Origin: Leucobacter luti | GTDB lineage: Bacteria; Actinomycetota; Actinomycetes; Actinomycetales; Microbacteriaceae | Length of the DNA: 64,000 nucleotides | Direction: 5' to 3' | Assembly (NCBI RefSeq): GCF_004217175.1 | Contig: NZ_SHKI01000007.1 | Coordinates: 124,001-188,000 of the forward strand | In this document: in pieces, positions 1 to 64,000 of the stretch | Layout of the letters: the number at the start of each line of letters is the position of its first letter | Position numbering within the stretch: the stretch's first letter is position 1 | Made by a program: the position numbers and the translations under genes | The notes under the pieces: model-generated | What the model was told of the DNA's origin: nothing | Databases searched by the model: none | What the model saw: the letters and a program-made list of their open reading frames with translations, nothing else

Positions 1-605
1 ACGCCGTCCTCGTTCGTGACGACCGCGGGGAAGCCGTTGGGGAGGCCGCGCACGGGCCCCTGTGCGGCGAGCGGACGCGCCGAGACCACGTCGATGACGC
101 CGACGAGCGCCGAGCCGGGCGTGGCGTTCAGCTGCGTGGCGAGCTGCGCGCTCTCCTCGGGCGAGAGGGCCAGGACCACGCGGTCGCCGGCCGCGGCGCA
201 GCGCACCGCTTCGCTGAGCGGGTTGGCCGCGGCCTCTGACACGAGCAGGAACTCGGGCGCGAGCGCCGGATCGCTGAAGCCCGGGCTCGCGTAGAGCGTG
301 TCGGCGCTCTCGGAGTCGAAGAACGCCATGTTGACGCCAACAAACGTGGACTCAGCGGCGATCGCGCTGCGATCCGCTGCCTCACTGACGACGGTGCGCT
401 GCGAGCTGACGATGTCCGTCTCCTTCGGCACCGACACCTGCGGGCTCTGCCCGAACTCGCCGAGCACCACCACGTTGTCGCTCAGCGCACCGGGCGCCAT
501 CGTTGGCGTGCAGTCAGCGCTCGCGGTCTGCTGTGCGCTGCACCCGGTGACCCCGGCGATAAGCAGCGCTGCCACTGCGGTTGCGGGAACGAGTCGACGA
601 AGCAT
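1..605 (-). CDS. FKBP-type peptidyl-prolyl isomerase lipoprotein (3' end missing)
   Basis: The first 201 residues run off the left edge of the window. The start is ATG at 605. A signal peptide ends in a lipobox (VTGC, Cys22), so the product should be a lipoprotein outside the membrane. The middle matches the poorly conserved N-terminal half of actinobacterial FKBP lipoproteins. Near the edge is a segment ending GFPAVVTNEDG, the typical linker just before the FKBP domain, so the catalytic domain itself lies outside. Gene order (FKBP, TrmI, HAD, PAC2, MshC) is common in Microbacteriaceae and supports the call. Function inferred: prolyl isomerisation of exported proteins. Confidence 0.7.
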   Translation of the reverse strand, partial: MLRRLVPATAVAALLIAGVTGCSAQQTASADCTPTMAPGALSDNVVVLGEFGQSPQVSVPKETDIVSSQRTVVSEAADRSAIAAESTFVGVNMAFFDSESADTLYASPGFSDPALAPEFLLVSEAAANPLSEAVRCAAAGDRVVLALSPEESAQLATQLNATPGSALVGVIDVVSARPLAAQGPVRGLPNGFPAVVTNEDG

Positions 606-708
606 ATGCACCTCTCGCGGAAGCCTCTGTGTGAACTCCGCCATCCTATCGAACATCGGCTGATGGTCCGCGCACCCCGCCGCCGGTGGGGTGCGCGGCG
701 GCACCGGG

Positions 709-1785
709 CTACGCGCCAGGCTCGGCGCTCGGCTCCTCCACCCCGCGCTCCTGGGCGAGCGAGCGCGCCTCGCGCACCTTCTTGCGCAGCACCTTCTCGC
801 TCTTCACGCGGTCGCCCACTACCTCGGGCGTCCACACCTCGGCGCTCGTCGCGTCGCCGGCGAGATCCGGCAGCCAGCTCGCGAGATCCGCGTCGGTGAA
901 GTCACCCTTCGAGGCGCGACGTTTGAGGCTCGGCAGCACCGTGCCGGGCGCGAGGCGCCGCGCAGTGATGAGGAAGCCGGTGTGCGCCACCATGCGGTGA
1001 TCGGGGCGGACGGCGAGCCCCTCGACGTGCCAGCCGCGCACCATAGTCTCGTTCGACTGCGGGTGCGTAAACAGGCCGCTGCGGCGGATCTCCTCTGCCG
1101 TGCGCGAGAGCTGCGTCACGGTTGCCACGTAGCAAATCAGCACGCCACCCGGCTTCAGCGCGTCGGCCGCAACCCCCACGCACTCCCAGGGCGCGAGCAT
1201 ATCGAGCACGACCCGGTCGACCGTGCCGTCCGGGCAGACCGCGGGAAGCGTGTCCTGCAGATCGCCCACCGACAGGGTCCAGTTCTCGGGCGCAGCGCCC
1301 GAGAACGCCGCGACGTTTGCGCGCGCCACGTCGGCGAACTCGTCACGCCGCTCGAACGAGAACAGCTCGCCACGCTCGCCGATCCCGCGCAGCAGGTGCA
1401 GCGAGAGCGCCCCCGACCCGACGCCGGCCTCCACCACGCGAGCGCCGGGGAAGATATCGGCGAGCGAGAGGATCTGCGCCGCGTCCTTGGGGTACACGAT
1501 CGCCGCGCCGCGGGGCATCGACATCACGAAGTCAGACAGCAGCGGCCGCAGCACCAGGTATTCCTCGCCGCTGCTGTTCACCACCACCGAGGCGTCGGGC
1601 AGCCCGACGAGGTCCGCGTGCGCGATCACACCGCGGTGGCTGTGAAACTCACCCTCGGGAACGAGCGTGATCGTGTTGAGCCGCCCCTTCGGGCCGGTGA
1701 GCTGCACCCGGTCGCCGTACCCGAGGGGGCCGCTCGATGCCGGCGTTCCGGCCGGGGTCTCGGCCATCGTGTCGTGTTCGCTCAC
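709..1785 (-). CDS. trmI: tRNA (adenine-N1)-methyltransferase TrmI
   Basis: A 358-residue SAM-dependent enzyme that makes 1-methyladenosine at position 58 of tRNA; the family usually acts as a homotetramer. An N-terminal beta domain (about 20-75, with GDRVQLTGPKG) precedes a Rossmann methyltransferase fold. SAM motif I (VVEAGVGSGALSL) is at about 117-129. The DRVVLDMLAPWE motif that follows is typical of TrmI. The C-terminal tail is charged and probably disordered. The start overlaps the stop of the HAD gene by four bases (ATGA), so the two are translationally coupled. A second ATG at residue 7 is also possible. Confidence 0.9.
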   Translation of the reverse strand: MSEHDTMAETPAGTPASSGPLGYGDRVQLTGPKGRLNTITLVPEGEFHSHRGVIAHADLVGLPDASVVVNSSGEEYLVLRPLLSDFVMSMPRGAAIVYPKDAAQILSLADIFPGARVVEAGVGSGALSLHLLRGIGERGELFSFERRDEFADVARANVAAFSGAAPENWTLSVGDLQDTLPAVCPDGTVDRVVLDMLAPWECVGVAADALKPGGVLICYVATVTQLSRTAEEIRRSGLFTHPQSNETMVRGWHVEGLAVRPDHRMVAHTGFLITARRLAPGTVLPSLKRRASKGDFTDADLASWLPDLAGDATSAEVWTPEVVGDRVKSEKVLRKKVREARSLAQERGVEEPSAEPGA

Positions 1786-2507
1786 GCGAGTTCTCCATTT
1801 TCAGTCGTGGTCTGGGTTCCTGTGTGGAACCGAAATCGTTCGGACAGTCGCGCCGCGTCAACGCCCGCAAGTGTGGGCCAGAGCTCGTGCGACGGCACCC
1901 CGTCGAGTGACAGCAGATTGGGGACCCCGATCGCGACGGCGCCCGATGCGGCGGCGGAGCGCAGGCCGTTCACCGAGTCCTCGAGCGCCAGGCACTCGGT
2001 GATCGGGACGCCGATGAGCTCAGCCCCGCGCAGATACGGTTCGGGATCCGGCTTTTCGCGCTGCACCTCGTCGCCGCCCAGCACGCCCGCAAACTCGAGC
2101 CCCTCGGGCAGGAGGGCGAGCACGGCGTCAGCGATCTCCCGCACGGCCATCGTCACGAGGCACGACGGGATCCCCGCGTCGCGCAGCGACCCGAGCAGCT
2201 CCAACGCGCCCGGGCGCCACGCGGGCGTCGTGCTGCGGAGCCCCGCGATCACGCCAGCGGTCCACTCAGCGATGATCTCGTCGACCGAGAGCGGGACGCC
2301 AAGCCCCTGGAACACGCGCGCGGCCGAGCGCAGCCCCGAGCCAACCAGCCCGTCGCGCACCTCGTCCGTGAGCTCGATGTCGTAGCGGCGCAGCATCTCA
2401 AGCTCGGTGGCGAGCCACAGCGGCTCCGAGTCGATCAGGGTGCCGTCCATGTCCCACAGCACCGCCGCGGGTATTCTCTGGGCAAGGTTCGTGGTCATCC
2501 GCACCAT
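1782..2507 (-). CDS. HAD-superfamily phosphatase (beta-phosphoglucomutase-like)
   Basis: A 241-residue haloacid dehalogenase-like hydrolase, subfamily IA. Motif I is WDMDGTLIDS, with the nucleophile and acid-base Asp near residues 19 and 21. Later come an alpha-helical cap, SCLVTMA (motif II) and GDEVQREKPDPEPYL with the motif III Lys, then LEDSVNGLRSAAASGA (motif IV). It should dephosphorylate a small phospho-metabolite; the substrate cannot be read from sequence. It is first in a two-gene unit with trmI. A second in-frame ATG three codons downstream (2498) is an equally plausible start, as neither has a clear Shine-Dalgarno. Confidence 0.85.
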   Translation of the reverse strand: MVRMTTNLAQRIPAAVLWDMDGTLIDSEPLWLATELEMLRRYDIELTDEVRDGLVGSGLRSAARVFQGLGVPLSVDEIIAEWTAGVIAGLRSTTPAWRPGALELLGSLRDAGIPSCLVTMAVREIADAVLALLPEGLEFAGVLGGDEVQREKPDPEPYLRGAELIGVPITECLALEDSVNGLRSAAASGAVAIGVPNLLSLDGVPSHELWPTLAGVDAARLSERFRFHTGTQTTTENGELA

Positions 2508-2588
2508 CTTACCGAGCCGCAGTCGTTATCCTGGTGAACGACCGTCATCCGCACGGCCATTCCGTCGACCTCCAAGGAGCACCAAGCC

Positions 2589-3728
2589 GTGACCGACGTC
2601 TCCCCCGGGTACCCACGCGTACTCATCGCTGCGTTCCAGGGCTGGAGCGACGCCGGCGACGCCACCACGGAGGTGCTCCACCATCTCGGCGCGCTCGTGG
2701 ACGCCGAGGTGCTGCACGTGATCGGCTCCGAGGGATACGTCGACTATCAGGTGCACCGCCCCAAGATCTCGCTCGACGACTCCGGCGAGCGTATCCTTGA
2801 GTGGCCAGACACGCGGCTCTACGGGTCGATCCGACGCCCCGGCGCCGACGACCCCGCGGAGGCCGACGGGGAGACCGTGCGCCGGATCGACGGCGGGCGC
2901 GTCACCGAGCTCTTCCTGCTCTCCGGCGTCGAGCCCGCCCGCGACTGGCAGAGCTTCGCCGACGAGATCGTCGAGCTCGTCGACGTGTGGGCGATCGACA
3001 ACGTGATCATCCTCGGCGCGATGTTCTCCGATGCGCCGCACTCCCGCCCGGTCGTCACCACCGTGACCAGCGAAGACGCCGGCCGCCGCGAAGCGACGGG
3101 CGCCACGCGCAGCACTTACGAGGGACCGGCCGGCATCGCGACCGTCGTCGACCTCGCCCTCACCGAGGCCGGGATCGCCCCGGTGTCGCTCTGGGCGCAG
3201 GTGCCGCACTACGTGCACAGCACCCCGTCGCCCAAGGTGACGCTCGCGCTGCTCGACAAGCTCGAGGAGCTGCTCGACATCGTGATCCCGCGCGGCGAGC
3301 TGCTCGACCAGGCCACCGATTGGGAAGCGAACATCAACCGCATCGCGGCGGCCGACGAGGACATGTCGCGGTACATCCGCGGTCTCGAGGAGACCCGCGA
3401 CGAGGCGCTCGCTGCGGAGACGACGGGCGACGCGATCGCGGCGGAGTTCGAGAAGTTCCTGGAGGGCGGCGACCGCGCCGGTGGCGAGGGCGGGAGCGGC
3501 GGTGCCGGCTCCGGGTCAGGTTCCGAGGCCGGGACCGCGTCCGCGGACAGTGCCGATCGCGCCGCCGCGGGCCCCGGCAACTCGGCCGCGGACTCCGAAG
3601 ACTCGGCGGCGGATCCCGCAGACTCGGCGGAATCGAACGCGGGCGATTCCGGCGATGCACCGGGCGACGCTGCCGGCCGCGGCGAGGGCGACGACCCGGA
3701 GGCCGGCGAAACCCCTCCCGCCCGCTAG
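2589..3728 (+). CDS. PAC2-family protein
   Basis: A 379-residue protein whose first 280 residues form a PAC2 domain (opening with PRVLIAAFQGWSDAGDA). PAC2 domains occur in proteasome-assembly chaperones of archaea and eukaryotes; the actinobacterial role is not established. From about residue 290 the chain turns into a low-complexity acidic tail rich in Gly, Ser, Ala, Asp and Glu, built from imperfect repeats such as DSAADPADSAE, so it is likely disordered. It is divergent from the HAD gene, with 81 bases between the starts. The start is GTG after an AAGGAG-type ribosome site. Confidence 0.8.
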   Translation: MTDVSPGYPRVLIAAFQGWSDAGDATTEVLHHLGALVDAEVLHVIGSEGYVDYQVHRPKISLDDSGERILEWPDTRLYGSIRRPGADDPAEADGETVRRIDGGRVTELFLLSGVEPARDWQSFADEIVELVDVWAIDNVIILGAMFSDAPHSRPVVTTVTSEDAGRREATGATRSTYEGPAGIATVVDLALTEAGIAPVSLWAQVPHYVHSTPSPKVTLALLDKLEELLDIVIPRGELLDQATDWEANINRIAAADEDMSRYIRGLEETRDEALAAETTGDAIAAEFEKFLEGGDRAGGEGGSGGAGSGSGSEAGTASADSADRAAAGPGNSAADSEDSAADPADSAESNAGDSGDAPGDAAGRGEGDDPEAGETPPAR

Positions 3729-4365
3729 CCACGCGCGCCGCGATGCGGCTAGCGCAGTGCGTGCGTCGACCCTCGCCGCGCGCACCGTTGGGTGTCGGGT
3801 GTGCGCCGCGGGGCGACGGGCGTGCGCCGCGTCACGAGTGACGGGCTCGCGCACGAGTGGGGCTTCCCCCACGAGTGGAGGACTCGCGCACGAGCGTGCG
3901 GCTCCACACCCCCCGCGAAGCCGCACACTCGCGACGAAGCCGCACGCTCGTCGGGGTTTCGGGGCAAAGCCGACGATCGATGGCCCGGGAGGCGCAGCCC
4001 GTGCATCTGCCTGGCTGGCGGGCCAGCGCGCGCCGCGCAGCGACAGCGAATGTGAGCCCGGTGTGCGCCCGGACGGCACGCCGAGCCAGTCCGCCGGGCT
4101 CGCTCACGCGCGAGCGGGGCTTCCGCGCGCGAGCGGGGCTTCCGCGTTGCGCGTGGCGGGCTCCCGCACGAGTGGAGGATTCGCGCACGAGCGTGCGGCT
4201 CCACACCCCCAGCGAAGCCGCACACTCGCGACGAAGCCGCACGCTCGTCGGGGTGGGCCGCGGCGAGACGGGACACGGCGGCACGCGCGCAGCAGCCCGC
4301 ACGCGCGCAGCAGCCCGCACCCGCGCCGTAACGCCCCCGCGCCACCGCGCCCCGCGAGTCCGGGG
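3729..4365. repeat. Intergenic region with REP-like repeats between convergent genes
   Basis: A 637-base gap between the convergent PAC2 and mshC genes. Two 88-base copies of one element (3870-3957 and 4167-4254) differ at only two positions. Each has 14-base inverted arms (ACGAGCGTGCGGCT and its complement) around a loop with a further, slightly diverged AGCCGCACACTCG half. Shorter relatives (CACGAGTGG + GCTTCC) lie at 3840-3880 and a tandem GCGCGAGCGGGGCTTCC pair at about 4110-4145. A tandem of an 18-base GCACGCGCGCAGCAGCCC unit is at about 4282-4318. No supported gene is present. The same core recurs at 15411-15490. Confidence 0.75.
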
Positions 4366-5610
4366 CTAGAGACGCACGCCGAGCAGCGCGAGCACCGCGT
4401 CGGCAACGAGGGCAGGCTCGTCGACCCCGCGGTCGAGCGCCGCGTCGAGCGTCGCGAGCATCACCGGCGTGTCGAGGTCGTTGGCGAGAGCCGCGCGCAG
4501 CTGCTGCACAACGGTCGCGGCTACGACCGGGTCCTCGCAGGGCCGCACGAGCCCCGCGCGCCACGCATCGAGGCGGCGCGTGGCGGTCGCGAGGTCCGCG
4601 TCGTGCCACTCCCACTCCGAGCGGTAGTGGTGCGCCAGCAGGCCCAGCCGGATCGCCGAGGGGTCGGCTCCCCCGTCGAGCAGCTTCGACACGAACACCA
4701 GGTTGCCGCGCGACTTCGACATCTTGTGCCCCTGGTACGCGACGAGGCCGACGTGGCAGTAGGCGTGCGCGAGCGGGGTCCCCGAGAGCGCCGTCGCGTG
4801 CGCCGCGGTGTATTCGTGGTGCGGGAAGATCAGGTCCGAGCCGCCGCCCTGCACCGTGAACGCCCCGCCCAGCGCGCCGGTGGCGATCACCGAGCACTCG
4901 ATATGCCAGCCCGGGCGCCCCGGACCGACCGGCGACTCCCAGCTCGGCTCGCCGTCGCGCGCCGCGCGCCACAGCAGGGGGTCGAGCGGGCCGCGCTTGC
5001 CGGGGCGGTCAGGGTCGCCGCCGCGCTCGGCGCTGAGCTTGCGCATCAGCTCGGGATCGTACGGGGCCACGTCGCCGAGCCGCCACTGCGTCTCGCGCTC
5101 GGCCGCCGCGGTGTCGAAGTAGATGTCGTCGCCCTCGGCGTCGGCGGTTTCGACCGTGTACGCGAGCCCGCGCTCCTGGAGCTGTCGCACGGCCGACGAG
5201 ATCTCGTCGATCTGCTCGGTCACGGCGATGAAGTGCTCGGGCGGGAGCATGCCGAGCCGGTGCATGTCGGACCGGTAGAGCCCGATCTGTTCGTCGGCCA
5301 GCACCCGCCAGTCAACACCGGTGTCATTCGCGCGCTCGAGGAGCGGGTCGTCAACGTCGGTGATGTTCTGGGCGTACACCGTCTCGATCCCCGCGTCGCG
5401 CCAGGCACGCTGCATGATGTCGAAGGTGAGGTACGTGAACGCGTGGCCGAGGTGGGTGGCATCGTACGGGGTGATCCCGCACACGTAGAGCAGCGCCCGG
5501 CCGTCCGGGATCGCCGGGTGCTCCATGCGCTGGGTTGCCGTGTTGAACAGCTTCGGCATACTTCCCGTGCCGCTCAGCTGCGGCAGATCGGGCTGGGTCC
5601 AAGTCCTCAC
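4366..5610 (-). CDS. mshC: L-cysteine:1D-myo-inositol 2-amino-2-deoxy-glucopyranoside ligase (mycothiol ligase)
   Basis: A 414-residue class I cysteinyl-tRNA synthetase paralogue. It joins Cys to GlcN-Ins using ATP, the third step of mycothiol synthesis in the cytosol. Visible features: the HIGH-type motif HLGH at 53-56, the KMSKS loop at 296-300, and zinc ligands that fit Cys44, Cys239 and His264. The length matches MshC rather than CysRS, which carries an extra anticodon-binding domain. The start ATG overlaps the uppP stop by four bases, so the two are coupled. Downstream lies the REP-like intergenic region. Confidence 0.93.
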
Positions 5611-6485
5611 AGTGCGCCTCCCACGGCTGCGGTGGCGGCCTGAGCAGCCGCGGTGCCGCCCTCCGCCGTCAGTACACCGGTGCCGAGCAGCACGATGATG
5701 AGCGCGCCGAGCAGCACGCGGTAGATCACGAACGGCATGAAGCTGCGCTTCGAGATGTAGCGCATGAACAGCCCGATCACGACGAGCGCGATGACGAACG
5801 CCACGACGGTCGCGACGAGCGTGAGCCCCATCGGAGTTTCGCCGGCGGGGGCGCGCAGCGCTTTGGAGAGCTGGTAGAAGCCGGATCCGAAGACGGCGGG
5901 GATCGCGAGCAGGAACGAGTAGCGTGCCGCGGCCTCACGCGTGTAGCCCATGAGCAGGCCGGCGGTGATGGTGCCGCCCGAGCGCGAGACGCCGGGGATC
6001 AGCGCGAGCGCCTGCGCGAACCCGAAGCCGACGCCGTGCTTCCAGGTCAGCTTCTCCAGCGGGCGTGTCTTGCGGCCAATGCGATCGGCGATTCCGAGCA
6101 GGATACCGAACACGATCAGGCTGATCGCCACGAACCAGAGCGAGCGCAGCGTGCCCTCTATCTGGTCCTGGAACAGCAGTCCGAGCACCACGATCGGGAG
6201 TGTGCCGAGGATGATCCACCAGCCCATGAGGGCGTCCGGGTCCTTGCGCGGGAGCTTGCCCGTGAGCGACTTCCACCAGCTGCCGATGATGCGGACGATG
6301 TCGCGCCAGAAGAACACGACCACCGCGGCCTCCGTGCCGAGCTGGGTGATCGCGGTGAACGCGGCCCCGGCGTCGCCGATCCCCATGAGTTCGCTTGCGA
6401 TGCGCAGGTGCGCGCTCGACGAAATCGGCAGAAACTCCGTGAGCCCCTGGATTATGCCGAGCAGAATCGCCTCGAAGATTCCCAT
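5607..6485 (-). CDS. uppP: Undecaprenyl-diphosphatase UppP (BacA)
   Basis: A 292-residue integral membrane phosphatase that recycles undecaprenyl pyrophosphate, the lipid carrier for peptidoglycan and other wall polymers. The first signature ([14 protein letters not shown]) is near residues 15-28. The second ([15 protein letters not shown]) is in the middle. About eight hydrophobic segments are present. The Ala- and Gly-rich C-terminus is a typical extension. Co-transcription with mshC is likely from the four-base overlap. Confidence 0.95.
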
Positions 6486-6603
6486 GGTTTCCTTTCGTGG
6501 CGGGCGCAGTGAACGCGCCTCATCGAATCGGGCCGCCGTCCAGACTAGCCCACCCGGCCCCCGCGCTTCACGTCAGGGGCGGGTCGAATTCACAGGGTCG
6601 GGG

Positions 6604-7917
6604 CTAGTAGCTGCGCAGCAGATCGACGAGCACGCGGTGGCCGAAGTCGAGAGCGTCGAGCGGCACGCGTTCGTCCACACCGTGGAACATGCCGGGGAAA
6701 TCGAGGTCGGCGGGCAGGCGCAGCGGGGCGAAGCCGTACCCGGTGATACCCAGACGCGAGAGCGCTTTGTTGTCGGTGCCGCCCGAGAGCAGGTACGGCA
6801 GCACGCGCGCCTCGGGATCGTGCAGCTTGAGGCTCGCCGTCATCGCCTCGACGAGCTCGCCGGCGAACGGCACCTCGAGGCCGATGTCCGAGTGCACGGT
6901 CTCGATCTCGATGTCGGGGCCGACGATGCGCTGCACCTCGGCGAGCACGTCCGCCTGCTGGTCCGGCAGCGAGCGAATGTCAACGAGCGCCTCGGCCGTG
7001 TCCGGGATCACGTTGTGCTTGTACCCGGCCGTGAGCACGGTCGGGTTGCTCGTGTTGCGCAGGCTCGCCTGAATGAAGCCGCCGCTCTTGCCGAGGCGGA
7101 GCACCAGCTCGTCGGGCGCCACCTCGGTGGGGTCTTCTCCGAGGATCGCTGCGATCTGGTCGATCAGTTCGCGCGTCGTGTCGCAGAGCGCCAGCGGCCA
7201 CTCGTGCCGCCCGAGCGCCGCGATCGCCTCGGCCAGGCGCGTCACCGCGTTGTCGTGCCACACGCGAGAGCCGTGCGCCGCGGTGCCGCGTGCGCGCAGG
7301 CGGACCCAGTCAAGCGACTTCTCGCCGGTCTGGATCACGTAGGCGCGCGTGCCCTCCACGTCGATCGAGTAGCCACCCACCTCGCTCACCGCGGTCCCGG
7401 CGCCCTCGAACAGCTCGGGGTGGTGTGTGACCAGGTAGTGGGAGCCGTACACGCCGCCGTTCTCCTCGTCGGCGAAGAACGCCAGGATCACGTCGCGGCG
7501 GGGCCGCTCTCCCGCGCGCAGCAGCTCGGCCACGGCGGTGAGGATCATCGCGTCCATGTCTTTCATGTCGACCGCGCCGCGCCCCCACAGCAGCCCGTCG
7601 CGGACCTCGCCTGCGAACGGGTCGACGCTCCAGTTCGCGGGGTCGGCCGGGACCACGTCGAGGTGCCCGTGCAGCACGAGGGCGGGGAGCTCCGGATCCG
7701 ACCCGGCCACCCGCGCCACCACGCTTGCGCGCCCCGGCTCCGATTCGATGATCGTGGGGTCGAGGCCGAGCTCGCGCAGGTACGCCGCCACGTAGTCTGC
7801 CGCCGGGCGCTCCGGCTCGGCGTCGCCGCCGCCGCGGTTCGACGTATCGATCCGAATCAGGTCGCGGGCGATGCGGGCGGTTTCCGAGAGCTCCGGCTCG
7901 AGCGATTCGATACTCAT
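6604..7917 (-). CDS. M20-family metallopeptidase (ArgE/DapE/CPG2-like)
   Basis: A 437-residue zinc hydrolase with the M20 layout. The first metal His and catalytic Asp lie in VLHGHLDVVPAD, and the bridging Asp in WGRGAVDMKDMDAM. The Glu pair is in FADEENGGVYG, a dimerisation insert follows, and the last His is in the LLSGGTDNKALSRLG to FHGVDERVP region. It should cut a dipeptide, acyl-amino acid or similar amide; the exact substrate is unknown. It lies 118 bases upstream of uppP on the same strand and is divergent from the SDR gene. Confidence 0.85.
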   Translation of the reverse strand: MSIESLEPELSETARIARDLIRIDTSNRGGGDAEPERPAADYVAAYLRELGLDPTIIESEPGRASVVARVAGSDPELPALVLHGHLDVVPADPANWSVDPFAGEVRDGLLWGRGAVDMKDMDAMILTAVAELLRAGERPRRDVILAFFADEENGGVYGSHYLVTHHPELFEGAGTAVSEVGGYSIDVEGTRAYVIQTGEKSLDWVRLRARGTAAHGSRVWHDNAVTRLAEAIAALGRHEWPLALCDTTRELIDQIAAILGEDPTEVAPDELVLRLGKSGGFIQASLRNTSNPTVLTAGYKHNVIPDTAEALVDIRSLPDQQADVLAEVQRIVGPDIEIETVHSDIGLEVPFAGELVEAMTASLKLHDPEARVLPYLLSGGTDNKALSRLGITGYGFAPLRLPADLDFPGMFHGVDERVPLDALDFGHRVLVDLLRSY

Positions 7918-8100
7918 GAGTCAAGGGTATCCGCCCGCTCGGACATTCGGGAGGGGGATCACGAACTGTGACGGGCGGGGCGCCAGGTGATCAGACCCGC
8001 CTGAGAATTTCCCCGCTGCGCACCACCCCACCGCGGGTGAACACTGAACACGGATGGGGCGTTCGCCCGGTCTCAACCAGTCGACGAAAGTAGGGGTTTG

Positions 8101-8862
8101 ATGAGCACTCATATCGTTCAGGATCGTTTTGCCGGAAAGGTCGCGATCGTGACCGGGGCCGGGTCAGGAATCGGCAAGGCGATCGCGCAGCGCATCCTCG
8201 CCGAGGGCGGCACCGTCGTCGCGTCAGACGTGTCCGCCGAGCGCCTCGCGGAGTTTGCAACCGAGGCGGCGACCGAGCGGCTGCGGACCGTCGTGAGCGA
8301 TGTCACCGTCGAGGCGGATATCGCGAAGCTGGTTGACGCCGCGGGCGGGGTCGTCGACGCCGTGGCGAACAACGCCGGCATCATGGACGGCTTCTACCCG
8401 GCGGCCGAGGTCCCCGACGACGTGTGGCAGCGCGTCTTCGATATCAACGTGACGGGCGTGATGCGCCTCACCCGCGCCGTGCTGCCGGGCATGGTCGAGC
8501 GTGGCTCCGGCGCGATCGTCAACACCGCGAGCGAGGCCGGCATCCGCGGCAACGCCGCCGGCGCCGCATACACGGCCTCCAAGCACGCGGTCGTGGGCTT
8601 CACCAAGAACACCGCGTTCATGTACGGCCGCCAGGGCGTTCGCGTCAACGCGGTCGCACCGGGCGGGGTGGCCACGAACGTGGACGGATCGTTCAAGTCG
8701 GAGACCGCAGCGAAGCTGATGGGCCCGGCGTTCCAGACGCTCGGACTTGCACCGGCCACCCCCGATGAGCTGGCGAGCGCGATCACCTGGCTGCTCAGCG
8801 ACGACGCGGCGAACGTCAACGGCGTGGTGCTCGCGTCAGACGGCGGCTGGTCGGCGCAGTAG
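8101..8862 (+). CDS. Short-chain dehydrogenase/reductase
   Basis: A 253-residue classical SDR. The NAD(P)-binding TGAGSGIGKA motif is near residue 19, followed by NNAG, the catalytic Ser region (NTASEAG) and YTASKHA (Tyr-Lys pair). The Asp after the second strand (ASDVSAE) suggests NAD(H) preference; that is inference. ATG at 8101 is preferred over the TTG three bases upstream, with a GTAGGGG ribosome site. It is followed by the bidirectional terminator at 8961-8994. Substrate unknown. Confidence 0.88.
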   Translation: MSTHIVQDRFAGKVAIVTGAGSGIGKAIAQRILAEGGTVVASDVSAERLAEFATEAATERLRTVVSDVTVEADIAKLVDAAGGVVDAVANNAGIMDGFYPAAEVPDDVWQRVFDINVTGVMRLTRAVLPGMVERGSGAIVNTASEAGIRGNAAGAAYTASKHAVVGFTKNTAFMYGRQGVRVNAVAPGGVATNVDGSFKSETAAKLMGPAFQTLGLAPATPDELASAITWLLSDDAANVNGVVLASDGGWSAQ

Positions 8863-8960
8863 TTCGTGGGCGGCGTCGGGGTGGGCAATACGGCTCCCCC
8901 GACGCTCGCGCTCGCGCTCGCGCCGGCGCGCACACACCGGCACTTCTGGGCCGCACACGC

Positions 8961-8994
8961 AAAGAAACCCCCTTCCGAAGAAGGGGGTTTCTTT
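8961..8994. terminator. Bidirectional intrinsic terminator
   Basis: A perfect 15-bp stem (AAAGAAACCCCCTTC and its complement) closed by a CGAA tetraloop. The stem's own ends supply T-runs in both directions. It sits between the SDR gene on the plus strand and the tRNA-Leu on the minus strand, so it can end both transcripts. Confidence 0.9.
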
Positions 8995-9001
8995 CACTAC
9001 G

Positions 9002-9086
9002 TGCGCGGAGGGGGACTTGAACCCCCACGCCCTAATACGGGCACTAGCACCTCAAGCTAGCGCGTCTGCCATTCCGCCACCCGCGC
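9002..9086 (-). tRNA. tRNA-Leu (GAG anticodon)
   Basis: An 85-base tRNA with a long variable arm, as expected for Leu. The acceptor arm pairs GCGCGGG with TCCGCGC (one G-U), and the discriminator base is A. The anticodon loop reads CTTGAGG, giving anticodon GAG for CUC/CUU codons. The T-arm has GGTTCAAGTCC-type bases. The CCA end is not encoded. The terminator follows within 10 bases. Confidence 0.95.
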
Positions 9087-9207
9087 TCACGTTGTGTTCT
9101 TTCAGTTTCTCACCGGCCGAACAGAGAATAACTTAGCACGGAACGCGAGAACGAAACCAATTCACCCGGGAACTCGCGCGCGTCGCGCCCGCTTTCAGGC
9201 CCCAGAA

Positions 9208-9699
9208 TCACGCGACACGCCCGATCTGCGCGAGCTCCGCATTGGTTGCGCGACGCAGCGCCGCGGGCTCGAGTTCGATGTCGAGGCCGCGGCGCCCGCC
9301 CGAGACGAGCACGGTCTCGTGGCCCAGCGCGGACGCGTCGAGCACGGTCTGCAGGCGCGTACGCTGGCCGAGCGGGCTGATCCCGCCCACCACGTACCCG
9401 GTGCGCCGCTCGGCGAGCGCGGGGTCTGCCATCACCGCGCGTTTGCCACCCACTGCCGCCGCGAGCGCCTTCAGATCGAGCTTGCCGGCCACCGGCACGA
9501 TTGCGACCACGAGCGCGCCGTCGACGTCGGCGAGGAGCGTCTTAAACACGCGTGCGGGATCCACCCCGAGCGCCGCGGCCGCCTCGCCGCCGAAGTCGGT
9601 GACCGCCGGGTCGTGCGCGTAGCTGCGCTCAGTGAACCCGATCCCGAGCTTTGTGAGCGCGACGGTCGCGGGCGTCGCGCCCCCGGTCTTCTTTCCCAT
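9208..9699 (-). CDS. ybaK: Cys-tRNA(Pro) deacylase YbaK/EbsC family
   Basis: A 163-residue single-domain editing protein. It hydrolyses Cys-tRNA(Pro), clearing mischarged product of prolyl-tRNA synthetase in trans. The YbaK fold is visible from VFKTLLADVDG through GKLDLKALAAAVGGKRA to the YVVGGISPLGQR signature, which contains the conserved Gly-Gly-Ile-Ser-Pro. The GGRRGLDIELEP end is typical of YbaK rather than ProX. It stands alone between the tRNA-Leu and the helicase gene. Confidence 0.9.
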   Translation of the reverse strand: MGKKTGGATPATVALTKLGIGFTERSYAHDPAVTDFGGEAAAALGVDPARVFKTLLADVDGALVVAIVPVAGKLDLKALAAAVGGKRAVMADPALAERRTGYVVGGISPLGQRTRLQTVLDASALGHETVLVSGGRRGLDIELEPAALRRATNAELAQIGRVA

Positions 9700-9744
9700 G
9701 CGGCAAGCCTAGGCGCTGTCGCCCGCGCCAGCGCGCACCCGCCG

Positions 9745-11556
9745 CTACGGGCGGAGCCTGCGCCGGAGGAGTTCGATTCGCTTTTGGATCTGGGTCACCG
9801 AGGCCTGCGCCACCGCCGGCCCGCCGCAGACGCGGCGCAGCTCCGTGTGAATATCCTTGTGCGGCTCACCGGAGACTTTGGAGTACATGCCGACGAGACT
9901 TGAGAGGAGCTTGCGCTGCTCCCCCAGGGTGCGGTGCAACGCCTCGGGCGCCTCGGACTTGTCGGGCGCGTGCTCGAGGATCCCCTGGCGATTGGCGCTG
10001 CGGCGCGCCTGCCGCGCCTGCCGCTGCTGCAGTAGCGCCTTCACTTCCTGGGGTTCGAGCAGCCCGGGGAACCCGAGGAAATCGAGCTCCTCCTCGGTTT
10101 CAACCTCGGCGTAGCCGCCGAACTCGGCACCATCGAATACAGCGCGGTCGAAGTGCGCGTCCGACGCGAGCGCCTGGTACACGAACCCCTCGCCCTCAAG
10201 GAGCTCGGAGGACGCCTTGTCCTCGCGCTCAGCCTCGCTCATCAGCGCGGCCTCGGCGTCCCACATCTCCTCGGCGCCCTTCGGCCCCTCCAGGACGTGC
10301 CCGCGCTCCTTCTCAAGCTCGGCGGCGAGCTGCATGAGCGCCGGAACGTTCGGGATGAACACGGAGGCGACCTCGCCGCGGCGGCGGGACCGCACGAAAC
10401 GACCGATCGCCTGTGCGAAGAACAGCGGGGTGGATGAGCTGGTGGCGTACACGCCCACCGCGAGGCGCGGCACGTCGACCCCCTCGGACACCATGCGCAC
10501 GGCCACCATCCAGCGCGACTCGCCCTTCGAGAACTCGTCGATGCGCTCGCTCGCCCCGGCGTCGTCGGAGAGGATCAGCGCAACCTCCTCGCCGGTGACC
10601 TCCTGCAGCTGCCGCGCGTACGACTTCGCGGACGCGTGATCCGTCGCGATGACGAGCCCGCCCGCGTCGGGGATCTGCTCGCGCACCTCGGTGAGCCGAC
10701 GGTCCGCGGCGCGCAACACCTTCGCGATCCAGTCGCCGGCCGGATCGAGCGCGGTGCGCCAGGCCTGGGAGGTGATGTCCTTCGTGTTCCCCTCGCCGAG
10801 ACTTGCCTCCATCTCCTCCCCCGCGGAGGTCTGCCAGCGCATCTTGCCGGCGTAGACCATGAAGATCACGGGGCGAACGACGCCGTCCGCGAGCGCGCGG
10901 CCATAGCCGTAGTCGTAGTCGGTCAGCGACACGCGTGAGCCGTCGCCCTGCGGCGCGTACTCAACGAACGGGATCTGCGCGTCGTCCGAGCGGAACGGGG
11001 TGCCGGTGAGCGAGAGCCGGCGCCGGGCGGTGCCGTACGCCTCGCGGATCGCGTCGCCCCAGCTGAGCGCGTCGCCACCGTGGTGCACCTCGTCCAGGAT
11101 CACGAGCGTGTCGGTGTGCTCGGTGAGGAGCCGGTGCTGCACGGGCTTCATCGCCACCTGCGCGTAGGTGACCACCACGCCGTGATAGTGGCTGCCGTAG
11201 CCGAAGCCATCGCTGTTCGCGTAGTTCGGGTTGAGCCGGATCCCCGCGCGCGTCGCGGCGTCGGCCCACTGGGTCTTGAGGTGTTCAGTGGGGGCGACCA
11301 CGATGATCTGCCGCACCGTGTGGTTGGCGCGCAAGATCGCGGCGAGGCGCAGCGCGAACGTGGTCTTGCCTGCGCCAGGGGTCGCCGAAGCGAGGAAGTC
11401 TCGAGGCGCGGCGTCGAGATAGCGCTTGATCGCCTCCTCCTGCCACGCACGCAGCGTGCCGGCCGTGCCGTGCGCCGCCCGTTCTGGGTAGGCGGGCGGC
11501 AGATGCTCGGCTGCGCTGGTGCCCGGCAGGTGGAGACCCGGGTCCGAATCTGTCAC
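9745..11556 (-). CDS. DEAD/DEAH-box superfamily 2 helicase
   Basis: A 603-residue SF2 helicase-like ATPase. Walker A is ATPGAGKTTFALRLA, the DEVH box is LDEVHHGGDALSW, and motif III is SLTGTPFRSD. The helicase C domain ends with QAIGRFVRSRRRGE, whose Arg residues fit motif VI. The C-terminal about 150 residues are helical and charged, with a Gln/Arg-rich stretch, and have no recognised domain. This type is widespread in actinobacteria as a single gene; its nucleic acid target is unknown. It is divergent from the SGNH hydrolase gene. Confidence 0.85.
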   Translation of the reverse strand: MTDSDPGLHLPGTSAAEHLPPAYPERAAHGTAGTLRAWQEEAIKRYLDAAPRDFLASATPGAGKTTFALRLAAILRANHTVRQIIVVAPTEHLKTQWADAATRAGIRLNPNYANSDGFGYGSHYHGVVVTYAQVAMKPVQHRLLTEHTDTLVILDEVHHGGDALSWGDAIREAYGTARRRLSLTGTPFRSDDAQIPFVEYAPQGDGSRVSLTDYDYGYGRALADGVVRPVIFMVYAGKMRWQTSAGEEMEASLGEGNTKDITSQAWRTALDPAGDWIAKVLRAADRRLTEVREQIPDAGGLVIATDHASAKSYARQLQEVTGEEVALILSDDAGASERIDEFSKGESRWMVAVRMVSEGVDVPRLAVGVYATSSSTPLFFAQAIGRFVRSRRRGEVASVFIPNVPALMQLAAELEKERGHVLEGPKGAEEMWDAEAALMSEAEREDKASSELLEGEGFVYQALASDAHFDRAVFDGAEFGGYAEVETEEELDFLGFPGLLEPQEVKALLQQRQARQARRSANRQGILEHAPDKSEAPEALHRTLGEQRKLLSSLVGMYSKVSGEPHKDIHTELRRVCGGPAVAQASVTQIQKRIELLRRRLRP

Positions 11557-11623
11557 AGCGCCCTAGACTATCGGTAATGCGCGCACCAGACCCGGTGCGC
11601 CCTGGGAAGAATCGGAGCTTCGT

Positions 11624-12439
11624 ATGGCAGAGGATCGGGCGGGAATCGAACTTCCCTGGTCACGTTTCGTGGCCATCGGGGATTCGTTCACCGAGGGTGT
11701 TGGGGATCCGGACGCCGACAGCCCGGGCGGGTTGCGCGGCTGGGCGGATCGACTCGCGGAGGTACTCGCCGAGTACGATGACGAGTTCTCGTACGCGAAC
11801 CTCGCGGTGCGCGGCAAACTGATCCAGCAGATCGCCGAGGAGCAGGTCTCCGTGGCGCAGGATCTGCGCCCCGACCTGGTGAGCGTCTGCGCCGGCGGCA
11901 ACGACGTGATTCGCCCGGGAACTGACCCCGACGAGGTCGCGGCGAAGCTCGACCGGATCGTGGAGCGCCTCAGCGAGACCGGGGCCACGATCATCCTGTT
12001 CACCGGCGTCGACACGGCGTTTCAGCCGGTCTTCCGCAGCATCCGCGGCAAGGTCGCGATCTTCAACGAGAACGTGCGCAAGGTTGCGCAGAAGTACGAC
12101 TGCCTCGTGGTCGATCAGTGGTCGATTCCCGAGCTCCAGGACAGCCGGTTCTGGGCCGGCGACCGGTTGCACCTCAACGCGCTCGGCCACAACACGATCG
12201 CGCGCGCTGCGCTCGACGCGCTCAACGTACCGCACCAGCTGCCGCCACTCGACCCGCCGCCGCTGCCAGACCAGAACTGGCGCCAGGCGCGCAAGGAAGA
12301 TGTGGTGTGGGCGCGCGAGCACCTGGTGCCGTGGGTGATCCGTCGCATCAAGCACGTCTCGTCCGGTGACGGGATCGAGCCGAAGCGCCCACAGCCGGAG
12401 CCGCTGCGACCACCCCGTCACGGGACTGCCGCTGACTAG
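11624..12439 (+). CDS. SGNH/GDSL-family hydrolase
   Basis: A 271-residue esterase-like protein. Block I is FVAIGDSFTEG with the nucleophile Ser near residue 23. The oxyanion Gly (LAVRGKL) and Asn (VCAGGNDV) blocks follow, and the Asp-His pair is in DRLHLNALGHN. No signal peptide is visible, so it should act in the cytosol. It belongs to the actinobacterial group with a basic, Pro-rich tail after the catalytic domain. Substrate unknown (acyl or acetyl ester). Confidence 0.88.
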   Translation: MAEDRAGIELPWSRFVAIGDSFTEGVGDPDADSPGGLRGWADRLAEVLAEYDDEFSYANLAVRGKLIQQIAEEQVSVAQDLRPDLVSVCAGGNDVIRPGTDPDEVAAKLDRIVERLSETGATIILFTGVDTAFQPVFRSIRGKVAIFNENVRKVAQKYDCLVVDQWSIPELQDSRFWAGDRLHLNALGHNTIARAALDALNVPHQLPPLDPPPLPDQNWRQARKEDVVWAREHLVPWVIRRIKHVSSGDGIEPKRPQPEPLRPPRHGTAAD

Positions 12440-12461
12440 CCTGAAACGATAGGCTGACCGC

Positions 12462-12806
12462 ATGGCATCTCTCACGAAGCAGCTCGCAGACACCGTGACG
12501 CAGGTCGGGGTGCACTCCGCCTACGGCGCGCCCGTCGAGACCGGTGACGCAACGATCATGCCGGTGGCGTGCACCTGGTACGGCTTCGGGGCCGGCGAGG
12601 CCGGCATCGCCGAGGATCCGGCCGAGCCCGGTGACGGCTCGGGCGGTGGCGGCGGCGGGCTCTCGATCCCCGTCGGCGCATTCGTGACCCGCGACAGCTC
12701 GACCCGGTTCGAACCAAACGTGATCGCGCTGCTCGTCGTAGCAACCCCCTTCGTGTGGGTTGCCGGGCGGGCGCTCGCGCGCATCATTCGCGCGCTCAAG
12801 CGCTAG
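12462..12806 (+). CDS. GerW/YtfJ-like family protein
   Basis: A 114-residue protein resembling the GerW (YtfJ) family: a short N-terminal domain ending VACTWYGFGAGEAG, a Gly/Asp-rich spacer GDGSGGGGGGLSIPVGAFVTR, and a C-terminal hydrophobic segment at about 88-106. In Firmicutes the family is sporulation-associated, but in non-sporing actinobacteria its role is unknown. It follows the SGNH gene by 22 bases, so the two may be co-transcribed. It overlaps the convergent gluQ end by four bases. Confidence 0.65.
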   Translation: MASLTKQLADTVTQVGVHSAYGAPVETGDATIMPVACTWYGFGAGEAGIAEDPAEPGDGSGGGGGGLSIPVGAFVTRDSSTRFEPNVIALLVVATPFVWVAGRALARIIRALKR

Positions 12807-13762
12807 GCGCGCCGGGGGTACGCGCCGACGGACGCGGGCGGCCACGTCCACGGCTCGCGCGGCAGCAGCGCCGGATCGAAGCGGTCCAGCATCTGTGTGA
12901 GCGTCACCAGCTCCCCCGGCGCGGCGAGACCGAGTGAGCGGGCGAGAATCGCGCGCGCCGCTTCGGCGTCAATCCCGTCCGCGGCGAGGTCAGAGAGCGT
13001 CACCGCCCCGTCTCGCTTTGCGAGGCGCGCGCCGCCAGGTCCGAGGACCAGCGGGACGTGCGCGTACTCGACCGCCGGCGGCGACGGGAGGCCGAGCAGG
13101 CGCTGCAGCAGGATCTGCCGGGGCGTCGAAGACGCCAGGTCGTCGCCGCGCACGACCTGATCGACGCGCATCGCAGCGTCGTCGACCACGACCGCGAGGT
13201 TGTACGCGACCGTGCCATCCCCGCGCCGCAGCACAAAGTCGTCAATCTCACCGCGCGCACGGCCGAGCACGAGGTCCGTGAACTCGCGCTCGCCGCTCCC
13301 CTCGGGCACGCGGAGTCGGAGTGCTGGCAAGCGCGGCGCAATCGCGCGGCGTGCCTCCTCGCGCTCAGCGTCACTGCGATCCCGGCAGGTGCCGGGGTAC
13401 GCGCCGGGCGGCGCGTGCGGAGCGCTCGGCGCCGCGAGGATGTCGCGCCGCGTGCACGTGCACTCATAGACGAGGCCGGCGTCGGCGAGGCGCGCGATCG
13501 CCGCCTCGTGATCCGCAGCCCGATCCGACTGGAGCACGGCGTCGCCGTCCCAGTCGATCCCGAGCAGTGTGAGATCGGTGAGCTGGTGTTCGCCGCTTCC
13601 GGCGTCCCGAGCGCGGTCGAGGTCTTCGATCCGCATCAGGAAGCGCCGGCCGCTTGACCGGGCGAAGAGCCAAGCCAACAGCGCGGTGCGCAGGTTCCCC
13701 AGGTGCAGGTCTCCTGATGGGCTCGGGGCATAGCGCCCCGCCCCCGCTTCGTGCTGTGGCAT
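12803..13762 (-). CDS. gluQ: Glutamyl-Q tRNA(Asp) synthetase
   Basis: A 319-residue GluRS paralogue without the anticodon-binding domain. It attaches glutamate to queuosine at position 34 of tRNA(Asp). It opens with YAPSPSGDLHLGNLRTALLA (HIGH-type motif HLGN). A zinc site of CTC plus a later Cys pairs around YPGTC, and the KMSKS equivalent is LAKRDGAVTL. The length (about 300) separates it from full GluRS. The MPQHEAG start leaves a 164-base gap to the divergent oxidase transcript. Confidence 0.92.
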   Translation of the reverse strand: MPQHEAGAGRYAPSPSGDLHLGNLRTALLAWLFARSSGRRFLMRIEDLDRARDAGSGEHQLTDLTLLGIDWDGDAVLQSDRAADHEAAIARLADAGLVYECTCTRRDILAAPSAPHAPPGAYPGTCRDRSDAEREEARRAIAPRLPALRLRVPEGSGEREFTDLVLGRARGEIDDFVLRRGDGTVAYNLAVVVDDAAMRVDQVVRGDDLASSTPRQILLQRLLGLPSPPAVEYAHVPLVLGPGGARLAKRDGAVTLSDLAADGIDAEAARAILARSLGLAAPGELVTLTQMLDRFDPALLPREPWTWPPASVGAYPRRA

Positions 13763-13947
13763 TCGCCCATTCTCCCACGTCGCGCACCGCGACGTGATCC
13801 CGGCCGCTGTCGGGTTCGTACACCTGGCGGCGACGCCCGCCAGGCAAGACGCGCCGGTTGCACGACACGCCGCGCGGCTCCCTAGACTCGTGGTGATGCG
13901 CAGTTCGCCCGCGGGCGAGAGCGACCGTGACGACGAAGGAGACGACC

Positions 13948-15294
13948 ATGGCTGATCTACAGGACCTCGCTACGCGACTGGGCGACCGGCTCGTCACCGA
14001 TCCGGAGACGATTGCCGCGCACGCGCACGACAGCTCACGGGTCGGCCCCGAGGGCACCCCGCTCGCCCTGGTCGTCGCGCGCAGCACCGAGGACGTGGCG
14101 GCGGCGCTCAGCTGGGCAAACGCCCACGGCGTCCCCGTGAGCGTGCGCGGTGCCGGTACCGGCCTCGCCGGCGGGGCAAACGCCTACGACGGCGGGCTCA
14201 TCGTGTCGCTCGCGCAGCTGACCGAGGTGCTCGAACTCGACACTGCGAACCGGACCGCCCGCGTGCAGGCCGGCGTGATCACCGCAGAACTCGACGCGCT
14301 GGCGCGCACCGAGGGGCTGTTCTTCCCGCCGGACCCCGCGAGCGCCCGCACCTCGACCGTCGGCGGCAACATTGCGACGAACGCCGGCGGTCTGCGCTGC
14401 GTGGCGCACGGCGTGACGAGCGACTCCGTCGCCGCGCTCGTGGTGGTGCTCGCGGACGGCCGGGTCATGCGCACCGGCAGCCGCACCCGGAAGAACGTGG
14501 TCGGCTACGACCTGACGAGCCTCTTCGTGGGCTCCGAGGGCACGCTCGGCGTGGTTACGGAGGCAACCGTGCGGCTGAAGCCCGTGCCGCCGGGGTCGCC
14601 GCGCACGTTCCGCGCGAGCTTCGACTCGCTCGAGGCGGCCGGGGATGCCGTGACCGCAATCGTGAACAGCGCCGCGCAGCCGGAGGTGCTCGAACTCATG
14701 GACGCGCTCAGCGTGGAAATCATCGAGTCGTTCAAGCCGAGCGGGCTCACCGTTCCGGCCGGGGCGATGCTCGTGGGCCAGACCGTGGGGCTTGACGCGC
14801 TCGCGATTGCCGAGGAAATCACCGCGATCTGCCGCGCGCAGGGCGCCACGGACACCGAACTGTCGGAGTCTGATTCGCTCCTCGAGGCGCGGCGGCTGTC
14901 AAACCCGGCGCTCAACGCGCGCGGACTCAAGATCGGTTGCGACGTCGGGGTGCCGGTCGCCGCACTCGCCGAGGTGTTCCGCGGCATCGGCGAAATCTCC
15001 GGGCGGCACGGGAAGCGCGTCTCGACCGTGGCGCACGCCGGCGACGGGAACCTGCACTGCACCGTGGAGGCGCCCGACACGGAGGCGGGCATCGCTGAGG
15101 CCGACGCCGTGATCGACGACATTACGCGGCTCGCAATCTCGCTCGGCGGCACGATCTCGGGCGAGCACGGAATCGGATCCGTGAAGCGGCACGAGCTTGC
15201 ATGGCAGCTCGACGAGGCGGCGCTCGACGTGCAGCGCGCGATCAAGGCCGCGCTCGATCCGCGCGGGATCCTCACCCCGGACCGCGCGATCTAG
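13948..15294 (+). CDS. FAD-binding oxidase (GlcD/D-lactate dehydrogenase type)
   Basis: A 448-residue flavoenzyme of the VAO/PCMH fold. The PCMH FAD domain carries VSVRGAGTGLAGGA and PDPASARTSTVGGNIATNAGG, and the C-terminal oxidase domain holds VAHAGDGNLH and SGEHGIG, the two substrate/FAD signatures of this family. It should oxidise a 2-hydroxy acid such as glycolate or D-lactate; which one is not readable. The start ATG has an AAGGAG site five bases away; an upstream in-frame GTG at 13927 is less likely. No Fe-S partner is nearby. Confidence 0.88.
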   Translation: MADLQDLATRLGDRLVTDPETIAAHAHDSSRVGPEGTPLALVVARSTEDVAAALSWANAHGVPVSVRGAGTGLAGGANAYDGGLIVSLAQLTEVLELDTANRTARVQAGVITAELDALARTEGLFFPPDPASARTSTVGGNIATNAGGLRCVAHGVTSDSVAALVVVLADGRVMRTGSRTRKNVVGYDLTSLFVGSEGTLGVVTEATVRLKPVPPGSPRTFRASFDSLEAAGDAVTAIVNSAAQPEVLELMDALSVEIIESFKPSGLTVPAGAMLVGQTVGLDALAIAEEITAICRAQGATDTELSESDSLLEARRLSNPALNARGLKIGCDVGVPVAALAEVFRGIGEISGRHGKRVSTVAHAGDGNLHCTVEAPDTEAGIAEADAVIDDITRLAISLGGTISGEHGIGSVKRHELAWQLDEAALDVQRAIKAALDPRGILTPDRAI

Positions 15295-15654
15295 CCGCGC
15301 TGTGCGCTGGGTGCGCTGGGCGCGCAGCGCCCCCGCTCCCCGCCCCACCATCCCACGCCCACACCCCACCACCCCCATCACCGCGCCTTCCCCACCGCCC
15401 CACGATCCCCACGAGCGTGCGGCTTCGTCACGAGTGTGCGGCTTCGCGACAGCAGGCAAGCCGCACACTCGTGCGCGAGGGCTCCACTCGTGGGACATGA
15501 GGCGGCTGGTGAGGCCGGCGTGGCGCAGCCGAGCGCAGCCGGGCGCATCCGAGCGCAGCCAGCCGCGCCCGAGCCCCGCCGGGCACCCAGCCCCGTGGTC
15601 CATCGCCGCGCGCCGATACTGGTCCACGGGAGGGACCAGTGGGAGGATCGGCGC
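15295..15654. repeat. Intergenic region with REP-like hairpin
   Basis: A 360-base gap between two plus-strand genes. At 15429-15444 and 15458-15473 are perfect 16-base inverted arms (CACGAGTGTGCGGCTT and its complement) with a 13-base loop, preceded by CACGAGCGTGCGGCTTCG at about 15410. These are the same core units as in the 3870-4254 repeats. The rest is C- and A-rich (15320-15405) and low complexity, then GC-rich sequence up to the pdxY ribosome site (GGGAGG, about 15641). No supported gene. Confidence 0.75.
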
Positions 15655-16506
15655 ATGCGCATCCTCTCAATCCAGTCGGCCGTCGCGTACGGGCACGTCG
15701 GCAACTCAGCGGTGGTCTTCCCACTCCAGCGCCTCGGGGTCGACGTGATGCCCGTGTACACGGTGTGCTTCTCGAACCACACCGGCTACGGCGCCTGGCG
15801 CGGACCGATGCTGAGCGGCGACGACGTGCGCGAGATCGTGACGGGCATCGAAGAGCGCGGCGGGCTCGCGGGCGTGGACGCGGTGCTCTCCGGTTACCAG
15901 GGCAGCGACAGCATCGGCGACGCGATCCTCGACGCCGTCGCCCGGGTGAAGCAGCACAGCCCCGACGCGATCTATGCGTGCGACCCGGTGCTCGGCAATG
16001 CGGCGTCGGGCTGCCACGTCTCCCCGGAGGTGCAGAACCTGATTCGCGATCGCGTGGTGCCGGCGGCGGATCTCATCACCCCCAACCAGTTTGAGCTGGG
16101 GTTCCTCACGGGCACCACCCCGGACACGCTCGACTCGACGCTCGCGGCCGCGGACGCGGCGCGCGCGCTCGGGCCGAGTTCCGTGCTCGTCACGAGCGTG
16201 GTGCGCCCAGACCGCCCGGCCGACACCATCGAAATGCTCGCGGTCACCCCGGACGGCGCCTGGCTGGTGCAGACGCCGCAGCTCCCGCTGAAGGCGAACG
16301 GCTCCGGGGACGTCACCGCCGCGCTCTTCACCGCGCACCTGCGCCGCACGGGCGACCCGGCCGCCGCGCTCGGCCGCACCGCCGCGAGCGTCTTCGAGCT
16401 GCTCGAACGGACGCTCGCATCGGGCGAGCGCGAGCTGCAGCTGGTCGCCGCCCAGGACTCGTACGTCGCACCGCACGCCAGCTTTGAGGTGCGCCAGATC
16501 CGCTAG
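15655..16506 (+). CDS. pdxY: Pyridoxal kinase
   Basis: A 283-residue ribokinase-fold kinase that phosphorylates pyridoxal to PLP. It begins MRILSIQSAVAYGHVGN, the PdxY/PdxK N-terminus. The middle has YACDPVLGN and LITPNQFELGFLTG. The catalytic anion-hole region is KANGSGDVTAALFTAHL, with the Asp base in GSGD. ATG at 15655 is chosen because the upstream open frame is repeat-derived and lacks similarity. The gene ends 14 bases from the convergent crcB pair. Confidence 0.92.
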   Translation: MRILSIQSAVAYGHVGNSAVVFPLQRLGVDVMPVYTVCFSNHTGYGAWRGPMLSGDDVREIVTGIEERGGLAGVDAVLSGYQGSDSIGDAILDAVARVKQHSPDAIYACDPVLGNAASGCHVSPEVQNLIRDRVVPAADLITPNQFELGFLTGTTPDTLDSTLAAADAARALGPSSVLVTSVVRPDRPADTIEMLAVTPDGAWLVQTPQLPLKANGSGDVTAALFTAHLRRTGDPAAALGRTAASVFELLERTLASGERELQLVAAQDSYVAPHASFEVRQIR

Positions 16507-16520
16507 GCGGGCGCGGACCG

Positions 16521-16886
16521 CTACGCCCGCGCGAGCAGTATGCCCGCGACCGCGAGCGCAACGGAGGCGCAGAGCACGCCCGGGCCGTGCAGGAGCGCCG
16601 CGCCAAAGCGCCGCGCGCGCAGCAGCCGCAGCGTGTCAAGACTGGCCGTGCTGAACGTGGTGTAGCCCCCGAGGAACCCGGTGGCGAGCACCCCGCCGAT
16701 CGGATCGTCGAGCGCGGCGCCAGCGAGCAGTCCGAGGGCAAAGGACCCGGTCAGGTTCACGATCACGATCCCGATCGGGAAGCGGGCGCGGATCCGCTCG
16801 GGCACGCTGCGGTCGACCGCGAACCGCGCCGCCGCCCCCAGCCCGCCGGCCACCGCGATCCCGACCGCGAGCAGGAGCCCCGTCAC
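16521..16886 (-). CDS. crcB: Fluoride channel subunit CrcB/Fluc
   Basis: A 121-residue, four-helix membrane protein of the Fluc/CrcB family, which exports fluoride down its electrochemical gradient. Visible: GGLGAAARFAVDR, the NLTGSFALGLLAG segment with the pore Asn, and the GFLGGYTTFSTAS signature with the Phe-box region. A GTG start overlaps the stop of the second crcB by four bases (GTGA), so the two are coupled. Paired genes suggest a heterodimeric channel, as in other Gram-positive bacteria. No fluoride riboswitch was found upstream. Confidence 0.9.
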   Translation of the reverse strand: MTGLLLAVGIAVAGGLGAAARFAVDRSVPERIRARFPIGIVIVNLTGSFALGLLAGAALDDPIGGVLATGFLGGYTTFSTASLDTLRLLRARRFGAALLHGPGVLCASVALAVAGILLARA

Positions 16887-17377
16887 TGCGGCTCCCCCGC
16901 CTGCGGTGCGGGAGCGAGTCGGGCCGCGCCCCGGGCCAGCTCCGCGCCGCGCCAGCGCCGCCCGAGCCACACCCCGACGGCGCTCAGCGCCAGCCCGCCC
17001 AGCAGGGTCGCCGCCGCGTAGCCGAGCGCGAGCAGCGTGGCGCCGCTGAGCAGGAGCTCCGCGAGCTGCCCCGCGACCAGACTGTATGTGGTGAAGCCCC
17101 CGAGCACACCGGTCCCGAGCAGCAGCCGGGCCCGGCCGCGCGGGGAGCGGTCGGTGCCCCCGGCGTAGCGCTCAAGCACCACGCCGAGCATGAGCGCGCC
17201 GCCGAGGTTGACCGCCAGCGTGGCGAGTGGCCAGCCTCCCGCGTCGCCGAGCGCCAGCGCCACGCCGTAGCGCGCGAGCGAGCCGGCCGCCCCGCCGAGC
17301 GCCACGAGCCCGAGCGTGGTGAGCGACACTCCGCTCGCCGCGCCAGCGCGCCCCGCCGCGTCTCCCCGCGATGCCAT
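16883..17377 (-). CDS. crcB: Fluoride channel subunit CrcB/Fluc (partner)
   Basis: A 164-residue CrcB paralogue. It shows GAAGSLARYGVALAL, NLGGALMLGVV and GVLGGFTTYSLVAGQ, the same landmarks as the downstream gene but with an extended basic C-terminus. ATG at 17377 has a GGAG site; a GTG 33 bases upstream is less likely. Dual-gene Fluc systems usually need both proteins for an active antiparallel channel. Confidence 0.88.
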   Translation of the reverse strand: MASRGDAAGRAGAASGVSLTTLGLVALGGAAGSLARYGVALALGDAGGWPLATLAVNLGGALMLGVVLERYAGGTDRSPRGRARLLLGTGVLGGFTTYSLVAGQLAELLLSGATLLALGYAAATLLGGLALSAVGVWLGRRWRGAELARGAARLAPAPQAGEPQ

Positions 17378-17488
17378 GTCCGTCTCCGCTCGGCGCGCTC
17401 GATCGCGCACGGGTCAATCCTGTCACGAGCCGCATTTCATCGCCGCCTGCCCGTCCGACGGCGACGTAATTCGATGATGCGCTAGTCT

Positions 17489-17508
17489 AAGTTCGTCTTG
17501 TCGAACTT
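17489..17508. promoter_or_regulatory. Perfect dyad, putative metalloregulator operator
   Basis: Inverted arms AAGTTCG/CGAACTT (seven bases each) with a six-base centre, 29 bases before the start of the metal ABC operon and next to an A/T-rich stretch that probably holds the promoter. Position and symmetry fit an operator of a DtxR/MntR- or Fur-type repressor. Which regulator binds is unknown; none lies beside it except the distal GntR gene. Confidence 0.6.
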
Positions 17509-17536
17509 ATTTATTACACGCAGCTAAGGAGGACGC

Positions 17537-18544
17537 ATGTCCACCCATCCCCGCCCGCGGTCACGGCACACCAGCGCACAGCTCACACGAGGAGCGCGCG
17601 GAGCGCTCCGCACACTCCGAGCACTTGGCGCAATCGGAGCGCTCGGAGCGCTCGGGCTCGGCCTCACCGCGTGCGCCTCGGGCACCGCCCAGCTCGCACC
17701 GGCGACCTCCGCAGCGGATGACCGGCCCGTCGTACTCACCACGTTCACGGTGCTCGCCGATATCGCGGAGCAGGTCGCCGGACCGCACCTCAGAGTCGAG
17801 TCGATCACCAAGGTGGGGGCCGAGATCCATGGCTACGAGCCCACCCCGGGCGACATCGCGCGCGCTTCCGAGGCGAACCTGATCCTCGACAACGGACTCG
17901 GTCTCGAAGCCTGGTTCGAGAAGTTCGTGTCGGGACTCGACGTGCCCCACGTGGTGGTGACCGACGAGATCGATCCGCTCCCCATCGCCGACGACGCCGA
18001 CGCGGGCAAGGCAAACCCGCACGCGTGGATGAGCCCGCGCGTGGCTCAGCAGTACGTCGACGCGATCGCCGCTGCATTCACGGAACTCGATCCGGCACAC
18101 GCCGCGGCGTACACCGCCAACGCTGAAGCGTATCGGGCCGAACTGCAGGAGGTGCACGAGACACTCCTGGCGGATCTCGCGGAGCTCCCCCCGTCACAGC
18201 GAGCGCTCGTGACCTGCGAGGGCGCGTTCTCGTATCTCGCGCGCGACGCCGGCCTCACCGAGCAGTACATCTGGCCCGTGAACGCCGAACAGCAGGCGAC
18301 GCCCCAGCAGATCGCCCGCACGATCGAGTTCGTGCGCGCGAACGACGTTCCGGCGGTGTTCTGCGAGTCGACCGTTTCGGACGCGCCAATGCAGCAGGTG
18401 GTCGCAGCGACCGACGCGAGCTACGGGGGCACGCTCTACGTGGATTCACTCTCGGAGCCGGGCGGCCCGGTGCCGAGCTACCTCGAACTCATCCGGCACG
18501 ACGCCGCCACGATCACGGCCGCACTCACCGGGGCCGCGGAGTGA
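17537..18544 (+). CDS. Metal ABC transporter substrate-binding lipoprotein (cluster A-I, Mn/Zn type)
   Basis: A 335-residue lipoprotein: basic start, hydrophobic segment, lipobox LTAC at about residue 50, then a ZnuA/PsaA fold. Metal-ligand candidates are His in GAEIHGYEPTP, His in NPHAWMSP, a Glu in CEGAFSYLAR and Asp in LYVDSLSEPGGP. The absence of a His-rich loop favours Mn (or Fe) over Zn, but this is inference. It has a strong AAGGAGG site and overlaps the ATPase gene by four bases. Confidence 0.88.
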   Translation: MSTHPRPRSRHTSAQLTRGARGALRTLRALGAIGALGALGLGLTACASGTAQLAPATSAADDRPVVLTTFTVLADIAEQVAGPHLRVESITKVGAEIHGYEPTPGDIARASEANLILDNGLGLEAWFEKFVSGLDVPHVVVTDEIDPLPIADDADAGKANPHAWMSPRVAQQYVDAIAAAFTELDPAHAAAYTANAEAYRAELQEVHETLLADLAELPPSQRALVTCEGAFSYLARDAGLTEQYIWPVNAEQQATPQQIARTIEFVRANDVPAVFCESTVSDAPMQQVVAATDASYGGTLYVDSLSEPGGPVPSYLELIRHDAATITAALTGAAE

Positions 18545-19389
18545 CCGCCGCGATCGAGGTCGCCGACCTCACCGTCAGCTACGGCGACGTGCTCGCACTC
18601 GACGGCGCGTCCCTGTCCGTTGCGGCCGGCCGGGTGACCGGGCTCATCGGTATGAACGGCTCGGGCAAGTCGACGCTCTTCAGCGCGCTCATGGGCGCGG
18701 TGCGCCCCGACCACGGCACGGTGCGGATCGGCGGCCTGCCGTCCTCAGCGGCGCGGCGCGGCGGGCTCGTCGGCTATGTGCCGCAGGCCGAGGCGGTCGA
18801 CTGGGCATTCCCGGTGTCGGTGCGCGACGTCGTGATGATGGGCCGCTACGGCAGGCTCGGCACCACCCGGCGCGCGGGCCGAGCCGATCACGCCGCGGTC
18901 GACGAGGCCCTCGCCCGCGTCGAGCTCACCGAGCTCGCTGGTCGGCAGATCGGTCGGCTCTCGGGTGGCCAGAAGAAGCGGGCGTTCGTGGCGCGCGGGA
19001 TCGCGCAGGGCGCCGAGGTGCTGCTGCTCGACGAGCCGTTCGCCGGGGTCGACAAGCGCTCCGAAGCAACGATCGTCCGCCTGCTGCGCGAGCTCGCCAG
19101 CGCGGGAAGAACGGTTCTCGTCTCAACGCACGACCTGCACGCCCTCCCGGCGCTCGCGGACGAGGCCGCCCTACTGCAGCGCCGGGTGCTGTTCCACGGC
19201 CCCGTGGGCGAGGCACTCGCGCCGGAGCGGCTCGCCCTCGCGTTCGGCGTGACCCCCGTCCACTCGGCAACGCCCAGCGTGACCCCCGTCCACTCGGCAA
19301 CGCCCAGCGTGACCCCCGCACACCAGGCCACGCCCAGCGTGGCCCCCGCACACCGGGCCACGCCCCTCGCGACGGGAGAGCACGCGTGA
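18541..19389 (+). CDS. Metal ABC transporter ATP-binding protein with repeat tail
   Basis: A 282-residue ABC ATPase. Walker A is GMNGSGKSTL, the signature LSGGQKKR, and Walker B VLLLDEPFAG followed by the His switch in VSTHDLH. The GTG start overlaps the SBP stop. Unusually, the last about 45 residues are four 10-residue units (VTPVHSATPS type) encoded by a 30-base tandem repeat and containing one His each. The normal family length is about 240. Confidence 0.9.
   Translation: MTAAIEVADLTVSYGDVLALDGASLSVAAGRVTGLIGMNGSGKSTLFSALMGAVRPDHGTVRIGGLPSSAARRGGLVGYVPQAEAVDWAFPVSVRDVVMMGRYGRLGTTRRAGRADHAAVDEALARVELTELAGRQIGRLSGGQKKRAFVARGIAQGAEVLLLDEPFAGVDKRSEATIVRLLRELASAGRTVLVSTHDLHALPALADEAALLQRRVLFHGPVGEALAPERLALAFGVTPVHSATPSVTPVHSATPSVTPAHQATPSVAPAHRATPLATGEHA
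19249..19368 (+). repeat. 30-base tandem repeat, four units, in-frame
   Basis: Four head-to-tail 30-base units. Units 1 and 2 are identical; units 3 and 4 are diverged (GCACACC in place of GTCCACT). They encode 10-residue repeats with one His per unit at the C-terminus of the metal ABC ATPase. The identity of the first two suggests a recent duplication. Confidence 0.9.
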
Positions 19390-20303
19390 ACCCCCTCGAC
19401 TTCTTTACCGCCCCGCTGCAGTACGAGTTCATGATTCTCGCGCTGATCACCACGGGCATCGCCGCCGTGGTGTGCGCGGTCCTGTCGTGCTGGCTCGTGC
19501 TCATCGGCTGGTCACTCATGGGTGACGCCGTGTCGCACGCGGTGCTCCCGGGCGTGGTGCTCGCCTACGTGATCGGCGCGCCGTTTGCCCTCGGCGCGCT
19601 CGTGTTCGGCTTCCTGGCGGTCGCGCTGATCGGCGGGATCCGGCGCACGAGCCGCGTCAAGGAGGACGCGGCGATCGGGATCGTGTTCACGACCCTCTTC
19701 GCACTCGGGCTGGTACTCATCTCGGTCACGCCGAGCGACACCGACCTCAACCACATCATCTTCGGGAACGTCCTCGGCGTCTCCCCCACCGACCTCGCAC
19801 AGATTGGCACGCTCGCGGCGATCACCTTCGTGGTGCTGGTGGTGAAGCGCCGAGACCTCACCCTGTACGCGTTTGATCCGACGCACGCGCACGCGATCGG
19901 CCTCAACCCACGCCTCATCGGTGCACTGTTGCTCGGGCTGCTCGCCCTCACCGCCGTTGTCGCCCTTCAGGTGGTCGGCGTAATTCTCGTCGTCGCCATG
20001 CTGATCATCCCGGGGGCAACCGCGTACCTCCTCACGGACAGGTTTGGGCGCATGCTCGTGATCGCCCCCGCGCTCTCGGTGGCGTGCTCAACACTCGGGA
20101 TCCTCCTCAGCTACTGGCTCGACGCCGCCTCGGGTGGGCTCGTCGTCCTGGTGCAGGGCGCGGCGTTCACCCTGGTCTTCCTCTGCGGCCCCAGGCACGG
20201 CCTGCTGGGCCGGTGGCGCGCTCACAGCAGGGCACGGGCGAGCCGCGCAGCCGTGCCGCCAAGCAGCCGACAGGAGGCCGCACAGCCGGGCAGCCCCGGC
20301 TAG
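19386..20303 (+). CDS. Metal ABC transporter permease (ABC-3 family)
   Basis: A 305-residue permease with eight or nine hydrophobic segments typical of ZnuB/MntB proteins, including GWSLMGDAVSHAVLPGVVLAY near the start. The C-terminal 35 residues are a basic cytosolic tail. The GTG start overlaps the ATPase stop (GTGA). With the two upstream genes it makes a complete importer for a divalent metal, most likely Mn or Zn. Confidence 0.9.
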   Translation: MNPLDFFTAPLQYEFMILALITTGIAAVVCAVLSCWLVLIGWSLMGDAVSHAVLPGVVLAYVIGAPFALGALVFGFLAVALIGGIRRTSRVKEDAAIGIVFTTLFALGLVLISVTPSDTDLNHIIFGNVLGVSPTDLAQIGTLAAITFVVLVVKRRDLTLYAFDPTHAHAIGLNPRLIGALLLGLLALTAVVALQVVGVILVVAMLIIPGATAYLLTDRFGRMLVIAPALSVACSTLGILLSYWLDAASGGLVVLVQGAAFTLVFLCGPRHGLLGRWRAHSRARASRAAVPPSSRQEAAQPGSPG

Positions 20304-20312
20304 GGTGAGTGT

Positions 20313-20765
20313 GTGACCACTCACTCAGCGCGCGACGCAGCGCCGCACGATGCCCTGCACCAGTTCCGGGCCGATCCCGCGAGCGCCGATCCCCCGTACC
20401 AGCAGCTCCGGGCCAGCGTGCGGGCGGGAATTCGGGCGGGCGCGCTGGTGCCGGGTGAGCGCCTCCCCACGGTCCGCGCCCTCGCCGCGGCAACCGGCCT
20501 TGCCGGGAACACGATCGCGAGCGCCTACCGCGCGCTTGAGGAGGACGGACTCGTTGAGGGCCGCGGGAGGGCGGGCACGTTCGTCACCATCCACGCGGGC
20601 GGCGACGGGCCGGCACGAGCGGCGGCACGCGAGTTCGCGGAGCGAATGATCTCGCTGGGGGTCGCGCTGCCGGACGCGGTCTCACTGGTGCGCGACGTGT
20701 TCGAGGCCCGCGCGGGAGGCACGAGCACCGACGCACCAATACTCACGGAGCCCGCGAGCGACTGA
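20313..20765 (+). CDS. GntR-family regulator, YtrA type
   Basis: A 150-residue protein with an N-terminal winged helix-turn-helix (PPYQQLRASVRAGIRAGAL to GRAGTFVTI) and only a short helical C-terminus, as in the YtrA subfamily that typically controls ABC transporters. It starts nine bases after the permease stop (GTG), so it is probably the last gene of the metal operon. Its last 241 bases overlap the convergent sigma-factor reading frame. Confidence 0.85.
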   Translation: MTTHSARDAAPHDALHQFRADPASADPPYQQLRASVRAGIRAGALVPGERLPTVRALAAATGLAGNTIASAYRALEEDGLVEGRGRAGTFVTIHAGGDGPARAAAREFAERMISLGVALPDAVSLVRDVFEARAGGTSTDAPILTEPASD

Positions 20766-22084
20766 TCAGTGTCCGCGGCCGGCCGACTCACGGACACGTC
20801 CACCCACTGCACACTGGCCGGTCCGGCCGGTGCGCGAATGACGGTCTCGCCGGCGCCGCCGAGCGGGAGCTCGTCCACGAGTGTCTCGGCCCCGAGCCGC
20901 AGCGTGAGGTACGCCGAATCGGTGCTCTGACTCAGCTGCGTGGAGACGGTGATCTCGAGCTCGGCATCCGGGTCGGAGGAGAGCCGGGCGATCTCGACGC
21001 GCCACGCCACGGTCTCACCCGGCGCCGGCATTGCCCGGTGCGCCACCTCCGGGAGGTCGGAACCCGGGCTGTCCCGACCGGCTTCGGATCCTGGTTCGAC
21101 GGCGCTGGGCTCGGACTCTGCCTCTCCTAGGACCCCCGGCCGCCACTGCTCCGAAACCGAGGGCGCGATCGGTGCAAGCAGCACGGTGACGATGGGTGCG
21201 AGCACCGCGATGCTTCCGAGCACCGCCCCCGTCGCGGCGAGCGACCGTCCAACGACGGCCGCAAACCGCCCAAGCCCCGAGGCGAGGGACCCCTGCAGCG
21301 GCGTGTGGGCCGCTGCAGCGGGTCCGGGGGCTGCGGCGGCAGGACCGGGGGCCGCGGCCACGCCGGTGATCGCGCCACCGCCGGCGCCCAGGGCGAGCAG
21401 GACCGGCACGGGAAGGAGCGCGTAGCTGCGGTGCACAAGTCCCACCTCGTCACGGACGTCGCGCAGCACCCGCGTGCACCGATCGCACGTGGCGAGGTGC
21501 TCGTCGAGCCGGGCTGCCTGCCGCGGCGTGGTCGAGCCGATTGCGTGTCGGATGAGGATCTGCATGGTGGGGCGGCAGCGGTCGGGAACCTCACCGGAGG
21601 CGTACTCGAGCAAGTAGCGCTCCCTGAACTCACGCCGATATCGACTCACCCGTTTTCGCAGCGTTGCGTCGCTCATCCCGAGCTCTCTCGCGAGCTCCCG
21701 CTGGGAACCGCCCTCACCGAGCACCCGCCAGAGCAGCAGCCGCTTCTCTGGCGCGAGTGAGGCGAAGGCCCGAATCGCCAGCGCGTGTTCGAGCTCCGTC
21801 ACCACTGCCGCGTCCTGCACCTCGGCCGTGTCGCTGACCTCTTCGGTGAGGGGAGCTTCCCTGCCCTGCCGCGCCCACTGCGCGTAGAGCTGCCGCTTCG
21901 CGACGGTGTAGACGAAGCCCTCGGGGTTGGTGTGCGGCGGGTTCCCGGCGCGCACCGCGGCGATGAGCACCTCGAAGGCGGCGGCGCGCGCTTCCTCCGC
22001 CTCGTCAACGGTTGCGCCGAGCCCGCGCAAGTACGTCAGCAGGCGAGGGCCCGACTCCGCGAACACGCGTCCGACTGACTCCAT
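20525..22084 (-). CDS. ECF-like sigma factor fused to zinc-finger anti-sigma-like and exported domain
   Basis: A 519-residue protein. Residues 1-80 look like sigma region 2, and about 120-165 form region 4 (LARELGMSDATLRKRVSRY). A His-Cys-Cys zinc-finger-like segment (LDEHLATCDRCTRVL) at about 195-210 resembles the anti-sigma ASD. Two hydrophobic segments (about 225-250 and 280-310) follow, and then a beta-rich exported domain. It is divergent from SipW-type locus A and is the natural candidate regulator. The last 80 residues are antisense to GntR and low complexity; a one-base shift would end the protein at 20766. Frameshift or lost stop is likely. Confidence 0.75.
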   Translation of the reverse strand: MESVGRVFAESGPRLLTYLRGLGATVDEAEEARAAAFEVLIAAVRAGNPPHTNPEGFVYTVAKRQLYAQWARQGREAPLTEEVSDTAEVQDAAVVTELEHALAIRAFASLAPEKRLLLWRVLGEGGSQRELARELGMSDATLRKRVSRYRREFRERYLLEYASGEVPDRCRPTMQILIRHAIGSTTPRQAARLDEHLATCDRCTRVLRDVRDEVGLVHRSYALLPVPVLLALGAGGGAITGVAAAPGPAAAAPGPAAAAHTPLQGSLASGLGRFAAVVGRSLAATGAVLGSIAVLAPIVTVLLAPIAPSVSEQWRPGVLGEAESEPSAVEPGSEAGRDSPGSDLPEVAHRAMPAPGETVAWRVEIARLSSDPDAELEITVSTQLSQSTDSAYLTLRLGAETLVDELPLGGAGETVIRAPAGPASVQWVDVSVSRPAADTDQSLAGSVSIGASVLVPPARASNTSRTSETASGSATPSEIIRSANSRAAARAGPSPPAWMVTNVPALPRPSTSPSSSSAR

Positions 22085-22399
22085 GGGTGAGTTCTACTTG
22101 TCGATTTCATTGCAGGGCCCCACCCCTGCCCGAATACTGCCGTCGCGGCTCCAGCACGGCCCCCGACGCCGCGCGACGCACTTCCGCGCCAGCCCATCGA
22201 GACACGCTCGGTGTGCTGAGCCGAATACACCGAACAGTGTAACCACGGCTGCCACGCAGCGGAAAAACTTCGGAAAATCCGGTCACACTTTCGCCGACAC
22301 CCCCACTACTTCAATGAGCGACACGATTCTGTGGCGCTTCGCGGGCGCAATAGGGATCCCCCGGGCCCAGAACCCCTCGATGAAAGGAAAGTCCCCTCC
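22085..22399. promoter_or_regulatory. Divergent promoter region of sigma factor and locus A
   Basis: A 315-base gap between the sigma-factor start and the first exported-subunit gene. It should hold both promoters. A small dyad (ACAC...GTGT around CGAAC) lies near 22227-22242, and A-rich GGAAAAAC and GGAAAAT blocks are at about 22260-22280. None can be assigned to a sigma factor by eye. The subunit gene has a GAAAGGAAAG ribosome site. Confidence 0.45.
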
Positions 22400-23023
22400 A
22401 TGAGCATCAAGAACAGGCTCGCGGGCCGCAAGCGCGTCGTCATCGCTGGCGGATCACTCCTCGCGGTCGCACTGCTCGCTACCGCGGCGGCCTTCACTGA
22501 CTACGCCAACCTCAACCTCGGCAACGGTACGGACGACACCGGAATTGGCGGCGACAACCGCTTCAACATCCAGGTCGTGGGCACCGACACGAGCGGGGTT
22601 CCGGTCCCCGGCACCTGGCAGGAGGCGAACACCGTCGAGGGCGTCAACATCGCGGTGCCCGGCGCCTCGTCGATCACCCCGGGCGACACGGTGAGCGTCG
22701 ATATTCCGTTCCGCAACGAGAGCCCGCTGCTCTCCGCGGATATCGGGTTCAAGCTGCAGGATCGGCCCGGCTACACTTCGGACCCCGAGATCCGCAATGT
22801 GCTGCGCTACACGGTAGCGCTCAACGGCACCACGGTCGCGAGCAACCAGACGCAGGACCAGGTCAACGCGCTCAACCTCGGGACGTACCTGGCCGGCGCT
22901 GAGAGCACGCTCGGGCTCAGCGTCTCGCTGCCCGATCAGGGCTCCGAGGCGGCAAACAATGCGCTCCAGGGCAAGACGTCGTACGTGCAGGCGCACTTCA
23001 GCGCCGAATCGGTCACTCCGTAG
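22400..23023 (+). CDS. SipW-dependent-type exported protein, major subunit candidate (locus A)
   Basis: 207 residues. A Lys/Arg start, one hydrophobic segment and then AAAFTDYANLNLGNG, the motif of alternate-type signal peptides cleaved by SipW-like peptidases (TasA, CalY and the actinobacterial RER_14450 family). The mature part is beta-rich with no Cys and no other recognised domain, like fibre-forming TasA proteins. It is the first gene of locus A, followed by the 23048-23081 hairpin. Function inferred: surface or matrix structural subunit. Confidence 0.8.
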   Translation: MSIKNRLAGRKRVVIAGGSLLAVALLATAAAFTDYANLNLGNGTDDTGIGGDNRFNIQVVGTDTSGVPVPGTWQEANTVEGVNIAVPGASSITPGDTVSVDIPFRNESPLLSADIGFKLQDRPGYTSDPEIRNVLRYTVALNGTTVASNQTQDQVNALNLGTYLAGAESTLGLSVSLPDQGSEAANNALQGKTSYVQAHFSAESVTP

Positions 23024-23047
23024 CGACCGGCGATCCGTAGCAGCTCC

Positions 23048-23081
23048 GCTTCGGGGCGCCCACCTTCTGGCGCCCCGAAGC
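23048..23081 (+). terminator. Attenuator-type hairpin after the first locus A subunit
   Basis: Perfect 13-base arms (GCTTCGGGGCGCC and its complement) with an eight-base loop and no T-run, 24 bases after the subunit stop and 19 before the next start. It may stop part of the transcripts or protect the upstream mRNA end, giving excess first subunit. A counterpart exists in locus B. Confidence 0.75.
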
Positions 23082-23100
23082 CTCAGCTCAGGGAGGAGAT

Positions 23101-23718
23101 ATGGGTGCACTACGCACCGGACACACACGAGCGTTTACCGCCGCCTGGGTGCTTCTCGGCACCGCAATCCTCGCGAGCGTCGCGGCGATCACCGACGCAC
23201 GCGACAGCCTCACCGTGCTCGACGGCTCGCAAAACCGCCTCGATCTGCGCGTCGCCGGTTCGCCGGAGCCCGGTTGGCACCCGCAGCCCGCCATGTGGGA
23301 ACAGGGAAGCCCCGCCGCGTATCGGATCCGGCTCACCCCAGACGACTCGGCGTTGCTGGTCGGTCCGGGCTCCTCGCTCAGCCTACGCATCGCGGTGCGC
23401 AACGACAGCCCCCGCCTGGCGAGCGCCGTCCAGCTCAGCATCACCGACCCCGTGGACCGCGGCAGCGAGGTCGACCCGGCGACCGGAAGCTTTGTCGAAC
23501 TGTTCCCACAGCTGAGGTTCACGGTCGCTGACGGCGACCGTGCGCTTGCCGAGGCGGTGCCGGCGACCGAGCTCGAGCGGATTCAACTCCCGGGCGCCGT
23601 GGCCGCGGGCAAGCACCGTGTCCTCGACGTGATGATCGAGGTCCCGCCCGAGCTCGACAACCGCTGGCAGCGCGCGAGCACCGACGTTCAATTCACGTTC
23701 GAAGGGACGAGCCAATGA
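23101..23718 (+). CDS. SipW-type exported protein, accessory (locus A)
   Basis: 205 residues with an N-terminal hydrophobic segment and ASVAAITDARDSLTVLDGSQN, a TasA-like signal end. The LDGSQNRLDLRV segment matches FDGSRNTLDVRA in the locus B protein at 50909-51520, so the two are paralogues. The rest is beta-rich and without Cys. It has a GGGAGGAG site, and its stop overlaps the next start (ATGA). Confidence 0.72.
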   Translation: MGALRTGHTRAFTAAWVLLGTAILASVAAITDARDSLTVLDGSQNRLDLRVAGSPEPGWHPQPAMWEQGSPAAYRIRLTPDDSALLVGPGSSLSLRIAVRNDSPRLASAVQLSITDPVDRGSEVDPATGSFVELFPQLRFTVADGDRALAEAVPATELERIQLPGAVAAGKHRVLDVMIEVPPELDNRWQRASTDVQFTFEGTSQ

Positions 23719-24326
23719 CCCGCACGGACCAGCCCCGCGCGCGGTGGGCACGCGCGGGCCTTCAGATCGCCCTCGCCGCGACGGGGAGCGCACTTCTCGC
23801 CGGTCTGGTGAGCGCAACGCACGCGGCGTACCAGGATCGGGTCGAGCTCAACGCTGGCGCAGCCGCCGCGGTGGGCAACCCCGTCGAGTTCGAGGTGCAG
23901 GTCCAGGACACCGCCGGCGAGTGGCAGGACGCAGACACCGAGGACGACTCGGTTGCGGTGGTGACGATCCCGGATGCGACGGTGACCACCTCGCGCGCCA
24001 CCGAGTTCGAGGTCAGATTCCGCCTACAACCGGGGTCGCCCCCGGGGACGGTGGTGCCGAGCCTCACGGCCCGCAGCGGCTGCGACACGCGGTGCGTCGA
24101 CCTGTTTTCCCGACTCTCATTCTCCGTCGCCTACGACGGCGTGCCGCTGGCGGGCGGCGTCACCGCCGAGGGGTTCAACGCCCTCGAGGGCCGCGAGTTC
24201 ATTGATCTCCAGCCCGGCGACGAGCACACCGTGTCGCTGCAGTTCGCCCTGGATCCGGACACGCCGCCCGCGTGGTCCGGCAGCGCCACCGCCGTTGTGC
24301 TCGCATTCGCGGGGGTGTCGTCATGA
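23715..24326 (+). CDS. SipW-type exported protein, second accessory (locus A)
   Basis: 203 residues. The hydrophobic segment ends ATHAAYQDRVELNAGA, an AYQD-type SipW signal. Two Cys (CDTRC) lie close together near residue 120. No counterpart gene of this type is evident in locus B, although the lectin there shares the AAYQD motif. It overlaps both neighbours by four bases, so translation is coupled. Confidence 0.7.
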   Translation: MTRTDQPRARWARAGLQIALAATGSALLAGLVSATHAAYQDRVELNAGAAAAVGNPVEFEVQVQDTAGEWQDADTEDDSVAVVTIPDATVTTSRATEFEVRFRLQPGSPPGTVVPSLTARSGCDTRCVDLFSRLSFSVAYDGVPLAGGVTAEGFNALEGREFIDLQPGDEHTVSLQFALDPDTPPAWSGSATAVVLAFAGVSS

Positions 24327-24994
24327 CGGGGCGGGCGTGGCTCGTTTCCCGCGTCGCCGCCGTTGCGCTCGGGCTCGCGCTCGTCGGCGCCTGGCCCGCG
24401 GCCCCGGCGGCAGCCATTCCGGCGGCATCCCTCCCGGCTGTGGCGGCCCCGGGGGGCCCGGCGCGCGCGGCCGAGCTCATTGATGTCGCGCCGGAGGTGG
24501 TCACGGTCGAGGTCCCGGGACCCGGGAAATCGCAGAGCTGGTCGATGTCGGTCACGAACCGCACGGCTGAGACGCTCCCGCTCGGCCTTGAGGTACTCGG
24601 CGACCCAGCGGCCGCGCTCTTCACTGGCCCGCACCCGCTCACCGTCGACCTCAGCAGCGAGTCCGGCGCGCTCCTTGCGTCGATTCCCGCGGGCGAGCTC
24701 ATCGGCCGCACCAGCCCGCTGCCCCCGCTCGCGGCCGGCGCGAGCACCACGATCTTCGGCACGGTCACCCTGCCCCGCGAGGCCGACAACCGCTACGCGG
24801 AGCAGGGCGGCGAGCTGGTGTTTCGGTACACCGCCATCGCCGATGACCCCGGTGGCACGCCGCCGCCGTGGCTCACCCAGACGGGAGCCGGGCAGGGGCC
24901 GCTCGCACTCACTGCCCTCGCGCTCGCCGCACTCGGGGTGCTCACGCTCGCCGCGCGCTCACTCGCGCACCGACGAAAGGCACGACAGGCATGA
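24323..24994 (+). CDS. Exported protein with C-terminal membrane anchor (locus A)
   Basis: 223 residues: an ordinary signal peptide (AVALGLALVGAWPAAPAAA), a beta-sandwich-like middle, and a C-terminus of LTQTG, a hydrophobic helix and a basic tail (HRRKARQA). This has the layout of sortase substrates but not the canonical LPXTG. The locus B protein at 50249-50860 is its paralogue, with LAQTG. Inferred role: anchoring the SipW-type subunits to the membrane or wall. No sortase gene is in the window. Confidence 0.72.
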   Translation: MTGRAWLVSRVAAVALGLALVGAWPAAPAAAIPAASLPAVAAPGGPARAAELIDVAPEVVTVEVPGPGKSQSWSMSVTNRTAETLPLGLEVLGDPAAALFTGPHPLTVDLSSESGALLASIPAGELIGRTSPLPPLAAGASTTIFGTVTLPREADNRYAEQGGELVFRYTAIADDPGGTPPPWLTQTGAGQGPLALTALALAALGVLTLAARSLAHRRKARQA

Positions 24995-26273
24995 CCGCAG
25001 CAACCAAACGATCCCCCGCCCGCCACCGCGGGGCCGCGGCGCTCGCGGCCCTCGTCGCGGGGCTTACCGCGATCTCGCTCGCCGGGAGCAGCACCACGGC
25101 GGCGTACACCGATTCGGCGTTCACGCACACCGAGGCCCTCACCGCGCAAATCCATCTGCCGTTCAAGACCGGACTCTCCGGGGCACGCTCGGTGGACACC
25201 GGCGCGGGCGTCGGGAGCGACGGGAACGCGTACGTGTGGGGCCGCACCAACATGAAGATGGCCGGGACCGTGGCGGGCGGCACCTGGCAAGACGCCACGC
25301 GGGTCGGCGGTCTTCCAGAGGGTGAGATCACAGCGGTGACCGGCCAGATCTACGGGTTCAACGCGCTCCAGCGCAACGGCGAGGTGTGGGGGTGGGGCTT
25401 CAACCCGGAGCGCGACGGCACGAGCGCACCACGGCCGGACAACCGGCCCGAGCGCATCAGGATCGGCACCGCCTGGAGCGGCGGCGGGGCGGTGCTCAGC
25501 GACGTCTCGCTGATCAGCGCCACCGAGTTCGCCGGCGCCGGGATTCGCGGCGACGGCACGGTGTGGTCGTGGGGCGTGGCGTCGTACGGCGGAAGCCCTA
25601 GGGACGGCGCGCACCAGGTGCCCGGGTTGCCGGATCCGCTCGCGAACGACGGCGAGCGGTTCCCGGTCTACATCAGCGGGGCGTACCGAAACTTCTGGGT
25701 CATCCTGAACAACGGCGAGGTCTGGCACTGGGGCAGCTCGAGCTCAACTCCCCGCGCCGACGGAAATTCCGTCGGGACGGCCCGCATGTCGACCGCCCTC
25801 GCCCGTGGTTCAAGAGCGCGGTGGGCCCGGGTGACCCCCACATCACCCGCCTCGTCGGCGGCATCAACATGGGGCTCGCGGTCCTCTCAAACGGCCGCGT
25901 GCTCACCTGGGGTGGCGGCGCACGCATCGCCGGGCGGCCCAGGCCGCCAGCTCCGGGCGCGCCCGGCCTCGTGAGCGAGGCATCGCTGAGCAACATCCAG
26001 GAGGCAGTGAGCGGCTTCACCGGTGCGCTGCTGTTGGACGGCGACGGCAATCTCTTCGGCTACGGCGCGTCTGATGACTACGGGGGAAACCCACAAACAC
26101 CCGTGCTGCTCGGCACCCAGGTCGTGCAGATGATCGCGGGCCAGGGCTACTACATCTGGCGCACCGCGAACGGTGAGTTCTGGGGGAAGGGATACAACCC
26201 CCAGGGCGCCATCGGCGGACCGCGCGGCGGCGCTCTGCGCCAGATGACCCTCAACCTCTGGATCCTGAACTGA
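24991..26273 (+). pseudogene. RCC1-repeat exported protein, frameshifted (locus A)
   Basis: Opens with an alternate-type signal (SSTTAAYTDSAFTHTEA), then RCC1-like repeats (GNAYVWG, GEVWGWG, GTVWSWG, GEVWHWG). At about 25755-25800 the frame shifts. The continuation, from GPGDPHITRLVGG onward with GRVLTWG and GEFWGKG, is in the -1 frame and runs to a stop at 26273 without interruption. Either a single-base indel, a sequencing error, or frameshifting; no canonical slippery heptamer was seen. The locus B RCC1 gene is intact. Confidence 0.75.
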
Positions 26274-26317
26274 TGCGCGGCGTCTCCGCCGACGCGCCAG
26301 GAGAAAGGCACAGCACC

Positions 26318-27013
26318 ATGACCGATCGGACTTCGCTCCCCGCCCGTCTCTCGCGCTGGCTCCGCAGCCCGCGAACCATCCGGATCAGCGGCGGGAAGCG
26401 CATCGCGCTCGCGAGCGGGGGCGTGCTCCTCGCCGCTGCCGCAGCCACACTCGCAAGCTTCACCGACGTTGCAAACCTCAACCTCGGCAACGGCTCCGAC
26501 GGAAGCGGGATCGGCAACCCCAACCGCTTCGACATCGCGGTGGTGCTCCCGGACGGGACCGTCGAGCAGGCCGACGACGACGCCGGCTACAACTGGGAGG
26601 TCCCCTGGGCTGAGACCCTGATCCCGGGTGGCTCAATCACCACGTCGATCCCGCTGTTCAACAACACCCGCGACATTCAGGCCGCCGTCGCCGTGTCGAT
26701 CGAACTCCGCAACGGCGATGGCACCGTTGCGGACCACCCAAACATCACGAAGTTTCTCCGTTTCACCGCGGCGCGCGACGGCGAAGAGCTGTTCGCGGAC
26801 AAGCCCTGGGCCGAAGCGCAGGCCGACTTTGGGACGCTCGCGGCGCGCGAGGCCGATCCGCTCAAGCCTGGCGAGGTGTACACCGCAGCCGCGGCGGGGA
26901 GCGTGGGCACGCTCGACCTCACGATCGCGTATCTGGATGAGCCCGAGACCGTCGACTACAACGGCGGCCAGTCAGCGTTCCGCGTCCACTTCGGCGCGGA
27001 GTCGACACGCTAG
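26318..27013 (+). CDS. SipW-dependent-type exported protein, second major subunit (locus A)
   Basis: 231 residues. A long basic N-region, one hydrophobic segment and ASFTDVANLNLGNG, almost the same signal end as the 22400 gene (FTDYANLNLGNG), followed by GIGNPNRFDI against GIGGDNRFNI. The two are paralogues within one operon. No Cys; beta-rich. The start at 26318 has GGAGAAAGG; an ATG at 26273, overlapping the previous stop, is an alternative. Confidence 0.8.
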   Translation: MTDRTSLPARLSRWLRSPRTIRISGGKRIALASGGVLLAAAAATLASFTDVANLNLGNGSDGSGIGNPNRFDIAVVLPDGTVEQADDDAGYNWEVPWAETLIPGGSITTSIPLFNNTRDIQAAVAVSIELRNGDGTVADHPNITKFLRFTAARDGEELFADKPWAEAQADFGTLAAREADPLKPGEVYTAAAAGSVGTLDLTIAYLDEPETVDYNGGQSAFRVHFGAESTR

Positions 27014-27026
27014 GACGGAGACACAC

Positions 27027-27734
27027 ATGCGCACCGCGTACCGCGTCTTCAGAGCGACCGTGCTCAACGTCGCCGCCGCGCTCGGGCTCCTCAGCATCCT
27101 CGTGTTCACCGCGTCGCTCGCCTTCGACGTCCGCGCGCACAACGTGATCTCCGGGTCGATGGCGCCCGGGATCCCCACCGGGTCCCTGCTCCTCACTCGC
27201 CCCGTAGCGGCCGCCGATATCCGCACGGGAGACATCATCACCACCGAGCGCGCGAGCGGCAACGGCCTCGTGACGCACCGCGTGACCGGGATCCGAGAGA
27301 TCGAGAGCGCGAACGGCATCTACGAAATCACCATGCGCGGTGACGCGAACACGAGCGACGATCCGCAGCCCTACACGATCCGAGAGGCGGGAGCCTACCT
27401 CACTCACATTCCCGTGCTCGGCTTCGTCGCCACGCTGCTGCAGACCCGGGCGGGGATCCTCACCGTGATCGCCGCCGGCAGCTTCCTGCTCGTCCTCTTC
27501 CTGTTTCCCGGGCGCGCACCCGAGCCGGAACCCGGGCTTGAGTCGGAACCCGGGCCCGAGCCGGAACTCGCACGCGAGCCGGAACCCGGACCCGGGTCGG
27601 AGTCCGGGCCCACTCCCGAGACACACGTCGCGGCCGCCGCGCACGGAGCCCACGCGGCAGAACCAACGGCAGAACCAACGGCAGCAGCGGCGGATACCGC
27701 TAGCTCGCGCTCCCAGCGAGCGCCGGCACCGTGA
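27027..27734 (+). CDS. Signal peptidase I, SipW/ER type (locus A)
   Basis: 235 residues. An N-terminal membrane segment, the catalytic Ser44 in SGSMAP, and His84 in VTHRV where bacterial LepB has Lys, then RGDANTSDD. This Ser/His layout is that of SipW, archaeal and ER signal peptidases. A second hydrophobic segment is near 135-155. The tail (about 157-235) is rich in Glu and Pro, with repeated EPEPG-type units, then Ala. It should process the alternate signals of its own locus. Confidence 0.85.
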   Translation: MRTAYRVFRATVLNVAAALGLLSILVFTASLAFDVRAHNVISGSMAPGIPTGSLLLTRPVAAADIRTGDIITTERASGNGLVTHRVTGIREIESANGIYEITMRGDANTSDDPQPYTIREAGAYLTHIPVLGFVATLLQTRAGILTVIAAGSFLLVLFLFPGRAPEPEPGLESEPGPEPELAREPEPGPGSESGPTPETHVAAAAHGAHAAEPTAEPTAAAADTASSRSQRAPAP

Positions 27735-28095
27735 AGCGCGGGGCCCGCGGCGGGCGCCGCTCGTCGGATTCCTCCGCGAGCGTGCCGTCGGGGGCAATGT
27801 GATTGAACATGTGCGCCACAACCGCGAGAATGTGCGGATCCTCGATGCGGTAGAGCTGCCGCCGCCCGTCGCGTCGCGCGGCGACCATTCCCGCGGCCCG
27901 CAGCTTTGCGAGGTGCTGACTCGTCGCTGGCACCGCGGCCCCCGTGCGCTCGGCAATCGTGGTGACGTCGTACTCGCCCTCCGAGAGCAGCCACACAATG
28001 TGCAGGCGGTGCGGCGTCGACAGCATATCGAAGGTACCGGCGGCGGCGGCCAGCTGTGCCTCGGTCACGGAGGGGGCTGGGTGTTCATCATCCAT
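27700..28095 (-). CDS. ArsR/SmtB-family metalloregulator with alpha5-type site
   Basis: 131 residues. The winged helix reads LSTPHRLHIVWLLSEG to ATSQHLAKLRAAGMV and the wing RRDGRRQLYRI. Asp86, His88, His99 and Asp103 (DPH, then FNH, then APD) match the spacing of the alpha5 site of SmtB/CzrA-type Zn (or Ni/Co) sensors; no Cys is present. Its C-terminus overlaps the end of the convergent signal peptidase gene by 35 bases. A perfect dyad lies 26 bases before its start. Confidence 0.85.
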   Translation of the reverse strand: MDDEHPAPSVTEAQLAAAAGTFDMLSTPHRLHIVWLLSEGEYDVTTIAERTGAAVPATSQHLAKLRAAGMVAARRDGRRQLYRIEDPHILAVVAHMFNHIAPDGTLAEESDERRPPRAPRFTVPALAGSAS

Positions 28096-28120
28096 ACCCT
28101 CTATGATCCCGTGTTCTGAG

Positions 28121-28132
28121 ACTTGCGCAAGT
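28121..28132. promoter_or_regulatory. Putative ArsR operator ACTTGCGCAAGT
   Basis: A perfect 12-base palindrome in the 133-base gap between the divergent ArsR gene and the ABC permease gene. A near copy (ACTTGCGCAAAT, then GTAAGT) lies at 35173-35190 upstream of the CorA operon. This fits autoregulation and regulon control by the ArsR protein. Confidence 0.65.
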
Positions 28133-28228
28133 CAGCGAACATTGTGACTATGCTGGCGTGGGGCGATCTCGCAGCTCCCACCGCGCGGCCGCCGAGAACC
28201 AGCGACGACCGACTGCGAGGGGGTGCCC

Positions 28229-29977
28229 GTGGCAACCTCAGGACTCCGCCGATACAGCGGGTACGACGCGACCCTGCGGGTGCGCGACCGCCGCCGCGCA
28301 GACATCGCCGTGTTCGCGGGAATCGCCGTGCTTTTCTGGCTCCTCGCATCCCTGGGACAGGGCCTCACTGAGCCGTTCGATCCCGCGCTCGCACCGGCGG
28401 CGGTTGCCACGGACCCGGCACTCCTCCCCGCCTACGCCGGGCGGTCGCTGCTGCGCATGTTCGCCGCGCTGGGGGCGTCCACGCTGTTCGCGTTCGGCGT
28501 TGCGCTCGCCGCAGCGCGCCTCCCCCGAGCCGGCAGGCTGATTCTCCCCGCGCTCGACGTGCTGCAGTCGGTGCCCGTGCTCGGGTTCGTATCCGTGACG
28601 ATTGGGTTCTGGCTCGCGCTGTTCCCCGGCACCGTCGTCGGGCTCGAGCTTGCCGCGGTGTTCGCGATCTTCACCAGCCAGGTGTGGAACATGACCTTCG
28701 CCTTCTACCAGTCGGTGATCACGCAACCGCGCGACCTCGTGGAGGCATCCCGCATGCTCGGGCTCACGGGGTGGCAGCGCTTCTGGACGCTCGACGCACC
28801 GCACGGCGCGTTTCCCCTCGTGTGGAACGGGATGATGAGTTTTGGCGGCGGCTGGTTTTTCCTGATCGCGTCAGAGGTGGTCACCGTGGGACACCGCACC
28901 ACCGCGCTCCCCGGGATCGGCTCCTACGCTGCCGCGGCAGCGCTCCGCGCCGAGCCGGCGCGACTGCTCCTCGCCGCGGGGGTGCTCGTGGTGGTGGTGG
29001 TCGGCGTGAATTTTTTCTTCTGGCGTCCGCTCACGGCGTGGGCGGAGCGCTTCCGCGGGGGCGATGTCGACGTCTCCGAGCCACAGCGGAGCATCGTGTT
29101 CGACCTGCTCCGGCGGTCAGCGCTCCCACGCCTCCTCGCAACAGCGCTGCGCGCGGGGAGCGACGCGATCGAGCGCACGTTCAGCCGCCCCGCTCGTGCG
29201 CCGCGGCGCCGGGCCTCCCCGCAGCGCCGGCGGCGAATCATCGACCGCGCTCTCGCGGCGCTCGCCTGGGCCCTCCTCGCGTGGGGCCTGATCGCGATGC
29301 TCGGCTTCGTCGCGGCAGACGCCGGGCTCGAGCAGTTCGTACTCGCGGGGGCGCTCGGGGCTGCCACGTGTGCCAGAGTCCTCGTGCTCCTCGTGTTCGG
29401 CACCGTGATCTGGGTCCCCATCGGCGTGTGGATCGGCCTGCACCCGCGCGTCACCCGCGTCGCCCAGCCAATCGTGCAGGTGCTCGCGAGCTTCCCCGCG
29501 AATTTTCTGTTTCCATTCTTCGCCCTCGCGCTCCTCACCACCGGGGTCAGCCTCGATCTCGGCGGCATTCTGCTCATGTCCCTCGGCGCGCAGTGGTACA
29601 TCCTGTTCAACGTCATCGCCGGCGCGGCGGCGATCCCCACCGACCTTCGCGAGGCGGCGCGGAGCCTCCGACTCGGGCGTCTCACCACCTGGCGCACCCT
29701 GGTCTTGCCCGCCGTGTTCGGCTCGTGGGTCACGGGAGCACTCACCGCCGCTGGCGGGGCCTGGAACGCGTCGATCGTCGCTGAAGTAGTGAGCTACGGT
29801 GGCACCACGCTCACCGCGACCGGGTTGGGCGCCTACATTTCGGAGGCGACTGCGCAGGGCGAGTTCGGCCGGGTACTCGTGGGCGTGCTCGTGATGAGCG
29901 CGTTCGTCGTGAGCTTCAACCGCCTCGTGTGGCGCCGCCTCTACGCGCTCGCCGAATCTCGTTTCTCACTCATCTGA
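28229..29977 (+). CDS. ABC transporter permease, tandem-fused, nitrate/sulfonate type
   Basis: A 582-residue protein with two permease halves (about 30-270 and 340-580), each with five or six helices and the EAA-type loop (LVEASRMLGLTGWQRFWTLDAP; LREAARSLRLGRLTTWRTLVLP). Bacterial nitrate/sulfonate permeases are normally about 270 residues, so this is a fusion. GTG at 28229 is chosen for its GAGGGG site. There is no binding protein gene nearby. It is divergent from ArsR and probably metal-regulated. Confidence 0.82.
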   Translation: MATSGLRRYSGYDATLRVRDRRRADIAVFAGIAVLFWLLASLGQGLTEPFDPALAPAAVATDPALLPAYAGRSLLRMFAALGASTLFAFGVALAAARLPRAGRLILPALDVLQSVPVLGFVSVTIGFWLALFPGTVVGLELAAVFAIFTSQVWNMTFAFYQSVITQPRDLVEASRMLGLTGWQRFWTLDAPHGAFPLVWNGMMSFGGGWFFLIASEVVTVGHRTTALPGIGSYAAAAALRAEPARLLLAAGVLVVVVVGVNFFFWRPLTAWAERFRGGDVDVSEPQRSIVFDLLRRSALPRLLATALRAGSDAIERTFSRPARAPRRRASPQRRRRIIDRALAALAWALLAWGLIAMLGFVAADAGLEQFVLAGALGAATCARVLVLLVFGTVIWVPIGVWIGLHPRVTRVAQPIVQVLASFPANFLFPFFALALLTTGVSLDLGGILLMSLGAQWYILFNVIAGAAAIPTDLREAARSLRLGRLTTWRTLVLPAVFGSWVTGALTAAGGAWNASIVAEVVSYGGTTLTATGLGAYISEATAQGEFGRVLVGVLVMSAFVVSFNRLVWRRLYALAESRFSLI

Positions 29978-29998
29978 TCACCACCACAGGAGCCGAGC

Positions 29999-31402
29999 AT
30001 GATCTTCGCCCAGCGCCCCACCCCGCCCGAGCGCGGCCACCGGGGGGCCGCCCACGAGCGCACCACGGATGCGGCGCTGCTGCGCGCCGCCGACGTCTCG
30101 CTGGCATTCCCGGCGGCCGAGGGCGGCGCGTTCGAGGTGCTCGGCGACGTGACCCTGACGCTCCGATCGGGCGAGATCGTGGCGCTGCTCGGCAAGTCGG
30201 GCTCCGGCAAGTCGACGCTGCTGCGACTGCTTGCGGGGCTCATCGAGCCGACGTCTGGCACCGTGTCGTATCGGGGCGCGCCCCTCTCAGGCCCCAACCC
30301 GGGCGCCGCGATGGTGTTCCAGTCGTTCGCGCTCATGCCCTGGCTCACCGTGCGCGAGAACGTTGAGCTCGGGCTGCGCTCCTCCGCACTCACGCGGGCC
30401 GCACGGCGCGCCCGCGCCAGCGAGGCGATCGACGCGATCGGGCTCGACGGCTTCGAATCTGCCTACCCGCGCGAGCTCTCGGGTGGGATGCGCCAGCGCG
30501 TGGGCTTTGCGCGGGCGTTCGTGCAGCACCCGGATGTGCTGCTCATGGACGAGCCGTTCTCGGCACTTGACGTGCTCACGGCGGAGAACCTCCGCGGGGA
30601 GCTGATGACCATGTGGGAGGCCCCCCAATTCCCCACGCGGTCAATCTGCCTCGTCACGCACAACATCGACGAGGCGGTGCTGCTCGCGGACCGGGTGGTG
30701 GTGCTCGGCGGAGCGCCGGCGCGGGTCGTCGCCGACGTCCAGGTTCGGCTCCCGCGGCCTCGGGACCGCCGCAGCCCCACGTTCGCTGCGACGGTCGACC
30801 AGCTCTACGCGGTGCTCACCGGGCGGGACCAGGCGGCCCCCGCCCCCGGTGCGTCTGCCGGGCCGCTCACGCACCCACTTCCCGCGGCGAGCGTCGGCGG
30901 GCTGGCCGGACTGATCGAGATCCTGGTCGCGCACGGCGGCCAGACCGATCTCCCGGACCTCGCCGACGAACTCGCGTTCGACGTCGACGACCTGCTGCCG
31001 ATCGTGGACGCGGCGCGCATGCTCGGGCTGCTCGACGTTGAGGGCGCGCAGGCGTTCATCACCGACACCGGGTGGGCCTGGCAGCTGGCCGATATCCAGG
31101 ACAGCAAGCGTCTCTTCGCGCGGCTCGCGGCCGCGCACGCGCCGCTCGTGGGCACGATCGTGCGCGCGCTGGAGCACAGCGCCGATGGGGCGCTCCGCGA
31201 CGAGTTCTTCCGAGACCTGCTGCGTCGAGGGTTCAGCGGCGAGGACGCGCAGAGCCAACTCGATCGCGCGATTGACTGGGGCCGCTACGGGGAGCTGTTC
31301 GATTACGACGCGGGAACCGGCGAGCTCGTGCTGAGTGAACTCGCCGCCGAGATCTCGGCGTTCCTCAGCGAGGAGAACGGGGCCGCGGGGGAAGCCGGCT
31401 GA
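29999..31402 (+). CDS. ABC transporter ATP-binding protein with C-terminal AAA-associated domain
   Basis: A 467-residue ATPase. Walker A is GKSGSGKST, signature LSGGMRQR, Walker B VLLMDEPFSALD and H-loop VTHNIDEAV, typical of SsuB/NrtD proteins. The last about 170 residues resemble the AAA-associated domain (winged-helix-like, with ISAFL near the end). Such fusions accompany fused permeases without a periplasmic binding protein. It starts 21 bases after the permease. Substrate unknown; the ArsR context suggests a metal-linked compound. Confidence 0.82.
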   Translation: MIFAQRPTPPERGHRGAAHERTTDAALLRAADVSLAFPAAEGGAFEVLGDVTLTLRSGEIVALLGKSGSGKSTLLRLLAGLIEPTSGTVSYRGAPLSGPNPGAAMVFQSFALMPWLTVRENVELGLRSSALTRAARRARASEAIDAIGLDGFESAYPRELSGGMRQRVGFARAFVQHPDVLLMDEPFSALDVLTAENLRGELMTMWEAPQFPTRSICLVTHNIDEAVLLADRVVVLGGAPARVVADVQVRLPRPRDRRSPTFAATVDQLYAVLTGRDQAAPAPGASAGPLTHPLPAASVGGLAGLIEILVAHGGQTDLPDLADELAFDVDDLLPIVDAARMLGLLDVEGAQAFITDTGWAWQLADIQDSKRLFARLAAAHAPLVGTIVRALEHSADGALRDEFFRDLLRRGFSGEDAQSQLDRAIDWGRYGELFDYDAGTGELVLSELAAEISAFLSEENGAAGEAG

Positions 31403-31440
31403 CCACCGGCTCCCCCGCGCGCACCCGCCGCGCCGCGGTT

Positions 31441-32337
31441 TTATCGCAGCTGGCCTGCGCGCTTCACGGTGTAGATGGGAAGCACGGCGAGCACGAACAC
31501 GCCGAGGATCTGCACCCAGCTCGAGTAATTCCAACTGAGCTCGGGCATGAACTCGAAGTTCTGGCCGTACCAGTTGATCAGGGTGGTGCCCGGGATCAGG
31601 ATCGCCCAGAGCACCGTGAAGATCTTCACAATGTTCAGGTCGCTCGTTGCGATCTGCTGCTCCGTGCCGCGAGCGTGGAACCGGTGGCGGTCGACCAGAA
31701 ACTCGGCCCGCCCGTGCAGCGCCTCGCCCTGCTGAATCAGCTCGTCGAGCTCAGCCCGCGGGACTGCGCCGGTGTCGGCGGCCTCGCGCCGCAGGAGGCG
31801 CGCGAGCTCAGTGAGACGGCCCACAGCGTAGGAGACCTGAGAGAGCACCTGGTCGATGTCGGCGAGCAGCATGTTCACACTCGGCAGGTCACTCACGCTG
31901 AACCCGCGCGCGGCGCTCGTCTGATTCGCGACCACCGCCACCGAGCTGCGCACACGGCGAATATCGGCCTCGATGTACCCGAGGCTCTCCGCGGCCCCCT
32001 GGAAACCGGCCCGCACCATCGCTACGCCGACCCCGACAGGACCGCGATCCGGCTCGCCCGCCCAGGCGAGTTCGGCCTCGACGTCCTGCAGCAGCGGCAG
32101 CCCGTCACCGGGCTCGATGGTGATGATCTCGTCTGGACGCAGCACCACGATAATCTCGGTGACCCGCGCGCCCTCGCCGTTCGGCGCCACGAAGCGGAGC
32201 GGAAACTTCTCCTCCGGCTCCCGCACGGCGCCTGAACCGAGAGACGCGGCGATCTCGCGCTCGGCGCGCTCAAGATCACCCAACTCAGTGACGAACACGC
32301 GCGTCCAGGTGCGGTGCGCCACTGTCCGCAGGGTCAT
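31441..32337 (-). CDS. CorA-like protein 1, GQN variant
   Basis: 298 residues with the CorA layout: an alpha/beta then helical cytosolic part and two C-terminal membrane helices. The signature after TM1 reads YGQNF (GQN at 258-260) where CorA has YGMNF; the MPEL loop is retained. In known CorA, GMN is needed for Mg2+ transport, so ion preference may differ. The start overlaps CorA-like 2 by four bases (ATGA), so it is co-translated. It is the last gene of the operon, convergent with the ABC ATPase. Confidence 0.8.
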   Translation of the reverse strand: MTLRTVAHRTWTRVFVTELGDLERAEREIAASLGSGAVREPEEKFPLRFVAPNGEGARVTEIIVVLRPDEIITIEPGDGLPLLQDVEAELAWAGEPDRGPVGVGVAMVRAGFQGAAESLGYIEADIRRVRSSVAVVANQTSAARGFSVSDLPSVNMLLADIDQVLSQVSYAVGRLTELARLLRREAADTGAVPRAELDELIQQGEALHGRAEFLVDRHRFHARGTEQQIATSDLNIVKIFTVLWAILIPGTTLINWYGQNFEFMPELSWNYSSWVQILGVFVLAVLPIYTVKRAGQLR

Positions 32338-33293
32338 CGCAGCCACCTCTTCCGCTTGATGTAGGCGAGCGGCACGAGCGCGAATACCGCGGTGGTGCCC
32401 ATCACGAACCACTCCCCCCACGGCAGCGCGAGCTCCGGCATGTTCGCGAAGTTCTGCCCGTAGTAGGCGGCGATCAGCGTGGGCGGCGTAAACACCGCGG
32501 TGACAACGGTAAACACTTTGATGATCTGGTTCTGCTTGAGATCAAGCGTGGTCATGAGCGACTGCTGGATGTTGCGGACCTTTGAGTGCTGAAACCGCGC
32601 GTGCCGCCGCCCGCCCTGAATATCGGACAGCAGGGTGGAGTACGCGGCACTCGAGCCGCCGCTCGCCCGACGCACGCGCCGCGCAGCGCGCTCAAGCATG
32701 AGCTGCCCCTGCACCGTGCGCGCGATGAGCTCCTCAGCACCCCCGAGCGAGACGGCGGTCTGGGCGATGTCGGCAACACCGACCTGCCTCCCTTCGAACC
32801 GGTACCCGCCGCTGCTGTCCACGGCGTCACTCGCGAGCTGGTTCAGCAGGAGCGACGTGCGATCCACGGTGTTCTGCATGGCATCGTTGAGCCCATCGAT
32901 GATGAGCAGCAGCGCCTCGCGGCTACTCGCCGCCTCCGGGAGCTGCTCCACTCGCAGCTGAGCGGTGGCCAGCGCAGCGACGGGGTGGTCCGGCTCCACG
33001 GTGATGAGGAGATCATCGGTGAGCGCAACGACGATCCGCGCGCTCTCAAACACCGTTTCTCTCTGGGATCCCGCCTCCGTCGGCGCGGGAAGCGGGAGCT
33101 CGATCGGGAGGATCGTGAAGCCCGCAACGTAGACCGGGTGCTGCGTCGCGATGTGCAGCTCGAGGCCGTACTGGCGCTCAAGATTCGCGAGCATCGCCCG
33201 GTCGGAGGCCCGCACCCGGAGCCATCCGGTGCGCGGCAGCTCGGCTACCGCCGTGGCCGCGGTCTGCGCGGCCCCTGTGGTGTTCTCAGTCAT
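32334..33293 (-). CDS. CorA-like protein 2, GQN variant
   Basis: 319 residues. The same fold as its neighbours, with KQNQIIKVFTVVTAVFTPPTLIAAYYGQNF. The signature is GQN (279-281) and the loop NMPELALP. The Pro pair before YGQNF and the basic end KRKRWLR follow CorA. Sequence is closer to CorA-like 3 in the LKQNQIIKVF segment than to CorA-like 1. It starts at ATG 33293; upstream in-frame codons do not look coding. Confidence 0.8.
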   Translation of the reverse strand: MTENTTGAAQTAATAVAELPRTGWLRVRASDRAMLANLERQYGLELHIATQHPVYVAGFTILPIELPLPAPTEAGSQRETVFESARIVVALTDDLLITVEPDHPVAALATAQLRVEQLPEAASSREALLLIIDGLNDAMQNTVDRTSLLLNQLASDAVDSSGGYRFEGRQVGVADIAQTAVSLGGAEELIARTVQGQLMLERAARRVRRASGGSSAAYSTLLSDIQGGRRHARFQHSKVRNIQQSLMTTLDLKQNQIIKVFTVVTAVFTPPTLIAAYYGQNFANMPELALPWGEWFVMGTTAVFALVPLAYIKRKRWLR

Positions 33294-33354
33294 GGTGACG
33301 TCTTTCTGCAGTGTGGCCGGGCGAGCCGCCGCGGCCGAATCTGATGACCCGCGG

Positions 33355-33585
33355 TTACCCGAGGGTGAGGCCGTAGATGTGGAGGCCCGCGAAGCAGGCG
33401 ATGATGCCGGCGTACAGTACGACGACGGCCCAGATGATCTCGCGCTCAATCTTCGAGGTCTTGGGTCGCTCGAGCTCCTCGCCCGGCGCGCGGCCGTCGG
33501 GCCGGGCATCCAGGTTGTTCAGCTCGAGGCGTGAGCTCCACACGTTCGGTGCGGTGCGGTTGCTCGGCAGGTTCTGGGTGGTCAT
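33355..33585 (-). CDS. Small membrane protein (GLHI-YGL family) a
   Basis: 76 residues: a polar N-terminus, one membrane helix at about 50-70 and the end GLHIYGLTLG. The GLHI...YGL pattern recurs in the other small protein of the operon (GLHIGNYGLET). It lies 61 bases upstream of CorA-like 2. It may be a partner of the CorA-like channels; no family is recognised. Confidence 0.65.
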   Translation of the reverse strand: MTTQNLPSNRTAPNVWSSRLELNNLDARPDGRAPGEELERPKTSKIEREIIWAVVVLYAGIIACFAGLHIYGLTLG

Positions 33586-33632
33586 GGTGAAATCCTTTGT
33601 GTGTGATCTGGTGAGAGCGTTGGCGGGACGCG

Positions 33633-34583
33633 CTAGCGGAGCCAGCCGCGACGCCGGACGTAGAGGAGTGGGAGCATCGCGAAGAAGAAGCTGAGCACGA
33701 TGATGGCCGGCTCGGCGTACTGCCACCCGAGGATCGGCATGAACTCGAAGTTCATGCTGTAGTAGGTGGAGAGCAGCATGACGGGCAGGAACACCGCGGT
33801 GACCACCGAGAACACCTTGATGATCTGGTTCTGCTTCACGTTGAGGGCGAGGTTGTTCGTCTGCTGGAGCAGTCGCACGCGGTCGTGCACGAACTCGATG
33901 TGCGGCTCGATCGCCTCGACGTCTTCAATCAGGCGGTCGAGGTCTGTGCGGTTGTCCCAGTCGCGGTCCCCCGTGAGCCCACGCAGGTGCCTGGCGGACT
34001 CGGCAAGCACGAGCTGGCTCTCCATGCAGTACGAGAGCAGCTCCTCCATGTCGGCGAGCTCCTGCTGGGTGTCGGTGACGTCGCTCACCCCGAAGTCACG
34101 CGCCTTCTTCGTTTCGAGGCTGCGCAGGATCGCGTTCGACTGCGCCATCATGTGCTCAGTGCCATCGTTCAGGCTCCCGACCAGCTGATCGGTGGTGTCT
34201 GCCACGCTCTCGATCACGCTCGCAGCGATCTCGATGGGACTGTCATTCTCCCGGCCATCGCGCTCCATCCGCGACAGGGCGAGGTCGAGCGGGGCGCAGC
34301 CGTCGAACGGCTCGAGCGTGATGATGCGGTCCGGTCCCACCGCGAGCACGATGCTCGTCTCGGTGAACGCGGCCGTGGTGCGGTCCACATACGAGACCGC
34401 GAGGACAATGTAGTCCCCGTTCTCACTGAACGGGCTACTCGCGGCCCCGTGCAGGTCGGCACCGTAGTCCTCCCGAATGCGGGTGAGGAGCTCCGGGTCG
34501 TTGCCCAGGACCCGCTGCCACCGCCCCCCGTTGAGGGACTCAACGTGTCCGGTGCGGACCGAGTGCTGATTCGTGTTGCTCAT
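33633..34583 (-). CDS. CorA-like protein 3, SMN variant
   Basis: 316 residues. Helical cytosolic domain, LNVKQNQIIKVFSVVTAVFL, and two C-terminal helices. The signature reads YSMNF (SMN at 276-278), so Gly of GMN is replaced by Ser; the loop is FMPILGW. ATG at 34583 is preferred; a GTG 12 bases upstream is possible. Second gene of the operon. Confidence 0.8.
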   Translation of the reverse strand: MSNTNQHSVRTGHVESLNGGRWQRVLGNDPELLTRIREDYGADLHGAASSPFSENGDYIVLAVSYVDRTTAAFTETSIVLAVGPDRIITLEPFDGCAPLDLALSRMERDGRENDSPIEIAASVIESVADTTDQLVGSLNDGTEHMMAQSNAILRSLETKKARDFGVSDVTDTQQELADMEELLSYCMESQLVLAESARHLRGLTGDRDWDNRTDLDRLIEDVEAIEPHIEFVHDRVRLLQQTNNLALNVKQNQIIKVFSVVTAVFLPVMLLSTYYSMNFEFMPILGWQYAEPAIIVLSFFFAMLPLLYVRRRGWLR

Positions 34584-34591
34584 GATGTCTC

Positions 34592-34936
34592 TCACTTGTA
34601 AAAGTTGCTGTGGGTGCCGGACGTCGAGGAGGTCCTCGTCTCGAGCCCGTAATTGCCGATGTGCAGGCCCATCGTGACGACCAGCGTGAGCACGGTACTC
34701 AGGAGCACCATGCGCGTGGTGAATCTCTCGTACCTAGTCGCGCGCCGGCGGCGCGGCGTTGAATGCTCCGACGCGAAGCTCTGGCTGCGCCAGACGCTTG
34801 CCGGTTTCTGCGCCGGATCCGGCGCCGGGGGCGGGATCGGTGCACCGTCGGGGCCGTGCGTGAGCCCCGCACCGGCGCGGCCCTCGATCGGGTGCACCCG
34901 CCAGAACAGGATGGGGTGGTGAATCGCTGCGGACAT
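34592..34936 (-). CDS. Small membrane protein (GLHI-YGL family) b, first gene of CorA operon
   Basis: 114 residues: a Pro-rich middle (about 30-45), a basic cluster PRRRRATR and one membrane helix at about 76-92 ending GLHIGNYGLETR. Same motif as the 76-residue protein at 33355. It is preceded by the M-box leader and a small RBS-proximal hairpin, so it is the first target of Mg2+ control. Confidence 0.65.
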   Translation of the reverse strand: MSAAIHHPILFWRVHPIEGRAGAGLTHGPDGAPIPPPAPDPAQKPASVWRSQSFASEHSTPRRRRATRYERFTTRMVLLSTVLTLVVTMGLHIGNYGLETRTSSTSGTHSNFYK

Positions 34937-34953
34937 ACCTCAGCTTCCTCTCA

Positions 34954-34968
34954 CGCCTCACAGAGGCG
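34954..34968 (-). promoter_or_regulatory. RBS-proximal hairpin after M-box (candidate expression platform)
   Basis: A perfect 6-bp stem CGCCTC/GAGGCG with a TGT loop, directly before the GAGAGGAAGCTGAGG ribosome-site region of the first gene. It has no T-run, so control by translation or Rho is more likely than an intrinsic terminator. Inference from position. Confidence 0.5.
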
Positions 34969-34986
34969 AGTTGGAATCGTGGATAT

Positions 34987-35146
34987 GCGCTTCCATGTCA
35001 GAGCTTCGGCATTGCGTGACGTAGCCAGATGGCAGCCACTTGGGATACCCCCTTAAGCCGAGGGAATCTGTCCTGATCTTGAACATCTCTCGATGCCGTC
35101 AGATCAGTGGCCTGTGTTCACGCAAGAGCCTCACCGAACGAAGCGC
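34987..35146 (-). ncRNA. M-box (ykoK) Mg2+ riboswitch
   Basis: A leader of about 160 bases matching the M-box by its conserved blocks. P1 pairs GCGCTTC (35146-35140) with GAAGCGC (34993-34987). Just inside are CGTTCGGTGAGGCTC (35138-35126) and, at the 3' side, GCCGAAGCTCTGAC (35010-34997), aligning with GGUGAGGCUC and AAAGCUCUAC of known M-boxes. A middle domain of about 90 bases resembles the GCUGCUG...AAUGGGUCAACAG part only loosely. In this class high Mg2+ lowers expression, which suits the CorA-like operon downstream. Confidence 0.85.
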
Positions 35147-35172
35147 GCTCTCCACCTTAGCGACACTCAATC

Positions 35173-35190
35173 ACTTGCGCAAATGTAAGT
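35173..35190. promoter_or_regulatory. Second ArsR-type dyad at CorA operon promoter
   Basis: ACTTGCGCAAAT followed by GTAAGT gives an imperfect palindrome close to ACTTGCGCAAGT at 28121. It lies about 27 bases upstream of the M-box 5' end, where the promoter of the CorA operon is expected. It links the CorA operon to the ArsR regulator. Confidence 0.6.
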
Positions 35191-35284
35191 GGAATGTGTC
35201 CTGATTTTGGGCACGCCACAGCACGCTACAGGCGCCCGTGGGCGACGGCTTGGCCGCCGCGCACGAGCGCCCAGAGCGTGCGGC

Positions 35285-35959
35285 TTAGGCGACCGCCGCG
35301 AGCGCCGCCCCCTGGACAAACCGCGCACCGCGCGGCGTCGCGAGCCGCAGCAGCAGCGCGGCAAGCTGGTCGAGCGCGATCGCGAGCACGGCGACCCAGA
35401 GCGCCCCGGCGATCACTCCGGACATCCCGAAGGCGACCTGGTTGAGGATGATGTCGCCGAGGCCACCGCTCCCGGCGATCGCGGCCACGGTGGCGGAGCT
35501 GACAGTGAGCACCACTGCGGTGCGCACGCCGCTGATGATCATCGGCACCCCGAGCGGCAGCTCGACGCGCAGCAGCACCTGGAGCGGCGTGAGCCCCATC
35601 CCGCGCGCCGCGCGGGTGAGATCGGCGTCGACCGAGTTGACGGCCTGAAACGCATAGCTCAGGATCGGCGGGAACGCGAGCACGAAGAGCGCGATGACCA
35701 CGTTCACGAGCCCGATGCCCACGAAGCCCAGCAGGATCGCGATCAGCGCGAGGCTCGGCAGCGCCCTGCCGATGTTCGTGAGGCTCACGGCGAGGAACTC
35801 GCCCCGGTGCAGGTGCCCGAGCCACACGCCAAGCGGGATACCGAGGAGCATCGCGGCGAAGATCGGGATCAAACTGATGAGCAGGTGCTCGCCGGTCTTC
35901 TGCATCATCAGGCCGAAGTGCTCGACAAAGAAGGGGAACGCCCCGAGAAACACGTCCAT
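35285..35959 (-). CDS. Osmoprotectant ABC transporter permease (OpuCD type)
   Basis: A 224-residue membrane protein with about six helices and the EAA-like loop AARGMGLTPLQVLLRVELPLG. It belongs to the OpuCB/CD (ProW-like) permeases of glycine-betaine, choline or carnitine uptake. Its ATG abuts the stop of the upstream permease gene, so the two are coupled. Last gene of the operon. Confidence 0.88.
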   Translation of the reverse strand: MDVFLGAFPFFVEHFGLMMQKTGEHLLISLIPIFAAMLLGIPLGVWLGHLHRGEFLAVSLTNIGRALPSLALIAILLGFVGIGLVNVVIALFVLAFPPILSYAFQAVNSVDADLTRAARGMGLTPLQVLLRVELPLGVPMIISGVRTAVVLTVSSATVAAIAGSGGLGDIILNQVAFGMSGVIAGALWVAVLAIALDQLAALLLRLATPRGARFVQGAALAAVA

Positions 35960-36678
35960 TACACCCTCACTCTCGTCCACGGCGTGAGTGCCCGACCGAG
36001 CAGCACCAGTGCCGCGTCGAACACGAACGCGAGCAGCACGGCGAGCAGCCCGGCACCGATGAACTGCGTGTTGAAGGGCGACGAGATCGCCTTCAGGATC
36101 GGCGACCCGAGCCCGTCGTCGACCACGAAGGCCGCAATCGTTGCGATGCTCACGGTCAGCACGGTCGCGATCCTGAGCCCGTTGATGATCGCCGGCAGCG
36201 CGGTGGGCAGCTCGACGCGGCGGAGCACCTGGCCGGGGCTGAGCCCCATCCCCACCGCGGCTTGCTTCACCGCGCTCGGTGTCGAGGCGAGGCCCGAGAG
36301 CACCGCCTGGAAAATGATCACGAGCGTGAAGCACACGAGCGCGATCTCGACGGTCACGAGAGTGAGGCCGGTGAACGGGACGAGCAGTTGGAAGAGCGCG
36401 AGCGGTGGCAGCGTGTACAGGAACGTGGCGACGAGCCCCACGGGACGCACCAGCCATTTTCTGCGGTACGCGAGGAGCGCCGCGGTGAACGCGATCGCGA
36501 ATCCGATCACCACCGCGATCACCGTGATCACGATGTGGCTCAGCAGCGGCGGGAGAAACACCGAGGACCACTGGGCCGCGAACCAGTCGGCACAGAAGAA
36601 GCCGTTGTTTACGACACAGTCAGAGGCAACGCCGTAATCGGGAATCACCGGGTCGCCGGCCGGCGCGAAGTCGCTCAT
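35959..36678 (-). CDS. Osmoprotectant ABC transporter permease (OpuCB type)
   Basis: 239 residues. A short exposed N-terminus with two Cys (DCVVNNGFFCADW), then about six helices and the loop AAVGMGLSPGQVLRRVELPTA. It starts with an ATGA overlap on the ATPase stop. It forms a heterodimeric channel with the next permease. Confidence 0.88.
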   Translation of the reverse strand: MSDFAPAGDPVIPDYGVASDCVVNNGFFCADWFAAQWSSVFLPPLLSHIVITVIAVVIGFAIAFTAALLAYRRKWLVRPVGLVATFLYTLPPLALFQLLVPFTGLTLVTVEIALVCFTLVIIFQAVLSGLASTPSAVKQAAVGMGLSPGQVLRRVELPTALPAIINGLRIATVLTVSIATIAAFVVDDGLGSPILKAISSPFNTQFIGAGLLAVLLAFVFDAALVLLGRALTPWTRVRV

Positions 36679-37703
36679 CCGGCGACCCCGGCGGTGTCGC
36701 GAGCGGCGGGCGGGTGCACCAGCTCGCCGAGCGTCACGAAGCGGCCGGGCGCCTCCGCGACGACGGCGCCGTCGGTGCCGGCGACCGACACGAGCGCGAG
36801 CGCCTCGCGCACCGTCATCGCCGCCGAGACCACGGGCCACTGCGCGGCGCCGGCGGGCAGCACCGCATCCGGCCGCACACGCTCGAGCACCTCACCGACC
36901 GTCGTGAGCGCGAGGCGCTTCAGCCCGCGCTCGGCGCCGAGGAACTCTGCGACGAACTCGTCGACCGGGTGCAGCAGGATCTGTTCGGGGGTGTCGAACT
37001 GGGCGAGGGTACCGCCGGGGCGCAGAATCGCGATCCGATCCCCCATCTTGATCGCCTCATCGATGTCGTGGGTCACGAACAGCGTGGTCTTCCCGACCCG
37101 CTGGTGGATCTCGAGGAACTCGTCCTGTACTGAGAGCCGGGTAATCGGGTCGAGCGCGCCAAACGGCTCGTCCATCAGCATCACGGGCGGGTCCGCCGCG
37201 AGCGCACGGGCGATACCCACGCGCTGCTGCTGCCCGCCCGAGAGCTGGGCCGGGTAGCGATCGAGCCAGTCTTCGACGGGAGTGAGCCCCACGAGTTCAA
37301 GGAGCTCGGCGGTGCGCGCCCGGATGCGCGCGCGGTCCCACTTCAGGATGCTCGGCACAATCGCGATGTTCTCGGCGACTGTGTAGTGCGGAAACAGGCC
37401 GGACGCCTGAATTGCGTAGCCAATCGTGCGGCGCAGCTCGATGGGCGCGAGGGTCATGATGTCTCGGCCGCCAATCCGGATGGTCCCGCTCGTCAGATCG
37501 ACGAGTCGATTCACCAGCTGGAGCGCCGTCGTCTTCCCGCCGCCCGAGGGCCCGACCAGACACACGAGCTCGCCCGACTTCACGGCGAGGTCGAGGGCGT
37601 CGAGCGCGGGCGCCCCCTGCCCCGGGTAGGTCTTGGTGGCCCGCTCGAAAGTGATCGACGAGTCCCCCGCGTGTTCGCTCATCGCGCGTGCGTGCTCGGT
37701 CAT
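36675..37703 (-). CDS. Osmoprotectant ABC transporter ATP-binding protein (OpuCA/ProV type)
   Basis: A 342-residue ATPase: Walker A GPSGGGKTTA, Q-loop YAIQASGLFPH, signature LSGGQQQR, Walker B VMLMDEPFGALD. A CBS-like C-terminal part is present from about residue 260 (VLERVRPDAV to TDGAVVAEAPG), the ionic-strength-sensing element in this family. The start at 37703 has AGGAG; ATG 37715, overlapping the SBP stop, is possible. Confidence 0.88.
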   Translation of the reverse strand: MTEHARAMSEHAGDSSITFERATKTYPGQGAPALDALDLAVKSGELVCLVGPSGGGKTTALQLVNRLVDLTSGTIRIGGRDIMTLAPIELRRTIGYAIQASGLFPHYTVAENIAIVPSILKWDRARIRARTAELLELVGLTPVEDWLDRYPAQLSGGQQQRVGIARALAADPPVMLMDEPFGALDPITRLSVQDEFLEIHQRVGKTTLFVTHDIDEAIKMGDRIAILRPGGTLAQFDTPEQILLHPVDEFVAEFLGAERGLKRLALTTVGEVLERVRPDAVLPAGAAQWPVVSAAMTVREALALVSVAGTDGAVVAEAPGRFVTLGELVHPPAARDTAGVAG

Positions 37704-37711
37704 CTCGCTCC

Positions 37712-38644
37712 TCATATCAGGTGGTTTTCTTGCAGGAAGACCTTGGCGACCTGCGCGGGGTCGAGTCGGTTGACCGCCGCCGCCGAATTCAGCGCACGGA
37801 TCGCGTCGACCGTGAGCAGCGAGTGCAGCTCGTTCAGAAACTCGGGCACGTCGTCGTCGACCGCATCGAACACCTCGGTGCGGATCAGCGGGACGACGTT
37901 CTGGAACCCGAAGAGCTTGCGGTCGTCTTCAAGCACGACGAGACCGGAGCGGGAGAGCTGCGGATCGGTGGTGAACACGTCAGCCGCCTGGATCTCGCCG
38001 CGCTCGATCGCCTGGTAGTTCAGCCCGATGCTCAGGGTCTTGAGCTCCATGTTGTCGAGCCCGTAGGTCTCAACGATCCCCTCGTAGCCCTGGCCGCCGG
38101 TCACGTTCTCCGGGTACGTGGAGTAGACAAAGTCTCCGATCCCCCGCAGATCCGACATGGTGCGGAGGCCGTGCTCCGCCGCGAATTCCTCGGTGACGGC
38201 GATCGCGTTCTTATTTTCGAATGGCGTCGCGTTGAGGGTGGTCACGCCGTGCTCGGCTTCCCACTCCCGCGCCCACTCGTACGTTGCCTCGGCCGAGTCC
38301 ATCAGCCGCTCCTCGCCGCCGAGCACGACGACGATCACGCCCGTGTACTCGGGGTAGATATCCACCTGCCCCGCTTGCAGGGCGGTGTTGATGATCTCGG
38401 TGGACCCCACGTTTGTCTTGAGTGAGACCGTGTAGCCGAGCGCCGAGATCCCCTGGGCGTAGAGCTCCCCCATGATCCAGCTCTCGGCGAAGCCCTTGGA
38501 ACCGATCGTGATGGTGCGGTCCTTGCCGGTGCCGGACGCCGCGGCGGGAGCGCAGCCGCTCAGCGCCGCAAGCCCGGCGGCCGCGCCGATCCCCCACAGG
38601 CCGAGCGCAGCGCGACGCGAGAGTTCGTGTCGGTGTTGTGTCAT
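37712..38644 (-). CDS. Osmoprotectant-binding lipoprotein (OpuCC type)
   Basis: 310 residues: a Tat-like RRAALGLWG, a lipobox LSGC at about 27-30, and the OpuAC/ProX binding fold from TITIGSKGFAESWIMGELYA through EYTGVIVV to EFLNELHSLL. This family binds quaternary ammonium solutes by an aromatic cage. First gene of the four-gene osmoprotectant operon; uptake protects against osmotic stress. Confidence 0.88.
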   Translation of the reverse strand: MTQHRHELSRRAALGLWGIGAAAGLAALSGCAPAAASGTGKDRTITIGSKGFAESWIMGELYAQGISALGYTVSLKTNVGSTEIINTALQAGQVDIYPEYTGVIVVVLGGEERLMDSAEATYEWAREWEAEHGVTTLNATPFENKNAIAVTEEFAAEHGLRTMSDLRGIGDFVYSTYPENVTGGQGYEGIVETYGLDNMELKTLSIGLNYQAIERGEIQAADVFTTDPQLSRSGLVVLEDDRKLFGFQNVVPLIRTEVFDAVDDDVPEFLNELHSLLTVDAIRALNSAAAVNRLDPAQVAKVFLQENHLI

Positions 38645-38665
38645 GTCCAGTGCCTTCCCCGCCGT

Positions 38666-40816
38666 CTAGGTGAGATCCCGCGGGATGCTCGCCGAGGTGG
38701 TCCGGGAGTGGAACTTCACGCCGTCACGGTAGGCGTCGAGCTCGTTCGTCACGACGAAGCTGTGCAGATCCCCCGACATCGTGCTGCGCGTGCGCAGCTC
38801 GACGTCCCAGCCCAGGTCCGTCGCCGGCAGGGCGCCGGCGGACGCAAGCTCGGCGAGACCCGCGGGTCCCGCACCAACGTCGAGCGCCGGGCGACGGTAG
38901 CGGATCGTGCGCTCGCAGACCGCCCGCGCGCTGAGCGCGTCCCCCGCCGTGCGATGGTAGCTGTCCCGCTCGGCCGTGTAGTAGAAGAGGCCGGTGGCGT
39001 GGTCAGTCTGCCAGTCCTCCACGAAGGTGGAGAGCGACGTGGCACCCGTGACGAGGTCGGCGGTGAGCTCGCGCGTCATTGGCGGCCCGCCTGCCTCAAC
39101 GGTGTTGTGCGCGGGAGCAGGTGGATCGCCGAGGTCGGCGGCGAGCTCCGTCGCCGCCCGCTGCTCGGCCGCGGAGTCTCCTGCGGCGCGCACCGGCACC
39201 GTAAGCTCGGGCAGGGCCACGATCGTCACCAGTGTCTCCTCCGGCGCCGGCCAGAGGTTCGGCCAGAAGCTCGCGGAGATGCTGAGACGCAGCCGGTGCC
39301 CGGGCGCGAGCCGGTGCGCGGTCGCGAGCAGCGGCACGTCAAGTGTGACCTCCTCGCCCGGGGTGAGCGGCGTCGGCGTCTCGTGTCCGGTGTGGTGCGT
39401 GAGGTTTGCGAGGCCGACGGTCAGCAGCCGGGAGCTCCCGTCTGGCGCCACGTCGGCGAGCCGGATCGCGATCGCACCGCGGTCGCGATCGGCGGCGACC
39501 CGCACGCGCACGCTGGGGGTACCGAGGAGCTCGAGCCCGTTCGGCTGCTCCCAGTCGAGCGTGTATGAGCGGGCGTCGTCGGCCGCCTGGTCGCCAGCGA
39601 CACCGGCCGCGGCCCCAAACTGCAGCCAGCTGCCGCCGGCGAAGCCGACGAGCGCGGCGCTGCTGGTCGTCGCGGGCCCCGCCTGCACGGCGGCCGTCGC
39701 GTCGAGGCGGCGTTCGGTGACGCTCGGTGCCGGCCAGTGCTGCTCGGAGACCCAGCGCCCCGGACGCACCTCGTGGTCGCTTCCCACCGGCGCGCTCTCC
39801 GGCACGTATGCGCGCAGCTGCGGTTGCTCGCGCACCCCGTTGTCGACGCCGCTGAGCCACTGGTCCCACCAGCGGATCGACTCAGCGATGAAGTCGATCC
39901 CCGGCCCGGGAGCCGCCTGGTGCGGGTAGTTGTGCGCCCACGGCCCGAGCAGCGCGTGCACGGGAGCGGGCTCGTGCCCCGCGGCGCGGCGCTCCGCGGC
40001 GCTCTCCATGAGGCGGAAGAGCGTGGTGCGGTACTCATCGAGGAGCCCACCGACAGCGAGCACGGGGACCGTGATCGCGTCTGGCGTCTCGCATACCGAG
40101 CCGTGCTTCCAGTAGTCGTCCCTGCGCTGGTGCCCCAGCCACTCTTCGATGTTGACCGGAGCCTCGTCAATGCGCCGCTTCCAGTCGTCCTCCCACCCGG
40201 CACCCACGACGCTCGGGTCCTGCGGGCGAGCGTTGTACGCCCACATCGTGGCTGCCCACGACAGCATCTGGTCGCCCACGATTGCGCCGCCGTTGTAGTG
40301 GACGTCGTCGGCGTAGCGGTCATCGGTCGAGCACACCGTGATGATCGCGGCGAGCTCGGGCGGCTGCAGCGCCGCGATCTGCAGGCCGTTAAACCCGCCC
40401 CATGATTTGCCGATAATCCCGACCTTGCCGTTGCACCACGGTTGCGCGGCGATCCAGCGCAGCACCTGCAGGCCGTCATCGAGCTCCGTCGCCGAGTACT
40501 CGTCGGTCATGATGCCGGTCGAATCGCCAGCACCGCGCAGGTCGACCCGCACACTCGCGTAGCCAGCCCGCGCAAACTCCGGGTGGATGGTCTGGTCCCG
40601 GCCCGCCGTCATGTCGTTCTTGCGGTACGGAATGTACTCGAGCACCGCGGGCACGCTCGACTCGGCAAGATCTCCGGGGATCCAGACCCGAGCGGCCAAC
40701 TCAACGCCGTCGGAGAGCGGAATTCGCGCGTGCTCGATGATCTTGACCGGGCGAGGAGCAGTGCGGAAACGGTGTGGAAGCTGATTCTCTACGTTGGGAA
40801 GCATATTCCAATCCAC
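38666..40816 (-). CDS. CocE/NonD-family hydrolase (X-Pro dipeptidyl-peptidase S15 type)
   Basis: A 716-residue alpha/beta hydrolase. The catalytic Ser138 is in GKSWGGF, and a cap domain follows. A C-terminal beta-sandwich (galactose-binding-like, from about 380) is typical of CocE/XPP enzymes. No signal peptide. It could cleave an acyl amino acid, cocaine-like ester or X-Pro peptide; specificity is not readable. It ends 21 bases from the osmoprotectant SBP start. Confidence 0.85.
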   Translation of the reverse strand: MDWNMLPNVENQLPHRFRTAPRPVKIIEHARIPLSDGVELAARVWIPGDLAESSVPAVLEYIPYRKNDMTAGRDQTIHPEFARAGYASVRVDLRGAGDSTGIMTDEYSATELDDGLQVLRWIAAQPWCNGKVGIIGKSWGGFNGLQIAALQPPELAAIITVCSTDDRYADDVHYNGGAIVGDQMLSWAATMWAYNARPQDPSVVGAGWEDDWKRRIDEAPVNIEEWLGHQRRDDYWKHGSVCETPDAITVPVLAVGGLLDEYRTTLFRLMESAAERRAAGHEPAPVHALLGPWAHNYPHQAAPGPGIDFIAESIRWWDQWLSGVDNGVREQPQLRAYVPESAPVGSDHEVRPGRWVSEQHWPAPSVTERRLDATAAVQAGPATTSSAALVGFAGGSWLQFGAAAGVAGDQAADDARSYTLDWEQPNGLELLGTPSVRVRVAADRDRGAIAIRLADVAPDGSSRLLTVGLANLTHHTGHETPTPLTPGEEVTLDVPLLATAHRLAPGHRLRLSISASFWPNLWPAPEETLVTIVALPELTVPVRAAGDSAAEQRAATELAADLGDPPAPAHNTVEAGGPPMTRELTADLVTGATSLSTFVEDWQTDHATGLFYYTAERDSYHRTAGDALSARAVCERTIRYRRPALDVGAGPAGLAELASAGALPATDLGWDVELRTRSTMSGDLHSFVVTNELDAYRDGVKFHSRTTSASIPRDLT

Positions 40817-40874
40817 ACTAACGTGTTCTCGGGGCCCGCGCCCGACACGGCGGCGTCCCCGCCCGTGACCGCGA

Positions 40875-41570
40875 CTACGTGGCCGCCGCCCCCGGCCGCC
40901 GATTGAGGTACTGCAGCACCGCGAGCACGCGCCGGTGAGCGTCTGCTGCGACCGGCAGCGTCAGCGCGTCATAGATGCGCGAGACGTGCTGCACCACGGC
41001 TTTCTCCGTGATGAAGAGGCGAGCGCCGATGGCCGCGTTGCTCCGCCCCTCCGCCATGAGCGCGAGCACCTCCCGCTGCCGTGCCGTGAGCCCGCCCACG
41101 GCGGAGTCGGCGAGTCGGGCGCGCGCCACCATCACGGCGACCACCTCCGGGTCAATCGCGGTACCGCCCGCGGCCACCTCGCGCACGTCCGCGAGAAACG
41201 ACTCGACGTCGGCGATCCGCTGCTTCAGCAGGTACCCCACCCCACCGGCGTCACGCGCGAGCGCCGGGGCGCCCTCGCGCGCGCCGAGCAGCTCAACCGC
41301 GTACCGCCGCTGGACATGCTGGGAGAGCACCAGCACCGAGATCTCCGGGAACTGTCGGCGCACCCGCAGCGCGACGGTCAGCCCCTCGTCGGTCTGGGAC
41401 GGCGGCATTCGGATATCGGTGATGAGCAGATCCGGCCGCTCTCGCTCAACCGCGAGTTCAAGGGCTGCCGCGTCCCCCACCGCCGCGACCACCGACCACC
41501 CGGCCTCGGTCAGCACCGCCTCGATGCCGCGGCGCAGCAGCGCTTCGTCCTCGCCAATTACGATGCGCAC
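40875..41570 (-). CDS. NarL-type response regulator
   Basis: 231 residues. The receiver has Asp52 in TDIRMPP, Lys in GYLLKQRI and an insert GAREGAPALARDAGG. The LuxR-type helix-turn-helix (LTARQREVLALMAEGRSNAAIG) is at about 165-225. A GTG start lies 12 bases inside the kinase gene, so the two are coupled. DNA targets could include the 43431/43482 direct repeats. Confidence 0.9.
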   Translation of the reverse strand: MRIVIGEDEALLRRGIEAVLTEAGWSVVAAVGDAAALELAVERERPDLLITDIRMPPSQTDEGLTVALRVRRQFPEISVLVLSQHVQRRYAVELLGAREGAPALARDAGGVGYLLKQRIADVESFLADVREVAAGGTAIDPEVVAVMVARARLADSAVGGLTARQREVLALMAEGRSNAAIGARLFITEKAVVQHVSRIYDALTLPVAADAHRRVLAVLQYLNRRPGAAAT

Positions 41571-43429
41571 GGCAACTCCACTTCAATCGTTGTTCCGGCT
41601 CCCGAGTCGCTCTCGATGCGCAGGCTGCCGCCCAGCACGTCGACTCGCTCGGCAAGCCCGGTCAGGCCGGCGCCCGCGCCCGGCGCCGCGCCACCGCGGC
41701 CGTCGTCGGAGATCGCGATCCGAAGCACGTCACCGGCCCGCGCGAGTCGCACTCGAATCTCGGTGGCCCCGGAGTGCTTCACCGCGTTGTTGAGCGCCTC
41801 CGCGACCACGAAATAGGCGGTGCTCTCGACCGCCGGGGCGAGCTCCCCGTCTGATATTCCCAGGAGCAACTCCGTGGGGATCGGCATGCGGTCGGCGAGG
41901 TCTTCCGCCGCCGCCGACAGGCCGCGCTGCACAAGCGTGGCCGGCATCACCATGTGGACGAGATCGCGCAGCTCAGCCGCCGCATCGTCGATCCCGCGAC
42001 GGAGCTCCACCGCGGCCGCCGCAACCTCGGGCTCGGCTCCCCCGTCCGGCCGGGGCAACGCCAACTGCTGGGCGGCAAGCCCGAGCAACACCAGCTTCAC
42101 CTGCAAGCCGTCATGCAGATCCTGCGCGATCCGGCGCCGCTCCGTGTCTGCGACTTCCACCAGCCGCTCACGTGACCGCTGCAGCGCGACCCGGCTCGCC
42201 CGCAGCTCGACCGAGAGCCGCTCGCGGTCGAGCGCAATCGCGGTCACTCGGCTCGCCGTGCGCACCAGCTCGGGTTCGGTGAGCAGCGCGAGATCGTAGG
42301 CAATCGCACCGATCCGCCGCCCGTCGAGCTCCACAACCTGCACGCCGCGGCGCGGGTCCCCGGGCGCCGCATCGACTACCACGCCGTGCACATCAACGTA
42401 GCCGCCCGCCGGCCCCGCGCGGAACCAGACCTCGAGAGAGGGGTCGCCGAGCGCGCGGGCGAGCACCGCGGCGATCGCGGGCCGTTCATCGCCCGCACCG
42501 CCCAACCAGGCCCCGATCTCCTCGAGCTCGCCGGTGCGCGCCACCCCGCCGCGCAGCACCCCGAGCGCAAACGCCACCGGCACCACCGCGAGCACCGCGA
42601 GCTGGAAGATCCCCACCGACTCCCTCCCCCAGCCCAGCAGCGCCGGCAGCCCCCGTGATGAGGCGAGGATCAGTACGATCGCGAGCACCCCGTAGCCGTA
42701 CAGCGGCGCGAGCACTCTGCGCTCCACCTGCGTTGCGCGCCAGAGACGCACGAGCAGCAGCGCCCCGGTTGCCGCGAGCACTGCCCCGCCTACGGCGGCC
42801 TGCACCGCAGCACCGGACTCAGCCAGCTCGGGCCGCCGGGACGCGGCCACGCCGCCGTCGCCCCACAGCGCCTCGGGCAGCTGCAACACGAGCGCTGTCA
42901 CGTAGCCAAGCCAGACGGTCGCCCGCGCCCACCGGCTGCGCACGCGCCCCGTGGGAAACGCCAGCAGCAGGTGCACGAGCACCGCCAACGGCAGGGTCGC
43001 CACCACCGCGGAGAGGCCGCTGAGCCCCGCGGTGGCCGAGTCCGCCGAGACGATATTTCCGGCCCCGACTAGGTACACCGCGGCGCCCGCGAGCAGAATC
43101 AGGGCACCCATCAGCGAACTTGGCCGGTGCCGCCACGCGAGCAGCCCGGACACCAGGTACACGAGGGCCGTGAGCGGAAAGAGCAGGAGTGCCCGGCGCA
43201 TCGGACCGTCGAGCGGCAGCAACAGCACCTGCAACGTCACCAGCAGACCCCCCGCCGCAAGCACCGCGAGCAGCGCCCGATCGAACGAGCGGTGCAGCGA
43301 TGACCTGATCCGCGCTCGCGCTGCCGCGTCCGCGTGAGTGGTGCCGCTGCGGCGGCCAGAGGGGACGAGCACACGCTCAGCTAAGCACACCGGCGAGCTG
43401 AATGCCCCGGTCGGGAGCAGATCCGGCAT
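41558..43429 (-). CDS. NarL-partner sensor histidine kinase
   Basis: 623 residues. Eight or so membrane helices (about 45-290) without a large periplasmic domain, a GAF-like cytosolic part, HisKA_3 with His439 in QDLHDGLQ, and HATPase with NNAVKHSG and SDDGRGG. It probably senses membrane or intramembrane cues. ATG 43429 is chosen because the frame further upstream runs antisense to the LARTG gene. Confidence 0.88.
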   Translation of the reverse strand: MPDLLPTGAFSSPVCLAERVLVPSGRRSGTTHADAAARARIRSSLHRSFDRALLAVLAAGGLLVTLQVLLLPLDGPMRRALLLFPLTALVYLVSGLLAWRHRPSSLMGALILLAGAAVYLVGAGNIVSADSATAGLSGLSAVVATLPLAVLVHLLLAFPTGRVRSRWARATVWLGYVTALVLQLPEALWGDGGVAASRRPELAESGAAVQAAVGGAVLAATGALLLVRLWRATQVERRVLAPLYGYGVLAIVLILASSRGLPALLGWGRESVGIFQLAVLAVVPVAFALGVLRGGVARTGELEEIGAWLGGAGDERPAIAAVLARALGDPSLEVWFRAGPAGGYVDVHGVVVDAAPGDPRRGVQVVELDGRRIGAIAYDLALLTEPELVRTASRVTAIALDRERLSVELRASRVALQRSRERLVEVADTERRRIAQDLHDGLQVKLVLLGLAAQQLALPRPDGGAEPEVAAAAVELRRGIDDAAAELRDLVHMVMPATLVQRGLSAAAEDLADRMPIPTELLLGISDGELAPAVESTAYFVVAEALNNAVKHSGATEIRVRLARAGDVLRIAISDDGRGGAAPGAGAGLTGLAERVDVLGGSLRIESDSGAGTTIEVELPCAS

Positions 43430-43430
43430 C

Positions 43431-43499
43431 ACTTGGGGACATAGGTCCAGTACCGCGGCCACCGCGATCGCACGAGCGACGACTTGGGGACCTGAGTCT
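43431..43499. promoter_or_regulatory. Direct-repeat candidate operator between kinase and LARTG gene
   Basis: ACTTGGGGACATAGGTCC at 43431-43448 and ACTTGGGGACCTGAGTCT at 43482-43499, 51 bases apart (about five helical turns), in the divergent gap. They are candidate binding sites for the adjacent response regulator. Inference from repetition and location. Confidence 0.5.
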
Positions 43500-43537
43500 C
43501 TTCTGCCACCGTGGCCCCGCTCCTTAGCGTACTGAGC

Positions 43538-45370
43538 ATGGACACCAGACACCCGTTCCCTGAACCGCGCTCCGCCCCCGGCCTCCCCCGTGTGCGCCGC
43601 CCACGCCCTCGCGGCGGTCCCGGCCTGCCGCGCCGCGCCGCGCGGACGCTCGCGGCGGTCACCGCGACGCTCGTGGTTGCCTCGGGGCTCGCCGTCGTGC
43701 CGGGCACCGCCCCCGCCCGCGCGGCCGGCGCGCCCACGATCGTGGGCACCGTGACGGTGGGCGGACAACTCTCCCTCGCCGAGGGCACGAGCGCCCTCGC
43801 TCCGGAGGCGTTGCAGACCCCCGCCACCGCGCTGCCGGTCGGCGGGAGCGGCGCCTGGGAGGTCGGGGCCGCCAACACCTTTGAGGAGGCGAGCGGCTCG
43901 TTCGCGTACCGCATCTTCGAGCACGGCGCCCGAACCGCCTACTCGGTGCAGGGCGAGGCGAGGCGCCTGGGCGCCGGGATCGCGGACACCGGCTCCTGCA
44001 CGATTCTGCGCGACAACGCGGCGGGCGTCCCCGCGGTGATCGACCAGGCCGAGGACTCCCCGTACCAGTGCACCTACGCCGGCGGGCTCCCCGGACCGGC
44101 TGGCGACGTCTTCCGACCGAGCTTCACCGTGCAGCCGCTCGTCTGGGCCACCGCCCGTGCGGTGTTCGCGCCGGGAACCGTGCACGGCACCGCGCTGAGT
44201 CTCAGCGAGGGCCGGTTTGAATCGAACAACGAGGAGTTTCTCGTCAACGGGGCGCGCCAGGCCCAGCCCGCCCCGCTGGACACGGTGGCCGCTGGCGGCA
44301 CGAGTCGCTTCGACGCGTTCCTGCGCAACGCCGAAGGGAACGATCTCAACGGTTGGGCGCGCGGAGACTTCACCTACCGGATCGTGGAGGACGGGGTGCC
44401 CACGCCGTTCTGGATTCAGGGCCACGTGACGAACTGGCGCGGCGCGACCTTCGAGCACGACGGCTCGTGCACCGTATACCAGGGCAATCCCCTCCCCACG
44501 GGCGGCGAGACGACCGGAGTCGAGGTCGACTTCGCGCCCTACACCTGCGAGGGCATCGGCGAGAACCTCGACGGCCGGGGCGACTGGCAGGTGACGTTCG
44601 ACGTCGAGCCGCTCGCGTACACGTCGGTCAGCGGCGCACAGGCGACCGACCTCCTCAAGAGCGGCTGCGCGGACACAAGCTCGCGCTGCATCTACTTCCC
44701 GAAGTCGATCGAACCAATCACGAAGGGCGACCCGATCCTGATCGGGAGCGAGCAGAATCTCGGCGAGGAGGGCAACGACACGGTCACCTACGAGTACCAC
44801 GACGAGCGCGCGATCTATAACTCGTTCTCCGTGTCGATGAGCTGGGAGGGCAAGTCGAACTTCCTCATCGAGTCGCTGAAGACCACGCTCGAAATCAGCT
44901 ACGAGTTCCAGATCCGCAACACGACCGGGCACCTCTGGAGCTACGAACTCGAGGTCCCGCCGCGCTCCCGGATGAGCGCCTGGCTCACGCCCGCGTACCA
45001 CCGGATCACGGGCGACTTCTTCTTCGAGGTGGACGGCAAGTACTTCCGGGCGAAAGACACCTGGGTCGACGTGCCAGACTCGACCACGCCGGGCGATGTC
45101 GAAAAGCGGATCACCCCGATCACCGCTGTGAGCGAGCTGCCGCCCACGCCGAGTCCCACCCCCGACGACGAGCCGGCGCCGGGCAACGGGGCGCCGCAGA
45201 GCGGACCGGGCACTCCCGAGGCCGCCCCAACGGCGGGCGCCGCGGATCAGGCGCTCGCGCGCACCGGCGCGGCCGGCTCGGGCGCCGCGGTGGCGCTCGG
45301 CGCACTCGGCGCGCTCCTGCTCGGTGCCGGGCTGCTGCTCGCACGGCGGTTCCGCGCCACCCGGCCGTAG
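43538..45370 (+). CDS. Secreted surface protein with LARTG-type C-terminus
   Basis: A 610-residue protein. A long basic start and classical signal peptide (TLAAVTATLVVASGLAVVPGTAPARA). Two related domains (about 60-220 and 220-370), each with a FxYRI..(D/E)G or FTYRIVEDG motif and paired Cys. A mostly beta domain follows to about 530, then a Pro-rich linker, LARTG, a hydrophobic helix and basic ARRFRATRP. It is likely sortase- or membrane-anchored; ATG at 43538 is preferred over GTG 43511. Function unknown. Confidence 0.75.
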   Translation: MDTRHPFPEPRSAPGLPRVRRPRPRGGPGLPRRAARTLAAVTATLVVASGLAVVPGTAPARAAGAPTIVGTVTVGGQLSLAEGTSALAPEALQTPATALPVGGSGAWEVGAANTFEEASGSFAYRIFEHGARTAYSVQGEARRLGAGIADTGSCTILRDNAAGVPAVIDQAEDSPYQCTYAGGLPGPAGDVFRPSFTVQPLVWATARAVFAPGTVHGTALSLSEGRFESNNEEFLVNGARQAQPAPLDTVAAGGTSRFDAFLRNAEGNDLNGWARGDFTYRIVEDGVPTPFWIQGHVTNWRGATFEHDGSCTVYQGNPLPTGGETTGVEVDFAPYTCEGIGENLDGRGDWQVTFDVEPLAYTSVSGAQATDLLKSGCADTSSRCIYFPKSIEPITKGDPILIGSEQNLGEEGNDTVTYEYHDERAIYNSFSVSMSWEGKSNFLIESLKTTLEISYEFQIRNTTGHLWSYELEVPPRSRMSAWLTPAYHRITGDFFFEVDGKYFRAKDTWVDVPDSTTPGDVEKRITPITAVSELPPTPSPTPDDEPAPGNGAPQSGPGTPEAAPTAGAADQALARTGAAGSGAAVALGALGALLLGAGLLLARRFRATRP

Positions 45371-45398
45371 CTCGCGGGGCAAGCTCGCCCGCACTCAC

Positions 45399-45464
45399 GC
45401 AGGAGATCCGAACTCAGGCGGGGGAAGTCCCTGAATTTCCCCCGCCTGAGTTCGGATCTCCTGC
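45399..45464. terminator. Perfect 28-bp inverted repeat between convergent genes
   Basis: Arms 45399-45426 and 45437-45464 are exact complements with a 10-base loop. It lies between the convergent ends at 45370 and 45495. A further copy of the CTGAGTTCGG core follows at 45465. There is no T-run, so it may act as a bidirectional terminator or be a remnant of a mobile hairpin element. Confidence 0.8.
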
Positions 45465-45494
45465 CTGAGTTCGGCGCCCGCGCGCGGCCACCTG

Positions 45495-45947
45495 TTAGTA
45501 GGCCAGATCCACCAGCTGTTTCTTCTCGCTCGGCAGGTGGTTCTTGTCGCCGGCGTACGAGACGGTGCACTCGATCTCGCCCGCGGTCCACTCCGCGTGC
45601 TCCTCGAAGGTGAACGTGTAGAGCCCTGCAGCGAGCTGCACGGTGCCCAGCTCCACGGTGCCGCAGCGCAGCGAGACAGTACCCGTTGGGATCGTGCCGT
45701 GCACCCCATCGATGCGACCACTCACGGTGATTGACCGCGGTTCGGCACCCTTGATCGACATGCCCAGGTAGGCGCGATCCGTGAGGCCACCCGCAGCAAT
45801 TGATGCGGATATCCCTGCCCAGGAGAGGCCGCCAACCAGGCCGACCGCGACGATGCTCGCCCCGATGACCCGCGCAGTCTTCCGCGGGCGCCGCGGGCTG
45901 TGGCCGCCGGCCGTGTGGTCGGGGTCTTGAGCGTGCTGCGCGTTCAT
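45495..45947 (-). CDS. Exported Ig-like domain protein (locus B)
   Basis: 150 residues: a basic start, one hydrophobic segment (about 25-50, ending GISASIAAGGLTDRAYLG) and a short beta-sandwich of the bacterial Ig-like type (ITVSGRIDGVHGTIPTGTVSL to YAGDKNHLPSE) with one Cys pair. It overlaps the propeller gene by four bases. Function unknown; probably another surface part of locus B. Confidence 0.65.
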   Translation of the reverse strand: MNAQHAQDPDHTAGGHSPRRPRKTARVIGASIVAVGLVGGLSWAGISASIAAGGLTDRAYLGMSIKGAEPRSITVSGRIDGVHGTIPTGTVSLRCGTVELGTVQLAAGLYTFTFEEHAEWTAGEIECTVSYAGDKNHLPSEKKQLVDLAY

Positions 45948-47845
45948 TCGTCATCCTCCTGCGTGCTCCCCGCGACGGCCACGACTGGCACGCTCGGCGT
46001 AATCTTGGTGGGGGCTTTCGCGACCGTGTGCGTGCCGGTCGCATCGGCGAACTGTCCGTTCACCGAGGACTGGTAGTGCAGCGACACCGGATAGTCTCCG
46101 ACGTCTCGCGCGGCGGCCGGCGTGGTGAATGCGCCCCAGCGGTTCACCAGGTCGAAGGCGGTGTCGGATTCGACCCCCTCGAGCGTGAGCGTGACCGTCC
46201 CGTCCGTCGAGGCGCTCGGCACCAGCATGCGGATGACTCCCTCCTGGCCGTACTCGATTGCCGGGGCCTGCACCTCCGCCGGGAGTTCCACGATGTTCGG
46301 CGCGACCGTGCCGAACAGGTACGCCGACGAGAGGTTCCAGACGGGCTCGCCACCGGCCGGATCGGGCATGCTGCCGTAGTACCCGAAGTTCGAAACCGCT
46401 GCGCGTGACCCGCTGACGTACACCCCGCCGCCGCCCCACTCAACGCCGAGATAGCCCTCCGACTGCGGCACCTTGGGTTTGAGCAGCTGCACCGGTTCGA
46501 CCTCCCGGCGGTTTGCGACCACCTCGGGGCCCGCGGGTGCTGTGATCTGGCGCGTGTCGAACACGTGCACCTCACCCTCGGCGACGTGCGGTGTTCCTTC
46601 TTCGTCGAAGAGGTACGAGTAGCTGCTCACGAGCAGCGCGTTCCCCTGCAGCGCGAACCCCGAGCCGAAGTTCTGCGTGTGCCGGGGAGGGAGCAGCTTC
46701 GGGGCGATCTGCTCGCCGGTCTTGAGACTGTAGGTGTACACGGCACCGCGGGTCGTGGTGCCGTAGGCGACGCTGTTGTCGTTCACCCCCTGGTCCGGGT
46801 CGTCCATGCTGTCGCCGAAATAGTTGTACTCCATGGGGCTGGCGACATAGAGCGTGTCGCCGTCGATCTTCATGCGATATCCGAACGCGGGGAGTGCGCG
46901 AATCTTGCCGAAGTCCGTGCCGTCCGCCCAGGGCTGTGAGACGACCGTTGGCGAGCCGAAGAGGTTGTCGCGTTTCCAGATGAAGAGCAGCTGATCGCTC
47001 ATCCACACATCGTCGATCAGCGTGCGGCGTCGTGTCGTCGCGGCAACGACGTAGTCCTCGCTCATCGCGAAGCTCGAGCCAATCCCGTACTGGGAGCTGA
47101 ACAGCTGAATGCCGTTCTCGTCTTTCGGCACCACCGCCTGCATCTCACCGGTGGTCACGTCAACCGTGAACATCGAGCCTGCCCCGTTGCCGAGCACCTC
47201 GTCGCCGGGCTCGGGGCGCCGCTCCGAGAGGTTGTCGCCGAGCACCAGGGTGTCGCCCTCCCACGCGATGTGGTCGCCGAACGTGGGAGCGAACTTGTAG
47301 TAGGGGCCAAACTCGAGCCCCTCGGGCCGCGCAACCGCGCGCGAGAGCGCCCACTCCCCGGTGCCATCGAGCTCGTAGATGAGGAGCGCAACGTCGCGCT
47401 CCTCCCCCTTGATCTCAAGCTTGCCCTTGCGCACGTTGGTGATCAGCATGCCGCGGTCCATGTTGATCAGCAGCTGGTCCCCCAGCTCCATGCCGCTCAG
47501 CGGGGCGGTGACGTGCTTCTCTTCGATCACCTCGTTCGCGTCGTTAAAGCGGATCACCTCGATGTCGCCGGTCGCCCCGGTGTCATCGATGACCGTGTTG
47601 GTGCGGCGCACCACCGCCATGTATTCCTTGTCGATTGCGAGCCCACGCGACGTGCCGCGGACCGAGTCATCTCGAAACTCGTAGAGCTCGTGCACCTCCG
47701 GAAACACCGGATCATCCGCCCGCGCAGGACTCGTCCCTGGCTGCAGCGCAAGTGGAACGAGCACGATCGCGATCAGGCCGGCGGCGAGGAGCCCGCGGGA
47801 CGCACGGCGCGTTCGACGTCGACTCAGTGGGTGACTCAATCTCAC
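45944..47845 (-). CDS. Exported beta-propeller-like protein with Ig-like tail (locus B)
   Basis: 633 residues: a signal peptide, repeats of about 60-90 residues that look like propeller blades (GDxIAWEGDTLVLGDN, KIDGDTLYVASPM, LQGNALLVSSYSY), then an Ig-like domain from about 535 (GTVTLTLEGVESDTAFDLV to FADATGTHTV). Related proteins are annotated as hypothetical. No anchor motif. It follows the RCC1 gene by 39 bases. Confidence 0.65.
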   Translation of the reverse strand: MRLSHPLSRRRTRRASRGLLAAGLIAIVLVPLALQPGTSPARADDPVFPEVHELYEFRDDSVRGTSRGLAIDKEYMAVVRRTNTVIDDTGATGDIEVIRFNDANEVIEEKHVTAPLSGMELGDQLLINMDRGMLITNVRKGKLEIKGEERDVALLIYELDGTGEWALSRAVARPEGLEFGPYYKFAPTFGDHIAWEGDTLVLGDNLSERRPEPGDEVLGNGAGSMFTVDVTTGEMQAVVPKDENGIQLFSSQYGIGSSFAMSEDYVVAATTRRRTLIDDVWMSDQLLFIWKRDNLFGSPTVVSQPWADGTDFGKIRALPAFGYRMKIDGDTLYVASPMEYNYFGDSMDDPDQGVNDNSVAYGTTTRGAVYTYSLKTGEQIAPKLLPPRHTQNFGSGFALQGNALLVSSYSYLFDEEGTPHVAEGEVHVFDTRQITAPAGPEVVANRREVEPVQLLKPKVPQSEGYLGVEWGGGGVYVSGSRAAVSNFGYYGSMPDPAGGEPVWNLSSAYLFGTVAPNIVELPAEVQAPAIEYGQEGVIRMLVPSASTDGTVTLTLEGVESDTAFDLVNRWGAFTTPAAARDVGDYPVSLHYQSSVNGQFADATGTHTVAKAPTKITPSVPVVAVAGSTQEDDE

Positions 47846-47884
47846 GTGCGGGTTCCTCTCCTCGCGGCTGCCCCGGCGGGGTGC

Positions 47885-49384
47885 CTATTTGGGGGTCTTG
47901 CAGTTCCCGTTGAACGTCTGGTCCTGCGGCTTCTGCGGGATCAGCTGGTTGCAGGCCTGCGTGATTTTGTTGCCGAGCTGCGACGAGTTTTGGCCAACGA
48001 GCGCCTGGCTCGTGCCGGTGTTACTGCCCCAGGTGTAGGGGGTACCGTTCGCGTCGATTGCCAGGCTGCCCGCATAGAGGGCGAGCACCCCGGTAATCGC
48101 CGCCGCTCCCGAGGGCGACGTGGTGCGGACCGGACCAGACGGCCCGTTCCCGCCCGATGCCTCAGAGTTGGTGCCGTGTTCGCCGTTTTCGTTGCCACCG
48201 AACGACCAAATCTCGCCGGCCTTGGTGAGCGTTACCGTGTGCTCGAACCCGGAGCTGATCTGGGCAACCGCGGGCAGGCCAGCAACCTTGATCGGGCAGG
48301 TGTTGATCCCGTCGACGAGGCCACAGGTGGCCGAGGTGCCGAGCGCGCTGTGGGTGTTCTTGCCCCAGGAGTAGACCACGCCGGACTCGTCGAGCGCGTG
48401 ACTGGTGTAGTGGCTGAAGCTGAGGTCGACGACGTTGCTGAGCGTCGTGAGCATCTGCGGCGCGGCGCGCGTGGCAAGCGGGTCACTCGTGTTGCCGAGA
48501 CCGCCCCAGGTGTTCTTGCCCCAGGTCCAAACTTTCTTGTTCGCATCGATTGCGGCGCCCGCTTCAGCTCCGAGCACCACGCGGGTGAACTTGTAGCCGC
48601 TGCGCACCTTCGTGGGCACGGAGCGGGCGGCCCCGCCGTCGGCGAGCATGTAGTTGTTCACATTGCGGCTGTCGGTGGGTTTCCCCCAGGTCCACAGGTC
48701 CCCGTTTGTGTCGATCGCCGCGGCAATCGCCGTGTGGGAGGTCGCGGCGTTGTTGACCATGCCGCCCAGGCTGATGCTCGTGAAGCTGACGTTGCTCACC
48801 GCGGGGATCAGAGTGGGCACCTGCGTGTTTGTCGCGTTGGTGCCGAGCACCGGGCTCACGCCACCCCAGCTCCAGAGCTTGCCGTTTCCGTCGAGCCCGA
48901 GCGCGTTCGAGCCAGCGATAGCGACCTCGACGATGCCGGCTTGGTTGAGCGCTTGTACCACAACCGGATTGGTCACCGGGTTGGTGCCGTGACCCTGCTG
49001 GGAGGCGAGATTCATGCCGTAGCCGTACCAACTGCCCCCGGCGCGGTAGAGACCGAAACGGTTCTCGAAGTTCGACACCGGTACGCCGCCGCCGGTCGTG
49101 GGCGGCGCAGTTGTGGGCGGCGTCGTCGTGGGGGGCGTGGTCGTCGGGGGCGTGGTCGTGGGCGGCGCCGTGGTCGGACCGGGCGTGAAGTCGCCAGAGT
49201 TGGGCCGCTCGTAGTCCGACCCCACCGGCCAGTTCACATAGGCATTATCGATGGGCTCGGCAGCCGTGAGCGCCACGGGCAGCGCCGCACCGAGCGCCAC
49301 CACCGCGGCGACTGTGATCCCGGCCGCCGCGTGGCGCGAGAGTCGGCGACGCGCTCCCGGAAGTCGAGTGAGCTTCTCACGCAC
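47885..49384 (-). CDS. RCC1-repeat exported protein (locus B)
   Basis: 499 residues: N-terminal hydrophobic segment (ITVAAVVALGAALPVALTAA), a Thr/Pro linker of TTTPPTT units at about 70-97, then RCC1-like repeats (GKLWSWG, GDLWTWG, KKVWTWG, GVVYSWG, GEIWSFG, GTPYTWG), forming a seven-bladed propeller by family knowledge. It starts at GTG with an 8-base overlap on the signal peptidase gene. Intact counterpart of the frameshifted locus A gene. Confidence 0.78.
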   Translation of the reverse strand: MREKLTRLPGARRRLSRHAAAGITVAAVVALGAALPVALTAAEPIDNAYVNWPVGSDYERPNSGDFTPGPTTAPPTTTPPTTTPPTTTPPTTAPPTTGGGVPVSNFENRFGLYRAGGSWYGYGMNLASQQGHGTNPVTNPVVVQALNQAGIVEVAIAGSNALGLDGNGKLWSWGGVSPVLGTNATNTQVPTLIPAVSNVSFTSISLGGMVNNAATSHTAIAAAIDTNGDLWTWGKPTDSRNVNNYMLADGGAARSVPTKVRSGYKFTRVVLGAEAGAAIDANKKVWTWGKNTWGGLGNTSDPLATRAAPQMLTTLSNVVDLSFSHYTSHALDESGVVYSWGKNTHSALGTSATCGLVDGINTCPIKVAGLPAVAQISSGFEHTVTLTKAGEIWSFGGNENGEHGTNSEASGGNGPSGPVRTTSPSGAAAITGVLALYAGSLAIDANGTPYTWGSNTGTSQALVGQNSSQLGNKITQACNQLIPQKPQDQTFNGNCKTPK

Positions 49385-50252
49385 GGGGGGCCTCCGGACC
49401 TCGTTCGGCGCGCGTGGTTGCGCGCCCCGCGCGCTTCTCCGAGCGCTTTTCCGCGCGCTCCGCGTGGCGTTCGGCGAGCTGAGCCCGGGTCTCGCCGATC
49501 CGGTTGGGATCAAGCAGCATCAGGCTGATCACCGTGCACAGGAAGAACGCGAGGGTGGCGATCCCGGCGGGACCCTGGAGCACGACGGCCGCGTACCCCG
49601 CGAGCGGGAGGGTAGCGACGATCACGCGCGCCTCGGGAACCGAGTACGGGTATGGATCATTCGAGGCGTTCGCGTCGCCCCGCAGGATGAGCCCGGTGGT
49701 GTTGGGGAGGTCGCCCGCCATGAGCTCGACGATGCGGTGGGTCACGAGGCCCTTGTTGTCGGGGCGTTCGACCGTGACCGCGTCGCCAATCTCAAGCTCG
49801 GCCTGGTCGCGCATCTGGCCGAACACCACCGATCCGACGGGCATCCCCGGCTCCATTGAGCCGGACAGCACGACGGTGGGCTGGGTGTTCGTGAGCAGGG
49901 CCGCACCAAAGACGAGCAGCACGATCACGCCCAGCACTGATCCGACGGTGAGGATCGTGTTGCGGACGCCGCGGTAGACGCGCCAGCCCCGGGTGAGCTC
50001 ATCAGGGTCCGCCAGGTCATCGCCCTTCGCTTCGGCGGCGGGCGCCCCGGAGCGGCTCGGATCCGCTGGGACCCGCGCAGACGCAGTGCTGTCACAGAGT
50101 CGTTCAAACGGAGTCGGCCCGGACGCCGAGGCGCTCGTGGTCGCCGCGCGCGGGCGGCGCAGCGGGGATTCGCGTTCCTGGGTCGCGTCGTGGTCGGGCG
50201 CGGCGCCCTCGCGGCGGTCGCCCGTTCCCGGGCGTTCGATGAGGTGGGTCAT
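49377..50252 (-). CDS. Signal peptidase I, SipW/ER type (locus B)
   Basis: 291 residues. A disordered N-terminal region of about 90 residues, a membrane helix, catalytic Ser132 in SGSMEP and His172 in VTHRIVEL, RGDANASNDPYPYSV, a second helix and a basic C-terminal tail. The same Ser/His arrangement as the locus A enzyme. It overlaps the anchor gene by four bases (ATGA) and the RCC1 gene by eight, so it is in the middle of a coupled set. Confidence 0.85.
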   Translation of the reverse strand: MTHLIERPGTGDRREGAAPDHDATQERESPLRRPRAATTSASASGPTPFERLCDSTASARVPADPSRSGAPAAEAKGDDLADPDELTRGWRVYRGVRNTILTVGSVLGVIVLLVFGAALLTNTQPTVVLSGSMEPGMPVGSVVFGQMRDQAELEIGDAVTVERPDNKGLVTHRIVELMAGDLPNTTGLILRGDANASNDPYPYSVPEARVIVATLPLAGYAAVVLQGPAGIATLAFFLCTVISLMLLDPNRIGETRAQLAERHAERAEKRSEKRAGRATTRAERGPEAPRA

Positions 50253-50860
50253 GCGGTGCGGTTCTTTCGTCGGGCCCGAGCGGTGAGCAGGACACCGGCG
50301 ACCACGGCGCCGGTGGCGAACAGCGCGGCGAGCGGCCAGGCAGCGCCGGTCTGGGCAAGCTGGGAGATGATGGAGGTGGGCGGCGTCGTGCCACCGTCGA
50401 CGGTGGTGCTGAACCGGACGACCGCCTCGGCGTCCGTCGCCTGGTACGCGTTCTCCGCGGTGATGGGGAGGGTTGCCTCGATCGTCACCGTGGCGCGCTT
50501 GCCCGAGGCGAGATCGCCGAGCGGGGCGGCCGAGCCGTGCAGGGAGCGCTGCGACGAGAGGAGCTCCGCCCCGGACGCGTCGAGCACCCGGATGGTCACG
50601 GGCGTGGTGCCCTCGGTCGCAACCCCGCTGAACTCGGGCACCGACACCGTGAGCGGCACCGCGCTCGCGCTCACGTTCACAACGCTGAGCTCGGTGCTCG
50701 CCGATTCGCCGGGGGCAGGCATCTCCACGATCACGCGCTGCTCAGGGAGATCGAGCGGGCCGTGCGCCGCGCTGGCCGGCGCACCTGACACGGGCGCGAC
50801 CGGGCTGATGAGACTGGCCACCGAGAGGGCGACGGCGAACAGGGGTGGCACTACGTTCAT
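50249..50860 (-). CDS. Exported protein with LAQTG-type anchor (locus B)
   Basis: 203 residues: a signal peptide, a beta-rich domain starting near DLPEQRVIVEMPAPGE, and the tail LAQTG, a helix and ARRKNRTA. It shares VTVE(V/M)P(G/A)PG-type starts and tail with the locus A protein at 24323, so they are paralogues. Likely anchor for the exported subunits. Confidence 0.72.
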   Translation of the reverse strand: MNVVPPLFAVALSVASLISPVAPVSGAPASAAHGPLDLPEQRVIVEMPAPGESASTELSVVNVSASAVPLTVSVPEFSGVATEGTTPVTIRVLDASGAELLSSQRSLHGSAAPLGDLASGKRATVTIEATLPITAENAYQATDAEAVVRFSTTVDGGTTPPTSIISQLAQTGAAWPLAALFATGAVVAGVLLTARARRKNRTA

Positions 50861-50908
50861 CGGGATCCTCCTGGGGACGCGGGCTGGGGGTGGAAGCGCT
50901 GAGGCGGT

Positions 50909-51520
50909 CTATCGGGGAACACTGACGCCGTCGAACCGCACGGATACACCGCTGTGGGCCGGGCGGTTGGGATCAGTACGGGCTGGGTCGAGGGTGACGG
51001 TGACCGTGAGGAAACGAGTCGCCTGCGCCTTGAGCGGCCGCGCCCAGGTGTGGTGCAAGTCGGCGACCGTGGTGCCTGGAACCCTGTCAAGCAGCACCGC
51101 CCCGTCCTCCTCGACGGTGAAGAGAAAGTCAGCGAACAGTTCGGCGCGTTCCCCGTCCTCCCCGGGAACCCCGGTGAGATCGTCGGGGTCGTCGATGTGC
51201 ATCGTCACCAGCGCCGGGTTTCGGGGGCTCGCGTTGCCCACGGCGACGTAGATCGTGCGGCTTTCGCCGGGGAGCAGTGTGCCGAGGTCCTCGTCGTGCA
51301 CAGAGATCGGATCAGCGCTCATCTCGGTGAGGCTGCCAGGCCGCCAGTCGGGGTCGAACGAGGCCTGCGCCCGCACGTCAAGCGTGTTCCGTGACCCGTC
51401 GAATAGCGTGGCGGTCTCCACCGAGGAGCTCACCGCCGCCCAGGTCACGGCGGCGCCGACCGCGAGCACAGCACCCACGCTGAGGAGCGCGCGTTTCTTG
51501 CCGGTGGGAGGGTGCGTCAC
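50909..51520 (-). CDS. SipW-type exported protein, accessory (locus B)
   Basis: 203 residues. A basic start, hydrophobic segment and a TATLFDGSRNTLDVRA region matching the locus A paralogue (LDGSQNRLDLRV). Start GTG. No Cys. It follows the hairpin at 51585-51612 and precedes the anchor gene by 48 bases. The signal ends SSSVETATLF, less typical than the FTD/YQD signals elsewhere in the loci. Confidence 0.68.
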   Translation of the reverse strand: MTHPPTGKKRALLSVGAVLAVGAAVTWAAVSSSVETATLFDGSRNTLDVRAQASFDPDWRPGSLTEMSADPISVHDEDLGTLLPGESRTIYVAVGNASPRNPALVTMHIDDPDDLTGVPGEDGERAELFADFLFTVEEDGAVLLDRVPGTTVADLHHTWARPLKAQATRFLTVTVTLDPARTDPNRPAHSGVSVRFDGVSVPR

Positions 51521-51584
51521 GGGATGGTCCTTTCGCCGATGATGCGGGGCTTGATACGGAGCGGGGAGGCGCGAGGTCGCCGGT

Positions 51585-51612
51585 GCGGGGCGGCCCCGAA
51601 GAGCCGCCCCGC
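51585..51612 (-). terminator. Attenuator-type hairpin after the first locus B subunit
   Basis: Perfect 10-base arms GCGGGGCGGC/GCCGCCCCGC with an eight-base loop and no T-run, 12 bases past the subunit stop. It occupies the same operon place as the locus A hairpin and may reduce downstream expression. Confidence 0.7.
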
Positions 51613-51623
51613 GAGCGGGTCAG

Positions 51624-52295
51624 TTACTGCCAGACCTGCGAATCGAACGCGATCTGCAGGAACACGTTCTGGTTGCGGATCTGATCCGCCGACGTGCCGT
51701 CCTGTACCTTGACGTTGATCAGCAGATCGCCGCCCTCAGTCGGGTTCCACTTGTTGCCAGCGGCGCCGTTGGTGACGTCACCGTTGAACGCGGCCCAGGT
51801 CTTCCAGGTGCCGCCCGGAACCTGGAACCGCAGCGCGTTGAGGAGTTCCGCGTTCGAGCTGTTCAGGCCGGTCTTACCCGGGGTCTCGATGATGCTCCAG
51901 GTGATCGCCGACGGGCCGTGGGTGGTGGTCGGGTTGGGCGCCTGGCGGAACGGGATCTTCATGTTGACCACGTTGCCGGGAACCATGCTCTGCAGGCCAT
52001 CGAAGTTGATGGGCGCGGCGTTGGCCGAGTCCGGGGACTCCTGCCAGTCGCTGTTGCTCGTCGCCGCCGCGAAGCTGGTCTTCACGGGCACGCCCTCGGA
52101 GTTGGTGTTGATCACCTGGATGTCGACCTCCTTCGCGGTGGAGATGCCCTTGTCACCGTTGCCGAAGTTCAGCCACGCGGCATCCTGGAATGCCGCAAAG
52201 GTCGCTGCCGAGGCGATGGTCAGGGCAATAGCGCCCGTCGCGATCGCGCGCTTCCGGCCGGATGCGCGCTTCTTGCTGGGGGTGATGTCCGTCAT
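51624..52295 (-). CDS. SipW-dependent-type exported protein, major subunit (locus B)
   Basis: 223 residues. A basic start, a hydrophobic segment and ATFAAFQDAAWLNFGNG, aligned with the FTDYANLNLGNG signals of locus A, then KEVDIQVINTN as in RFNIQVVGTD. Beta-rich, no Cys. Likely the main structural subunit of locus B. It has its own upstream gap of 163 bases with a 7-bp stem (TGGCCGC/GCGGCCA), so it may have its own promoter. Confidence 0.8.
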   Translation of the reverse strand: MTDITPSKKRASGRKRAIATGAIALTIASAATFAAFQDAAWLNFGNGDKGISTAKEVDIQVINTNSEGVPVKTSFAAATSNSDWQESPDSANAAPINFDGLQSMVPGNVVNMKIPFRQAPNPTTTHGPSAITWSIIETPGKTGLNSSNAELLNALRFQVPGGTWKTWAAFNGDVTNGAAGNKWNPTEGGDLLINVKVQDGTSADQIRNQNVFLQIAFDSQVWQ

Positions 52296-52458
52296 GAAGA
52301 TGAACCTTTCGGGTGTGTGGTGGGGTTCCCGGTTACCCGGGACGCGGCACCGAGTGTTCGGGGCTGCGTGGTGGCCGCGCTGAGCGAGCGGCCATCGTTC
52401 CGCCGGAGCGAGAACGAAGTCTGTTGAGTTGTGTGTGGTTGGGCGGGCTGGGCCGCGC

Positions 52459-53934
52459 CTATTTCGTCTCGGGTGTCGCCCGGGCGTGCAGCTGCACCAT
52501 GACCTGCGTGTTTTTCAAGCCGAGCCCGGTGGCACCGTCTGGCTTTTGGAGCGTCAACACGGTGTTGCTGGCGCCGCCCTGCACACCGAGCACGGCCCCG
52601 GCACTGTTGATCGACAGCAGTCCGGGCAGACGATAGTTCTGCGAGAGTGAGGCGTTGCAGCCCCAGCTGACCAGAGCCTTCCCCACCGCGTGGGTACCGT
52701 CTTCCCAAGCCATGCATTTCCCCGTCGAGAGGTTCTTCAGCGCACCGGTCGCGGCCGTGTAGATCCAGCGCTGATTGTCGCCACCGTGACACGCGTAGGA
52801 CAGGAGTTTGATGCCGTTCTCGCCAGCCTTCGTGGGATCGTCGATACACATTCCGTTGCCCAGTCGCACCGTGCCGTCCGGCCAGTGCTGCCAGTCCTGC
52901 GTGGGCCCCACTCCGGCGTACTCCGCGACCGGTTGGAGCGTCACCCCGGAGTTGCTGTTGCCACCCTGGGCCACCAGCGTTGTGCCAGTCGCGTCCTTCG
53001 TGCGGAGACCTGGCAGATCAAACTGCTGTGAAAGCGCACCGTTGCAGGCCCAGCTCACGACCGGAACGCCGGCGGCAAATCCACCCGAGCCCCACGCGAG
53101 ACACTTCCCTGATCCGACGTTCTTGACCGCCTTCGTGGTGGCGTTATAGGTCCATTGCTGGTTCGCGAAGCCGTGGCACTGATAGCTCAGCACCTGTGAT
53201 CCGTCACCCCCGTTCTGGGTCACGTCGTCGAGGCAGTTTCCGTTCCCCAGGCGCAACGTCTTGTCGGCAAGCAGCGTCCAGTCCTGCACGGGGCTCTTCT
53301 GGCTCGCGGGCAGCCACATGCGCACCTTCATACCGAGCGAGTCAAACGGGGCGAGCGTGTCGCTGCCCTGGTAGGACCGCATCGTCTGGATCTGTTCCCA
53401 GGTCTGATTTGTCACCGAGTAGAGTCCGTCTGCCGACGATAGATCGAAGCGGAGCGCGTCGGCGAGCACCGGGCTCGGGGTAGAGCCGGGCTGCGGGCGC
53501 AGCGCAAATTGGAACGCGGCAAGGTACGTATTGGAAGCGTTGACGTACTTCACCTCGAACTCGCACGCCGGACCGCCGGGGCGCAGCGGCTCCGCGCACT
53601 GTTTCTCCGCGGTTTCTCCGACCGGATCCTCCGCCTGTATCCACTTGCTGCCGTCCTGCACAAACAGGCCGTCGATAATTCGGGCGACCTGGATATCGAA
53701 CTGATCCACGCTCATCGACGTGCTGAGGAATGCCTGGTCTTGATACGCGGCCGCAGACAGTGCCGCGGAGCTGATGCCGCTAGCACCGAGCGCGCCGGCC
53801 ATGCAGAGCGCAATCGCGCCACGCACGTACCCGCTGCGGCGAAGCCGTCGGCCCTGGTGGCGCCCGACGCGGTTCCTGTTGCGCGTCGCAATTGAACGCT
53901 TCGTCTTGAATCGGCGAAGTGGCACGGTCGTCAT
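52459..53934 (-). CDS. Ricin-type beta-trefoil lectin with SipW-type signal (locus B)
   Basis: 491 residues. The N-terminus ends ALSAAAYQDQAFLS, an alternate-type signal; an N-terminal beta domain with a Cys pair follows. Two ricin B-type trefoil units run from about 230 to 470, with NQQW and NQRW (QxW) motifs. It should bind a carbohydrate outside the cell. ATG at 53934 is preferred; an upstream in-frame start (54048) is possible. First gene of locus B, divergent from the sulfatase. Confidence 0.78.
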   Translation of the reverse strand: MTTVPLRRFKTKRSIATRNRNRVGRHQGRRLRRSGYVRGAIALCMAGALGASGISSAALSAAAYQDQAFLSTSMSVDQFDIQVARIIDGLFVQDGSKWIQAEDPVGETAEKQCAEPLRPGGPACEFEVKYVNASNTYLAAFQFALRPQPGSTPSPVLADALRFDLSSADGLYSVTNQTWEQIQTMRSYQGSDTLAPFDSLGMKVRMWLPASQKSPVQDWTLLADKTLRLGNGNCLDDVTQNGGDGSQVLSYQCHGFANQQWTYNATTKAVKNVGSGKCLAWGSGGFAAGVPVVSWACNGALSQQFDLPGLRTKDATGTTLVAQGGNSNSGVTLQPVAEYAGVGPTQDWQHWPDGTVRLGNGMCIDDPTKAGENGIKLLSYACHGGDNQRWIYTAATGALKNLSTGKCMAWEDGTHAVGKALVSWGCNASLSQNYRLPGLLSINSAGAVLGVQGGASNTVLTLQKPDGATGLGLKNTQVMVQLHARATPETK

Positions 53935-54262
53935 TTCTGTCGGGGAGAACACGGGGCTGAGTTCAATCCTCTGCACGAGCTGTGAGGGTTTATTGCGCTT
54001 CCCCCAAAGCCAGTGGCGGCGAGGTGGAGCTGCCGTGTCGGGCCCCACCGGGGTGCGTGCTGCGGCGAGCGCGACTCAGTGGCGGCGAGCCGTCTCGCCG
54101 AGTGATGTCAGTGGATGCGGGCCGCCCCGATTCAGGCGCACTCTGCGCAGGATCACCCGGATGAGAATGGGGACGCGCCCTGTCACCGGGCGAGACCCGA
54201 ACCTAGCCTCGGGCTATACGGGTGTCACGCCGGGCGCCCTGCCGAACGGAGGATGCAGAATC
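53935..54262. promoter_or_regulatory. Divergent promoter region of lectin and sulfatase genes
   Basis: 328 bases between starts. Two copies of CAGTGGCGGCGAG lie at 54011-54023 and 54077-54089 (66 bases apart). The GGAGG before the sulfatase is a clear ribosome site. Promoter elements cannot be assigned by eye. If the lectin starts at 54048 instead, the gap shrinks to about 214 bases. Confidence 0.45.
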
Positions 54263-56605
54263 ATGACTCGCAAATTTCAAGGGAAGATCGAGCTCGACGT
54301 GCGTGACTCCGTGGCCGACTGGGACGCGTTTCTCCCCACCCCAGCACCCACGGACGCCCCCAACGTGCTCGTGGTGCTGTACGACGACACCGGCATGGCG
54401 TCGTGGTCCCCGTACGGCGGCCGCATCAACATGCCCACGCTCGACCGGCTCGCCAGTGGCGGCCTCACCTACTCGCAGTGGCACACAACCGCGCTGTGTT
54501 CCCCCACCCGCTCCACGTTTCTCACCGGACGCAACCACCATCTGAACGGCTTCGCGACGATCTCCGAATCGTCGACGGGGTTCCCCGGCTACAACTCGCA
54601 CATTCCCGATTCAAACGTGACGATGGCGCACCTGCTGCGCGACGCGGGCTGGTCGACGTTCTGGGTGGGGAAAAACCACAACGTGCCCATCGACGAGTGG
54701 ACGGCCGGCGCGTCGAAGAAGCACTGGCCGCTCGCGCAGGGGTACGACCGGTTCTACGGCTTTATCGGGGGCGAAACGAACAACTGGTACCCGTCGCTCG
54801 CGGAAGACAATCACTACATCGATCAGCCATACCTCCCGGAGGACGGCTATCACCTCTCGAAGGACCTCGCGGATCAGGCGCTCAAGATGATCCGGGACGT
54901 GAAGCAGACCGACCCGGAGAAGCCGTGGTACCTGTGGTTCTGCCCCGGCGCGAACCACGCCCCGCATCACGCACCCGAGGAGTACATCGCAAAGTATCGG
55001 GGCGTGTTCGACGACGGCTACGAGGCGTACCGCGAGTGGGTGCTTGCGCGCATGAAGGAGAAGGGAATCGTCCCGGCAGACACGGAGCTCACCCCGCTCA
55101 ATCCGATGCCCACCGGCACGTTCTCCCCCACCGACGAGGTCCGCCCGTGGGGCGAGCTCGATGCGGAGGAGCGCGCGATGTTCTCGCGCATGGCTGAGGT
55201 CTTCGCCGGGTTCAGCGAGTACACGGACGCGCAGGTGGGGCGGATCGTCGATTACCTCGAGGAATCCGGTCAGTTGGACAACACGCTCATCATCTACTGC
55301 GCAGACAACGGCGCGTCCGGAGAGGGCAGCCCCAACGGATCCGTGAACGAGGGAAAGATCTTCGGCGGCTACCCCGACGACGAGGCCGAGAACCTGCGGA
55401 TGGTCGACAAGCTCGGCTCACCTGACACGTACAACCACTACCCCACCGGCTGGGCGGCCGCGTTCTCCACCCCGTACAAGATGTTCAAGCGCTACACCTA
55501 CCAGGGCGGCGTCGCCGATCCGATGGTGATCCACTGGCCGGCAGGGATCGCTGCGTCCGGCGAGGTGCGCCACCAGTATCACCACTCCACCGACATCGTG
55601 CCGACCATCCTGGACGCCTGCGGCGTCGAGTTTCCCGAGGTCTACGCTGGCGTGCAGCAGACCCCCCTCTCCGGGGTGTCGATGACCCCCTCGTTCGACG
55701 CGGCGCCCGACGCCCCATCAACCAAGAAAACGCAGTACTACGAGATGTTCGGGCAGCGCGGGATCTGGCACGAGGGCTGGAAGGCGGTGACGGTGCACGG
55801 TCCGGTGAGCGGGAAGGGTGACTTCCCCGGGGACGAGTGGGAGCTGTTCCACACGGATGTCGACCGCGCCGAGGCGACGAACCTCGCACAGGACCACCCG
55901 GAGAAGCTCGCGGCCCTCAAGGATCTGTGGCTCCAGGAGGCACGCACCAACGAGGTGCTGCCGCTGAACGACCTGCAGATCATTGGCAACCCGAAGGACT
56001 ACGAGACCTTTCTTGCGATGGAGTTCCACCAGCCAGCGCCGCCCTCGGGCCAGTTTGTGTACTACCCGGGCACTTCGGAGGTGCCCGAGCGTTCCGCGGC
56101 GAACGTGCACGGGGTGTCGTACAAGATCGCGGCCGAGGTCGAGCTGACCCCGGAGTCAGAGGGGGTGATCTTCGCGAACGGCTCTCGCTTTGGCGGGCAC
56201 GCGCTCGTGATCAAGGACGGCCAGTTGCACTACGTGTACAACTTCCTCGGAATCCCGCCGGAGGATCGAATCTCTGCCCCGGTGCCACAATCTGGCGCAC
56301 ACATTCTGGGCGTCGAGTTCACGAAGGAGGGCATGGGAGAGTACCGGGAGGGCGTGGGGCCGCTCAAGCTCTTCATCGACGATCAGCTTGTCGCCGAGCA
56401 GCGGATCCGCACCGTTCTGGGACACTTCTCGCTCTGCGGCGAGGGGCTCACCATCGGGCGCGACAGCGCCGACCCGGTGTCGTCGCTGTACGGGTACGGG
56501 TTCGATTTCACGGGGGGCACGATCGCGCGGGTGGTGTTTGATATCGCGGACGACGCGTACCTCGATCTTGAGGCCCACCTCGCCGCCGCGATGGCGCGCG
56601 ACTGA
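54263..56605 (+). CDS. Cytosolic arylsulfatase (type I, formylglycine)
   Basis: 780 residues. Metal Asp pair in VLYDDTG (41-42), the active-site Cys79 in CSPTR (C-x-P-x-R) that is converted to formylglycine, then NHAPHHA and CADNGASGEG. No signal peptide; a C-terminal beta domain from about 620. It hydrolyses sulfate esters; the substrate is unknown. The formylglycine-generating enzyme is encoded three genes on. Confidence 0.9.
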   Translation: MTRKFQGKIELDVRDSVADWDAFLPTPAPTDAPNVLVVLYDDTGMASWSPYGGRINMPTLDRLASGGLTYSQWHTTALCSPTRSTFLTGRNHHLNGFATISESSTGFPGYNSHIPDSNVTMAHLLRDAGWSTFWVGKNHNVPIDEWTAGASKKHWPLAQGYDRFYGFIGGETNNWYPSLAEDNHYIDQPYLPEDGYHLSKDLADQALKMIRDVKQTDPEKPWYLWFCPGANHAPHHAPEEYIAKYRGVFDDGYEAYREWVLARMKEKGIVPADTELTPLNPMPTGTFSPTDEVRPWGELDAEERAMFSRMAEVFAGFSEYTDAQVGRIVDYLEESGQLDNTLIIYCADNGASGEGSPNGSVNEGKIFGGYPDDEAENLRMVDKLGSPDTYNHYPTGWAAAFSTPYKMFKRYTYQGGVADPMVIHWPAGIAASGEVRHQYHHSTDIVPTILDACGVEFPEVYAGVQQTPLSGVSMTPSFDAAPDAPSTKKTQYYEMFGQRGIWHEGWKAVTVHGPVSGKGDFPGDEWELFHTDVDRAEATNLAQDHPEKLAALKDLWLQEARTNEVLPLNDLQIIGNPKDYETFLAMEFHQPAPPSGQFVYYPGTSEVPERSAANVHGVSYKIAAEVELTPESEGVIFANGSRFGGHALVIKDGQLHYVYNFLGIPPEDRISAPVPQSGAHILGVEFTKEGMGEYREGVGPLKLFIDDQLVAEQRIRTVLGHFSLCGEGLTIGRDSADPVSSLYGYGFDFTGGTIARVVFDIADDAYLDLEAHLAAAMARD

Positions 56606-56688
56606 CCGGGATCGCAGGCCGGTCCCGCGATGGCCCACCCGGGAGCGTGCCGCTCGGGCCCGCGCCACTCACACCGGAGGGAGTCACG

Positions 56689-58356
56689 ATGCAGCACCCA
56701 CTCGCCGGACTCACCAGGCACAACCTCGCGACCGAGCTCACCGCGGGCGTCACGCTGCTGGCGATCGCGATTCCGCTCAACATCGGGTACGCGCAGATCG
56801 CCAACCTGCCGCCGACGGCGGGGCTCTACGCCCTCATTGTGCCAACAATCGTGTACGCGCTCGCGGTGTCGTCACGGCAGGTGGTCGCCTCCCCCGACGC
56901 CGCCGCCGCCGCCCTCGTCGCCTCGTCGCTCGGCGGGCTCGCGACCGCCGGGAGCGCCGGGTACGCGACGCTCGCGCTCGCGCAGGCGATCATCTGCGGG
57001 GTGATGTTTGCCCTGCTCGCCGTCTTCAAACTCGGCTTCCTCGCGAATTTTCTCTCGAAACCGATCCTGGTGGGCTTCGTCGGGGGCCTGGCGCTCGACA
57101 TCGCGGTGAGCCAGGTCGCAAAGATGCTGGGAGTGAAGATCGACTCGGGCGGCGAGTTTCCCGAAAAACTCGTCGGACTCGTCTCTGGGCTCGGCACACT
57201 CAACCCGTGGTCGCTCGCGCTGTCTGCGTGCGCCGTCGCGGTCCTCGTGGTGGGACGTCGCATCTCCCGGGTCGTCCCGTGGGCGCTCGTGGTGCTGGTC
57301 CTCGCCAGGCTCGCGGTGGTCCTCGCCGGCCTCGACTCCCGCGGGGTCGCGGTGCTGGGCGAGGTTCCAGCCGGGCCACCCGCTCTCACGTGGCCCGTGC
57401 TCGACTGGTCGCTGTGGCTGGCACTGATTCCCTCCGCCCTCGCGCTCACGCTGGTCACGACCGCCGAGGGACTCCTCGTGTCGCGCTCGTACGCAGAGAA
57501 GCACGGCTACCCGTTCAACGCGAACCGCGACCTGCTCGCGTTTGGGCTCGCGAACGTGGCGGCGGGCGCCCAGGGTTCGTTTGCGGTGGGCTCCTCGACC
57601 TCGCGCACCGCAGCGATGGACCAGGCCGGCTCGCGCACCCAGTTGCCCGCACTCGTGCTCGCGGCGGGCACCCTCCTGCTGCTGCTCTTCGGCACCGCGC
57701 TCCTCGCGGACATTCCGTCCCCCGCGATCGGCGCGATCGTGGGGGTCGCCATTGTCCCGCTGCTCGGCGTCCGCGAGTTCATCGAACTCTGGCGGCAGGA
57801 TCGCTTCGAGTTCGGGGTCGGGGCCGCGTGCTTCCTCGTCACTCTGCTCGTGGGGTCGATCGCGGGCATCCTCGTGGCGTTCGTGCTCGCGCTCGTCAAC
57901 CTCGCCAAGCGCGCCGCGAGCCCAGCGATCGACGTGCTCGAGTCATCCGGCGATCCCGGCGAATCTCTCCTCGAGGATGCGCCAGCGGGCAGCACCACCG
58001 CGCCCGGCGTGATCGTGATCCGGCTCGCCGCGCCGCTCTTCTTCGCCAACGGCGCGGTCTTCACGGCGGCCGCCAAGCACGCGATCACCGCTGCCGGGCC
58101 CGCGCGGGTGCACCACCTGGTGGTCGACATGGAGGCGGTCACCGATGTCGACGTCACCGGCGCCGAAGCGTTCGCGGCGCTCAAACACTGGCTTGTCACG
58201 CACGACGTGTCGCTCTCGTTCAGCCGCGTGCGCCCCACCACGCTGCCCCGGCTGTCACTCCTCGGAGTCCTCAGCACCGAGGCCGTCTACCCCACGAACC
58301 GCGCCGCGATCGCGAAGCTCGGCGCTGAGCGGCCCGGCCAAGCGAGTAGCCCATGA
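56689..58356 (+). CDS. SulP-family anion transporter with STAS domain
   Basis: 555 residues: about 12 membrane helices (ATELTAGVTLLAIAIPLNIGYAQIANLPPTAGLYA as the SulP start, NRDLLAFGLANVAAG, SSTSRTAAM) and a C-terminal STAS domain (VHHLVVDMEAVTDVDVTGAEAF). It likely carries sulfate or bicarbonate. It lies 83 bases after the sulfatase, so it may handle the sulfate released. Confidence 0.9.
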   Translation: MQHPLAGLTRHNLATELTAGVTLLAIAIPLNIGYAQIANLPPTAGLYALIVPTIVYALAVSSRQVVASPDAAAAALVASSLGGLATAGSAGYATLALAQAIICGVMFALLAVFKLGFLANFLSKPILVGFVGGLALDIAVSQVAKMLGVKIDSGGEFPEKLVGLVSGLGTLNPWSLALSACAVAVLVVGRRISRVVPWALVVLVLARLAVVLAGLDSRGVAVLGEVPAGPPALTWPVLDWSLWLALIPSALALTLVTTAEGLLVSRSYAEKHGYPFNANRDLLAFGLANVAAGAQGSFAVGSSTSRTAAMDQAGSRTQLPALVLAAGTLLLLLFGTALLADIPSPAIGAIVGVAIVPLLGVREFIELWRQDRFEFGVGAACFLVTLLVGSIAGILVAFVLALVNLAKRAASPAIDVLESSGDPGESLLEDAPAGSTTAPGVIVIRLAAPLFFANGAVFTAAAKHAITAAGPARVHHLVVDMEAVTDVDVTGAEAFAALKHWLVTHDVSLSFSRVRPTTLPRLSLLGVLSTEAVYPTNRAAIAKLGAERPGQASSP

Positions 58357-59069
58357 CCGAGCTCGCCGTCACCCTCATCCCGGTCGCGCTCGGCGTGGTG
58401 CTCAGCCCCCTCGCGATCATGGCGCTCGTCGCGGTGCTGCTCTCACAGCGGGCCCGCGTGAACGGCATCGCCTACCTCCTCGGCTGGGTGCTCGGACTCG
58501 TCGGCCTGCTCGTCCTGTTCCAGTGGCTGTTTGGCGTCTTCGGGGTCCAGGCGCGCGGCGCTCCGCCCGGGTGGGTCTCGGTCGTGCGCCTCTTCCTGGG
58601 CACACTCCTCGCTGGTGCGGCGGTGTGGGTCTACCGCCGCGGCCGCAAGCACCTCGCCCGCCTGGCCACCGCCACGACTCCGCGCGACGTGGCCGCCGCC
58701 GCGCCGCAACTCCCCGGGTGGCTGCAGACCGTGGGGACGTTTCGGCCCGGCCGCACCTTCGCCCTCGGGGTCGGGCTGTTCGTGCTCAACCCGGTCGACG
58801 CCTCCTGCGCAATCATCGCCGCGCTCGACATCTCGCTCGCGCACGTCTCCACCGCTGCGGCCGCGTGGGTCACGGGCGCCTTCGCGGCCGTCGGCACCCT
58901 CCCCATCGCGCTCCCCGTCCTCTACGTCGTCATCCGGGGCGACGCCGCGCAACCGCTTCTCGATAGAGTGCGTACGTGGATTGCATCCCACACCCACGTG
59001 CTCAATGCCGCGCTCCTGCTCGTCATTGGCGCACTCCAGCTCCAGAAGGGAATCGCCGCACTGCTATGA
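58353..59069 (+). CDS. GAP-family membrane protein
   Basis: A 238-residue membrane protein with about six helices, of the GAP (Sap) family related to LysE-type exporters (LGVVLSPLAIMALVAVLLS, LGWVLGLVG). In mycobacteria relatives act in sulfolipid or peptidoglycolipid trafficking. It overlaps the SulP stop and the FGE start by four bases each, so the three genes are coupled. Confidence 0.75.
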   Translation: MTELAVTLIPVALGVVLSPLAIMALVAVLLSQRARVNGIAYLLGWVLGLVGLLVLFQWLFGVFGVQARGAPPGWVSVVRLFLGTLLAGAAVWVYRRGRKHLARLATATTPRDVAAAAPQLPGWLQTVGTFRPGRTFALGVGLFVLNPVDASCAIIAALDISLAHVSTAAAAWVTGAFAAVGTLPIALPVLYVVIRGDAAQPLLDRVRTWIASHTHVLNAALLLVIGALQLQKGIAALL

Positions 59070-59992
59070 GCGCAGACACTCGCACCCCCGAGCTCGCTGG
59101 CATGCGCCGGCTCCCCGGCGGCGTCTTCCATATGGGCTCGGACGATTTCTACCCGGACGAGCGGCCCGCGCACCCCCGAACGGTGGCGCCGTTCTGGATC
59201 GACACGCACGCGGTCACGAACGCGCAGTTCGCGCGCTTCGTCGCCGAGACCGGATACGTCACCGTCGCCGAACGCGAGCTCGACCCGGCACGGTTCCCCG
59301 GCGCAGACCCCGCGGACCTCGTGCCCGGCGCAATGGTGTTCACCCCACCGCCGACCCCCGTAGACCTCGGGAACTGGCGCAACTGGTGGCGGTGGCAACC
59401 CGGCGCCTCCTGGCAGCGGCCGTTCGGCCCGGCATCGTCGATCGTCGACCGCCTCAGCCACCCCGTCGTGCATGTCGCATACGAGGACGCCAGCACCTAC
59501 GCAGCCTGGGCCGGCAAGCGACTCCCCACCGAGGCCGAGCACGAGTACGCGTCACGCGGCGGTCGGGACGGCGCCGCGTTCGCGTGGGGAGACGAGCCGT
59601 ACCCGAACGGGATCGCGCAGGCGAACTCGTGGCTCGGCCGGTTCCCCCACGACAACCAGGGAGTAGGCGGCACGGCACCGGTCGGCTCCTACCCTCCCAA
59701 CGGCTACGGCCTCTCAGACATGATCGGGAACGTGTGGGAGTGGACCTCGGACGCTTACACGCCACGCCATTTTCCGCCGTCGGCCACCCCCGTTGAGGCG
59801 GGAGCCCGTCCCAACCTCCTCGCCGCACCCGCACCCGGAACACCCCCGGAACCGCCCCGCCGCGTGCTCAAGGGCGGATCGTTCCTGTGCTCGCCCGACT
59901 ACTGCCTGAGGTTTCGTCCCGCAGCGCGCTCGCCGCAGGCCGAGGACACCGGAATGTCACACATCGGGTTTCGCTGCGCCCGCGACGCCTGA
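59066..59992 (+). CDS. Formylglycine-generating enzyme (sulfatase modifying factor)
   Basis: 308 residues of the FGE/SUMF1 family. It oxidises the sulfatase active-site Cys to formylglycine using copper and O2. Cys275 and Cys280 in GGSFLC...YCLRFR are the conserved pair; GNVWEW and KRLPTEAEHEYA are also present. It overlaps the GAP gene. It ends nine bases from the convergent regulator stop. Confidence 0.93.
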   Translation: MSADTRTPELAGMRRLPGGVFHMGSDDFYPDERPAHPRTVAPFWIDTHAVTNAQFARFVAETGYVTVAERELDPARFPGADPADLVPGAMVFTPPPTPVDLGNWRNWWRWQPGASWQRPFGPASSIVDRLSHPVVHVAYEDASTYAAWAGKRLPTEAEHEYASRGGRDGAAFAWGDEPYPNGIAQANSWLGRFPHDNQGVGGTAPVGSYPPNGYGLSDMIGNVWEWTSDAYTPRHFPPSATPVEAGARPNLLAAPAPGTPPEPPRRVLKGGSFLCSPDYCLRFRPAARSPQAEDTGMSHIGFRCARDA

Positions 59993-60001
59993 GTTTCCAG
60001 G

Positions 60002-62638
60002 TCACTCGGCCGCGAGCGAGTGCGCCGCAATCGCAAGGCTCTCGCGGTCGGACACCCCGAGCTTCCGGTAGATGTTCCGCACGTGGGTCTTCACCGTGTT
60101 CATCGACACGTATTCTTGCTCGGCGATCGCGCGCAGCGTGGCCTTCTCGAGCAGGCCGCGCAACACCACGCGTTCCCGCTCAGTGAGCTCGGTGTTGGCG
60201 CCGCCGCCGGCCGCAATGAGCGCGGCGCGCACCGCCGTCGCAAACGGACCGCGCGCCGCGGTGGTCGCCCGCGCCAGGAGCAGCCGCATCACGACGGGGC
60301 CAACGGCGAGGAACGCCCGAGTGAAGCCCTCGGGCGCGGCGAGCTGCAGCGCCACGGTCAGCGCGGCCTGCGCACACTCCGGGCGGTCGTGCGTCACCTC
60401 AAGGGCGGCCTGAACCAGCCAGGCATCGATCATTGAGGCGTCGCAGAGACACACGCTTGACCCGTCGATCACGTCACCGACGGCCGCGCGCGCCCCAGCG
60501 AGGTCGCCGTCGTGCAGGCGGGCAATCGCGTGCATTACGGCGATATCACCCGACCACCCGCAACTCTGCGTCAGCCCGGCAAGCAGCCGGTCACGCTGGT
60601 CAAGCTGCCCCAGCCGGTTCAGCGCGTGCACGGCCGGGACCCCGGCCGTCGCATACCAGTGCGGCGGGAGCGGCTGGCGCTCCCACGGGGTGAGGTGTTG
60701 CACGATCTCGACCGCGGCAGCTTCGTGGTCGTCTGCCGCGGGGGTACCGAACAGCGCGAGCATGCCGCGCACCCCGCGGGCGATCGCGTCCTCGTGGCCG
60801 GCGAGCACCCCCGGCGCAACGCGCCCGATGAGGTCGGCAGCCCCACCCGTGTCGAGGCGCTCGAACATCGCCCAGCCGCGCCACAGGCGCGCGATTTGTA
60901 GGTACTCGTTGGTCGGCGCCCCCAGCTCCCGCCACCGGTGCTCAAGCTGGTCGAGGCTGTGCAGCGTGTCGCTCAGGCGGCCCCGAAACAGTGCCACGGT
61001 CACCCCCACCGCGGCGGCCTGCAGCTCGGCCGCCGGCATCCCGCCCGCCCGGGCGAGGTCGCGCGCGGTGCCCGCCGATGCGTCCGCCTGGTCCAGGCGC
61101 CCCGCGTAGAGCGCCCCCATGCCCGCGTGCAGGTGGGCGTACGCGTGCAGCTGCGGTTCGTTGGCGCACGGTTCCGCGCTCGGGTCGTGCTGCGCGAGCA
61201 CCGCGGCCACTCCGCCGCGGCGCACGGCGACCTGCAGCTCGAGGCCCCTGCGCCAGAGTCGCTCGACCGGGTCCGGGCCGCCGCGAGCGCTCGTGGGAGG
61301 CGAGCCCGGGGCCCCAGACAGGGCAACCGCGGGGGCTTCGTCGCCGAGCGCCAGCGCAGCAGCGGCGCGCAGCAGCCGCACCCCCGGCTCCGCGGACACC
61401 GTCTCGGGTGCCGTGGCGAGCAGGTCGATCACCCGATCCGCGTGGCCCGAAAGCACCAGCTGCATCCCGCACCGGCGCACGATCGGCGCGATTGCGCCCG
61501 ACCCCGAAGCGAGCACCGCGTGAGTCAGCGCTGGCAACCATTCACGCTGGTCCGCAAGCCACGCGGCCGCGCGGCCGTGGACTTCGCGCTCGGGCACGGT
61601 GGCCTCCCCGGACCGGGCCCGGAGCGCCCCCCTGAGCCTGGGGTGGTACCGGTAGCGGGGCGGCTGCGCCGCGGAATCCTCCGCGGCGACGTGCAGCCTG
61701 ACGAGTTGCTGGATCCGCGCGCCCGTGTGCGGATCGTCGGTGAGCGCGCGGGCGAGGCCGGCCGAGAAGGACTCCGGCACGGCCGTGCGGATCAGAAACT
61801 CCCGCGTGTGGGCGTCGAGGCCGGCCAGTAGCTCGTCGCCGCCGTCCGCCGTCTCTGCAATCTCACCGATCAGGGTGAACGCGGCGCCGGGCGAGGCCGT
61901 CACGATCCCCAGTTCAACCAGTCGCAGCGCGGCCGCCGACCCGCTCGTGCTGCGCAGGATTGAGGCGACTTGCCCCTGGGATACGCGCGCCCCGCGGTCC
62001 GCGAAGTAGCGCTGCACCTCCTGCGGCGTAAACGCGAGGTCGTCGCCACCCAGCTCGAGCGCCACCCCGCGAAGCTTGCTGCGCAGAAAGCCACGGTCGG
62101 GGCCGCCCCTGCCGCAGAGCACCACGTGGCTCGCGCCGGCGACCGAGCGCGCGAAAGCGTCAATTCCGGTGCTGAGCCGCGCGCTGCGCGCGAGGTGGAC
62201 ATCGTCGATGATGACGACGGTGGGCCGCGCTGTCGCCGAGACGGCGCGCGCGAGCAATCGCGCCTCGTGCGCAGTCTCCACGCCGGCCGTGGCTTCTTCC
62301 CGTGCCGCGCCGAGCGCCCGCACCACCACCGGGTCCGCGAGCTGCGCGAGGGCCGCGTACAATGCAGTAACGCCGTCGGTGTCAGTGTCGGTGTCGGTGT
62401 CGGTGTCAAGCGTGAGCCAGGCGACGTTGGCCCCGTGCCGCGCGTGAAGCTCCGCCGCCCACTGCGTGAGCAACCGCGTCTTGCCGCTCCCGCCCGGCGC
62501 CGACACGAGCGTGGTGCTCCACGGCCCGCGGAGCGCCGCGTCCAGCCGCGCGATCAGTCGGGGCCGACGAGTATCTCCGCCCCCGAGCTGTGGCGGCGTG
62601 GTGCGTGGCGCGGCACGCTTCCGGATTCTCGTCTCCAT
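60002..62638 (-). CDS. LuxR-family regulator with ATPase domain (LAL/MalT type)
   Basis: 878 residues: Walker A GGSGKTRLL at 49-57, Walker B VVIIDDVHLA, a long helical repeat region and a C-terminal LuxR helix-turn-helix (LTERERVVLRGLLEKA to VKTHVRNIYRKLGVSD). An Asp-Thr repeat of six or so units lies at about 78-88, from a hexamer microsatellite. As it faces the sulfatase operon it may control it, but it could also control the adjacent SulP gene. Confidence 0.85.
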   Translation of the reverse strand: METRIRKRAAPRTTPPQLGGGDTRRPRLIARLDAALRGPWSTTLVSAPGGSGKTRLLTQWAAELHARHGANVAWLTLDTDTDTDTDTDGVTALYAALAQLADPVVVRALGAAREEATAGVETAHEARLLARAVSATARPTVVIIDDVHLARSARLSTGIDAFARSVAGASHVVLCGRGGPDRGFLRSKLRGVALELGGDDLAFTPQEVQRYFADRGARVSQGQVASILRSTSGSAAALRLVELGIVTASPGAAFTLIGEIAETADGGDELLAGLDAHTREFLIRTAVPESFSAGLARALTDDPHTGARIQQLVRLHVAAEDSAAQPPRYRYHPRLRGALRARSGEATVPEREVHGRAAAWLADQREWLPALTHAVLASGSGAIAPIVRRCGMQLVLSGHADRVIDLLATAPETVSAEPGVRLLRAAAALALGDEAPAVALSGAPGSPPTSARGGPDPVERLWRRGLELQVAVRRGGVAAVLAQHDPSAEPCANEPQLHAYAHLHAGMGALYAGRLDQADASAGTARDLARAGGMPAAELQAAAVGVTVALFRGRLSDTLHSLDQLEHRWRELGAPTNEYLQIARLWRGWAMFERLDTGGAADLIGRVAPGVLAGHEDAIARGVRGMLALFGTPAADDHEAAAVEIVQHLTPWERQPLPPHWYATAGVPAVHALNRLGQLDQRDRLLAGLTQSCGWSGDIAVMHAIARLHDGDLAGARAAVGDVIDGSSVCLCDASMIDAWLVQAALEVTHDRPECAQAALTVALQLAAPEGFTRAFLAVGPVVMRLLLARATTAARGPFATAVRAALIAAGGGANTELTERERVVLRGLLEKATLRAIAEQEYVSMNTVKTHVRNIYRKLGVSDRESLAIAAHSLAAE
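62375..62407 (-). repeat. TCGGTG hexamer microsatellite inside the LAL gene
   Basis: About five tandem hexamers encoding alternating Thr and Asp on the minus strand. Units differ at one base (TCAGTG once). Copy number changes keep the frame and alter the length of an acidic loop between Walker A and Walker B. Confidence 0.85.
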
Positions 62639-62908
62639 GGCCGATTTCCCGGGTCAACACGCTCTCGCGGAATCGGGCAGGCAGCCGCCCGCAGCAGGGG
62701 CACGCCGCGACCATTTCCGAGTCAGCGCGGCCGCCGGGCACATGGGAGCCCCTCAGGCCCGTTCCACAACCGGGAACGTCTGCCACGAGGCATCACGGTA
62801 CGTCATGTTGCACTCCCCCCGGGGCCACACCGAATCCGCGTCTGACACACACGACTTGCGGCAATAGTAGTTCGCTCACCCACCGAACACCAGCCCCACT
62901 GCCCGGTC
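62639..62908. other. Promoter gap between two minus-strand genes
   Basis: 270 bases upstream of the LAL gene and downstream of the SulP gene. A T/A-richer patch near 62790-62815 (GGTACGTCATGTTG) might hold the LAL promoter; nothing else is recognised. Confidence 0.4.
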
Positions 62909-64000
62909 TCACCCGGGTGAATGCGCACCGGCGTCGCCTGACCGGGCAGGCCCCGGCTCGGCGCGATCGAGCGCGCGGTGCACGCGCCCCTGCGCCACGA
63001 GCGCGCCGAACCACGGCGTGCGCTCCGCCACCGCGGTGGCCGCGATCGGCAGCGCCGCCAGGTGCAGCACGATCCCGCGCTGCGCGAGTTCCCGGTCGAG
63101 ATCCTGCAGCGCTTCGAGCACGGTGATAGTCATCACGATCTGCCGGTCGAGGCCCAGGACCACCGCGCGCGTCGCGTGCTCGGGGTCCGAGGCGAGCTCA
63201 ATGATCGCGCGCGTGTTGGTCATCGCGTTCGCGGTGTACAGGCCCAGGTCCAGGTGGACGCGCACACACTCGCCGTCGCGGCCCGCCACGGACACGTGCG
63301 GAGTGTTGAGCTCTCGCAGCACCAGCACCAGCGTGACACCCACGCCGACCGCGACTGCGGCCAGCAGGCCGGCGGTGAGTCCGATCACCGCCACCGCCAC
63401 CGCCACCCAGAAGTCCACGGGGCTCAGACGCGCCCAGCGCACCAGTTCGGAAATGTTGATGAGCCCGAGCACCGCGACAAACACCAGCGCGGCGAGCGCC
63501 GCCTGCGGCAGCAGGCTGAGCACCGGGCCCAGCACCAGCGCGACAAGCACCGCAAGCGCGACCGTCACCAGGGTCGAGACCTGGGTTCTTGCGCCGGCGC
63601 TCTGGTTCACGGCGCTCTGCGAGAATCCGCCCGCGGCGGGCATCGCGCTGAAGAACGCACCGGCCACGTTTGCCGCCCCGGCCGCCAGCAGCTCCTGGTC
63701 GCTGTCAATCTGCGGCTCACGCGCCTGGCGGATGCCGCGCGCCACCGCGGCCGACTCGAGGAACGACATCACCGCGATTGCGAGCGCACCGGGGACAGGC
63801 GCCGCAAGGTGCGATGCGTCTGGCACACCCGGCACTGGGAGCCCGCCGGAGACCGGGTCGATCAGCTCGACACCGGCCGTGGCGAGCGGCGTGAGCCACA
63901 CCAGGGCGATACTCCCGACGACCACAACGAGTGGTCCGGGAACCCGCGGGGCGAAACGCTTACATCCCGCGAGCACCGCGATCGCACCCAGCGAGAGCGC
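62909..64000 (-). CDS. SulP-family transporter with STAS domain (5' end missing)
   Basis: The last about 363 residues of a second SulP protein; the frame runs past the right edge. It shows GAANVAGAFFSAMPAAGGFSQSAVNQSAGA, several helices, and a C-terminal STAS domain (CVRVHLDLGLYTANAMTNTRAI to VVLGLDRQ). It is a paralogue of the 56689 gene. Start and full length are not visible. Confidence 0.85.
   Translation of the reverse strand, partial: ALSLGAIAVLAGCKRFAPRVPGPLVVVVGSIALVWLTPLATAGVELIDPVSGGLPVPGVPDASHLAAPVPGALAIAVMSFLESAAVARGIRQAREPQIDSDQELLAAGAANVAGAFFSAMPAAGGFSQSAVNQSAGARTQVSTLVTVALAVLVALVLGPVLSLLPQAALAALVFVAVLGLINISELVRWARLSPVDFWVAVAVAVIGLTAGLLAAVAVGVGVTLVLVLRELNTPHVSVAGRDGECVRVHLDLGLYTANAMTNTRAIIELASDPEHATRAVVLGLDRQIVMTITVLEALQDLDRELAQRGIVLHLAALPIAATAVAERTPWFGALVAQGRVHRALDRAEPGPARSGDAGAHSPG

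Follow-up and report, generated by a model that had tools for sequence, protein, structure and literature searches.

The 64,000-nucleotide stretch of Leucobacter luti DNA analysed here (the window) carries on its minus strand an operon of five genes, smA–SMN–smB–GQN2–GQN1, encoding three CorA-family proteins with altered selectivity filters and two small membrane proteins. On balance, we favour the view that these genes specify a Mg2+-starvation-induced, multi-subunit CorA-type Mg2+ importer, with an assembly and stoichiometry that we infer; Mg2+ uptake probably proceeds through a mixed-subunit channel whose filter is unlike the textbook one. The GMN filter of CorA/Mrs2 proteins is considered all but inviolable, and most work on such channels concerns homopentamers. 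The CorA family and the M-box riboswitch are both already known, and the cassette is an unusual three-CorA, two-small-protein variant of them, in which the filter is changed in three partner genes, the change is kept in every cassette compared, small membrane proteins are added and the whole set is placed behind a Mg2+-sensing RNA. One operon thereby makes testable both the necessity of GMN and the presence of accessory and mixed subunits in CorA channels.

Table 1 Features of the window, listed from the leader through the cassette to the neighbouring genes
Feature	Coordinates	Strand	Description
M-box (ykoK leader)	34984..35149	-	Mg2+ riboswitch aptamer; Rfam RF00380; directly upstream of smA
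Shine-Dalgarno of smA	34945..34952	-	GAGAGGAA, from sequence
smA	34592..34936	-	114 aa; one hydrophobic stretch; tail TSSTSGTH; orthologue in the same place at 8/8 loci
SMN	33633..34583	-	316 aa; CorA family; filter SMN, loop MPIL; PF01544 132.4 bits
smB	33355..33585	-	76 aa; one hydrophobic stretch; very conserved
GQN2	32334..33293	-	319 aa; CorA family; filter GQN, loop MPEL; PF01544 119.6 bits
GQN1	31441..32337	-	298 aa; divergent CorA family; filter GQN, loop MPEL; PF01544 61.1 bits
ABC ATPase	29999..31402	+	With AAA_assoc_C domain; PF00005, PF09821; convergent to cassette
ABC permease	28223..29977	+	Fused two-domain; PF00528 in two stretches; partner of ATPase
ArsR/SmtB-type metalloregulator	27700..28095	-	NCBIfam NF033788, 81.1 bits (cut-off 55); divergent from ABC genes

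A conserved five-gene cassette

The gene order was complete in all eight related loci (seven from Leucobacter and one from Actinotalea), and GQN2 and GQN1 overlap by 4 nt at nine of nine loci including the window, where the overlap reads ATGA. Purifying selection was indicated by dN/dS values of 0.013 to 0.267 over 25 comparisons (five locus pairs for each of five genes), those of smA ranging from 0.06 to 0.27 (five comparisons). Two further loci bring the total to 11 cassettes, but count as evidence of presence only because the genes there were selected by motif. An earlier note on this DNA had described three tandem CorA-like genes; the three CorA genes are borne out, the tandem arrangement is not, as smA precedes the first of them and smB lies between the first and second. 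smA falls within the range that the note covered and went unmentioned there.

The cassette was found in some actinobacteria, usually behind an RNA switch of the Mg2+-sensing family. A phage or plasmid origin was rejected, as queries A3 and A4 found no relative among viral contigs and plasmid sequences yielded no smA or smB match. SMN matched 131 plasmid records, mainly distant ordinary CorAs, the close matches being Streptomyces and Serratia records. The Serratia plasmid retains an intact GQN1-like gene downstream of a cut GQN2-like gene, with neither smA nor smB found beside them, and the set is thus incomplete in some places. A weak smB match (G252, E 7e-4) was discarded, the other four cassette proteins being unmatched in the 3.2-kb piece examined there.

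Altered filters and small partner proteins

All three CorA proteins score above the PF01544 cut-off of 27 bits (Table 1), and alignments place their signatures at S276-M277-N278 (316-aa protein), G279-Q280-N281 (319-aa) and G258-Q259-N260 (298-aa), in agreement with the residues given in the earlier note and excluding a misread motif. None has GMN in any of the 11 cassettes; instead, motif and loop are constant for each (SMN/MPIL in 11, GQN/MPEL in 11 and GQN/MPEL in 11), which rules out chance as their source. GQN1 and GQN2 therefore keep GxN at the end of TM1 and, as previously claimed for two of the three, the MPEL loop, while SMN retains the Asn and not the Gly. Identity of TM1 plus loop across cassettes is 0.95–0.99. 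Scores against the NCBIfam corA equivalog TIGR00383 (44.8, 102.1 and 98.6 bits) all lie below its cut-off of 200.75, and no ZntB model was among the NCBIfam matches, a library that may have none. AlphaFold2 models of SMN and GQN1 (pLDDT 79 and 78, respectively) have a cytosolic alpha/beta domain, a long stalk/TM1 helix and, C-terminally, another TM. Foldseek matched them to Thermotoga maritima CorA (E 5.7e-11 for SMN, whose top hits these were, and 4.4e-9 for GQN1), with TM-scores by query length of 0.41–0.66 among the best 50 matches listed per model.

The cassette proteins have domain, fold, topology and filter Asn in common with 2-TM-GxN (MIT) channels such as T. maritima CorA, and two of them the MPEL loop, but have GQN/GQN/SMN in place of GMN, and a single operon holds all three paralogues alongside the two small single-pass proteins. 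ZntB and other GxN variants (GVN, GIN) also depart naturally from GMN at its middle position, whereas the cassette has Gln rather than Val or Ile there, and Ser for Gly in one subunit. Published work indicates that GMN changes often impair Mg2+ transport (PMC9948656 among others). The claim that they abolish it was too strong, however; a maize AMN variant complements in part, in contrast to AMN and GIN variants from rice (PMC9948656). Mg2+ is described as coordinated by the backbone carbonyl of the Gly and by the side chain of the Asn (PMC10404273, PMC11919701); since the Asn is retained in all three proteins, an argument from GMN to loss of Mg2+ transport is weak.

smA and smB each have a single TM helix, assigned by eye from the hydrophobic stretch. 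Across the 11 cassettes the smB TM has an identity of 0.95 compared with 0.46 for the N-terminal part, and the smA helix (0.66) is below the TM2 helices. They were rejected as chance ORFs given their kept position, conserved TM or tail and dN/dS well below 1, and as truncated CorA TM1 segments because hhalign of smB with GQN2 and smA with SMN (two of six pairings) gave no meaningful match. smA had no Pfam or NCBIfam match, and its hhalign comparison with smB was not significant (2.6% probability). Small membrane proteins are likewise tied to Mg2+ transporters in MgtS and MgtU, partners of MgtA and MgtB (PMC13209247); the transporter family differs there, and at 31 aa MgtS is shorter than either smA or smB.

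The M-box leader and neighbouring metal genes

The leader fits RF00380 over its full length (1–169), scoring 130.4 bits where the gathering score is 44 (E 1.3e-29); RNA folding gave a z of only -1.37, and the aptamer assignment accordingly relies on the covariance model. All 10 genomes of the genus that carry the cassette have an M-box ahead of it, and TGAGAGGA of the smA Shine-Dalgarno is kept in eight of eight Leucobacter leaders compared. The same-strand frame following the other 11 M-boxes of the genus is MgtA-like (seven) or MgtC-like (four); five MgtA pieces and one MgtC piece had a Mg2+-translocating P-type ATPase or MgtC as best NCBIfam match, all below cut-offs, the ATPase pieces being partial sequences. 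M-boxes are reported to lie almost always 5' of Mg2+ transporter genes, a logic that revealed a new Mg2+ transporter (PMC4072509). The riboswitch family is that of other controlled Mg2+ transporter genes (mgtE, mgtA, corA, NrmT), but the first controlled gene of the cassette encodes a small membrane protein; a small ORF also follows an M. tuberculosis M-box (PMC12810186). Control by Mg2+ is not universal, since no M-box was found at the Actinotalea cassette or at three GMN-type CorA pairs described below.

MgtE was present in 10 of 10 cassette genomes, so the cassette is not the sole Mg2+ route. The ABC system of Table 1 occurs in nine of the 10 cassette genomes and in one of 44 others (E up to 1e-80). 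It was rejected as an essential part, as its genes were not found in the 10.9 kb around the Actinotalea cassette and co-transfer accounts equally for the co-occurrence, and it is probably an associated yet separate system.

Mechanism, alternatives and origin

In the mechanism that we favour, low cytoplasmic Mg2+ would cause the M-box leader to permit expression of smA and the downstream genes, and the three diverged CorA subunits would co-assemble, most simply as mixed pentamers, around a single pore encircled by GQN and SMN filters where an ordinary CorA would have five GMN. The cargo would still likely be Mg2+, because all three proteins keep the Mg2+-coordinating Asn and the backbone carbonyl at the glycine position persists with any side chain. 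From their constant linkage we infer that smA and smB act as single-pass subunits, joining the channel, gating it or protecting it. Mixed CorA species already have a proposed precedent in Cupriavidus metallidurans, which has several CorAs per cell (CorA1–CorA3) and a suggested CorA123 for Co2+ import; operon linkage, a riboswitch and small partners, all present in the cassette, go unmentioned in the available part of that source (PMC6972854). Among the open-access literature matches listed, nothing corresponded to the cassette motifs or the five-gene set.

The earlier note had offered another cation, a regulatory role or hetero-oligomers. Hetero-oligomers of a Mg2+ system are favoured by the five genes at 8/8 loci, the fixed overlap and the M-box, whereas the Mg2+-sensing switch family and the five of 10 cassette genomes with no CorA outside the cassette make a different metal, or a function in regulation alone, less likely. 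The same absence leaves half of these genomes without another CorA to regulate, and the TM1 and loop conservation is consistent with a working pore; it is therefore very improbable that the proteins conduct nothing and serve to sense for, or regulate, other Mg2+ transporters, even with MgtE available as a target, the filter altered in all three and SMN without MPEL. Conduction of Co, Ni, Zn or Mn through the altered filters despite the leader family would fit the other-cation links of GxN variants (PMC9948656, PMC6972854), the adjoining ABC system in the genus, the ArsR/SmtB regulator in the window and the manganese-type class among mycobacterial M-boxes (PMC12810186). We nevertheless consider it improbable given the full-length M-box fit, the MgtA/MgtC-like genes behind the other M-boxes of the genus, the Asn kept in all and Gly in two of three subunits, and the Actinotalea locus, around which the ABC genes are missing from the 10.9 kb.

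A weightier, though still unlikely, alternative is that three separate homopentameric channels are co-expressed, Mg2+ starvation requiring several routes with differing affinities and the small proteins only stabilising them, as MgtS and MgtU stabilise MgtA and MgtB (PMC13209247). The lone intact GQN1-like gene of the Serratia plasmid agrees with this, as does an actinobacterial genus (f18/g110) in which a GQN CorA is the sole CorA match in four of five genomes and hence probably functional without partners. Against it, though not decisively, stand the fixed five-gene order with its GQN2/GQN1 overlap, and the ordinary GMN carried by surveyed relatives outside the cassette genomes and the Serratia plasmid. 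A doubtful stronger form of the mixed-channel reading would be an obligate hetero-pentamer of all five gene products, its three two-TM CorA subunits joined by smA and smB, each a single-pass subunit whose helix would either take the place of a pore helix or lie packed against one. If true, this CorA channel would be asymmetric, with mixed GQN/GQN/SMN filter chemistry and no five-fold symmetry, and would have evolved step by step from a pairing of a small protein with a GMN-type CorA.

As to origin, three rare actinobacterial relatives carry a GMN-type CorA of the cassette clade with a small one-TM gene just upstream, which makes such a pair the probable ancestor. The cassette probably stems from duplication of such a pair, a single small-protein gene with a GMN-type CorA gene, that would survive in a few other actinobacteria, and these relatives with normal GMN offer an ancestor-like control. 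The smA profile found nothing significant among their small proteins (L091 at E 5), and the smB profile matched one of the three (L091, E 1.2e-4 among 1814 frames). By eye, a Glu followed 22 residues on by a His appears common to smA, smB and all three of these small proteins.

The five-gene cassette and its M-box leader

The three tandem CorA-like genes described in the earlier note belong to a set of five on the minus strand, smA–SMN–smB–GQN2–GQN1, the CorA-family members being named by their filter residues. The filter positions given there are correct by alignment, and its reading of MPEL in two of the three was borne out (GQN2 and GQN1; MPIL in SMN). Against the NCBIfam corA equivalog the three proteins score 45-102 bits, far under its cut-off of 201. 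Pfam and NCBIfam scans returned no family match for smA or smB; because each has, as read from its sequence, one hydrophobic stretch with positive charge in front, both are likely N-in single-pass proteins.

Features of the cassette, its surroundings and related loci (Pfam CorA cut-off, 27 bits; positions in the window unless a fetched locus, L, is named)
Feature	Position	Strand	Length	Description
M-box aptamer	35149-34984	minus		RF00380
Cassette	34936-31441	minus		five genes
smA		minus	114 aa	
SMN		minus	316 aa	Pfam CorA 132 bits; filter SMN, loop MPIL
smB		minus	76 aa	
GQN2		minus	319 aa	Pfam CorA 120 bits; filter GQN, loop MPEL
GQN1		minus	298 aa	Pfam CorA 61 bits; filter GQN, loop MPEL
ABC system	27700-31402			ATPase with AAA_assoc_C, fused permease, ArsR/SmtB-type regulator; downstream, convergent to cassette
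OpuAC ABC system	35226-38644			substrate-binding protein (PF04069) and ATPase
Two further genes	26273-27734			246-aa protein, then ORF
GMN-type pair	L033 4675-5885			two-gene unit; small protein without name found
GMN-type pair	L090 5955-7146			two-gene unit; small protein without name found
GMN-type pair	L091 5488-6763			two-gene unit; small protein without name found
Serratia genes	L032 4381-6349			GQN2-like, then GQN1-like
isrC match	L032 3701-3823			Rfam, 146 bits

A pattern-based scan of GTDB species genomes with SMN as query yielded eight loci, seven in Leucobacter and one in Actinotalea caeni; it reaches close relatives only and is non-exhaustive, the cassettes of genomes G018 and G020 having surfaced in later searches. 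All eight carry the five genes in identical order, and the 4-nt overlap of GQN2 with GQN1 occurs in 9 of 9 loci including the window (remaining gaps 8-75 nt). Among the 11 cassettes compared, in two of which (later-found) the genes were chosen by motif, SMN/MPIL, GQN/MPEL and GQN/MPEL were each present in every one. dN/dS ranged from 0.013 to 0.267 over 25 gene comparisons from five locus pairs, which leave out Actinotalea and the two motif-picked loci, with dS of 0.36-1.31. Mean per-column identity was 0.95-0.99 for TM1 plus loop and 0.82-0.89 for TM2; the smB helix reaches 0.95 versus 0.66 for the smA helix (smA tail, 0.84), and thus the former is constrained like the pore helices whereas the latter is not.

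A full-length M-box, the Mg2+ riboswitch family, lies 47 nt ahead of smA (130.4 bits; gathering score 44). M-boxes were detected in 13 of 54 Leucobacter genomes, under strict filters that may lose weak ones, and all ten genomes with the cassette have one on the same strand approximately 1.4-1.5 kb upstream of smB, i.e. ahead of smA. Another 11 in the genus are followed on the same strand by an MgtA-like (7) or MgtC-like (4) frame that opens within about 0.5 kb, other genes possibly standing between. Six of these pieces (five MgtA, one MgtC) have as best NCBIfam match, at scores under the cut-offs, MgtC or a Mg2+-translocating P-type ATPase, the ATPase pieces being cut by locus ends; the other five assignments are by sequence likeness. 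According to PMC4072509, M-boxes nearly always precede Mg2+ transporters and led to the finding of a Mg2+-transporting Nramp relative. A Shine-Dalgarno sequence, TGAGAGGA, precedes smA in 8 of 8 leaders, and no terminator-like T run was seen by eye in eight leader stretches of 61-74 nt. Control through translation or Rho is plausible: such control is reported for a Mycobacterium tuberculosis M-box that likewise governs a small ORF (PMC12810186). That source also describes a class of mycobacterial M-box as manganese-type. The M-box search found none at the Actinotalea cassette or at three GMN-type pairs (L033, L090 and L091), relatives with an ordinary YGMNF filter and a small upstream gene.

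Filter chemistry and predicted Mg2+ import

Single-chain AlphaFold2 models of GQN1 (pLDDT 78, pTM 0.67, 17 rows) and SMN (pLDDT 79, pTM 0.68, 16 rows) show the architecture of CorA. Their top PDB match was Thermotoga maritima CorA (E 4.4e-9 and 5.7e-11, respectively), with moderate TM-scores to single chains by query length (0.41-0.66 among the matches listed). Profiles of both proteins also retrieve solved CorAs by sequence. In the solved structures, as described in PMC10404273 and PMC11919701, main-chain oxygens of Gly together with side chains of Asn hold Mg2+ at the filter; the Met side chain replaced by Gln is not among the ion holders listed in those descriptions. A mixed ring of the three proteins could thus still bind Mg2+, since the filter Asn is kept in all of them and the Met-to-Gln change spares the listed ligands. 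Its mouth chemistry would be altered: SMN is without the Glu of MPEL, a position that by our own correspondence would match the Mrs2 Glu proposed to gather Mg2+ at the mouth (PMC11919701).

In another actinobacterial genus (f18/g110), a GQN CorA is the only CorA match in four of five genomes (L096, L097, L099 and L100), which suggests that GQN can work without partners; the fifth has two CorA matches, of which the one read is GMN. The GQN CorAs of this genus are otherwise ordinary; three cluster with ordinary CorAs in the tree, which points to a probable independent origin of GQN there. Published variants call for caution: an Mrs2 mutant with GMN changed to three alanines is reported to be impaired, and rice AMN and GIN variants failed in yeast, whereas a maize AMN variant worked in part (PMC9948656). 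The anatomy of the cassette, its linkage and the presence of a riboswitch of a Mg2+ family are established from the sequences; we consider Mg2+ import by the cassette likely, and infer a mixed assembly in which smA and smB would have a role. Among the matches listed in the open-access literature, no publication described such a cassette.

Five of the ten cassette genomes have no CorA match beyond the cassette's three (G007, G018, G028, G029 and the 74% complete G038); two such matches occur in the window's genome. Non-cassette CorA loci fetched from the genus numbered 25 (L001, L002, L057-L079): 24 carry YGMNF-MPEL, and the remaining one, L061, went unmatched in the search, as did the fragment locus L080. 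MgtE occurs in 46 of 54 Leucobacter genomes, including all ten with the cassette, which is therefore an addition rather than the sole Mg2+ route.

Distribution and neighbouring genes

smB is present in 10 of 54 Leucobacter genomes. A search of 299 sampled genomes of the family, scoring at most 18 candidates per genome, matched only the window's genome and one other weakly (E 7e-4), with no further cassette genes within the fetched piece. When 396 genomes of the order were searched at the DNA level for YGQNFxxMPE, five matched: that of the window, G496, and three whose lone GQN CorA is of a different kind. G496 carries a cassette and is probably Actinotalea caeni, given match identities equal to those of that locus. 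With the GQN2 profile (E up to 1e-40), three genomes matched among 394 of the class, namely G1210, G1339 and that of the window. A Streptomyces-plasmid CorA (E up to 1e-30) matched one genome among 296 of the phylum, again the window's, and the G1339 CorA (E up to 1e-60) matched, among 151 of its family, G1339 alone. By these searches the clade is rare and scattered.

Outer-flank proteins of the window (at least 150 aa; E up to 1e-20, >50% identity) gave one match among ten cassette loci, L094 on the ABC side; for the eight SMN-scan loci, which end near the ABC genes, the comparison covers the cassette-upstream side only. The convergent ABC ATPase occurs in 9 of 10 cassette genomes (absent from the 74% complete one) versus one of the 44 Leucobacter genomes without the cassette (E up to 1e-80, 30 candidates per genome scored). 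As it is absent within 10.9 kb around the Actinotalea cassette, we treat this system as a co-transferred neighbour that possibly cooperates. The OpuAC system adjoins the cassette in the window, and its substrate-binding protein was unmatched in the eight SMN-scan loci. Of the two further genes, the first lacks a Pfam match and the ORF resembles signal peptidase by eye.

GMN-type pairs and possible origin

The Streptomyces plasmid (L033), G1210 (L090) and G1339 (L091) each have one cassette-clade CorA with ordinary YGMNF-MPEL, a small one-TM gene standing immediately upstream; L091 also has an ordinary CorA nearby. A profile of 11 smB proteins ranked the L091 small protein best after smB itself (E 1.2e-4 among 1814 reading frames), those of L033 and L090 being absent among the matches listed. 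Conversely, when the three small proteins served as the profile, the best matches outside them were the smB proteins of Actinotalea (E 0.018) and the window (E 0.072). No significant profile match linked smA with these proteins in either direction; by eye, Glu-x21-His spacing is common to smA and these proteins, as is a tail rich in Ser and Thr.

A maximum-likelihood tree of 65 proteins, built quickly and with two GQN1 rows trimmed at their starts, recovers SMN, GQN2, GQN1 and the GMN type each as a single clade (SH-aLRT 99, 97, 99 and 99); together with two Serratia genes they split from the ordinary CorAs of the genus and from CorAs of the lone GQN kind (100). This tree, made without bootstrap and flagged by the program for long branches, does not settle the order of the four clades. 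The simplest history would be that a small-protein–CorA pair was duplicated, one small gene was lost and the filter was altered in all three CorAs.

The Serratia genes lie on Serratia marcescens plasmid pET_W2, the GQN2-like one with its start cut by a transposase insertion and the GQN1-like one carrying YGQNF-MPEL; smA and smB were not found at this locus. Both branch outside the actinobacterial genes, and the branch that leads to the GQN1-like gene is long. The isrC match on this plasmid falls inside the stretch of an annotated transposase gene.
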